Positions 1 to 38,227 of a stretch of DNA of 38,227 nucleotides are shown here, piece after piece. Made by a program: the position numbers and the translations under genes. Below the pieces are notes generated by a model. The model did not search any database and was not told the origin of the DNA. It saw only the letters and a program-made list of their open reading frames with translations. Position 1 is the first letter of the stretch; every line of letters begins with the position of its first letter. Source of the DNA: Omnitrophica bacterium GWA2_41_15 (GTDB lineage: Bacteria; Omnitrophota; Gorgyraeia; Gygaellales; Profunditerraquicolaceae); NCBI GenBank assembly GCA_919902045.1, contig CAKKSP010000029.1:1-38227 (forward strand), in the 5' to 3' direction.

Positions 1-1136
1 AAATTTTTTAATTCGGTAATATCTTTTAATACGTGCACTACCCCGCTAAAATTTCCATTTTCGCTAAATACCGGAGACGCAGAAACAAGCAGGTACTTGT
101 TATTCGGCGGATCATAAATTTCCTGAACATGGGAAAGCCTATCCTTTTTTGAAAGCGCGAACGGGCATTCCGGAATCGGTAAATCCATTTTATGTATTAT
201 ATTATAACACTTTTTATCGATTACATCTTCCGGCTTTACCTTAAAATATTGGCAGAACGCCTGATTCACTTTCATGATATTTGAATTTTCATCATGGAGA
301 GATACCGGATCAGTAATGGCATCGAAAGTCTTCTGCCATTGTTTTGAAGCACGCGAACATTCATCTTCTGCCAGTTTGCGCGCGGTAATGTCTACTACTA
401 AAATCAAGGCTCCGATATAATTTCCTTGAATTCCCTTAAGCGGGCTGATATCGGTTATCCCCCAGAAATTCGAACCGTTTTTACGCTTAAAACAAAGGTC
501 ATAACTACCTTTTTGCCCACGTATACATTTGTTTAAACAAGCTTTAAATATATCTTGAGAACCTTCGGCAATAAAATTAATTACGGGATTGGATAAAATT
601 TCAAGCGCCCCCCACCTAAGCAGGTCAGCCATGCGTTGGTTAACAAAAGAAACAACGCCTTCGCTATCAATAATCCATATCCCTTCCTGGGAATTATCCA
701 CTATCTGACGGTAACGTTCCTGGCTTTGCCAAAGCATATCTTCGGTGCGCTTACGCTCAATAGCATAATTAATCGCCCGCGACAAAAGTACATTTGAAAA
801 CTCCCCCTTAACAATATAATCCTGTGCTCCGTGTTTAATCGCCTCTAAGCCCATTTCTTCATTAGATAACGATGTTAATATTATAATGGGAATTTTTTTA
901 ACCATATCATGAAGCTTCTTAAAAGAAACAAAACCGTTTGAATCCGGAAGGAACAAATCAAGCAGCACTATATCAAAAGGATGCTGCCCCAAGAACTCAA
1001 CAGCCTCCTTAAGAGTCTTGGCATTTGTAACTTCCAGGTTTAAACTTTCACTGCGCATCTGCTTTAAGGTTTCTTCTATAAGCCGCACATCCCCGGGATT
1101 ATCCTCGATAAACAAAACTTTTTTTATGTTTTCCAT
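1..1136 (-). CDS. Receiver-PAS-PAS signalling protein (probable hybrid histidine kinase), C-terminus beyond window
   Basis: I translated this by hand from the ATG at 1136; the frame stays open for 378 codons to the window edge, so the C-terminus (probably a kinase domain) is missing. Residues 1-125 form a CheY-like receiver: acidic pair E11/D12, phospho-acceptor D60 in VLLDLFLP, T88 and K110. A PAS domain follows at about 140-255 (RYRQIVDNSQEGIWIID) and a second at about 268-375. The second PAS carries C310, H315 and C324-P325, the same C-x4-H-x8-C-P spacing as PAS domains in the kinases at 1629-3722 and 34978-37221. The start sits 15 bases after the stop of the upstream receiver gene and has a GAGG ribosome site. 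The signal sensed is unknown. Confidence 0.85.
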   Translation of the reverse strand, partial: MENIKKVLFIEDNPGDVRLIEETLKQMRSESLNLEVTNAKTLKEAVEFLGQHPFDIVLLDLFLPDSNGFVSFKKLHDMVKKIPIIILTSLSNEEMGLEAIKHGAQDYIVKGEFSNVLLSRAINYAIERKRTEDMLWQSQERYRQIVDNSQEGIWIIDSEGVVSFVNQRMADLLRWGALEILSNPVINFIAEGSQDIFKACLNKCIRGQKGSYDLCFKRKNGSNFWGITDISPLKGIQGNYIGALILVVDITARKLAEDECSRASKQWQKTFDAITDPVSLHDENSNIMKVNQAFCQYFKVKPEDVIDKKCYNIIHKMDLPIPECPFALSKKDRLSHVQEIYDPPNNKYLLVSASPVFSENGNFSGVVHVLKDITELKN

Positions 1137-1151
1137 GTTTTTCTTACCTCA

Positions 1152-1574
1152 TCACCCTTTCGCTAAAGAAACTTCTTTTATCCAAAACATATAGATACAC
1201 TTTACCAGTTCAAAAAGCCGGTTTAAATCTATGGGTTTAACTAAGTAGGCATTGGCATGCATAGAATAAGCCATACAAATATCTTCTTTGCGCTCTGAAA
1301 CGCTAAGCACTACTACTGGAATATGCAATAATAACGGATCAGATTTAATTTCTTTAAGAATTTCTATCCCGCCTTTTTCCGGAAGATTAAGATCAAGCAG
1401 TATGATTTCAGGCGATTTACTATCGCTATATTTACCCTTATGCCGTAAATAATTAAGGACATCAGCACCTTCGTTTAAGATTTTTAATTCTACCATAAGC
1501 TTAGTTTCTTTAAAAGCCTCTTCAAGAAGCCCGGCGTCTCCACGGTTATCTTCTATGACTAGTATTTGCGGCAT
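1152..1574 (-). CDS. Stand-alone response regulator, Rcp1-like receiver
   Basis: A 140-residue single receiver domain with no output domain. The acidic pocket is E8/D9, the predicted phosphorylation site is D61 in LLDLNLP, the switch serine is S91 and the conserved lysine is K113 in LVKPID. The RGDAGLLEEAF start and the long beta3-alpha3 segment match the Rcp1 subfamily, which normally partners phytochrome-like kinases with a SHDLKEPLR H-box. The gene just upstream (1629-3722) is exactly such a kinase, so it is the likely phosphodonor. The start has the ribosome site AGGTAGG. A 16-bp hairpin separates the two genes. Confidence 0.9.
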   Translation of the reverse strand: MPQILVIEDNRGDAGLLEEAFKETKLMVELKILNEGADVLNYLRHKGKYSDSKSPEIILLDLNLPEKGGIEILKEIKSDPLLLHIPVVVLSVSERKEDICMAYSMHANAYLVKPIDLNRLFELVKCIYMFWIKEVSLAKG

Positions 1575-1588
1575 AAAACCTACCTTCT

Positions 1589-1626
1589 TCGACCTACGCG
1601 GTCGAAAATCCGACCGCGTAGGTCGA
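1589..1626. repeat. Perfect 16-bp inverted repeat between kinase and receiver genes
   Basis: The arms TCGACCTACGCGGTCG (1589-1604) and CGACCGCGTAGGTCGA (1611-1626) are perfectly complementary around a 6-base loop. The sequence is much richer in G and C than its surroundings. On the minus strand it begins two bases after the kinase stop codon and ends just before the receiver's ribosome site. No T-run follows, so it is not a typical intrinsic terminator. It could be an mRNA stability or attenuation hairpin, or a mobile palindromic unit. Confidence 0.8.
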
Positions 1627-1628
1627 GT

Positions 1629-3722
1629 TTAGTTTGCTGGCAACTTAGGGATAGAAAAATAAAATGTTGCCCCTTTAGCTATTTCTGACTCTGCCCAAAT
1701 TTTACCACCGTGGCGTTCAACAATTTTTTTACAAATAGAGAGGCCTATTCCTGTACCCGGATAATCACGAGAATGCAACCGCTTAAAAACATCAAAGATT
1801 TCCGATTTATGCTTCGGATCAAAACCTACACCGTTATCCTTGACTAAAAAAACCCACTCCCGCTCTTCCTCTCTCACACTAATATGTACTCTCGGCGTTT
1901 CATGAGAACGAAACTTTACTGAATTGCCGATTAAATTTTGAAAAAGCCTTATAAGCTGCACTGCGTCTACCCAAACCATCGGAAGAAGATCGTAAGTAAC
2001 CAAGGCCTTACTCTCATTAATAGAAACCTTTAAATTAAATATTGCCTGCTCAAGCACGTCTGAAGCATTAAGATGCTCAAAAATAACTTTACCTAAACTT
2101 ACTTGAGAATAATCCATAAGCCCGTTAATCATAGCCTGCATCCGGCTTGCCCCATCTACAGCGTAATAAATAAACTCTTTGGCATCTTTATCAAGTTTAT
2201 CCTGGTAACGCCGGTCAAGCAGTTGCAAATAACTTGCTATCATCCTTAACGGCTCTTTAAGATCATGGGAAATAACAAAAGCAAAACGCTCAAGTTCGGC
2301 ATTAGAACGGCTAAGTTCCTGGCTTTTTTTAAAAAGCTCCTCGGATACTTTACGCGCTTCAGTCACATCCTCTCCTGAGGTCAAAAGCAAAATAATATCT
2401 CCTGAACTATTTCTTATATATGTATTATACCAGGCAATTAATCGTTCCTGCCCGTCTTTCCTGATAACTGGGTTCTCAAAATACTCCACTTCTTGCACAT
2501 CACCGGACATAATTTTCCGAAAAACACCCCTGACATCCTGCCTGAACTTTTCCGGAATAAAATGATCTATCCAGTTTTTACCAATAGCCTCTTCTTCAGT
2601 GCAACCTAATATTTCAAGCCCCTTCTTATTAATCAAAACTACGTTGGCATCTTTATCAAGAACTAATATCATTACCCTGACTATATCCAGATAATGCTGT
2701 GCCCTTTCTTTTTCTTCCCGTAGTTTTTTTTCCAAAACTATACTTTCTGTAACATTACGCACATGCTCAATAACTCCGGAAATCTTGCCAGTTAACGAAT
2801 TACGGTAAGGAAGCGCAAAAACCTCAAACCATCCTCTTAATTCGCCGTCAGGGCCTTCATGTTTGATTAATTCACGGCATGGCGTTCCGCTTAACAGGGC
2901 TTTTGTGGTTGGGCAAACCTTGCAGGGCTGATTAATACCATGATAAACCTCGAAACATTTTTTTCCCTCTAATGGCAAAACGTGGCTATACCATTTGTTC
3001 ATTGCCGGATTTACGCTTAAAATATTATATTCCTTATCCAAAACACTTATCCCGTCTTGTATACTCTCAAAGACCCCGCGTAAAAATTGATCTTTTAAAA
3101 GGATCTCTACTGCCTGTTTGCGCATCAGCACCAATAAGTTACGCGCCTCTTCATAGGAACGCTCTTGTTCTTTTTTGCGGTGCACCGCTGTTATGCCATA
3201 GACTAATTCATCGGCTAATTCGCGTAAGAAAACAATCTCTTCTTCATTAAAAGAATTTTCTTCTTTTCCCGCTACGGTCAAAACACCTAAAATTTGCTTT
3301 TCTCCTATTAATGGAATCGATAGCAAAGAAGAACAACCTGTCCTTTGCATTGCATCTCCCAACAAAGAAGAATAAGGTGAATTTTTAAGCTCATTAACCA
3401 CAACATGGCTTTTCTGCTGCAAAGCAATTTGCCATGGCCAAGGATTACCTGGATTATCATTCTTCCAAAGTTTTTCTTGTTCCTGTAAACAGATTTCTGC
3501 GCAGCCAAAAGAAGCTACTATGCTTATGCACTCCGGCTCAAGGCTTTTTCTCATCCCCACCCAAGCAGTACAATATCCCCCAAATTCAACAATCTGCTGG
3601 CAGCAGTTATTCAAAAGCTGAACTTCCTCCTGCGCCTCAATAATAGCCTTACCGATTCTGCGCAACAACTCAAGCCTGCGCTTAATTGCGGCAATCGCAA
3701 TATGCTGCGTATCTGCTTCCAT
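1629..3722 (-). CDS. GAF-PAS-PAS sensor histidine kinase
   Basis: A 697-residue cytosolic kinase with no evident membrane segment. An N-terminal GAF-like domain (about 15-180) is followed by a cysteine-containing PAS (about 210-325), a second PAS (about 342-455), a phosphoacceptor helix with H486 in FVISHDLKEPLR, and an HATPase domain with the N-box near N596-N600, DNGVGFD at 629-635 and GTGIGLS at 656. The H-box type is the one typically paired with Rcp1-like receivers, and such a receiver is the next gene. The first PAS contains C256, H261, C267 and C270-P271. The gene starts 13 bases after atpC, so it may be co-transcribed with the ATP synthase genes. The ligand is unknown. Confidence 0.92.
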   Translation of the reverse strand: MEADTQHIAIAAIKRRLELLRRIGKAIIEAQEEVQLLNNCCQQIVEFGGYCTAWVGMRKSLEPECISIVASFGCAEICLQEQEKLWKNDNPGNPWPWQIALQQKSHVVVNELKNSPYSSLLGDAMQRTGCSSLLSIPLIGEKQILGVLTVAGKEENSFNEEEIVFLRELADELVYGITAVHRKKEQERSYEEARNLLVLMRKQAVEILLKDQFLRGVFESIQDGISVLDKEYNILSVNPAMNKWYSHVLPLEGKKCFEVYHGINQPCKVCPTTKALLSGTPCRELIKHEGPDGELRGWFEVFALPYRNSLTGKISGVIEHVRNVTESIVLEKKLREEKERAQHYLDIVRVMILVLDKDANVVLINKKGLEILGCTEEEAIGKNWIDHFIPEKFRQDVRGVFRKIMSGDVQEVEYFENPVIRKDGQERLIAWYNTYIRNSSGDIILLLTSGEDVTEARKVSEELFKKSQELSRSNAELERFAFVISHDLKEPLRMIASYLQLLDRRYQDKLDKDAKEFIYYAVDGASRMQAMINGLMDYSQVSLGKVIFEHLNASDVLEQAIFNLKVSINESKALVTYDLLPMVWVDAVQLIRLFQNLIGNSVKFRSHETPRVHISVREEEREWVFLVKDNGVGFDPKHKSEIFDVFKRLHSRDYPGTGIGLSICKKIVERHGGKIWAESEIAKGATFYFSIPKLPAN

Positions 3723-3735
3723 TAAAAACTCCTTT

Positions 3736-3987
3736 TTACTTAGTAAAAATTATTGCCACTCGATTATTTTCTACACGCAAAACTGCTTCAGCGTTGTTTT
3801 TTATAGATTTAAAAATTTCTCCTTTTTTTCTCAACTTAATAACTCCCGGCTTAAGTAAAGAAACAAGCGGGGCATGCCCTGCCTGAATCCCTAACTTTCC
3901 TTCATAAGCCGGAACAATAAGAGATACAACATTCTCTTCAGTTGTAATACGATTAGGTGTAAGCATCTCAATTCTAAAAGTTCGCAT
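3736..3987 (-). CDS. atpC: F-type ATP synthase epsilon subunit, beta-sandwich domain only
   Basis: Last of eight atp genes in standard order. The 83 residues contain the N-terminal beta-sandwich that joins gamma to the c-ring (MLTPNRITTEENVVSLIVPAYEGK, then GIQAGHAPLVSLLKPG). Usual epsilon subunits have about 130-140 residues; the C-terminal two-helix domain, which inhibits ATP hydrolysis in many bacteria, is absent. The frame closes cleanly with TAA and a kinase gene begins 13 bases later, so this looks like a genuinely short form and not a sequencing frameshift. Loss of the helices would be compatible with an enzyme that can run as an ATP-driven pump during fermentation; that is inference. 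Confidence 0.9.
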   Translation of the reverse strand: MRTFRIEMLTPNRITTEENVVSLIVPAYEGKLGIQAGHAPLVSLLKPGVIKLRKKGEIFKSIKNNAEAVLRVENNRVAIIFTK

Positions 3988-3997
3988 ATAAACAAAC

Positions 3998-6228
<2,231 letters not shown>

Positions 6229-6254
<26 letters not shown>

Positions 6255-7752
6255 AAAATGAGTTTAGCGCTAACTGAAGCTTTTGTTCTAATTCAGGCGT
6301 AAGCTCTTTTTTGTTTTCAATTTCGTATTCTATGTCCGGAGCCTGCGCATCTAAATAAGTGAAAAATTTATTTAAAAAGTTTTGGATATTCTCGGTTTTT
6401 AAATCATCAAGAAAACCAGAGGTGCCGGCATAAATAGCTATTACCTGCTTAGCTAAGGACATCGGCTCATACTGTTTCTGCTTTAATAATTCCACCATCC
6501 GCTCACCGCGGGTAATTTGCTTCTTGGCTTCCGGATCAAGTTCAGCGCCAAACTGTGTAAATGCCGCTAACTCTCTGTATTGAGCTAAATTAATCCTTAA
6601 CTGTAATGCCACCTGACGCATCGCCTTAGTTTGAGCTTTACCTCCGACGCGAGATACAGAAAGGCCCACATTCACCGCAGGCCTTACCCCGGCATAAAAA
6701 AGATCGCTTTCTAAGTATATCTGTCCGTCAGTAATAGAAATAACGTTAGTGGGAATATACCCTGATATATCTCCTGATTGCGTTTCTACTATCGGAAGCG
6801 CAGTAAGAGACCCTCCCCCTAACCTGCTATGCATCTTTGCTCCGCGCTCAAGAAGCCGGGCATGCAAATAAAAAATATCTCCCGGATACGCTTCTCTTCC
6901 AGGAGGACGCCTAAGCAATAACGAAAGCTGCCGGTAAGCTTGCGCGTGCTTTGTCAGGTCATCGTAAATAATAAGCGCGTGTTTCCCTGAATACATAAAC
7001 TCTTCGGCAATGGCACACCCAGCATAAGGAGCAAGATATTGCAGCGACGCAGAAGCCCGCGCAGAAGCTGTGACAATGGTAGTATATTCCATAGCTTGGT
7101 ATTTTTCTAAAGTGTTTGCCACACTAACAATAGTAGACATCTTCTGTCCGATAGCTACATAAACACAGTAAACTCCTTTGCCGCGTTGGTTAATAATGGT
7201 ATCGATGGCAATGGCAGTCTTACCGGTCTGGCGGTCTCCGATAATAAGTTCACGCTGGCCCCTTCCAATAGGAATCATAGAATCAATTGCTTTGATCCCG
7301 GTTTCAAGCGGCTCTTTTACCGGCTCACGCTCTGTAACTCCCGGTGAATGGGCTTGCACAGGCCTAAATTTTTCAGAAGTTATTGGGCCGCGGCCGTCAC
7401 GTGGAAAACCCAAAGCATTAACAACTCTTCCTACTAACTCTTGGCCAACCGGTACCTGCACAATTCTACCGGTACGTTTTACAATATCTCCTTCTTTGAT
7501 CAATCTGTCGGGAATATCCGAACCAAAGATTACTGCGCCCACGCTATCTTCTTCAAGGCTTAAAACCATTCCTACTACTCCGTCGCCAAATTCTACCAGC
7601 TCCCCCAGCATAACATCATCCAACCCATAAATGCGCGCAATCGCATCCCCTACCTGGATAACGCGGCCGACTGATTCCGTGCGTAAGCGGCTGCGGTATT
7701 TTTCCAGTTCCTGCCTTATTACTGAAGTGATTTCTTCGGGGCGTATTTCCAT
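6229..7752 (-). CDS. atpA: F-type ATP synthase alpha subunit
   Basis: Regulatory, nucleotide-binding alpha subunit, 507 residues. The P-loop GDRQTGKT is at 172-179. Other hallmarks are [15 protein letters not shown], the [18 protein letters not shown] segment and [14 protein letters not shown] before the C-terminal helical bundle. It begins one base after atpH and overlaps atpG by 26 bases. No missing key residue was seen. Confidence 0.98.
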
Positions 7753-7753
7753 C

Positions 7754-8302
7754 TTAATAAAATTTCTTTAATTCCCGCAACTTTTCTCTTGCTTCTTCAA
7801 TGCGCTTGCGCACAGAACCGTCTATAATCATACTTCCGATTACTACCTGTACTCCCCCTAAAAGTGTAGGGTCAAGTTCAAGATAAAGATTTAATTTTTT
7901 ATTTAATGCTGTTTCAAGGCCGGTTTTAAGTTTCTGAATTACTTCAAGCTCAAGAGGATAAGTAGTCTTAAGTAAAGCGTTTTGCGCCTCCTGATGCGCA
8001 TAATTTTCCCGGATGTAATCGGCAATTTCAACTAACAGATTTACCCGCCTATTCTCTAAAAGTAAAAAAAGAAAATTCCTGAATTCCAGGGAAAAACTAC
8101 TAGAAAATACTTTTTCAATAAAATCCCTCTTCTCCTGGGAAGTAAACTCGGGGCTGATAAAAAAAGAAAAAAGGCCGGGCTCTTTTTCCACAAGCAGTTT
8201 AGAGGATTTAAACTCACCGACTATCTGTTCGGCTTCCTGGTAAAAACGCGCAAAATTAAAATACGCATCAGCATATCTTCTGGCTATAATTTTTTCTTTC
8301 AT
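7754..8302 (-). CDS. atpH: F-type ATP synthase delta subunit
   Basis: Peripheral-stalk delta subunit (OSCP family), 182 residues, normal length. The N-terminus [13 protein letters not shown] matches the family's RYAxALxxxA start. The C-terminal half contains the [20 protein letters not shown] motif and ends [18 protein letters not shown], like other deltas. Its ATG overlaps the atpF stop (ATGA), and atpA follows after one base. Confidence 0.94.
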
Positions 8303-8796
8303 GAAATATTTTTAAGTTTATCCAAGAAAGTATCTACTACCTTACGATCATCTTCTTCGGTCAACCTCTCTTCTACAAGATAAGCCATAGCATCAAGCGT
8401 AAGGCCAGAAATATCGTCGCGTAATTCTTCTTTGGCTTTCAATATCTCTATACTGATCTGGGCTTTAGCATCATTAACTAAGCCAAAAGCATCTTCCTGA
8501 GCTTTACGATGGATTTCCCTAGACATGCGTTGGCTTTCCATAATTGCTTCCTGGATTTTACGCCTGCCCTCTATATCGGAAGATGCCATCTTCTCTTTAA
8601 ATTCAGCTTCAAGCATCTTAGCCAAACTAAGCGCGTCTTGTGTTTGTTTTATTTGACCAGATATATTATCCCTGCGCGTATCAAGCAGTTGTAAAAAAGG
8701 TTTCCAAAGAAAAATCCTAAGTAGTATCACAAGCAAAATAAAAGTAGCTGCCTGAGCAATAACCTCCTGCCAGGTTAGAGAAGAAAATATTTCCAT
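8299..8796 (-). CDS. atpF: F-type ATP synthase b subunit
   Basis: Peripheral-stalk b subunit, 165 residues. One N-terminal membrane helix (about 12-31, AATFILLVILLRIFLW) is followed by the conserved KPFLQLLDTRRDNI and a long charged helix that would form the dimeric stalk. Only one b gene is present, so a homodimer is expected. It sits between atpE (one base upstream) and atpH (ATGA overlap downstream). Confidence 0.95.
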   Translation of the reverse strand: MEIFSSLTWQEVIAQAATFILLVILLRIFLWKPFLQLLDTRRDNISGQIKQTQDALSLAKMLEAEFKEKMASSDIEGRRKIQEAIMESQRMSREIHRKAQEDAFGLVNDAKAQISIEILKAKEELRDDISGLTLDAMAYLVEERLTEEDDRKVVDTFLDKLKNIS

Positions 8797-8797
8797 T

Positions 8798-9028
8798 TCA
8801 GATCTTTTTAGCTAGGATATTTGCAAATAATAAAGCATAAATTGTCAGGGCTTCAATAAACGCACACCCTAATAGCAAAGCGATAATAATCTTGTTTGCT
8901 GCTTCCGGCTGACGGCTGGTTGCATCCATTGCAGAAGACACTGCTTTTCCAAGCCCAAATGCCGATCCAATTGCTGTTAAAGCAACTGTCAAAGGTAATG
9001 TTATTGCCAGCACAATCTTATAATCCAT
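8798..9028 (-). CDS. atpE: F-type ATP synthase c subunit
   Basis: A 76-residue two-helix proteolipid of the c-ring. Helix 1 carries GSAFGLGKAVSSAMDA, the polar loop is SRQPEA, and helix 2 has the ion-binding Glu in CAFIEALTIYALLFAN. The residues after the Glu are Ala-Leu-Thr, as in chloroplast c subunits; Na+-type rings usually have Ser or Thr directly after the Glu, so proton coupling is more likely. Ring size cannot be read from sequence. A strong ribosome site, AGGGAGG, precedes the ATG. Confidence 0.96.
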   Translation of the reverse strand: MDYKIVLAITLPLTVALTAIGSAFGLGKAVSSAMDATSRQPEAANKIIIALLLGCAFIEALTIYALLFANILAKKI

Positions 9029-9030
9029 TC

Positions 9031-9774
9031 TTATACCTCCCTTTTCTCTTCCGTTTCTCCCAACACCAACGCAAAATACACCATAGTTAAAATCGCAAAA
9101 ACCGCTGCCTGCGCCAAAGCTCCCACGATCACAAGTAACGAACTAAACAAAAATAACGGTACTCCTTTTAAGCCAAGTTGAGCAAATGTTGAAAAAAGTA
9201 ACTCATCCCCCCAGATATTGCTACGTAACCTAAGCGCCAAAGTAAAAGGACGAAGAACCTCGGAAATAATATGTATAAAAAGGATAAAAACCGGGATAAT
9301 GAAAGTCAACATAATAAAACGCGGCATTTTTCCAAAAAAATGCCAGGCATACAGCTTTACTCCCAGTTCTTTAAAACCCGCGTATTGCACATAGAAAAAT
9401 ACACATAATGAAAGCGCAATGGTTGTAGAAAGATTCGCAGTCGGAGATTTACATAAAGGCAGGACCCCAATCAGGTTTAAAACTGCGACGTAAATAAAAA
9501 GCGTGCCGACAAAAGGAAGGTATTTGCGCCCTCTTGGGCCTGCGACTGCTTGCATTAGTTCATCTGCATAAGAAACAAAGCTTTCTAAAACTGCCTGTAG
9601 CCGGCCGGGAATCTGTTTTATTTTTTTTTGCGCAAAAAAAATGATTATAAAAAGCGCTGCCGCCGCAAGCATTGCAAAAAAAACATCCTGCCAAAAGTAT
9701 AAAAAATCAAACAGAGGCATTAAAGGGAACTTTTTATGTAAAAGATAAAAAATAGTTGGCAGCTCTTCGCTCAT
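9031..9774 (-). CDS. atpB: F-type ATP synthase a subunit
   Basis: Membrane a subunit, 247 residues with about five to six hydrophobic helices. The essential arginine helix appears as LRPFTLALRLRSNIWGDELL (family form LRLFGNMFAGE). The FVGTLFIYVAVLNLIGVLP and PTANLSTTIALSL segments are also typical. It forms the ion half-channels against the c-ring. The ATG overlaps the stop of the upstream receiver-GGDDF gene (ATGA), which couples translation of atpB to that signalling gene. Confidence 0.95.
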   Translation of the reverse strand: MSEELPTIFYLLHKKFPLMPLFDFLYFWQDVFFAMLAAAALFIIIFFAQKKIKQIPGRLQAVLESFVSYADELMQAVAGPRGRKYLPFVGTLFIYVAVLNLIGVLPLCKSPTANLSTTIALSLCVFFYVQYAGFKELGVKLYAWHFFGKMPRFIMLTFIIPVFILFIHIISEVLRPFTLALRLRSNIWGDELLFSTFAQLGLKGVPLFLFSSLLVIVGALAQAAVFAILTMVYFALVLGETEEKREV

Positions 9775-10967
9775 GATAATTTAGCTAATGCGCTTTCTTG
9801 CTGAAAAATCAAAGCCTGTTCCATATCTTCAGCGCTAACAAGGCCCATATCACGTATAACCTCACCTAGCATTACTCCACGTCTCCAGTTGATTTTTAAG
9901 GCTTCATCGAGCTGTTCTGAACTTAAAAGATTTCTTTCAATAAGTATCTGGCCTAACGGTTTATAAGATTGCCTGGGCAGAATGTGGCTCTGGCATACTT
10001 GCGGGCCAAAGATTTCTTTTTCGTTTGAGCCGCTTCTGCGGTCAACCATAAATTTACTTTTTGGGATCGCCTTTAGAAACCCTTTTATCTCTGCAACCCT
10101 GTCGTTTATCTCTACAATACTTTTCACCAGATCATCATGCCTCCTGTTAACAACAGCAATAGATAAACTCATAAACGGGATTTGGCGGCTGGTACGCGCG
10201 CGGTCTTTAGCGACGACAAAACCCTGCTTTTGATCCTGCGCAGAATAATGATACGGCACTAAACGGTCAAAAAATTCTATAAAACTTGAGGCTATTTCCT
10301 TATATTTTTCAATGGAAGTCAAAAAAACAAAATCATCTCCTCCGATATGACCGATGAAATCGTGCGGATTGCCGTAATGCTTTACACAGGTATACAACAG
10401 GTGTGCTACCTGCATAATCACCCGGTCTCCTTTTAAGTAGCCATAGACATCATTAAAATATTTGAAATTATCAATATCTACATAACCGAAAGAAAAACTG
10501 CTTCCCTTCTGAATACGTTCTGTAAGCGCATCTTCCACAATCCTTACACCAGGTAACCCTGTGAGAGGGCTTGAATGAAGGCTGTATTGGGAACGTTTAA
10601 GTGCCATTTCAATTCTAATACGTAAGTCTAAGGGGTCCGGCGGTTTAATAAGATAATCATCAACCCCCTGGCGCACTTCAAGCAGCTGCTGCCTAAGTTG
10701 GCGTTTATTAATAATAGTTATAATGGGAATATAGGCGGTCATGAAATCTTCTTTGAGGAGATGGCAGATTTGCATGTCAGGACGTTTCGCGGATTGGACA
10801 TCAGCGACAATTACATCGGGAGAGGATCTTTTGACTACTTCGATATCAGAAAGCGGGGCTTCGTGAAGAAAAACCTCATAACCCCACCCATCGAAACAAA
10901 AAGTAAGGACGTCTTTGAGGCTTTTATCCGATGAGATAATCAAGATTCTTTTTATTCTCTCGGTCAT
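9771..10967 (-). CDS. Receiver / GGDDF / MshEN-like signalling protein heading the atp operon
   Basis: 398 residues in three parts. Residues 6-122 are a receiver: D56 and K108 are present, but the usual acidic pair reads SSD at 12-14. Residues 130-305 are GGDEF-like (PLTGLPG, DIDNFKYFNDVYG, signature GGDDF at 209-213); no RxxD inhibitory site precedes the signature. Residues 336-390 match the MshEN (type II secretion ATPase N-terminal) fold: two copies of LGxx(I/L)I...L..(E/D)L..AL at L338 and L367, 29 residues apart, which fits the published 24+5 spacing of c-di-GMP-binding MshEN motifs. It may therefore make or sense a cyclic dinucleotide; neither activity is proven. It overlaps atpB by four bases. 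The start is supported by a promoter 8 bases upstream. Confidence 0.9.
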   Translation of the reverse strand: MTERIKRILIISSDKSLKDVLTFCFDGWGYEVFLHEAPLSDIEVVKRSSPDVIVADVQSAKRPDMQICHLLKEDFMTAYIPIITIINKRQLRQQLLEVRQGVDDYLIKPPDPLDLRIRIEMALKRSQYSLHSSPLTGLPGVRIVEDALTERIQKGSSFSFGYVDIDNFKYFNDVYGYLKGDRVIMQVAHLLYTCVKHYGNPHDFIGHIGGDDFVFLTSIEKYKEIASSFIEFFDRLVPYHYSAQDQKQGFVVAKDRARTSRQIPFMSLSIAVVNRRHDDLVKSIVEINDRVAEIKGFLKAIPKSKFMVDRRSGSNEKEIFGPQVCQSHILPRQSYKPLGQILIERNLLSSEQLDEALKINWRRGVMLGEVIRDMGLVSAEDMEQALIFQQESALAKLS

Positions 10968-10968
10968 T

Positions 10969-11003
10969 GTTAAATATTATAAAGCACGGCGAGAAATAGT
11001 AAA
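10969..11003 (-). promoter_or_regulatory. Sigma70-type promoter for the receiver-GGDDF/atp operon, nearly leaderless
   Basis: On the minus strand TTTACT (11003-10998) and a consensus TATAAT (10981-10976) are separated by 16 bases. Transcription would begin near 10969, two bases from the ATG at 10967. There is no Shine-Dalgarno sequence between the box and the ATG, so the mRNA would be leaderless or nearly so. Confidence 0.65.
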
Positions 11004-11020
11004 GGATTTTGTTACAGGCC

Positions 11021-11188
11021 AGCGGGTCCTGTCTTAGTATGTTTTCGCAGCACCGCTTGATTTTCCCCGGCGTGGAAAATCTGCGCTCGGGTAGAAAGCT
11101 CTTGCTCCCCGCCAATAAGTATTCTAGGGCGGTTCCATGCCCGCAAGAGCTTTCTAACGTGCTGCTTAAACATACTAAGCCACCCGCT
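11021..11188 (-). ncRNA. Candidate structured RNA A with six nested or branched stems
   Basis: Stems read from the sequence: P1 11021-11027/11182-11188 (7 bp), P2 11033-11044/11168-11179 (12 bp), P3 11047-11053/11159-11165 (7 bp), side hairpin P4 11059-11066/11074-11081 (8 bp), P5 11092-11105/11143-11156 (14 bp) and P6 11109-11113/11128-11132 (5 bp). All are perfect Watson-Crick helices. Minus is the likely coding strand because every gene here is on it, and an AT-rich TATATATATT box lies just upstream of P1 on that strand; an exact strand is not proven. Its outline, a long rod with one side hairpin in the middle, recalls 6S RNA but I cannot match the conserved sequence. Confidence 0.5.
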
Positions 11189-11227
11189 GATTGTAATATA
11201 TATAATCTCATGGTAATTTTAGCGAGC

Positions 11228-11251
11228 GCCCGCCACAAGGCTTCGGCGGGC
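11228..11251. repeat. GC-rich 7-bp hairpin between structured elements A and B
   Basis: GCCCGCC (11228-11234) pairs with GGCGGGC (11245-11251) around a 10-base loop. It is GC-rich in an AT-rich context. It could end an element B transcript on the minus strand, but no U-tract follows. Confidence 0.55.
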
Positions 11252-11257
11252 AAGAAT

Positions 11258-11465
11258 GTAGATTTTGGCAGTATTGCCTACAGGATATTGCGTAGCGTGC
11301 ATTAGGATTTTTTTGCCAAATGTGCACAAGGTATTACGACGAAGTAGACGCAGGAACTGACATTCGTTAAGGAACTAGTGGAATTCCTGCGGATACGAGG
11401 AGTAAACCGCAGTGCACGGCAAAAATAATCCAGCACGCGAACAATATCCTGTAGGCAAAATCTAC
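11258..11465 (-). ncRNA. Candidate structured RNA B, long nested-stem element
   Basis: Stems: P1 11258-11266/11457-11465 (9 bp), P2 11276-11290/11442-11456 (15 bp, perfect), P3 11295-11300/11433-11438 (6 bp), P3b 11305-11317/11418-11431 (13 bp with one bulged base), P4 GTGCAC 11322-11327/11412-11417 (6 bp) and P5 CGCAGGAA 11349-11356/TTCCTGCG 11384-11391 (8 bp). Bulges at each junction give a bent rod of about 208 nt. Between P1 and P2 the left strand holds GGCAGTATTGCC, which can form its own small hairpin. There is no credible open frame across it. Strand is assumed minus from its neighbours. It could instead be a DNA-level palindrome of a mobile element. Confidence 0.5.
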
Positions 11466-11483
11466 TTGAGCGAGCAGAATTGA

Positions 11484-11532
11484 AACACCCGGCGCAATCG
11501 GAATATGCGCCGGTGTTGCCTTGCTGGCAAGG
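11484..11532 (-). terminator. Two adjacent hairpins after the hydrogenase operon
   Basis: The first hairpin below the stop at 11541 is TTGCC/GGCAA (11516-11520/11526-11530), or in register CCTTG/CAAGG. It is followed by a 12-bp stem with one bulged C (11484-11496/11506-11517, loop about 9 bases). On the minus strand only TTTCAATTC follows, so this is a weak intrinsic terminator or a 3'-end stabiliser. Confidence 0.45.
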
Positions 11533-11540
11533 AGATTATA

Positions 11541-11957
11541 TTACTCGGTAATATTTACTCTTGAACGAAAGGATTTTTTCTGAGATAGCAGGCGCTTGGA
11601 TTCTAAAACCTTGTTCTGCGCGCGCCTTGAGCGGCGGCGTTTCTGACGGCGGATCTTCTCAATACGCTTTTGTTCTGCAGAAAGTTTACCTAAGATTTGG
11701 CTTTCGATTTTTTCTAAGAGGATACGCCGCGCAAGAAAACGATTCTGCGCCTGGGAGCGCTCTTTATGGCAGCGTACTTCTATTCCGGTAGGAATATGTT
11801 TTAAACAAACACAGGTAGATGTTTTATTAACGTTCTGGCCGCCGGGGCCTGGTGAGCGGATAAAAGTTTCAAATAAATCTTGGCTTCTGACTCCCAACTT
11901 GAGCATTTTCTGCTCAAGCGCTTGAGATTTTTCTCTTGATACAAAACTCTCTGGCAT
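11541..11957 (-). CDS. Release-factor-like peptidyl-tRNA hydrolase (ArfB / MTRFR type)
   Basis: 138 residues holding only the catalytic domain of class I release factors. The motif RSPGPGGQNVNKTSTCVCLK has GGQ at 39-41, followed by HIPTGIEVRCHKERSQAQNR. The stop-codon-recognition domain is absent. The C-terminus is strongly basic (RRQKRRRSRRAQNK at about 103-116), as in ribosome-rescue hydrolases that insert a tail into the ribosome or 50S subunit. It most resembles the bacterial relatives of mitochondrial MTRFR. It likely frees peptides from stalled ribosomes. It starts 8 bases after the receiver gene, at the distal end of the hydrogenase operon; no functional link to H2 metabolism is evident. 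Confidence 0.88.
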   Translation of the reverse strand: MPESFVSREKSQALEQKMLKLGVRSQDLFETFIRSPGPGGQNVNKTSTCVCLKHIPTGIEVRCHKERSQAQNRFLARRILLEKIESQILGKLSAEQKRIEKIRRQKRRRSRRAQNKVLESKRLLSQKKSFRSRVNITE

Positions 11958-11965
11958 AAAAAGAG

Positions 11966-12346
11966 TTAGATATATTTTTCTACCGCAGCTAACAACTCTT
12001 CCGGATTAATAGGTTTTTCTAAAACCTCCCGCACAACTGGCCATTCTTTTGACGAGCCAAAACCATAAGACAATCCTGCATCTTTTTTTACTCCTGTAAC
12101 AATAATAATCGGGATATCCTTATAAGATTCATCCCTTCCTAATTTATTAGCAAAAAGCAGGCCTTCTGTAAAAGTGCGCATCATTATATCTAAAAGTATC
12201 AAGTCGGGTTTTGAAGCTTTTATTTGCCCCATTCCTTCTTCACTATTAAAACTAGACGTTACTTCATAACCTTTTGCGCCAAGAAAATTACCTACTGCCT
12301 CCACATAAAGCGGATCATCATCTATAACTAGAATTTTTTTTCCCAT
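11966..12346 (-). CDS. Stand-alone response regulator in the hydrogenase operon
   Basis: A 126-residue single receiver: D9/D10/D11 pocket, phosphorylation site D53 in LLDIMMRTFTEG, switch threonine in IIIVTG, and lysine in VLEKPINPEE. No output domain. It follows hydF by 31 bases with ribosome site AAGGAGA and precedes the release-factor-like gene by 8 bases, so it belongs to the operon by spacing. No kinase lies beside it. As I recall, receivers with this DxMM..(T)EG pattern are found near hydrogenase genes in other anaerobes, but a search is needed to confirm that. Confidence 0.9.
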   Translation of the reverse strand: MGKKILVIDDDPLYVEAVGNFLGAKGYEVTSSFNSEEGMGQIKASKPDLILLDIMMRTFTEGLLFANKLGRDESYKDIPIIIVTGVKKDAGLSYGFGSSKEWPVVREVLEKPINPEELLAAVEKYI

Positions 12347-12377
12347 AAAATCTCCTTTTAGAAATTATACCAAAAAA

Positions 12378-13589
12378 TTATGCTTTTGCAAACAGTTCTG
12401 TTACACGATCAAGCGCCTGGCAAAAGTATGCAAGCACCATTCCGTAATTAGTAATCGGGATTCCGGATTTTTGGGCGAGGTTTATTCTGTGTAACACCTC
12501 CCGCCGGTTTAACATACAGGCTCCGCAATGAATGATAAGTTTGTATGCACTTAAATCCGCAGGAAAATCATACCCTGTCGCGTAATCAATATTAAGCTCC
12601 TCTTCTTTAAAGCCTAAGCGCTTTCTTAAAGATTCGGGAATTATAATTCTTCCAATATCTTCTCCGATTGGATGATGCGTGCATGCTTCGGCAATCAATA
12701 TCCGGTCTCCGGCTTTAAGGGAATCTATAAACTTTGCTCCTTCTATTAAAGGCGCAAGCTCTCCTTTGTAACGGGCAAATAATATTGAAAATGTTGTAAT
12801 AGGGATATCATTCGGAACTTCCTTATTTATCCTTGCAAATATATGCGATTCGCTGACAATCATCCGAGGTTTAATTTTTAAATTAGAGAGCGCCTTACCA
12901 AGATTATCTTCCTTTACTAACATTACGGAGCAAGAATTATCTAAAATATCCCGGCAAGCCTGCATCTGGGCAAGCTTTAGCCTACCCTTAGGCGCTTCTA
13001 TATCAAGAGGCGCAACAATAATTACAAGGTCTCCCGGTAGAAGCATATCCTGCAAAATAACCTTACGCTCATAATCCTCCGGAGTGGAAGCGATGATTTT
13101 TTTACGCAACTCCTCAATACCGGTTTTGTGTAAGGCGCATACTTCGGCAAAAACTAAACCTTTTTTATCTAATTCTTTGACAAACTCTCCATTTTTTGAA
13201 GAAATATCAATTTTATTTACTGCCACAACTACGGGAATCTTTCTAACTTTTGCCTCTTTTAAAAACATCTCCTCGTATTCAGTAAGGCCTATTTCTTTGT
13301 CAACCACAAGAAGCATGATATCGCTTTTATTCAAAACTTTCTTTGTTTTTTCAATCCGCATTCGGCCTAAATCTCCGGTATCGTCAATTCCTCCGGTATC
13401 GACTAAAACCACAGGCCCGATCTCATGAATCTCCATTGCCTTATAAACCGGGTCAGTCGTGGTCCCGGGGATCTCTGAAACTATTGCTGCATCTTGTCCT
13501 GTAAGGGCATTGATCAGGCTTGATTTACCGACGTTTCTTCTTCCAAAAATCCCGATATGCAAACGATTGCTTAAAGGTGTTTTTTCCAT
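12378..13589 (-). CDS. hydF: [FeFe]-hydrogenase maturation GTPase HydF
   Basis: GTPase and scaffold that delivers the diiron subcluster to HydA. The G1 motif is GRRNVGKSS, G2/G3 are GTTTDPV and VDTGG, and G4 is NKID. The C-terminal [4Fe-4S] site is the family CxH...HCxxC pattern, here EACTHH and HCGACML. I place the start at 13589 (MEKTPLSNRLHIGIFGRRNVG), where HydF proteins normally begin and where GGGAGAGG precedes the ATG. The frame stays open to 13670, but those 27 extra codons are translated from the nested palindrome at 13605-13684 and are unlikely to belong. The length from 13589 is 403 residues. Confidence 0.95.
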   Translation of the reverse strand: MEKTPLSNRLHIGIFGRRNVGKSSLINALTGQDAAIVSEIPGTTTDPVYKAMEIHEIGPVVLVDTGGIDDTGDLGRMRIEKTKKVLNKSDIMLLVVDKEIGLTEYEEMFLKEAKVRKIPVVVAVNKIDISSKNGEFVKELDKKGLVFAEVCALHKTGIEELRKKIIASTPEDYERKVILQDMLLPGDLVIIVAPLDIEAPKGRLKLAQMQACRDILDNSCSVMLVKEDNLGKALSNLKIKPRMIVSESHIFARINKEVPNDIPITTFSILFARYKGELAPLIEGAKFIDSLKAGDRILIAEACTHHPIGEDIGRIIIPESLRKRLGFKEEELNIDYATGYDFPADLSAYKLIIHCGACMLNRREVLHRINLAQKSGIPITNYGMVLAYFCQALDRVTELFAKA

Positions 13590-13604
13590 ACCTCTCCCAT
13601 CTAC

Positions 13605-13684
13605 AGGGACACTTCTTACAGGGACATTTCTTAACATGGAAATTACTTTGTTAAGAAATGTCCCTAACATTAAGAAGTGTCCCT
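13605..13684. repeat. Double-nested palindrome, AGGGACA family, copy 1 (hydE-hydF)
   Basis: The outer arms AGGGACACTTCTTA (13605-13618) and TAAGAAGTGTCCCT (13671-13684) enclose inner arms AGGGACATTTCTTAACA (13620-13636) and its 17-base complement (13649-13665), with a 12-base loop. Each half therefore has two near-identical units in tandem (period 15), and the halves are inverted. It fills the space between hydE and hydF. Confidence 0.85.
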
Positions 13685-13691
13685 AACTTAG

Positions 13692-14684
13692 TTATAAAAT
13701 AATCATCCCCATTTTCTTAATCTCTTTTTTTAAATTTTCAAACCCTTTATCACCTGGTTTTGCAAGCGGCTTTTTGCCATCATAAAGCGAATAATTTTTT
13801 TGGTATTTTTGCGGAGTAAAATTTGGCATAATTACATTCGCACCAGCCCTAAGCGCATCAAGGATACTTTTTTCTCCTCCGATAGTTCCCAAAGCGGTAG
13901 TTGCCGGAATATAAGCTTTCTTATTAAGCAACCGCGCCAGAGCAATACTCTTTAATACTAAATTTTTATCCCCATGCTTTACTCTTGCAAGTAAAGTTTT
14001 TCTGTGCGGGATAAAAGGCCCAATCCCTAACATCTCAAAATCAAATTTTTTAAAAAAGAGTAAATCCTTGGCCAGAGAATCAAGGCTCTGATCTTTTAAA
14101 CCTACGATATTGCCGCATCCAGTCTGGTATCCTAATTTTTTTAATGCCTTAAGGCAATTAAGCCTGCGCTTAAAACTCATACGCGGGTGAAAATTCCGGT
14201 AAAAAGATGGGGTTGAACTTTCAATCTTTAATAGGTAGCGATCTGCGCCGGCTTTACGCCAAAGCGCGAATATTTCTTTACTATGTTCTCCTACTGAAAG
14301 CGTAACCAGTAAATTAAAATTACGTTTTATCTTTTTGATTATACCCGCAAGCCATAGGGGCTTCATCTTAATATCTTCCCCTGACTGCAAAACTACTGTT
14401 TTCACCCCTCTTTGAGAAATTTCTTTTGCTACTGCTAATATCTCATCCTGGCTCATGCGATAACGTTTGAGCGATTTATTCTCTGCATTAATCCCGCAAT
14501 AAAGGCAACTGTTACGGCAATGATTTGAAAACTCAACTAACCCGCGTAAGTATACTGCGTTTCCGCAATTCTCCAGGCGCGTTTTCATGGCAGCCTGATA
14601 GAGTAAACCCAGATCTTTACCTTTCTCTAACAAAAGTAGGCGTATTAAATCTTTTTGGCATAAATTGTTATACATACCTGTCAC
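13692..14684 (-). CDS. hydE: [FeFe]-hydrogenase maturation radical SAM protein HydE
   Basis: 330 residues. The radical-SAM cluster motif is C56-x3-C60-x2-C63 in NHCRNSCLYCGI. The HydE context around it (YLRGLVEFSNHCRNSCLYCG) and the segment TVVLQSGED match the family. HydE processes the HydG product towards the dithiomethylamine-bridged [2Fe] cofactor. The ATG overlaps the end of hydG by 17 bases; an internal Met at residue 4 is an alternative start. It ends just before a nested palindrome. Confidence 0.95.
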   Translation of the reverse strand: MTGMYNNLCQKDLIRLLLLEKGKDLGLLYQAAMKTRLENCGNAVYLRGLVEFSNHCRNSCLYCGINAENKSLKRYRMSQDEILAVAKEISQRGVKTVVLQSGEDIKMKPLWLAGIIKKIKRNFNLLVTLSVGEHSKEIFALWRKAGADRYLLKIESSTPSFYRNFHPRMSFKRRLNCLKALKKLGYQTGCGNIVGLKDQSLDSLAKDLLFFKKFDFEMLGIGPFIPHRKTLLARVKHGDKNLVLKSIALARLLNKKAYIPATTALGTIGGEKSILDALRAGANVIMPNFTPQKYQKNYSLYDGKKPLAKPGDKGFENLKKEIKKMGMIIL

Positions 14685-16062
14685 GCCCTCCGCCTTCTAT
14701 CTCATGTAAAAATTCTTCTAACAATTTACGGCCCGGAGCATCAAGCTCTGCTTCTTTTTCCTTAATTAAACTATAACCTTTTTCCTTAGTAGTAAATCCG
14801 GCAAAATCATCTAAATATTCTTTTAAAGTGACTAAAGCATTCAGGCTGCACTTTCCTTTAATAAGGCCTGGTTTTGCAAGCTGCATAAATTTATGTCCGG
14901 TCCTTTCTTTACGATAACAAGCCGCGCAAAAACTGGGAATAAATCCTTTATCAATCAGGATATTCACCACCTGCTCAAGGCTCCGGTGATCTACGGTAGA
15001 AAATTGCTCAAGGCCATCTTTATTAACACCCGTATTATATGCGCCCGGATTTGTCCTTGACTCTGCACTTATCTGCGAAACTCCCAGACCAAAAAGCTCA
15101 TCGCGCAAAGAGGCTTTTTCGCGGGTAGAAAGAATTATTCCCGTATAAGGAACTGCAAGCCTAAGAACGGAAACTATCTTTTTAAAATCTACATCGCTGA
15201 CTGGGTAAGGAATTTTATTTGTTAAAGGAGCGCCTAGGGCATCTTCAAGCCGCGGCACAGAAATTGTATGCGGCCCCATCCCAAAACGCGCTTCAAGTTG
15301 TTTTATATGCGCTAAAAGCGCAAGCAGTTCAAATTTAAAATCAAATAAACCAAAAAGCACACCCATTCCCACATCGTCAATGCCGGAAACAATCGCCCGC
15401 TCAATCGCGTCTATGCGGTTATCTGGATCGCTTTTCTGTCCACTAGGATGAACCCTACGATAGGTTTCATCATCATAAGTCTCCTGAAAAAGTTGATATG
15501 TCCCTATCCCTGAAGCCTTTAATTCTTTAAAACCGGAAAGGCTTAAAGGTGCGCAATTAATATTTACCCGACGGATATAATGCTGGCCAAACTTTGCCCT
15601 ATATATTGCCTCAATAGCTTTACAATAATAATTAACTGCTTCTTTTTCATCTGCTTGTGCAAACTCTCCTGATACCGCTAATATTCTTTTATGCCCACGG
15701 TTAAGCAGAGCGATTGTTTCTTCTTCTATTTCTTTTACGGTAAGTGTCCTGCGCTGCGCCTCGTGATTATCTGAACGAAAACCGCAATAAAGGCAGTTAT
15801 TAGCGCAGTGGCTTGAAATATAAAGCGGCACAAAAAGTACGACTCTTTTTCCGTAAATTTTATCTTTAACTTTAGACGCCGAGGAAAAAATTTTTTCTAA
15901 GTACGATTCATCTTTAACATTTATAAGCATGGCTGCCTCTAAAAGAGAAAGCCCGGACAAAGTTTCTGCCTTTAACAAAATCTCATCAATACAGGATGGA
16001 TTTTGTTTTACTTCTGCTTCTTTAAGTAGCGTAGATATTTTTAAGGCATCAATATATTTCAT
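14668..16062 (-). CDS. hydG: [FeFe]-hydrogenase maturation tyrosine lyase HydG
   Basis: 464 residues. It cleaves tyrosine to supply CO and CN- ligands for the H-cluster. The N-terminal radical-SAM motif is C86-x3-C90-x2-C93 (CANNCLYCGF). The C-terminal auxiliary cluster motif is an exact C-x2-C-x22-C (CAACYRKERTGHKFM to GKC). The ThiH-like linker region is also typical (SAESRTNPGAYN). It overlaps hydC by one base and hydE by 17, consistent with tight co-translation. Confidence 0.97.
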   Translation of the reverse strand: MKYIDALKISTLLKEAEVKQNPSCIDEILLKAETLSGLSLLEAAMLINVKDESYLEKIFSSASKVKDKIYGKRVVLFVPLYISSHCANNCLYCGFRSDNHEAQRRTLTVKEIEEETIALLNRGHKRILAVSGEFAQADEKEAVNYYCKAIEAIYRAKFGQHYIRRVNINCAPLSLSGFKELKASGIGTYQLFQETYDDETYRRVHPSGQKSDPDNRIDAIERAIVSGIDDVGMGVLFGLFDFKFELLALLAHIKQLEARFGMGPHTISVPRLEDALGAPLTNKIPYPVSDVDFKKIVSVLRLAVPYTGIILSTREKASLRDELFGLGVSQISAESRTNPGAYNTGVNKDGLEQFSTVDHRSLEQVVNILIDKGFIPSFCAACYRKERTGHKFMQLAKPGLIKGKCSLNALVTLKEYLDDFAGFTTKEKGYSLIKEKEAELDAPGRKLLEEFLHEIEGGGRDRYV

Positions 16063-16547
16063 TATTTTTTATAAAAACTACGCAATAACTCTACTGCTTT
16101 TTTGGGCGTAAGTTCACCGTAGATTTTATCGCCAATCATGATTACCGGAGCTAAACCGCAGGCGCCCAGGCAGCGAGTCTCCTGCAAAGTAAATAACCCG
16201 TCTGGAGTAGTCTGGCCAAAATCAATTTTAAGCTCATCTTTAATCGCCTTTAATATATCTTCTGCACCTTTGACATAACAAGCAGTCCCTAAACATACAG
16301 AAATCGCGAATTTACCGCGCGGAGTAAGATGAAAAAAATGATAAAATGTCGCTACTCCCCAGATATGCGCAGACGGAATATTCATTTCAATGGCGATTTT
16401 TTCCATAACAGCTTTGTCTAAATATCCGTAAAGCTCCTGCGCTTTATGTAATATAGAGATAAGCTGGGAATCCGGATGATCCGATTCTTTTGCTTTCTGC
16501 ATAAAACTGCTTAGTTCCTGTGATTTTTCGTCTTGTGTTGCGATCAT
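16062..16547 (-). CDS. hydC: NuoE-like [2Fe-2S] subunit of NAD(P)-linked [FeFe]-hydrogenase
   Basis: 161 residues, matching HydC/HndA/NuoE. An N-terminal helical bundle (HKAQELYGYLDKAVMEKIA, then WGVATFYHFFHLTPRGK) is followed by a thioredoxin-like [2Fe-2S] domain with CLGTAC and CLGAC, the family's four cysteines. It relays electrons within the soluble hydrogenase complex. The ribosome site AGGAGAG precedes the ATG. It is separated from hydA by a palindromic repeat, an unusual place for this subunit because it often precedes hydB. Confidence 0.94.
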   Translation of the reverse strand: MIATQDEKSQELSSFMQKAKESDHPDSQLISILHKAQELYGYLDKAVMEKIAIEMNIPSAHIWGVATFYHFFHLTPRGKFAISVCLGTACYVKGAEDILKAIKDELKIDFGQTTPDGLFTLQETRCLGACGLAPVIMIGDKIYGELTPKKAVELLRSFYKK

Positions 16548-16558
16548 ATATCTCTCCT

Positions 16559-16624
16559 TAGGGACATTTCTTACAGGGACACTTTTTAAAATATTAGAAC
16601 ACTATGTTGAAAAGTGTCCCTAAA
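16559..16624. repeat. AGGGACA-family palindrome, copy 2 (hydA-hydC), one outer arm missing
   Basis: Two tandem units, 16560-16573 and 16575-16588, face one inverted unit ending at 16621. The inner 12 bases AGGGACACTTTT (16575-16586) pair with AAAAGTGTCCCT (16610-16621). The outer left unit has no partner on the right, so this copy looks partly lost. Confidence 0.8.
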
Positions 16625-16628
16625 ATAG

Positions 16629-18398
16629 TTAGCGCGCCTGAATTTCAGTAGGAACAATTCCTTTCGGCTCCTTGGGCTTATAATGCGTATGCAGCAACTT
16701 ATGTGACATTTCTCCCAACGGCTTTCCTAAAAATTCTTTGTAAATCCTGCGTATATCAGGATTATTATGGCTTCTCCTGATAGTTTTATGCCGGTCAAGA
16801 TTATAAAGCGCGTCTGCCCTGGCTGCCAGGCATGACTCATCTAAAGGCAACGAGTTTAAACCCGCGTAAGGTTGTCCTCCCCCGCCGATACAACCTCCGG
16901 GGCACCCCATGATCTCGATAAAATGAAACCGCTCTTTATCTTTACGCACCATCTCTAAAAGTTCATTGGCGTTTCCTAATCCATGCGCTACTGCCACGCG
17001 GATTTCTTTTCCGTCAATCTCAAGCTTTCCTTCTTTTATCCCTTTAAACCCACGTAAATCATTAATTTCAATATCAATTAACGGCTCTCCGGTATAAAGT
17101 TCATAGGCAGTGCGAATTGCTGCCTCCATTACTCCTCCGGTCACACCAAAAATCGTGCCTGCTCCCGAAGAAAGCCCAAGCGGTTTATCAAACTCTTCCG
17201 GTTTTATATGCATCAGATCTATTCCGGCTGATTTGATCATCCAGGAGATCTCCCGGGTAGTTACCACCATATCTACTGCCGGAGCCCCATCGACGTACAG
17301 CTCTTTACGCGCGGCTTCATATTTTTTTGCGGTACAACACATGATTGCTACGCTGACGATTTCTTTAGGATCGCGTTTTATTTTTTGCGCAAAATAAGTT
17401 TTAACAAGTGAACCCAACATCGACATCGGAGACTTACATGTAGATACATACGGAATTAAATCCTGATAAAATTGCTCAAGGCATTTCATCCAGGCGCTGG
17501 AACAAGAAGTGATCATCGGTAGTTTTCCTTTACCTTTTAAACGCTCAAGAAATTCACTTGCCTCTTCCATAATTGTAAGGTCGGCGGAAAACTGTGTATC
17601 AAAAACATAATCAAACCCAAGCTTTCTTAAAGCAGCTGTCAATTCTTTTTCTAGGCAGTGCGAACCGGCTTCAAACCCGAAAGCTTCGGCAATTGCCGCG
17701 CGCACCGATGGCGCTATCTGGGCAACTTTTACCAGAGAGCTATTATCAAGTTTCTTAAAAAGATCCTGAGCACAGCTTTTTTCTACAAATGCTGCCGTCG
17801 GACAGACATTAATACACTGTCCGCAAGTAGTACAGACGCTTTCGTTAAAAGGCATATTATAAGCCGGCATTACTACGGTTTTAAACCCTCTCCAGGCATG
17901 CCCGAGGGCATTAACTTTCTGCACTTCAGAACAAATACGCACGCAGCGGCCGCATAAAATACATTTATCCGGATCGCGCACTACAGAAGTTGAAGATATG
18001 TCTTTTTCATAATGCTTGCGCTCTCCTTCAAAATGGCGATGCCTGATCCCCATAGCATAAGTAAGGCGCTGTAGTTCGCAAATACCGTCACGTTCGCAAG
18101 TATGGCAATCCTGCGGATGATTATTAAGAATAAGCTCCACTATATCCCTGCGTGCCTGCCGGATTTCCGCAGTATTGGTAAAAATTTCCATGCCTTCACT
18201 AACCGGATAAGCGCAAGATGCAATATAATTACGCATACCTTTTACTTCTACGATACAAACCCTGCAGGCTCCCTCGATAGAAAGACGAGGATGATAACAA
18301 AGCCGCGGAATGTGAAACCCCAGCTTATCCGCTGCCTGCATTATCGTCTGTCCTGCCTCTACCTGATAAGATTTATCATTAATTTTAATATTTAGCAT
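16629..18398 (-). CDS. hydA: [FeFe]-hydrogenase catalytic subunit HydA/HndD
   Basis: 589 residues, close to HndD length. An N-terminal [2Fe-2S] domain (C34, C45, C48, C62) is followed by a His-Cys [4Fe-4S] site (H94, C98, C101, C107), two [4Fe-4S] sites (C146/149/152/156 and C189/192/195/199), then the H-cluster domain. Numbering happens to match C. pasteurianum CpI: C299 (proton path), C355, C499 and C503 are all present. The L1 motif reads TSCSSAW in place of TSCCPxW, so position 300, a cluster ligand in CpI, is Ser, and L2 reads MCCTAKKYE in place of MPCxxKKxE. L3 is normal (MGCPGGCIGGGGQP). No C-terminal extra cluster domain. It should exchange electrons with HydB and ferredoxin. Confidence 0.97.
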   Translation of the reverse strand: MLNIKINDKSYQVEAGQTIMQAADKLGFHIPRLCYHPRLSIEGACRVCIVEVKGMRNYIASCAYPVSEGMEIFTNTAEIRQARRDIVELILNNHPQDCHTCERDGICELQRLTYAMGIRHRHFEGERKHYEKDISSTSVVRDPDKCILCGRCVRICSEVQKVNALGHAWRGFKTVVMPAYNMPFNESVCTTCGQCINVCPTAAFVEKSCAQDLFKKLDNSSLVKVAQIAPSVRAAIAEAFGFEAGSHCLEKELTAALRKLGFDYVFDTQFSADLTIMEEASEFLERLKGKGKLPMITSCSSAWMKCLEQFYQDLIPYVSTCKSPMSMLGSLVKTYFAQKIKRDPKEIVSVAIMCCTAKKYEAARKELYVDGAPAVDMVVTTREISWMIKSAGIDLMHIKPEEFDKPLGLSSGAGTIFGVTGGVMEAAIRTAYELYTGEPLIDIEINDLRGFKGIKEGKLEIDGKEIRVAVAHGLGNANELLEMVRKDKERFHFIEIMGCPGGCIGGGGQPYAGLNSLPLDESCLAARADALYNLDRHKTIRRSHNNPDIRRIYKEFLGKPLGEMSHKLLHTHYKPKEPKGIVPTEIQAR

Positions 18399-18422
18399 AT
18401 CTTGGCTCCATTTATTATCATA

Positions 18423-20210
18423 TCAAGCTTTCTTAATCGCTTCAAATTTACAAGCCTTAACGCAAAGGCCGCATTTTATACATTTATTTTTGTCAATTTT
18501 ATGTTTAGATCTTGGTTCACCTGTAATCGCTGCCACAGGACATACTTTTTTACAAACTCCGCAACCAATACACTTTTCTGTTATGGCATAAGCAAATAAC
18601 CCCTGACAACATCCAGCGCGGCACTTTTTTTCTTTAATATGCTCAACGTATTCTTCCATAAAATTATTTATCGTGCTTAACACCGGATTTGGCGCGGATT
18701 GCCCTAAACCGCAGAGAGAAGCTTTTTTAATCATAGTCCCCAAACGCTTAAGGTTTACAATATCTTCGTCTACACCTTCCCCCTTAGTGATTCTAGTCAA
18801 AATCTCTAACATCCTTTTTGTCCCTTCGCGGCAAGGAGTGCACTTCCCACAGGATTCATTCTGGGTAAACTCTAAAAAAAACTTTGCGATATTTACCATA
18901 CAAGAATCTTCATCCATTACAATCATCCCGCCTGAACCCATAATAGAGCCCGCAGCAACCAATGATTCATAATCAATTTTGGTATCAAGGAATTTCTCCG
19001 GCAAACATCCTCCGGAAGGCCCGCCTGTTTGTATTGCCTTAAATTTTTTGTTATTGGGAATTCCTCCACCGATATCATAAATAATCTGGCGTAAAGTTGT
19101 GCCCATCGGCACTTCTACAAGCCCGGTATTGGCAATTTTTCCTGCCAAAGCAAAAACTTTTGTGCCTTTACTTTTAGCTATGCCAATAGAACTAAACCAG
19201 TCTGCCCCATCAAGAATAATTACCGGAATATTCGCCCAAGTTTCTACATTATTAATAAGTGTGGGTTTACCAAAAAGCCCGCTTACCGAAGGATACGGCG
19301 GACGCGGACGCGGCATACCACGAGAACCTTCAATAGAATGGATAAGCGCTGTTTCTTCACCGCAAACAAATGCCCCTGCTCCCAGGCGGATCTCGATATC
19401 AAAAGAAAAATTGGAGCCTAAAATATGTTCACCTAAAAATCCTTCCTTACGCGCATCCGCGATTGCCTTCTCAAGGCGCTTGATTGCAAGCGGATACTCT
19501 GCGCGGATATAAACTACTCCTTTATTTGAACTAACTGCATAACCACCGATAATCATTCCTTCAATAACGGTATGAGGATCTCCTTCAATGGTACTGCGAT
19601 CCATAAAAGCCCCGGGATCTCCTTCATCTGCATTGCAAATAACGAATTTTTCATCTGAATTTTCTTTAGCAGTCAATTCCCATTTTATACCTGTCGGAAA
19701 ACCTGCGCCTCCTCTTCCGCGCAGCCCTGATTTTTTTACTTCCCTTATTACATCTTCCGGGTTCATCTTGGTCAAAACCTTTGCCAACGCTTCATAACCG
19801 CGCACAGAAAGATAATCATCCATATTTTCCGGATCAATGATCCCGCAATTTCGCAGGACTATTCGCATCTGTTTACCAAAAAATTTCACATCCCCGAAAA
19901 CACGGTAGAAGCGGTTAAATAAATGATCTTCTTCAATCGCAAGGCGCTTAAACGGCTCTTTCTTAATAATATGCGATTCTATTAGTTCTGGAATATCATT
20001 TTCAGTAACTTTTCCGTAAACAGTATAACGCGGATTAATAATAACTATAGGGCCATGGCTACACATTCCTAAACAACCGGAAAGATTGATTTTTACTTTT
20101 TCAGAAAGTTTTTTCTTCTCAAGTTCCTTTTCAAAAGCTTGCCGCAGTTTTTGAGAATCCTTCTGCATACAACTTGAACCATGACATAATGTAATTACAT
20201 AGCGGGACAT
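18423..20210 (-). CDS. hydB: NuoF-like NAD(P)H/FMN subunit of the hydrogenase
   Basis: 595 residues. The N-terminus has a thioredoxin-like [2Fe-2S] domain (LCHGSSC, then CLGMC). The NuoF core has GLRGRGGAGFPTGIKW (FMN), GAGAFVCGEETALIHSIEG (nucleotide) and ESCGKCTPCREGT (cluster). The C-terminus has two ferredoxin-type sites, CIGCGVCKKVCP and CIKCGLCVKACK. It binds FMN and oxidises or reduces NAD(P)(H); whether NAD or NADP is used, and whether it bifurcates, cannot be read here. It follows the HndB-like gene by 22 bases and precedes hydA by 24. Confidence 0.96.
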   Translation of the reverse strand: MSRYVITLCHGSSCMQKDSQKLRQAFEKELEKKKLSEKVKINLSGCLGMCSHGPIVIINPRYTVYGKVTENDIPELIESHIIKKEPFKRLAIEEDHLFNRFYRVFGDVKFFGKQMRIVLRNCGIIDPENMDDYLSVRGYEALAKVLTKMNPEDVIREVKKSGLRGRGGAGFPTGIKWELTAKENSDEKFVICNADEGDPGAFMDRSTIEGDPHTVIEGMIIGGYAVSSNKGVVYIRAEYPLAIKRLEKAIADARKEGFLGEHILGSNFSFDIEIRLGAGAFVCGEETALIHSIEGSRGMPRPRPPYPSVSGLFGKPTLINNVETWANIPVIILDGADWFSSIGIAKSKGTKVFALAGKIANTGLVEVPMGTTLRQIIYDIGGGIPNNKKFKAIQTGGPSGGCLPEKFLDTKIDYESLVAAGSIMGSGGMIVMDEDSCMVNIAKFFLEFTQNESCGKCTPCREGTKRMLEILTRITKGEGVDEDIVNLKRLGTMIKKASLCGLGQSAPNPVLSTINNFMEEYVEHIKEKKCRAGCCQGLFAYAITEKCIGCGVCKKVCPVAAITGEPRSKHKIDKNKCIKCGLCVKACKFEAIKKA

Positions 20211-20232
20211 GTTAGTTCCTTATCAGTTAGGT

Positions 20233-20589
20233 TTACTCTATCATCCATTCCTTAATTACTTCTCCATTTTTAAGGTGACGTTCAATAATGCCTTGTGCTT
20301 TTTGCGGAGTAACTTTACCGTATTTTATGGGGATCTTACCTTCTTCAACAACTTCCACAGTCGGCTCTAAATTACACCTGCCAGCGCATCCTTTTTGACT
20401 AAGATAAACTCCTGCCAGGCCTTTTTTAATTGCGTTAACAAACACTTCCATCACCTCTTTTGAACCTGCGGCAATTTCACAGGTCGCCATCCCCACATAA
20501 ACCCTTTTACTGGATAAATAACCTTTACTAATAATCCGATTTATGGCTTCTGCGCGTTTTTTCTTTACTAATTCAAGCGGGGTGACCAT
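20233..20589 (-). CDS. hndB: HndB-like (2Fe-2S) ferredoxin-domain subunit
   Basis: 118 residues, thioredoxin-like [2Fe-2S] fold. The motif VGMATCEIAAGSKEV and later KGCAGRCNLEPTVEV match HndB of the NADP-reducing hydrogenase HndABCD more than HydC; this family shows fewer obvious cysteines than NuoE. It precedes hydB by 22 bases and follows rex by 17. Together with the 589-residue HydA, its presence points to the Hnd-type four-subunit layout. Confidence 0.88.
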   Translation of the reverse strand: MVTPLELVKKKRAEAINRIISKGYLSSKRVYVGMATCEIAAGSKEVMEVFVNAIKKGLAGVYLSQKGCAGRCNLEPTVEVVEEGKIPIKYGKVTPQKAQGIIERHLKNGEVIKEWMIE

Positions 20590-20606
20590 TTAATTTAGCT
20601 CCTTTG

Positions 20607-21239
20607 TTAATGCAAATCCTGGGTTAACGGAGATTTCATATAATAAATTACATTTTCAAGTTCAAGCTCAAGATTCACGTTATTTATCACTATATCCTGG
20701 CTAGGCCTTAATCTAATTGGTGCAAAATTAAGTACTCCTTTAATACCAGAGGTAATCATCATCTCAAGCACTTGAGGCGCAGCTGTATCAGGCACTGCAA
20801 TAATACCAACTTTGATATTATGTTCACGCACAAAACTTTTAAGTTTCTCAAGCGGATAGACCGGAAGCTCTGCTTTTTCATCGAGCTTACCCGGGTCAAT
20901 ATCAAAAACTGCCACTATCTTAATTCCTTCCTGCTGGAAACCTTTATATTTCATAAGCGCAGTCCCAATGTGGCCTGCGCCGGCAATAACTACCTTCTGG
21001 AGTTCATCTTTACCAAGGATATGGTTTAATTTCTCAATTAACTGGTCAATCTGATAGCCGCCGCGCTTACTACCGGTGATATCAAAAATGGAAAAATCTT
21101 TACGCACCTGAGCAGGCGTAACTCCTACGGCATCAGCAAGGTTATCAGAAAAAACTTTTACAAACCCCATCTGCTTAAGCCTCCCGAGGGCATTTTTGTA
21201 ACGGGAAAGCCGAATAATACAATTTCGATTTGTAATCAT
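20607..21239 (-). CDS. rex: Redox-sensing transcriptional repressor Rex
   Basis: 210 residues. The N-terminal winged helix (RLSRYKNALGRL, then ADAVGVTPAQVRKDFS) is followed by a Rossmann fold with GAGHIG (G87, G89, G92). Rex releases DNA when NADH rises, so it tends to derepress NADH-oxidising fermentation genes. It is the first gene of the hydrogenase operon and has a Rex operator about 65-82 bases upstream of its ATG, so it should regulate itself and the hydrogenase. The ATG has a strong AAAGGAG site. Confidence 0.96.
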   Translation of the reverse strand: MITNRNCIIRLSRYKNALGRLKQMGFVKVFSDNLADAVGVTPAQVRKDFSIFDITGSKRGGYQIDQLIEKLNHILGKDELQKVVIAGAGHIGTALMKYKGFQQEGIKIVAVFDIDPGKLDEKAELPVYPLEKLKSFVREHNIKVGIIAVPDTAAPQVLEMMITSGIKGVLNFAPIRLRPSQDIVINNVNLELELENVIYYMKSPLTQDLH

Positions 21240-21251
21240 AATGCTCCTTTT

Positions 21252-21297
21252 TTCACAATAATTAAAAAGAGTGTAACATATTCTTAAATATTGTCAA
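21252..21297 (-). promoter_or_regulatory. Promoter of the rex-hydrogenase operon with a second Rex half-site
   Basis: On the minus strand the -35 box TTGACA (21297-21292) and -10 box TACACT (21275-21270) are 16 bases apart, giving a start near 21263. A half-site TTGTGAA (21258-21252) lies in the short leader next to the AAAGGAG ribosome site. Confidence 0.7.
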
Positions 21298-21303
21298 TAG
21301 TTT

Positions 21304-21321
21304 TTGTGAAATATTTCACGA
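21304..21321. promoter_or_regulatory. Rex operator
   Basis: TTGTGAAATATTTCACGA matches the Rex consensus TTGTGAANNNNTTCACAA with one mismatch. It sits just upstream of the -35 box. Beyond it, CAATAG (21295-21300) and CTATTG (21321-21326) extend the dyad outwards, and the following TATTGTAACAATA is itself a palindrome. Confidence 0.85.
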
Positions 21322-21340
21322 CTATTGTAACAATATGACT

Positions 21341-21376
21341 TAAAAATAAAGTAGGGCAGGTTTAAACCTGCCCTAC
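21341..21376 (-). terminator. Intrinsic terminator of the OmpA/LysM gene
   Basis: A perfect palindrome with 13-bp arms (21351-21376, arms GTAGGGCAGGTTT and AAACCTGCCCTAC) is followed on the minus strand by TTTATTTTTA. It lies between the OmpA/LysM stop and the rex promoter. The very symmetric GC-rich arms could also mark a dispersed palindromic unit recruited as a terminator. Confidence 0.8.
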
Positions 21377-21406
21377 CATGAAAGTTGTTCTAAGAAATGT
21401 AGGAAA

Positions 21407-22363
21407 TTATTCCAAGGGTATGATGATTTTCTTCCCGACTTTAAGCTTATTGGGATTTTTAATGCGGTCTTTGTTAATCTCGTAAAGGTATTTCCAGCGA
21501 TGAGCTTTGCCGAGTTTTTTTAAAGCAATTTTAGACAGGGTGTCGCCTTTTTGCACAACATACTCTTCTTGTGACACTTTAGGCTTAGATTCAATCTGCT
21601 CTTCCTTCTCTATGATATATTTGCCTTCCTCTATTTTTTTGGCTTCAGAAAGCTCTTCTTTATCAGGGGCAGGAATCATTATCTCTTCAACTTCGGCAAT
21701 CATAAACTGGGCATTCCGGTCTTTCTGCATTCCTGCGATATCTTTTACCGGAGCAACTGCGTCAAGCTTACCGCGACTGATAATTTTTATCCTTTTTTCA
21801 TCCACGCCTTCATCCAAAAGAAACTTTTGCACTGCTTCGGCACGGCGCCTGCCTAATTTTTCATTATAGGCTTCGGAACCACGCGTATCGCAGTTACCGG
21901 TTACCAAAATACTAGCATCCGGATTACGATTTAAAGTGCCAACAGCATTTTTAAGGATTTTCTGCACATCAGAACGTAAATTTGCCTTATCATAATCAAA
22001 ATAAATTTTTATATTTTTAAGGATCTTACGAATTAATAGAGACGGCCGCATTTCCCGGGGTTTAGCAGGAGAAAGCTCCTCTTCCTTATAATCATAAATT
22101 ATTTTATATAGATATACATATCCGCGGTTTCCCCATAGAGTAGTAGCTGTTCCCTGCTCTTTCGGCCACCACCAATACCCCCCGCGTTCTTGATCTTTTA
22201 CCGGAGCAGGCTTGGCATCCGTCGGCCACCAGGAAAATTCTTTCTGCATTTTATCTAGCTCTTCCTGACGGCGAACTTGTCGATCCACAGCACAGCCAGC
22301 GCTACCTAATATTAAACTAACGAATATTATGCACCCGAAAATCTTCTTTATATTTTTTTCCAT
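21407..22363 (-). CDS. OmpA-family lipoprotein with C-terminal LysM domain
   Basis: 318 residues. A signal peptide ends in a lipobox-like LGSAGC with C24 as lipidation site. Residues 30-110 are rich in Trp and Pro. An OmpA/Pal peptidoglycan-binding domain spans about 115-230 (IYFDYDKANLR, TGNCDTRGSEAYNEKLGRRR), then an acidic linker, then a LysM domain at 268-316 (VVQKGDTLSKIALKKLG, then LKVGKKIIIPL). Two different peptidoglycan-binding modules on one lipoprotein suggest a strong outer-membrane to wall tether. It has its own promoter and terminator, so it is a single-gene unit. Confidence 0.9.
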   Translation of the reverse strand: MEKNIKKIFGCIIFVSLILGSAGCAVDRQVRRQEELDKMQKEFSWWPTDAKPAPVKDQERGGYWWWPKEQGTATTLWGNRGYVYLYKIIYDYKEEELSPAKPREMRPSLLIRKILKNIKIYFDYDKANLRSDVQKILKNAVGTLNRNPDASILVTGNCDTRGSEAYNEKLGRRRAEAVQKFLLDEGVDEKRIKIISRGKLDAVAPVKDIAGMQKDRNAQFMIAEVEEIMIPAPDKEELSEAKKIEEGKYIIEKEEQIESKPKVSQEEYVVQKGDTLSKIALKKLGKAHRWKYLYEINKDRIKNPNKLKVGKKIIIPLE

Positions 22364-22402
22364 ATCTAGTTCCTCTATATTTAAAGTTTATAAAATTTAG
22401 CC

Positions 22403-22437
22403 TGTCTTTATTATACCTCTATTTCTAATATCTTCAA
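22403..22437 (-). promoter_or_regulatory. Promoter of the OmpA/LysM lipoprotein gene
   Basis: On the minus strand TTGAAG (22437-22432) and TATAAT (22415-22410) are separated by 16 bases. The predicted start is near 22403, leaving a leader of about 40 bases with an AGAGGA ribosome site. Confidence 0.7.
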
Positions 22438-22445
22438 GCCGCTTT

Positions 22446-22466
22446 CGGGTTACGGGATACGGGTTA
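22446..22466. repeat. Three tandem CGGGTTA-like heptamers
   Basis: CGGGTTA, CGGGATA, CGGGTTA in direct tandem, next to the large inverted repeat and upstream of the OmpA/LysM promoter. Too short to interpret. Confidence 0.6.
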
Positions 22467-22467
22467 G

Positions 22468-22556
22468 AAACTAGGGGACGCTTCGGTAGTTTTTCTGCAA
22501 TACTCCAGCAATGATTTTGAGTCCAAAAGAAAAACTACCGAAGCGTCCCCTAGTTT
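22468..22556. repeat. 29-bp perfect inverted repeat overlapping the pflA stop codon
   Basis: Arms 22468-22496 and 22528-22556 are perfectly complementary around a 31-base spacer. They begin AAACTAGGGGACGCTTCGG. The pflA stop TAG lies inside one arm. The TAGGGGACGCTTC edge resembles the AGGGACACTTCTTA units of the other palindromes in the window. It may serve as the terminator of pflBA, although the T-run after it is short (TTTCTAA). Confidence 0.85.
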
Positions 22557-23344
22557 TTTTTAACGAGGCCAACTATGCCCTGCGCGCGGGAGATATCTTT
22601 TTGCGTGGCGGATCTTGTATTTTTCAGCGGATAGGGAATTTTAAGCGCTTCCCACTTATGCTTACCTAAGGCATGATAGGGCAAAAACTCTATATTTTGG
22701 CAAGATTGCAAAGGCTTAACCAAAGCTTTTAATTTTTTTAGCTCTACTGCCGAATCGTTTATGCCAGGCACCAAAACATAACGAAGCCAATAAGGTTTTT
22801 TAGCCTGTTCAAGTTGATTTAAAAATTCCTCAGTCTGATTAAATGAAAAACCACAGATTTTCTGGTGTATAGACGGCGTTATTGCCTTAATATCAAGCAG
22901 GAATAAATCCGTAACTTTAAATAATTTAAATAATTTTTCTTTAGAAAATGATTTTACCAACCCAGCGGTATCTATGCAGGTGTGAATTTTAGCGCGGCAG
23001 CATAATTTAAAAAAATCTATGAGAAAATCAACTTGCAAAAGCGGCTCTCCGCCGGAAACTGTTACTCCGCCTCCGGAAGCTTGCATATACGGAAGGAAAA
23101 ATTTTACTTTTTCAAAGATTTTATCTGCAGGAAATAATTTGCCACCCTTTAGGGGCCAAGTATCAGGGTTCTGACAGTAAAGGCAACGCCCAGGGCAACC
23201 TTGTAAAAACAGCACAAACCTTATCCCCGGGCCATCATGAGTCCCAAACGTATCCCAGGAATGCACCCAGCCGCCACCAGGACTTTTATGCCTTTCCCAA
23301 TGTTTTGTGGAAAGTGCGCGCAATAACTTCTTTTTGCTGATCAT
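22550..23344 (-). CDS. pflA: Pyruvate formate-lyase activating enzyme (radical SAM)
   Basis: 264 residues. The radical-SAM motif is C50-x3-C54-x2-C57 ([15 protein letters not shown]), preceded by the activase hallmark [24 protein letters not shown] is the usual SAM-binding GGE segment. It installs the glycyl radical on PflB using SAM and reduced ferredoxin or flavodoxin. Its ATG lies 59 bases inside the end of pflB; no later Met exists before the conserved region, so either this overlap is real or a GTG within it is used. The last codons and the stop lie in an inverted repeat. Confidence 0.95.
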
Positions 23345-25505
23345 GAGAAAGTTTATGAAAATTTACCGCATAACCTGATACCCGAATCGTAAGCTGCGGA
23401 TATTTATGAGGATTACGCATCGCATCTTCTAAAGTCATACGATCAATCACATTAATATTAATATGTTGAGCGCCCTTCATAAAATACCCTTCAAGTGCCC
23501 CGACAAGGTTATTTACCTGTGTATTGAAATCCTTACCCAAACTCTGTGGAAGCATTGTAACAGTATTTGAAATTCCATCTCTGCATTCTAAATAAGGAAG
23601 TGTGGCTACTGAATTAAGTGAAGCTAAAAGCCCCTGCTTATCCCGGCCATGCATCGGGTTTGCGCCAGGAGCAAAGGGCGCCCCCTTTGACCTGCCATCC
23701 GGCGTAGCGCCGGTAATTTTACCATACATAACATTGGAAGTAATCGTAAGCACTGAAAGTGTCGGAATAGCGTCACGATAAAGTTTATGTTTTTTTAATT
23801 CTTCCTGAAAACCCTTTATTAAATCTACCGCCCTTCCGTCAACACGGTCATCATTATTGCCGAATGCGGGGAATTCTCCGATAATTTTAAACCCGCGGGT
23901 AAGGCCTTTTTTATTCCTTAACGCATAGACCTTGGCATAGCGGATAGCGCTTAAAGAATCCGCAACAACCGAAAGCCCGGCAATACCAAAAGCCATATAG
24001 CGGGTAAGTTCTGAATCTAGAAGCGACATCTGCGCGCGCTCGTAATAATAAATATCATGTGAACGATGGATAATATTCATTGCTCCCACATAAGTCTTTA
24101 CTGTCTGGCGCAGAACCTGGTTAAAACGCTCTTTTACTTCTGCCAAATCAAGCGGGGTTGATTTTATCGGCGCAATACCTTCAATAACTTTTTCTCCTGT
24201 TATCTCGTCGCGGCCTTCGTTTAAAGCGTACAAAAGCACTTTTGCTAAATTACAGCGCGCGCCAAAATATTGCATCTCACTCCCGTTTTTAAGTTGAGAT
24301 ACACAACAGGAAATACTGTAATCATCGGATCCGCTTAAGCGCATAAGGTCATCGTTCTCGTATTGGATAGAACTTGTTTTTAAAGAAACCTTAGCGCAAA
24401 AACGCTTGAAATTTTCCGGCATTCGCCCTGACCATAGCACAGTCAAATTCGGCTCTGGCGCCGGGCCCAAATTAAACAAACTGTTTAAGAAACGATAAGA
24501 ATTTTTAGTAACTTTATGCCTGCCGTCAATACACATACCGGCAATACTTTCAGTAATCCAAACAGGGTCACCGGCAAATATCTCTGAATATGATTTTGTC
24601 CTGAGATGCCGCACAAGCCGAAGTTTGATTATAAAATCATCAATTAATTCCTGGGCTTTTTCTTCGGTAAGCAGGCCGCGGCGCATATCATTTTCTATAT
24701 AAATATCAAGAAAAGTGCTGACGCTGCCTAAACTCATCGCTGCTCCGTCTTGCTCCTTAACTGCAGCAAGATAAGCCAGATACGTCCACTGAATTGCCTG
24801 GCGCGCATTTTGAGCCGAATCTTTAAGGTCAAAGCCGTACATCTTACCAAGTGTACGCATATCTTCTAAGGCGGAAATCTGCTCGGCAATCTCTTCACGC
24901 AGGCGCGCTGCCTCAAGGGTATCATTATCTTCAAGGGCCTTACGATCATGAACTTTTGCCTGAATAAGCCGGTCAATCCCATACAGGGCTATACGCCTAT
25001 AATCTCCGATAATTCGGCCTCGGGAATAATTATCCGGTAATCCCGTAATTAATCCTGCATGCCTGCTTCTGATAATATCCTGGCTATAGCAATCAAAAAC
25101 AGAGCTGTTATGTGTTTTACGATATTTGGTATAAATTTCTTTAATTTGCGGTGAAAGCTGATAACCGTAGTCAGCACAAGCATGCTCAACTACACGAATG
25201 CCGCCTAAAGGCTTGATCGCACGCCTAAGCGGCTTATCCGTCTGTAAACCTAATATAATCTCAAGCTTTTTATCAATAAACCCCGGTTTATGGCTGGTTA
25301 TAGAAGATACTGTCTTTGTATCTACATCCAACACTCCTCCGCGGCGCTCTTCTTCCTTAAACAAAGCTAAACACTTACTCCAAAGCTTCGTTGTCCTGTT
25401 AGTCGGGCCTTTTAAAAAACTTTCATCTCCTTCATGAGGCGTGAAATTACGCACAATAAAATCACGGACATCAATTGCTTTATCCCATCTGCCCCTTACA
25501 AACAT
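23286..25505 (-). CDS. pflB: Formate C-acetyltransferase (pyruvate formate-lyase)
   Basis: 739 residues. It converts pyruvate and CoA to acetyl-CoA and formate without O2. The catalytic pair C400-C401 ([10 protein letters not shown]) is the adjacent-cysteine signature of true PFL, not of diol dehydratase or other glycyl radical enzymes. The radical glycine is G711 in [13 protein letters not shown]. The ATG has the ribosome site AGGGGG. Immediately upstream lies a terminator-like hairpin that separates it from the chemoreceptor gene. Confidence 0.97.
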
Positions 25506-25518
25506 TTTGACCCCCTAT

Positions 25519-25560
25519 AAAAATAAAAAAGCACCTGAAGTTTTAAAAACCCAGTGCTTA
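25519..25560 (-). terminator. Terminator after the chemoreceptor gene, directly before pflB
   Basis: The stem AAGCAC(C)TG/CAGTGCTT (25529-25537/25552-25559) is followed on the minus strand by TTTTTTATTTTTAT, a good U-tract. It ends just before the AGGGGG ribosome site of pflB, so it could act as a leader attenuator as well as a terminator. No strong promoter for pflB is evident in the remaining 40 bases. Confidence 0.7.
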
Positions 25561-25601
25561 ACACCAGTAACGCGTTTTGTTAAATTGTAATTAAATTATA
25601 C

Positions 25602-27281
25602 TTACCCGGCTCCTTCTTCGCTTATTTTAAATTTTCCCATCATATCTTTTAAATCCATAGCCAGGCGCGCAAGCTCTTGTGCTGAAGCAGATATATCTTC
25701 GGTAAATGCAATTTGTTCTTCGGTCCCGGCGCTTATCTCTTCGCTTGCCGCGGCTGATTCTTTGATGATTGTCGAAATTTCATTTGTTGCTCTTACCCCT
25801 TGTTCAGCTTCAGCGATCCTGTCTTCTCCCGTATGAGAAATCTGCGTAGCTAAAGCTGTAGTTTCCTGGGCTAATTTACTAATATCTACAAGCGTCTGGT
25901 CAATCTTAATTACCTGTTCTCTTCCCTTCTGCACCTCAGTAGAACTTCCCTGAATAGAATTAACTGCTTTTGTCATCCCGCTCTGAGTAACTTTAACAAG
26001 ATTTCCAATCTTACGCACTGCTTCAGCCGAAGCTTCAGCAAGTTTTCTAACTTCTTCTGCAACTACCGCAAACCCTCTTCCTGCCTCCCCTGCGCGAGCA
26101 GCTTCAATTGCAGCATTCAAAGCGAGTAAATTAGTCTGGTCAGCAATAGAAGTAATCGCCTCTGTAATTTCTCCGATCTGAAAAGAAATCTGCCCTAACC
26201 CCTGCATAACTTCAGCCGTCTTTAAAACACTTTCTGACATGTGATTTATTGTTGTTACGGTATCATTGGCAGTATTACGCGCCAGCTCCACGCGTTCCTG
26301 AGTATTACTAACGGCATTTGTTACTTTTTCCGCATCAGTTATTACTTTCTTAAGCGCTCCTACTGATTTTTCAATTACGAGAAAAGTTTCTTCTACCCGT
26401 TCTGCCTGTAATGCAGCACCCTTACTTACTTGTGCAATCGAATTAGAAATTTGCTGTATAGAAACACTCATTTCATGCGTAGAAGAAGTCAGCTGTTGAG
26501 AAGAACCGGCAAGTTGGTCTGAATTTTTACGCACCTTATATACCATCTGGCTTAAAAACTGGTTCATAAAAAGAAAAGTCTTGGCCAAATCCCCTATCTC
26601 GTCTTTTGAGCTGATATCAAGCTCTTTACGTGATAGGTCACCGGATGCGATCTCCTGTGCCATGGCTTTGACTTTATGCAAAGGATTAATTATAGATATT
26701 TGAACGATAAAAGAGTAAAGAATGCTTCCTATAATAAAAGAAATAATCCCTATTAGAATTGAAATTATAACTGTTTCTATAATAAAACTGGAAGAGTACC
26801 CGACCCTGATTGTCCCTATCGACTGGCCATTAAATGAAACCGGGGCGCGCACTTCAAAGACGTTTTTTTCAAAAGGATTTTTTACTGTACTAAGCGCTTT
26901 TACTGTTAAAGCGCTTTTTTCAAATTCATTCGCGTTTAATATTCTGTCTTTCAACCCTTCTTCTGAAGAAGCAACGCATCGTCCATCAATAGTATTAACA
27001 AGTATCACATAGCGCATATCAGGATCTGATTTTTTTGCTTCCTTATACATTCGTTCTAATAAATCCCATTCTCCGGTTGACATCTGCTCATAAGAAGCTA
27101 CGGCTAAATTTGATGCGATAATACCTGATTTACTGCCGCTTCCGGAAACAAGTTTACGTTCAACTCTCATTACTGTGAATATACTGCTAAAAGATACGGT
27201 AAAAATCAGGATTACCAGAAAACTCAAGATTATTTTCTGCTTGACGTTTACACGCCCGATCATCCTGCTTAATAAACTCAT
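25602..27281 (-). CDS. Methyl-accepting chemotaxis protein
   Basis: 559 residues from the preferred start at 27281 ([12 protein letters not shown]), which has AGGAGG five bases upstream; a longer reading to 27305 would overlap the previous gene. A membrane helix (about 17-39) is followed by an extracytoplasmic region of about 130 residues that looks like a single Cache-type domain, a second membrane helix (about 170-194), HAMP (about 195-247) and a signalling coiled coil with the hairpin tip [20 protein letters not shown] and [11 protein letters not shown]. The ligand is unknown. No che or flagellar genes are in the window. It is the last gene before a terminator. Confidence 0.93.
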
Positions 27282-27289
27282 CTTTCCTC

Positions 27290-27847
27290 CTACTTTATTT
27301 TCCATTCAAAACTACCGGTAGACTCATTTTTTGCCTCAACCGGAGCCTGCGCCGGAGCGTTTTTCTGCAGTTTCTCGGCATAAATTCTCTCAATCTCTTC
27401 TAAAGTAGTATTATTCTTTTTTGCTAACTCCTGATATATAAGCATACGGTCATCGTTTTCAGCTTTTATCAGTGTAACTGCATCATCTTTTTTTTCATTA
27501 ATACGCAACTCAACAAACCCTGATTTATTTTCTCCGATAACCCCCTGAATAAACCAATTATCCAATTCCTGCTTACGCTGCTTACGCCTGGAGGCTGCAT
27601 CCTGTAATTGCGCGCTTAATTCTTCCTGTGCATAAGCAGTTCCTAAAAATATTCCCCCCAAACGACTCTGTTTACCAGCGCCTGAAACGATACCCTCTAT
27701 AGCGTCAATATCTTTTTGGATATGCTGATAAATATCCAGCCGCATAGAAATATCAACTTTAATCGGTTCTTTAGGAGCTTCAACCCTAACCCTTGCGCAA
27801 CCCATAAATATTAATATAGCAAATAAGGATATGGAAATTTTAAACAT
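27290..27847 (-). CDS. YnbE-YdbL fusion lipoprotein
   Basis: 185 residues. The signal peptide ends in FMGC, so C17 should be lipidated. Residues 17-52 ([20 protein letters not shown]) match the small outer-membrane lipoprotein YnbE (E. coli form VAAPKEPITINMNVKI). Residues 88-162 ([20 protein letters not shown], then [20 protein letters not shown]) match YdbL/DUF1318. In E. coli these are separate proteins that work with YdbH in intermembrane phospholipid transport. Between them, [13 protein letters not shown] looks like the end of a former signal peptide. It lies 13 bases after the YdbH-like gene, which supports the assignment. Confidence 0.88.
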
Positions 27848-27860
27848 ACAAACTCCTTTT

Positions 27861-28799
27861 TTATCGCAATAAATCGTGCACTACAACTTTAAAATCCCGT
27901 TTTCCAGCTTCACCATCAAGAGCTACATCAAAAACAATATCTCTATTTTCCGGATACAAATTTATCTTACCAATATTATAGCGATAATTCTTAAAACTTT
28001 CTACTAATATATCAAGTGGAATACGGGAACTGCGGGATATGTTCTCTAAAAACGATTTATCCTGTATAGTCAATACTCCTCCCGGGTCTTGTATCAATAA
28101 TTTTCCGTCGATATTTTTGACACCTTGAGCTGAAGACTTAGCTATAAATTTACCACCGATTTTTCCTTCAAGTGAAGCTTTTTCTTCAAAATCAAACTCC
28201 TGCGTGGCCTTTTCTAAATCTAGATCGCGCATCTCCGCCTCAAAAAAAATCTCAAAATCACTCGAAAGGCTTACCACCGCTTTACCTTCAATTACTCCCC
28301 CGAGAAAATCCGCCGCTAAATCTTTAAAATAAAGCTTTTCTTTATCCAGATAGGTTTTAGCTTTAAAATTGTTTATCTTTATTTTATCTTTATTGAAAGA
28401 GGCTGCAGAAAATTCTCCTTGCCTATCTTTACCCTGAAAAGCTTCAATTGCTAAGCTCCTGACCATAAAACCCTGAAAATCAAATTTTTCAATATTTAAT
28501 TTTATATACTCCGGATAAATTACTCCTCTTTTAAAAAATAGCCTCCTCAAAGAAAAACCAGCTATCAGTTCTTTTATCCTCAACGAATAAAAAGAAGATC
28601 TTTCTACAGAAATATTTTTTAATTTAATTTTACCGCTAAAAGGTTGCAGTCGGCATTGACCGATAGATATCCTGCTACCGGGGAATGGTTTATTTAAAAC
28701 GGATTTAACCTGATTAACTACTAATACTCTTTCTATGTATAGGCATAAAAACAAAAAGCATAAAATAATGATAAAAATTACTGCTAAGCGCTTTTTCAT
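27861..28799 (-). CDS. Short YdbH-like AsmA-superfamily protein (putative phospholipid bridge)
   Basis: 312 residues with an N-terminal membrane anchor (about 5-26) and a beta-rich periplasmic part. The C-terminal region (GKLLIQDPGGVLTIQD, then ILVESFKNYRYNIGKINLYP) matches the conserved end of YdbH, which in E. coli contacts YnbE. E. coli YdbH has close to 880 residues, so this is about a third of that length and lacks most of the groove repeats. The next gene encodes a YnbE-YdbL fusion. Its start overlaps the upstream receiver stop by four bases (ATGA). Function in lipid transport is inferred from family and context. Confidence 0.8.
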   Translation of the reverse strand: MKKRLAVIFIIILCFLFLCLYIERVLVVNQVKSVLNKPFPGSRISIGQCRLQPFSGKIKLKNISVERSSFYSLRIKELIAGFSLRRLFFKRGVIYPEYIKLNIEKFDFQGFMVRSLAIEAFQGKDRQGEFSAASFNKDKIKINNFKAKTYLDKEKLYFKDLAADFLGGVIEGKAVVSLSSDFEIFFEAEMRDLDLEKATQEFDFEEKASLEGKIGGKFIAKSSAQGVKNIDGKLLIQDPGGVLTIQDKSFLENISRSSRIPLDILVESFKNYRYNIGKINLYPENRDIVFDVALDGEAGKRDFKVVVHDLLR

Positions 28800-29176
28800 A
28801 TTGCAGCTAATTTTTGCTTTACTGCCTTAAGCAGATCTTCTAACTCCATCGGCTTATGTAAAAATACCAAACCGGGGTATTTAAGTTTTTTTATCTCTTT
28901 TAAACCTTCGTCATCTGCCTGTGCTAATCCGCTTAAAATAATAACCGGAATATGCGTTTTATTCTGTTTTAATTCCTTTAAAAGATCATAACTGCTTTTC
29001 CCGGGCATATGCAGATCAAGAATAAGCAAACCAAAATCTGTGTTGCCAGAGAATGCCCTTAAAACATCATCTCCATTTTTAACAGATTTTACTTTAAATA
29101 AATTTAGGGTAAGAAATTTAGTTAAAACTTCAAGAATACACTGCTCATCATCTGCAATAAGGATTTTAGGCATCAT
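28796..29176 (-). CDS. Stand-alone response regulator
   Basis: A 126-residue receiver: D9/D10 pocket, phosphorylation site D54 in [10 protein letters not shown], a switch serine in VIILSG and lysine in FLHKPMELE. No output domain. It overlaps both neighbours by four bases, placing it tightly between a permease and the YdbH-like gene. The kinase that feeds it is not obvious; the nearest is 34978-37221. Confidence 0.9.
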
Positions 29177-30075
29177 CTTACCAGGATATTTTGTAAAAAG
29201 TTAAAAAGATAACCGGTAAAAATCAGCATAAGTGTAGTAATGGAGAAAAAAATCATAATCAATTGGAGACGCATTGCCCGCCTGAGCATCACCGCTTCAG
29301 GCAAACTCAAAGCTGCAACTGCCATCATAAAAGAAAGCGCTGTGCCTAAAGGTATCCCTTTCTGAAAAAGCGCTACCGCAATCGGAACAATCGCCGCGCA
29401 GCTTCCGTAAAGCGGAACTCCGAGTATTACCGCAACAGGAACAGAAAATACTCCCATTCCCTTGATAATATTTTGTATTGCCTCCTGAGGAACGAAATTA
29501 TGTATCAACGCGCCTACTCCCACGCCAAACATTATCCATAGGAAAAGTTTTTTTACGATACTGACGGATTCATTTAAAGCGAATTTTATCCGGTCAAGAA
29601 ACGTTTTTGCCTGAACGCTCACATAAGCATCTCCGCTATCCACAAGATCATTGACAATATATTTTTCTAAACGCATCTTCCCTAGAATTATCCCGCAAAA
29701 AATACCCAACAACATCCCGCTTATGCAATAAGCAACTGTTACTTTCCATCCAAAAAATCCTAACATCAATACTACCAGGTATTCATTAACAAGGGGCGAG
29801 GTAATTAAGAAGGAAAACGCAACGCCAAGCGGGACTTGCGCTTTAAGAAAGCTGATAAAGATAGGAATCGATGAGCAGGAACAAAAAGGAGTTATTGCCC
29901 CAAAAAGGGAAGCAAAGAAGTTACCCAATACACCCTGCCGGCTGATCCAACTTTTAAGCTTTTCGGCAGGTAAAAAAGTGCGAAAAAACCCTATTACTGC
30001 GATCATCACCGATAAAAGCAGGATGATCTTAATTGAATCGTAAATAAAAAATTTAAATACTTCTAACCACAGCAT
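29173..30075 (-). CDS. Membrane permease of the DUF318/UPF0718 (YraQ/ArsP-like) family
   Basis: 300 residues with about eight membrane helices. The family signature [12 protein letters not shown] (C65, C67) begins the first conserved block, and a second inverted block appears at [20 protein letters not shown]. Members are linked to export of metals, metalloids or organoarsenicals, but the substrate here is unknown. No thioredoxin-like partner or ArsR regulator is adjacent. Its ribosome site is GAGGAAA. It follows the phosphorylase-like gene and a tiny possible ORF. Confidence 0.88.
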
Positions 30076-30100
30076 GAGTTATTTTTCCTCAGTTTTAAAC

Positions 30101-30145
30101 TTAAATCCGCGGGGTTTCCTTTAAAATCAGCAATAGTTTTTTCAT
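30101..30145 (-). CDS. Possible 14-residue ORF (MKKLLLILKETPRI)
   Basis: The ATG overlaps the TGA of the phosphorylase-like gene (ATGA). An AAGGAG ribosome site lies about 8 bases upstream. It ends in TAA 25 bases before the permease ATG. The peptide is basic and hydrophobic, like the beginning of a signal peptide. It could be a leader or coupling ORF, the remnant of a lost gene, or chance. Confidence 0.25.
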   Translation of the reverse strand: MKKLLLILKETPRI

Positions 30146-30855
30146 TTTAAAAACTCCTTTATCAAACTACAAGCATCAATTAACGCCTGATTAAGTTTAC
30201 CTCCTAATACGGGATCATGTTTCAGGTAAAACGGTTTATTCTTTACAATATCGCTTATATAAAATAGCGCGCAGGCATTTAACCCGGAAAACGAGGCTGC
30301 GCTAAAAAATCCTGCCAGCTCCATATCAAAAACTTCCACACCCCGGTTAACCCATCTTTCTAAACGTTCCTCTTCAAGTTTTAAAGATGCCGTAGTAAGA
30401 CAAGTTGTTGATTTCAGTTTATACGACTCACCAGCCTTAAGTAAACTGCGGAAAAACTTTTCCTCCGGGTAGTAGGAACGCAAAGATTCTACAGGTTGGG
30501 TAAGGATTGCACTTGCGCTATCAGCAGCTAAACACTGGAAAGGACTAACCAAGCTACCCAAAGAAAAACCTTGCCTTTCTTTTGCCAGGCCACAAGAACC
30601 AAAAAGCAATATATTTTTGCAGGAACTTTCTTTTAAATAAAGCACCACATCCATAACTAAAACCGGATGCATTCCGGCATGAATTAGAGTAAAATTTTTT
30701 GCCTGTGCTGTTCCATAAAGTTTACCGCGGATATAACTACGTGCAGAAAGATACTCAAGCGCTTTTTTAGGCAAAAGCGGCATGATTAGGCAGTTCTCTT
30801 TCACCGCTTTAGGAGAAACTCCAAATAGAATTTTAAATATATCTTTTTTATTCAT
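30142..30855 (-). CDS. Nucleoside phosphorylase-like protein (PNP/UDP family)
   Basis: About 237 residues from the Met at 30855 (MNKKDIFKILFG). It has the PNP/UDP-family fold markers HAGMHPV, LFGSCGLAKE and the substrate-binding VFDMELAGFFSAA, which resembles the family's MExA motif. Probable role: cleavage of a nucleoside or a related N-glycoside; the substrate cannot be told. The frame stays open to 30897, but those codons come from the palindrome at 30865-30943 (LKNGPVRNVPN resembles the spurious N-terminus of hydF), so I exclude them. The ribosome site of the shorter form is weak. Confidence 0.8.
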   Translation of the reverse strand: MNKKDIFKILFGVSPKAVKENCLIMPLLPKKALEYLSARSYIRGKLYGTAQAKNFTLIHAGMHPVLVMDVVLYLKESSCKNILLFGSCGLAKERQGFSLGSLVSPFQCLAADSASAILTQPVESLRSYYPEEKFFRSLLKAGESYKLKSTTCLTTASLKLEEERLERWVNRGVEVFDMELAGFFSAASFSGLNACALFYISDIVKNKPFYLKHDPVLGGKLNQALIDACSLIKEFLK

Positions 30856-30864
30856 CCCTATGTT

Positions 30865-30943
30865 AGGGACATTTCTTACAGGGCCATTTTTTAACATGTA
30901 GTTTAAAATTTAAAAAGTGTCCCTAAAGTCAAGAAATGTCCCT
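30865..30943. repeat. Double-nested palindrome, AGGGACA family, copy 3
   Basis: The outer arms AGGGACATTTCTT (30865-30877) and AAGAAATGTCCCT (30931-30943) are perfect. The inner arms AGGGCCATTTTTTAA (30880-30894) and TTAAAAAGTGTCCCT (30910-30924) have two mismatches. It supplies the final codons of the upstream DUF362 gene (QVRDIS and the stop) and reaches close to the phosphorylase start. Confidence 0.85.
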
Positions 30944-32008
30944 GACTTGATAATCTAAACTCCCTACCCCAATAGACGCCGCATACGTAAACATATGCTC
31001 GTAAACTTTTTCGTTTCTCTTCCAATGATCTCCGGTTGCAAATTCTTTTACTAAAAAAGCAGTAGCTTTATCTAAAGCCAAAGGATCAGTTGATGCCAGA
31101 ATCCCGATATCACGGCTTGCTATTAACTCGTTTTTCCCGGAAATGCAATCACACTCCTTTGTTACGTCTAAAGCAAAAGTAATGAAAAATTTATTCTTAA
31201 ATTGGGCTAATATCCCTCCTGCGACCTCTGCCATGCGTTCTACAAAAATATCAGCTTCCTCTTCCCAATTAATAAAAATCGCATCAAACTTACAAAAACA
31301 AAGGCATTCTCCACAACCGATACAAAGGCTGCGGTCAATATTAGCCTTATTATTTTTAAACGCTATGGCTTTAACCGGACAATTAGCAATACATAAACCA
31401 CAGGCAGTGCATTTTTTTTCCATAACGCTGGGTTTTAAAGAAGAATGCTGCACTTGTTTACTTGACCGGCAGCTCATCCCCATAGCTACATTTTTAAGCG
31501 CTGCGGCAAATCCGGAAACTATATGGCCTGTTGCATGCGAAAGCACAACTAAACTATCCAACATTCCCACGAAAGAAGGAGTTTTTATTTTCTTAATCTG
31601 CGCGGCATCTATGGTAATTTCTCTCCCATCCTGGCCAAGTAAACCATCGGCAATCACAAAAGGAGCGCCCACACGGTTGTGCCCAAAACCTTTACTTTGC
31701 GCTAAATTTAAGTGATCAACCGCGTTTTGGCGCTCTCCATGATAGATTACACTCGTATCAAAAAGAAAAGGCTTTGCGCCTTTTTCCTTTATTAAAGAAA
31801 CTACAACTTTGACAAGTTCAGGGTGAATATTGTAAACACAGGCTGAATCACCAATAGTGATTTTTACCGGTACGATCTCCTGCCGAGAGAAATTAAAATG
31901 GTTCTCCGTAGCTTGCAATAATTTTTTCAGCGATTCAACACGAACGCCTAATTCGGGCGAATTAACTTTCATAAAATAAACCTGAGATTTGCTATCTTTA
32001 TGCCCCAT
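30929..32008 (-). CDS. DUF362 protein with two [4Fe-4S] ferredoxin sites
   Basis: About 359 residues from the Met at 32008 (MGHKDSKSQVYFMKVNSP); an upstream ATG at 32053 would overlap the previous gene and adds an unconserved N-terminus. The DUF362 parts flank a ferredoxin insert (CTACGLCIANCP, then CIGCGECLCFCKFDAI). Such proteins are probable electron-transfer or iron-sulfur proteins of unknown substrate. The final residues are read from a palindromic repeat, so the original C-terminus may have been altered. Confidence 0.88.
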   Translation of the reverse strand: MGHKDSKSQVYFMKVNSPELGVRVESLKKLLQATENHFNFSRQEIVPVKITIGDSACVYNIHPELVKVVVSLIKEKGAKPFLFDTSVIYHGERQNAVDHLNLAQSKGFGHNRVGAPFVIADGLLGQDGREITIDAAQIKKIKTPSFVGMLDSLVVLSHATGHIVSGFAAALKNVAMGMSCRSSKQVQHSSLKPSVMEKKCTACGLCIANCPVKAIAFKNNKANIDRSLCIGCGECLCFCKFDAIFINWEEEADIFVERMAEVAGGILAQFKNKFFITFALDVTKECDCISGKNELIASRDIGILASTDPLALDKATAFLVKEFATGDHWKRNEKVYEHMFTYAASIGVGSLDYQVRDIS

Positions 32009-32840
32009 ATTTGTTTTCAAAATACCCCCCAAACTTATGAATATAAATCTCAAAACTTTTTCCGCAAGCCTGCGCCTGTTTATTAATATTATCTTTGATT
32101 GTTTTCCAAGTATAGTTATAAAAATCAGGCTCCTGCTGTATCCTGCGATAATTTTTAGCTAAGCCTTCATCTATTAAAGTTATCTCTTTTATTATATCAT
32201 TAATTGTGGGTAAATTAAAATTAAGAGATTCGAATTCTACTCTTTCTGCTAAAGGAATTTCAGCAAATATATTTTTATAATGGGAAATCCCGGGTAAAAG
32301 CGGAGAAAAATACGGCAGAACAGGAATTTTTTCCTTAAGCAGTAAATTAATCGCATTTTTACGCAAGTCAAAACTAGGCGTGAGCGGCTCAAATAAATTC
32401 TTCCACTCCTGCCCAAATGAGTTAATAGTAAAATAAATCTTCCTGCAGAGCCCGGATTTTAACAGCTCAAGATATTCGGTAATTAACGGGGAACGCGTCA
32501 ATATAGAATAAGGGACCTGAAAACGATTTAATATTTCAAGAATCTTTTTAGTAAGGCGGTATTTTCCCTCTGCCGGCTGAAAACATTCGGTGGTTGAACC
32601 AAGAAGTACTGCGCGCGGCTTATTCTTTACTAACTCTTTTTCAAGCAGTTCAGGCGCGTTAATCCTCACCTCAAGATAAGTTCCCCACGGTTTACCTATC
32701 CGGCTGACTACCCGATTTGAACGCACATAACAATAAAGGCAACCGTAAGCGCATCCCCGAAACGGATTAATTACGTAATCTCCAAGGTCAATAGCAGTAG
32801 GATTCAGGATTCGGCTGATTTTTTTCTCGCTAATTTCCAT
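31998..32840 (-). CDS. Radical SAM protein, spore-photoproduct-lyase-like
   Basis: 280 residues. The radical-SAM motif is C30-x3-C34-x2-C37 in NPFRGCAYGCLYCYVRS, the pattern of the SPL-like subfamily. Downstream, LLGSTTECFQPAE and SILTRSPLITEYL also fit it. True spore photoproduct lyase is not expected in a non-spore-former, and other roles are possible. It lies 6 bases after the preceding radical-SAM gene and overlaps the DUF362 gene by 11 bases. Confidence 0.88.
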   Translation of the reverse strand: MEISEKKISRILNPTAIDLGDYVINPFRGCAYGCLYCYVRSNRVVSRIGKPWGTYLEVRINAPELLEKELVKNKPRAVLLGSTTECFQPAEGKYRLTKKILEILNRFQVPYSILTRSPLITEYLELLKSGLCRKIYFTINSFGQEWKNLFEPLTPSFDLRKNAINLLLKEKIPVLPYFSPLLPGISHYKNIFAEIPLAERVEFESLNFNLPTINDIIKEITLIDEGLAKNYRRIQQEPDFYNYTWKTIKDNINKQAQACGKSFEIYIHKFGGYFENKYGA

Positions 32841-32846
32841 ATAATT

Positions 32847-34049
32847 TCATTTCTCTATCAGGTTTCCTAAAAAGGCATTTGTATACTTAAACCCGTGTTT
32901 TTTTATTACACTCTTAAATTCCTCAAAACGCCTGATACCATTGCTATCTTCACGGTAATCATAATTCTCCGAAAGATTCGTACCCTCATAATATGCAAAC
33001 GGGTTTACTTGTTCAATTTTCGGGATAAACTCCTTATTTCTGATAAGAAAATCTAAACTTTCCTTAAAATCTTCTTCTGTTTCTCCGGGATAATTAACAA
33101 TCATGCTAACCCCAAAATGTAAACCGGTTTGGCTTAGTTTTTCAAAAAAATTACTCGCTTCTCTAGCAGTAAATCCTTTACGCATTTTCTTAAGCGTATT
33201 ATCACTGCCTGACTCTAAGCCAATAAATAGATTATAACAACCACTACTTTTCATTTTTTTAAGCAGCTTAATCTCCATATCCGGGCGAATTGCTATTTGC
33301 GCTTCCCAGGGGAAACCTCCGAACTGCCTGATCAAGGCATCGCATAGTTTTTCAAATAAGCGAATGTCAGCGTTAAGCATTGAATCAAAAAATACAGCCC
33401 GCTTTAACCCTTTATATTTCCTGTAAAAAGCTATTTCATTGATTACCGCTTCAGCCGGCCTTATCCGGTATCCTTTAAAAAGCAGGCGCTCTGCGCAAAA
33501 ATTACAGGCCCTGATACAACCGCGCGAAAATTCAAAAGGGATCGCCCCGAAAGAATTGTAATTATTAAAATCTATGCCTTTATAGCGAAATTCGGGCAGC
33601 TCTTCTAAATTTTCAAGCTGGTGATTTTTAAAAAACAAACCGGATTTTATATTTTTTTTGCTGAGTATTTCAAAAAGCGGCTTCTCCCCTTCTCCCATAA
33701 CCAGAATATCCGCTAGTTTAGTGATCTCAGAGGAAAATTTTCCTTTTCCAAGAAAAAAAACCCGGCTAATTTCAGGCCCGCCAAAAATTATCTTTATACT
33801 TTTCTGTTTCTTGCGCAGGGCATTTGCCACCAAAAGCACATTTTTAAAATTGCTTTTAAAACAAGTAAAGCCGGCTACTTTATATTCAGCTAGCCGGCTT
33901 ACAGATTCTTCTAAGGAAGATGGCTGATTATTAAAATCAATAAAATCTGCCTTTATCCCTCTTTGATTTAAATATGAGCTAAGGCAAACAGGCCCTAACA
34001 GGGGCATCTTCTTCCAGCATTCCGGAAGAAGGGCTAATGCAAAACTCAT
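32847..34049 (-). CDS. B12-binding-type radical SAM protein
   Basis: 400 residues. Residues 1-150 look like a Rossmann-type cobalamin-binding domain (PLLGPVCLSSYLNQRGIKAD, then IIFGGPEIS), without the DxHxxG base-off motif. The radical-SAM motif is C178-x3-C182-x2-C185 (FSRGCIRACNFCAE), followed by a TIM-barrel part with GLESGSDNTLKKMRKGF, typical of Elp3/MiaB-like domains. Substrate unknown; methyltransferases and complex-cofactor enzymes share this layout. It starts 9 bases after the ferritin-like gene. Confidence 0.88.
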   Translation of the reverse strand: MSFALALLPECWKKMPLLGPVCLSSYLNQRGIKADFIDFNNQPSSLEESVSRLAEYKVAGFTCFKSNFKNVLLVANALRKKQKSIKIIFGGPEISRVFFLGKGKFSSEITKLADILVMGEGEKPLFEILSKKNIKSGLFFKNHQLENLEELPEFRYKGIDFNNYNSFGAIPFEFSRGCIRACNFCAERLLFKGYRIRPAEAVINEIAFYRKYKGLKRAVFFDSMLNADIRLFEKLCDALIRQFGGFPWEAQIAIRPDMEIKLLKKMKSSGCYNLFIGLESGSDNTLKKMRKGFTAREASNFFEKLSQTGLHFGVSMIVNYPGETEEDFKESLDFLIRNKEFIPKIEQVNPFAYYEGTNLSENYDYREDSNGIRRFEEFKSVIKKHGFKYTNAFLGNLIEK

Positions 34050-34058
34050 CGGAGATTT

Positions 34059-34538
34059 TTAGCTGTTTAGTTCTTTGCGTAATGTAACCAAATACACGAT
34101 ATGCTGTTTTTCCTCATTGATCAGTTGCTGGATCACAGCCTGATGAGTAGAAGTTGTATATTTTTTCAATTCACTAAAAAATAAAACTGCGTCTTTTTCA
34201 AAAGAAATACCGAAATTTATCGCCTCTAACCCCGTAGTAACTCTTTTTTTAAATTCTTGGGGGGTCACAACAGTGTAAAGCTTCTCATCTACCAATGACT
34301 GCATATAAGCGCTTAACTCTCCCGGGTATGTCTCCTGAACCTCGCTATCTTCAAGCCCCTCGCGGATAGCGGTAAATCTACGAATGTGCTCTTCTTCCCA
34401 GTCACGCAGTTGTTTAAATAAATCTTTAAGTTTAGGTTCCTTGCTAAACTCAGAAGCTAAATCATAAAAATCGCGGCGTTTGCGTTCTTTCTCGATTCCT
34501 AAATCAACGATTTCTGAAATGTGGAAAATATTTGGCAC
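34059..34538 (-). CDS. Ferritin-like / rubrerythrin-type diiron protein
   Basis: 159 residues, four-helix bundle. Likely metal ligands come in pairs: an early glutamate (IEKERKRRDFY), DWEEEH, a glutamate in SFEKDAVLFF, and NEEKQH. There is no rubredoxin domain. Probable role: peroxide or iron handling in an anaerobe. The gene starts with GTG (34538) behind AAGGAG. An isolated TATAAT lies in the 28-base gap upstream, but I see no good -35 box. Confidence 0.85.
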   Translation of the reverse strand: MPNIFHISEIVDLGIEKERKRRDFYDLASEFSKEPKLKDLFKQLRDWEEEHIRRFTAIREGLEDSEVQETYPGELSAYMQSLVDEKLYTVVTPQEFKKRVTTGLEAINFGISFEKDAVLFFSELKKYTTSTHQAVIQQLINEEKQHIVYLVTLRKELNS

Positions 34539-34566
34539 AATAAACTCCTTTTTTATTATAGCGTGT

Positions 34567-34974
34567 CTATATTTCTTTTATTTTATTGATAAGATTTTCT
34601 ATGTCAAACGGTTTATTCAAAACAAGGTCAGCAAGTTTTAGGCGAGCACTCTTTAAGCTCTCCTCCTCATTAAATTCTTTAAAGTGCTTATCATACCGAT
34701 TTATAAATTCCCAGCTGAATGTGCTACCGGTAATAATAAAAACTTTTAATTGCGGGTATTGCTTTTTTACAAACTCAATAAACTCATAACCGCTTATCCC
34801 GGGCATTTTTAAATCAAGCAAAAGCAGATCAAACGGCTTTTTTCCTAAAATGCATATGCCTGCTTCGGCTGATTGCGCAGTCTCAACCTTAAAACCTTTA
34901 TCAACCAATAATTGCATAAGCTCAATACATAACTCCTCATCATCATCAATGATCATTATATTCTTAACGCTCAT
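34567..34974 (-). CDS. Stand-alone response regulator
   Basis: A 135-residue receiver: DDD at 10-12, phosphorylation site D54 in LLLDLKMPG, switch threonine in VFIITGS, lysine in VLNKPFDIENL. It carries an insertion before the last helix (YDKHFKEFNEEESLKSARL), longer than in standard receivers. It starts 3 bases after the four-PAS kinase, its likely phosphodonor. Confidence 0.9.
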   Translation of the reverse strand: MSVKNIMIIDDDEELCIELMQLLVDKGFKVETAQSAEAGICILGKKPFDLLLLDLKMPGISGYEFIEFVKKQYPQLKVFIITGSTFSWEFINRYDKHFKEFNEEESLKSARLKLADLVLNKPFDIENLINKIKEI

Positions 34975-34977
34975 CTT

Positions 34978-37221
34978 TTACTCAACTTTTTTTACAGGGA
35001 ACCTGATTTTGATATTTGTGCCAAAACCCTGCCTACTTTCTATGGAAATAGTTCCTCCGTGGAGCTTAATTAACTCCCGGCAGACCTTTAGCCCAAGGCC
35101 GGTCCCTTTTGAACGGGTGGTAAAAAACGGCTCAAACAATCTATTCATATTTTCTTTAGCTATGCCTACCCCATCATCCTTAAAATCGATCTCAAAAATA
35201 TTACTTTTGGCATCTATTTTTGAACTTATAAAAATATTTCCGCTTTTAGACATAAACGACAAAAAAGCATTATCGAGAATATTTAAAAATACCTCGTTAA
35301 GTTGAAACGGGTCTGCTTCTATAACAAATGCCTCTTCTAAGGCGCTATTAAAATCTATTTTTACCTGCCATCCAAGATATTTTCTTTTTGTTTCTTCTAT
35401 ACAATCTCTAAGTATACTATTTACCATAACAAATTCATAGGCGGGAATCTTAATGCGCGAATACCCGAGCAAATTCTTAATAATCTGCTCGCTCTCTGCA
35501 ATCTTTTTGTCAATATTTGTAATATGGCTATCGAGATTGATATTATTTGCTTTTTTACGAATATTATACGCAGCAGTTTTAATTACGCCTAAAGGATTAC
35601 GTAATTCATGCGCAACAGTTGCTGCCAAAGCCCCGATGTCAGAGAGGCGCTTGGCATCTTCAAGCTCCTTTTGTTTTTCTACAAGCTCAACCTCCTGCTT
35701 ACCTACCACCCCCTCAAGCCGATCACGGTCATTCTTTATTAACTGTTCGGCTCTTTTACGCTCAGTAACATCCCTCATAATGTGCACTACGCTTAAGACT
35801 TTTCCGTCTTCATTAATAATCGGATCAACAGAAATCAACATATACTTATCTTCTTTAGGTAAATACAACTCCATTTCAGCCCGGTTTTTGTTTTTTATCG
35901 CTTGTTCAAGCGGGCATCCTTCGATAATATCATGGGCTTCATGAATTAATTCATAACATTTGCGGCCAAGAATCTCCTCAAGAGGTAGATTAAGTATTTT
36001 TTCAGTTTCAGAATTAGCACGAATAATCTTATGATCTTTATCTATAAGCATTATAGAATCCCTGGCAGAGTTAAAAGTAATCTGCCACTGCCTAAGGACT
36101 TGCTGCAGGGCATCCTGCGCATATTTACGTTCGGTAACATCCATTACCCCGCAAATTATCCCCCGATATCCTCCATGTTCATCGTAAATAGGCCCTGCCT
36201 GCACCATGGCAAAAAGTGGCCGTTTATCTTTGCCCAATAATTTAAATTCCCGGTAGACGCGGAATCCTTTTTTTCTCTCTTCAATATATTGAGAAAATTC
36301 TGCCCTGGAATCATCCTGAAGAAATGTATCCGCGTGTTTGCTTAACATCTCTGCTATCGAATAGCCCAACATCTTAGCCATAGGAGCATTGACATAATTC
36401 GTGAAGCCATCTTTATCCAGCACCCATATGCCTTCCTGAATATTTTCCACTAAATCATGGTACTTACGCCATGACTCCCGCAATACCTCTTGCATCTTTC
36501 TTAATTCGGTAACGTCTTCTCCTGAGCCTAATGTCCCGCAAATCTTACCTGCCTTATCTCTTAAATAAGCATTATGCCAAGCAATCAAACGCTCATTATC
36601 ACCGGCTGTAATTATAATATTCTCATGATACTCTCCTACTTGCATTTGGCCATTTATAAGCATGGCAAAATATTTTTTTAAATCCTGTTTTATTTTTTTA
36701 GGAATAAAGTTATCAAACCAATTTTTCCCGAGAATATCTTTAACTTTGCGCCCCAAGGATTGACAGCCTTTTTTATTTATAAACGTGATATTCCCTCTTC
36801 GGTCAAGCGCAATAATTATAGTATCCACAATATCTAAGTAATGTTGCGCTAACTCCTTCTGATGTTGCAATTCTTCTTCCATCTGTTTACGATTAGTGAC
36901 TTCGGTAAAATAAACATTTACATATCCGCATTCGGTAATCGGGACAATAGTGCAAGAAAATATTTTTTTCCCGGCAATAACCTCTACATTTTTTACAATC
37001 TTCTTACTCTTAATAGATTTTTTAACAAGCAGAGAAATGTTGGCAGGGAGAATTTTATTAAACTCATCTTTTTTTGCTCCAATTTCCTTAAGTAAGCGTA
37101 AAGCGGAATTATTGCAAAAAAGTATTTTATTTGAAGAAGAAATGCGGAAAACAGGATAAGGATTTTTAAGAGGAAATTTTGCTAGGTTTTTTAACTCTTC
37201 CTGAACAAGCTTAGGCTGCAT
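34978..37221 (-). CDS. Multi-PAS sensor histidine kinase
   Basis: 747 residues, cytosolic. PAS-like units lie at about 15-115 (degenerate), 121-240, 250-365 and 375-490, then a coiled coil, the phosphoacceptor helix with H538 (ATVAHELRNPLG), and an HATPase domain with N647/N651, DDGVG at 682 and GTGLGLKV at 706. The H-box is NtrB-like, unlike the kinase at 1629-3722. The fourth PAS holds C422, H427 and C436-P437. The second PAS is closely similar to the second PAS of the other kinase (AQHYLDIV, then INKKG, then GKNW). It sits between two receiver genes, a likely branched phosphorelay. Confidence 0.93.
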   Translation of the reverse strand: MQPKLVQEELKNLAKFPLKNPYPVFRISSSNKILFCNNSALRLLKEIGAKKDEFNKILPANISLLVKKSIKSKKIVKNVEVIAGKKIFSCTIVPITECGYVNVYFTEVTNRKQMEEELQHQKELAQHYLDIVDTIIIALDRRGNITFINKKGCQSLGRKVKDILGKNWFDNFIPKKIKQDLKKYFAMLINGQMQVGEYHENIIITAGDNERLIAWHNAYLRDKAGKICGTLGSGEDVTELRKMQEVLRESWRKYHDLVENIQEGIWVLDKDGFTNYVNAPMAKMLGYSIAEMLSKHADTFLQDDSRAEFSQYIEERKKGFRVYREFKLLGKDKRPLFAMVQAGPIYDEHGGYRGIICGVMDVTERKYAQDALQQVLRQWQITFNSARDSIMLIDKDHKIIRANSETEKILNLPLEEILGRKCYELIHEAHDIIEGCPLEQAIKNKNRAEMELYLPKEDKYMLISVDPIINEDGKVLSVVHIMRDVTERKRAEQLIKNDRDRLEGVVGKQEVELVEKQKELEDAKRLSDIGALAATVAHELRNPLGVIKTAAYNIRKKANNINLDSHITNIDKKIAESEQIIKNLLGYSRIKIPAYEFVMVNSILRDCIEETKRKYLGWQVKIDFNSALEEAFVIEADPFQLNEVFLNILDNAFLSFMSKSGNIFISSKIDAKSNIFEIDFKDDGVGIAKENMNRLFEPFFTTRSKGTGLGLKVCRELIKLHGGTISIESRQGFGTNIKIRFPVKKVE

Positions 37222-37234
37222 ATAATTTCATATT

Positions 37235-37597
37235 TTACATAGTTTTTTCAATAGCAGAAATCAATTCAAGCGGGCTTACTGGTTTAGTCAGGCACTGTTT
37301 GATACCGCATAGGCTCATAATCGTCCTATACATCTGTTCGGTATATACGCCTGTAATAAATATCACCTGAATATGCTTGGTTTCAGGAAGTAACGATAGT
37401 TCATTAGCAATCTGAAAACCGCTCATCCCTTCCATCTTTAAATCAAGCAATATAAGATCGGGCTTTAACTCCATCACCTTAATAAAAGCTAACTCACTGT
37501 TTGAAAGAGTCAGAGGATCATAACCGCTAAGCTTCAAAGTTTCTCCCATTTCCTTAAGAAAATCCTGGTCATCGTCAATTATTAAAATTCGTTTCAT
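37235..37597 (-). CDS. Stand-alone response regulator
   Basis: A 120-residue receiver: DDD at 8-10, phosphorylation site D52 in LILLDLKMEG, switch threonine in VIFITG, lysine in CLTKPVSPLE. No output domain. Its ATG overlaps the stop of the HTH-receiver gene by four bases, and the kinase gene starts 13 bases after it. Confidence 0.9.
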   Translation of the reverse strand: MKRILIIDDDQDFLKEMGETLKLSGYDPLTLSNSELAFIKVMELKPDLILLDLKMEGMSGFQIANELSLLPETKHIQVIFITGVYTEQMYRTIMSLCGIKQCLTKPVSPLELISAIEKTM

Positions 37598-38178
37598 TTT
37601 ACTTCCTCCTTCTCAATCCCTAAAATCCGTATAATCATTTTTTTCAGTTTCTCTATATCTACAGGCTTTGGCAGATATTCCCTGACTCCGTACTCTTTAA
37701 TCCTCTGCACGTCTTCATTAGATTTCAAAACCGTAACCGCGATAATCGGGATATGCGCTGTCTGGGGGTCTTTATGTAAAATCTCACAAACCTGAAACCC
37801 ATCCATCCCCGGCATCTTAAAATCAAGCAGGATTATATCCGGACGGCTCTTGTAAATTTTTGTCCCTGCTTCAAAGCCATTAGTGGCAAAATCAAAAATA
37901 AAACCATTTCCGGAAAGCGCTTCTTTATATTCCTGAAGTGCATCTTCATCATCGTCAACTAAAAGCAGGCGCTTTTTCTTAGATTTAAGTTCTTCAGACA
38001 CAGGCATACCGTATTTTTCCATAAACTCTATTAAGATATCTTTTTTTATTCTCCGATGCCCGCCGGGGGTAGTATAAGCTTCAAGCTTTCCTTCATTTAC
38101 CCAGTGAATGACTGTAGTATGATGCACATTACAAAATTTAGCTACATTATAAGTCGTAAATATATTCGGAGCTACCAT
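37594..38178 (-). CDS. MerR/excisionase-type HTH plus receiver (reverse-order response regulator)
   Basis: 194 residues. The N-terminal DNA-binding domain (about 6-46, TYNVAKFCNVHHTTVIHWVNEG) ends in TTPGGHRRIKK, the recognition-helix and wing of MerR/BldC/excisionase-like proteins. A receiver follows from about 70, with DDD at 75-77, phosphorylation site D119 in LLDFKMPG, and lysine in YLPKPVDIE. Most response regulators have the receiver first; here the order is reversed. It is the only DNA-binding protein of the signalling cluster, so it is the likely output. The ribosome site is GAGAGGTGG. Confidence 0.92.
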   Translation of the reverse strand: MVAPNIFTTYNVAKFCNVHHTTVIHWVNEGKLEAYTTPGGHRRIKKDILIEFMEKYGMPVSEELKSKKKRLLLVDDDEDALQEYKEALSGNGFIFDFATNGFEAGTKIYKSRPDIILLDFKMPGMDGFQVCEILHKDPQTAHIPIIAVTVLKSNEDVQRIKEYGVREYLPKPVDIEKLKKMIIRILGIEKEEVK

Positions 38179-38181
38179 AAA

Positions 38182-38227
38182 CCACCTCTCTAAGTATTAT
38201 AATTATTATAATCTTTCCAATCTAAGT
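38182..38227 (-). promoter_or_regulatory. Promoter region of the signalling cluster, with a direct heptamer repeat
   Basis: Two TATAAT boxes on the minus strand (38201-38196 and 38210-38205) lie 18-27 bases upstream of the ATG. The -35 region may be cut by the window edge. The heptamer TCTAAGT occurs at 38189-38195 and 38221-38227, flanking the boxes; it could be an operator, perhaps for the HTH protein itself. Confidence 0.5.

Follow-up and report, generated by a model that had tools for sequence, protein, structure and literature searches.

As a rule, small mobile palindromes in bacterial genomes are identified through shared sequence among members of one species or genus. Integron attC sites and the ends of IS200/IS605 elements work as folded single strands that are recognised by their structure. 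The REP and REPIN elements that go with RAYT (TnpA-REP) are non-coding extragenic palindromes, present in many copies, which form strand-specific hairpins with conserved mismatches and often stand as doublets in a fixed arrangement (PMC3116915, PMC8266576). In E. coli, the enzyme recognises the bulge of the REP hairpin and its GTAG, and a comparison with attC sites and IS200/IS605 ends has been drawn (PMC8266576). Bacterial MITEs such as ERIC, Correia and RUP are short, non-coding, dispersed and intergenic; they have inverted ends and are mobilised in trans (PMC10969869). The element that is the subject of this analysis, B, is like REP and REPIN in the former set of properties and like these MITEs in the latter, its own mobilisation in trans being putative. 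A long ornate fold with covariation is also a feature of large non-coding RNAs such as ROOL, GOLLD and HEARO in Rfam. It differs in structure from attC sites and IS200/IS605 ends, and no integrase or cassette array is seen with it.

Element B lies in the window (the whole 38,227-nt stretch of DNA from Omnitrophica bacterium GWA2_41_15 that was analysed) in a gap, 10968-11540, between two minus-strand genes, of which one ends at 11541 and the other starts at 10967. The nested long hairpin that an initial annotation placed at 11258-11465 is present there: the plus strand folds with -96.6 kcal/mol (z -13.3) and the minus strand with -88.1 kcal/mol (z -10.5), and none of 200 shuffles is as good in either case. 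The six-helix, 208-nt structure described at the outset stands, except that its outermost 9-bp helix (GTAGATTTT at 11258-11266 with AAAATCTAC at 11457-11465) is part of a frame ('hub') repeat and not of B. Element B proper occupies about 11274-11458 on the plus strand (~180 bp), as delimited by its fold, its perfect arms and a covariance model, which matches at 11278-11454 with 127 bits. The helix that had been called a perfect 15-bp P2 is indeed perfect, but it is 17 bp long: it pairs 11274-11290 with 11442-11458, forming the outer arms of B and its longest perfect helix. Inside it lies the conserved core (11295-11440, plus strand; alignments A1 and A2), with a GCGTGC helix, the ATTA bulge, an (A)T-rich helix, the position of a G.G mismatch, a GTGCAC helix, CAAGG and the TTACGACGA / GAGTAAACCG motifs; the apical part of this core (about 11338-11393) is variable. 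The internal loops of B carry ACGAxGxAGTA on both of their opposing sides, which gives tandem G.A mismatches.

Absence of homologues with compensatory changes had been named as what would speak against this structure; many such homologues were found. RNAalifold finds 40 pairs, 24 of them with changes on both sides, in an alignment (A1) of 27 copies of B from about 16 genera; the covariance model (R1) was built from 27 copies. By direct count, 94.9% of the cells of A1 are paired, against 79.4% in shuffles; its 177 both-side changes compare with 50.9 (sd 5.7), and its covariation score of 0.446 with 0.157, neither value being reached by any of 500 shuffles. Shuffling breaks the relatedness of the copies, whereas sliding the partner by one column preserves it, and in this second control pairing goes down to about 40%. 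The outer 12-bp stem changes in sequence at every pair, with 85% of its cells still paired, and the inner helices are 98-100% paired. Some unpaired positions are also kept, namely the bulge (ATTA or ATAA), CAAGG and the loop with TTACGACGA opposite GAGTAAACCG, and most copies also have a G.G mismatch. Among 77 distinct copies, several of the unpaired bases never change. The apical 50-60 nt vary freely. Since several 'bulges' are conserved throughout the family, they are to be read, on comparison of the copies, as features and not as noise. Judged by these alignments, the fold of B is maintained by compensatory change, and conserving the fold, not the sequence, is apparently how the element persists.

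The window's own genome, a 1.14 Mb MAG, holds a second copy of B (97% identical) and two fragments (88-93%); the true number may be higher, as two copies lie at contig ends. A DNA search gave matches to A (the hairpin adjoining B), B, the frame or a further repeat, C, in 32 of a set of 58 relatives, mostly from the window's family and all of other genera, a tally that counts the own genome. By model R1, 63 of the family's 108 genomes carry B, each with 1-21 copies. In a sample of 285 genomes from across the phylum it is present in 65, and these belong to at least 16 families of the same class. Presence is patchy within genera: there are 15 copies in G024 and 0 in its relative G060, 11 in G077 and 0 in G014. 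Scanning 84,980 named genomes and IMG/VR with a pattern gave six exact matches, and the covariance model accepts none of them as B; B was thus not found outside the phylum, with records near the window's genome possibly lying outside the scans. The repeat family has so far been seen in one bacterial phylum; a literature search turned up no relevant work on palindromic repeats, RAYT or MITE in Omnitrophota.

Copies of B are dispersed between unrelated genes in both orientations (26 antisense and 14 sense, counting copies with co-directional flanking genes), and in the gap before ribF different genera carry B in opposite orientations. The gap between two tRNA genes behind frr is filled by B in G119. 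In its close relative G120, whose frr is 98% identical, the same gap has about 40 nt and B is absent; about 35 nt are found in G105, G116 and G125, which are likewise empty. (Shortly after frr, at L300, L311, L312, L314 and L316, 13 nt of a tRNA gene's 5' end, GGGCCTCTAGCTC, are duplicated; a short hairpin follows, and then the complete tRNA gene, which looks as though an element had gone into the tRNA and restored it by duplication.) The gap before tmk contains B in six genomes (G022, G010, G025, G032, G023, G015) and an A-type hairpin in G091, G092, G093, G095, G104, G119 and others; in G009 and G088 it is nearly empty. In G066, the sister of G032, the outer stem of B alone is left there, the core having been deleted between two GAGC repeats; such losses of the core (G066, L192) seem to be driven by direct repeats in the opposing loop strands of B and of the frame. 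Reuse of the same gaps across genera is a point against a mobile reading of B, and it could reflect function at these places and not chance.

Filled and empty orthologous sites, as in the frr/tRNA gap, are a mark of MITEs. So are the dispersal, in many copies, of an intergenic unit of 160-170 nt without coding capacity and the terminal inverted repeats, here the outer stem of 12-17 bp at the ends of B (for example ATTTTAGG..CCTAAAAT in G022). The G022 and G010 copies end at this stem of their own and have no shared flank; B is thus also a unit by itself. No clear target duplication was visible by eye at native ends of B (the standalone copies of G022 and the frr/tRNA site), and in this respect B is unlike ERIC, Correia and RUP; it is also unlike them in an internal structure that is held by compensatory change across a phylum and in being itself nested in unrelated MITEs. 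The GC skew of the flanks, a proxy for the replication strand, is negative for 40 copies and positive for 31, a weak bias that is not significant. We consider that B is probably one copy of a new family of mobile DNA palindromes, ~180 bp long, non-coding and non-autonomous, that belongs to the REPIN/MITE class. The other finding that had been named as speaking against the initial annotation, arms that are the inverted ends of a mobile element, is close to this result.

B also hitchhikes in unrelated frames. The frame around it in the window has a left arm at 11196-11266 (TATATAATCTC ... AATTTT-AGCGAGC ... GTAGATTTT) and a right arm at 11457-11482 (AAAATCTAC-TTGAGCGAGC-AGAATTG), both on the plus strand, and an internal loop in which GCGAGC stands opposite GCGAGC (11222-11229 with 11467-11474), giving tandem G.A mismatches. 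By sequence comparison, a small plus-strand hairpin of the left arm (GCCCGCC..GGCGGGC, 11228-11251) is missing from the frame copy at L066. In the own genome, the frame holds B at this place and A-type or other hairpins elsewhere (copies with other cargo are at L063, L064, L065, L066 and L067). Hairpin family D (GCCAATG..GATCATTGGC) is a further cargo inside the frame (L065, L066, L067, L199). A different carrier is found in G024, where B lies within a unit of 264-288 bp that has 20-bp inverted ends (GGNTCNTTCG..) and is bordered by AT-rich 8-bp duplications, with 8 of 8 positions matching at L112 and L115 and 7 of 8 at L116 and L168. The GGNTCNTTCG.. ends, the AT-rich 8-bp duplications and the presence of transposase genes or remnants are all as in ISL3-family insertion sequences and their MITEs: ISL3 transposase genes occur in G024 and G060, remnants adjoin such ends, and the ends of the intact ISL3 insertion sequence are related, though not identical, to those of the carrier. 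From its ends and duplications, a MITE with ISL3-type ends has evidently moved as a unit with B inside it. Similar ends also bound units that contain other hairpins and no B, and at two pairs of end repeats searched for an ISL3 ORF (L284, L290) only ordinary genes were found. Carriage by the frame and by the MITE means that B can be a passenger.

Element A (11021-11188, plus strand) is a separate long-hairpin repeat family adjoining B. The two had been called unrelated, and their sequences and families bear this out. A is found without B in G002, G009, G013, G017, G018 and G029, and 61 of 79 copies of B have no A within 300 nt. In the remaining 18, A is 5' of B in 15, which implies that a composite A-B element formed and spread; A, though a separate family, sometimes travels with B. 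In the own genome A, frame and B (query 63-501, about 440 bp) were copied as one unit: a 95% copy is found on contig C13 in inverted orientation, lacking C and the right frame arm. Whether the gap holds one composite or two independent elements thus has a mixed answer: some genomes have A and no B, and most copies of B have no A nearby, yet A, frame and B were copied together here. A is widespread beyond the window (L191, L193, L195, L196, L202-L204), for example before tmk in many genera. Repeat C (11485-11534, plus strand) consists of two short tandem hairpins ending in GGCAAGGAG, and it has no Rfam match in the window, where no plus-strand gene follows it. About 25 copies of C (CACCCGGCGCAATCGGAATATGCGCCGGTGTTGCC..GGCAAGGAGG, ending in a Shine-Dalgarno) occur in the own genome; the eight that were read (L010, L013-L017, L020, L024) lie directly before start codons, and several of the genes that follow are of housekeeping type (phoU-, purB-, acpP-, gap- and ilvC-like by eye). 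Repeat C looks like a genome-wide 5' leader motif.

REP and REPIN are among the closest likenesses of B, and RAYTs are common in these genomes. Moreover, B resembles a REPIN in its strand-specific hairpin with conserved mismatches (G-U to A-C, 52:14) and in dispersed extragenic copies whose native ends have no clear target duplication. That B is a REPIN-like element moved by a RAYT (Y1, HUH) transposase is nevertheless unlikely. A Y1/RAYT gene is present in 53 of 63 genomes with B and in 37 of 45 without it, that is, with no association; the ten B-bearing genomes with no detected Y1 gene include the B-rich G030 (13 copies), G066 (10) and G007 (9), a comparison limited by the incompleteness of MAGs. 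At the seven RAYT loci of the own genome, no match to B, A, the frame or C rises above chance level, the RAYT genes there being flanked by other palindromes. B also has no invariant GTAG, and it is larger than this likeness would have it, with about 180 bp, several helices and internal loops. RAYT as the mobiliser of B was rejected for its independence of B and for the want of B beside its genes. (Two RAYT-type transposase genes of the own genome have c-di-GMP-I riboswitches, RF01051, directly upstream, at L089:782-867 and L093:1210-1302.)

It is equally doubtful that B is mere passenger DNA of MITEs moved by DDE transposases (of ISL3 type or others), with no recognition role of its own. Its place as cargo in G024, and a frame that takes other cargo elsewhere in the own genome, fit such a role. 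However, the maintenance of the fold by compensatory change over many genera would be left unexplained, and the copies in G022, G010 and G032 end at B's own stem, without a frame. The ISL3-type carrier is confined to G024's genus, and no ISL3 transposase was found in G000, G022 and G010, which have B. One might instead suppose that B is a self-standing 'hairpin parasite' with its own putative single-strand-specific mobiliser, inserting preferentially into other palindromes, and that A, B, the frame and others nest and recombine into composites; we hold this, too, to be rather improbable. If it were true, one phylum would have a private class of structure-recognised mobile DNA.

Strong covariation and conserved unpaired positions are typical of structured RNA, and many copies of B lie a few tens of bases from genes. 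Which molecule is selected can be approached through the kinds of pairs. Over 77 distinct copies these number 2948 Watson-Crick, 52 G-U and 14 A-C, and the excess of G-U over A-C identifies the plus strand as the one that folds; it would suit an RNA as well. But G-U makes up only 1.7-2.8% of the standard pairs of B (2.8% in A1), whereas the same script gives 11.3% for RNase P RNA in 23 genomes belonging to the window's family, with the reservation that the RNase P RNA helices come from a rougher alignment and that pair cells are not independent events. At one pair of B, 49 copies have C-G, 27 have U-A and 1 has G-C, and no intermediate occurs. The flanks of about 20 copies of B have nothing in common beyond the outer stem, and no conserved promoter, except within carrier frames. 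Rfam (4227 families, at gathering and at permissive thresholds, E <= 10) has no relevant match for B, which in this is unlike ROOL, GOLLD and HEARO; at E <= 10 there is a chance miRNA match in A and nothing else. (The length of the RNase P RNA matches, L248-L277, differs between the genera of the family and ranges from about 325 to 490 nt, suggesting inserts; no B was found within them.) The low G-U share, the pair without intermediates, insertion in either orientation and the lack of conserved flanks favour a folded DNA strand over an RNA gene. A reading of B as a structured non-coding RNA with a multi-copy gene, whether free-standing or acting in cis, is accordingly quite unlikely, given also the unrelated neighbours of B and its patchiness within genera, and the 'large RNA' of the initial annotation is not supported, in view of the dispersal of B and its near-strict Watson-Crick pairing. 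The plus strand appears to be selected mainly as a DNA hairpin, although the argument from pairing, orientation, flanks and low G-U is an indirect one. Transcribed copies of B may also alter mRNA stability, but the explanation calls for no specific regulatory role.

It is highly improbable that such hairpins originate on the spot, through replication errors that form palindromes (template switching), and that they are no homologous mobile elements: quasi-palindromes abound in the intergenic gaps of these genomes, some of them made from local sequence, but a core of about 160 nt with conserved motifs is common to dozens of genera, and the copies of B are therefore homologous.

As a mobile palindrome of the REPIN/MITE class, B might work as follows. 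When single-stranded, for instance on the template of the lagging strand, its plus strand would fold into a strand-specific hairpin. A putative trans-acting enzyme would then recognise this hairpin by its helices and conserved bulges, by analogy with REP/REPIN and the ends of IS200/IS605. The hairpin and its recognition in trans would account for the persistence of B, which may also spread passively inside other MITEs or together with A.

Covariation alone, as this case indicates, is no proof of a regulatory RNA, which matters for RNA-discovery pipelines that are run on metagenomes. By its structure, B can be recognised in at least 16 families of a single phylum; its compensatory pairing is almost perfect, and selection on a hairpin, probably a DNA one, is seen here with unusual clarity. 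With their nesting in each other and in MITEs, A, B and the frame offer a natural system in which to ask what it is that recognises single-stranded DNA when folded.
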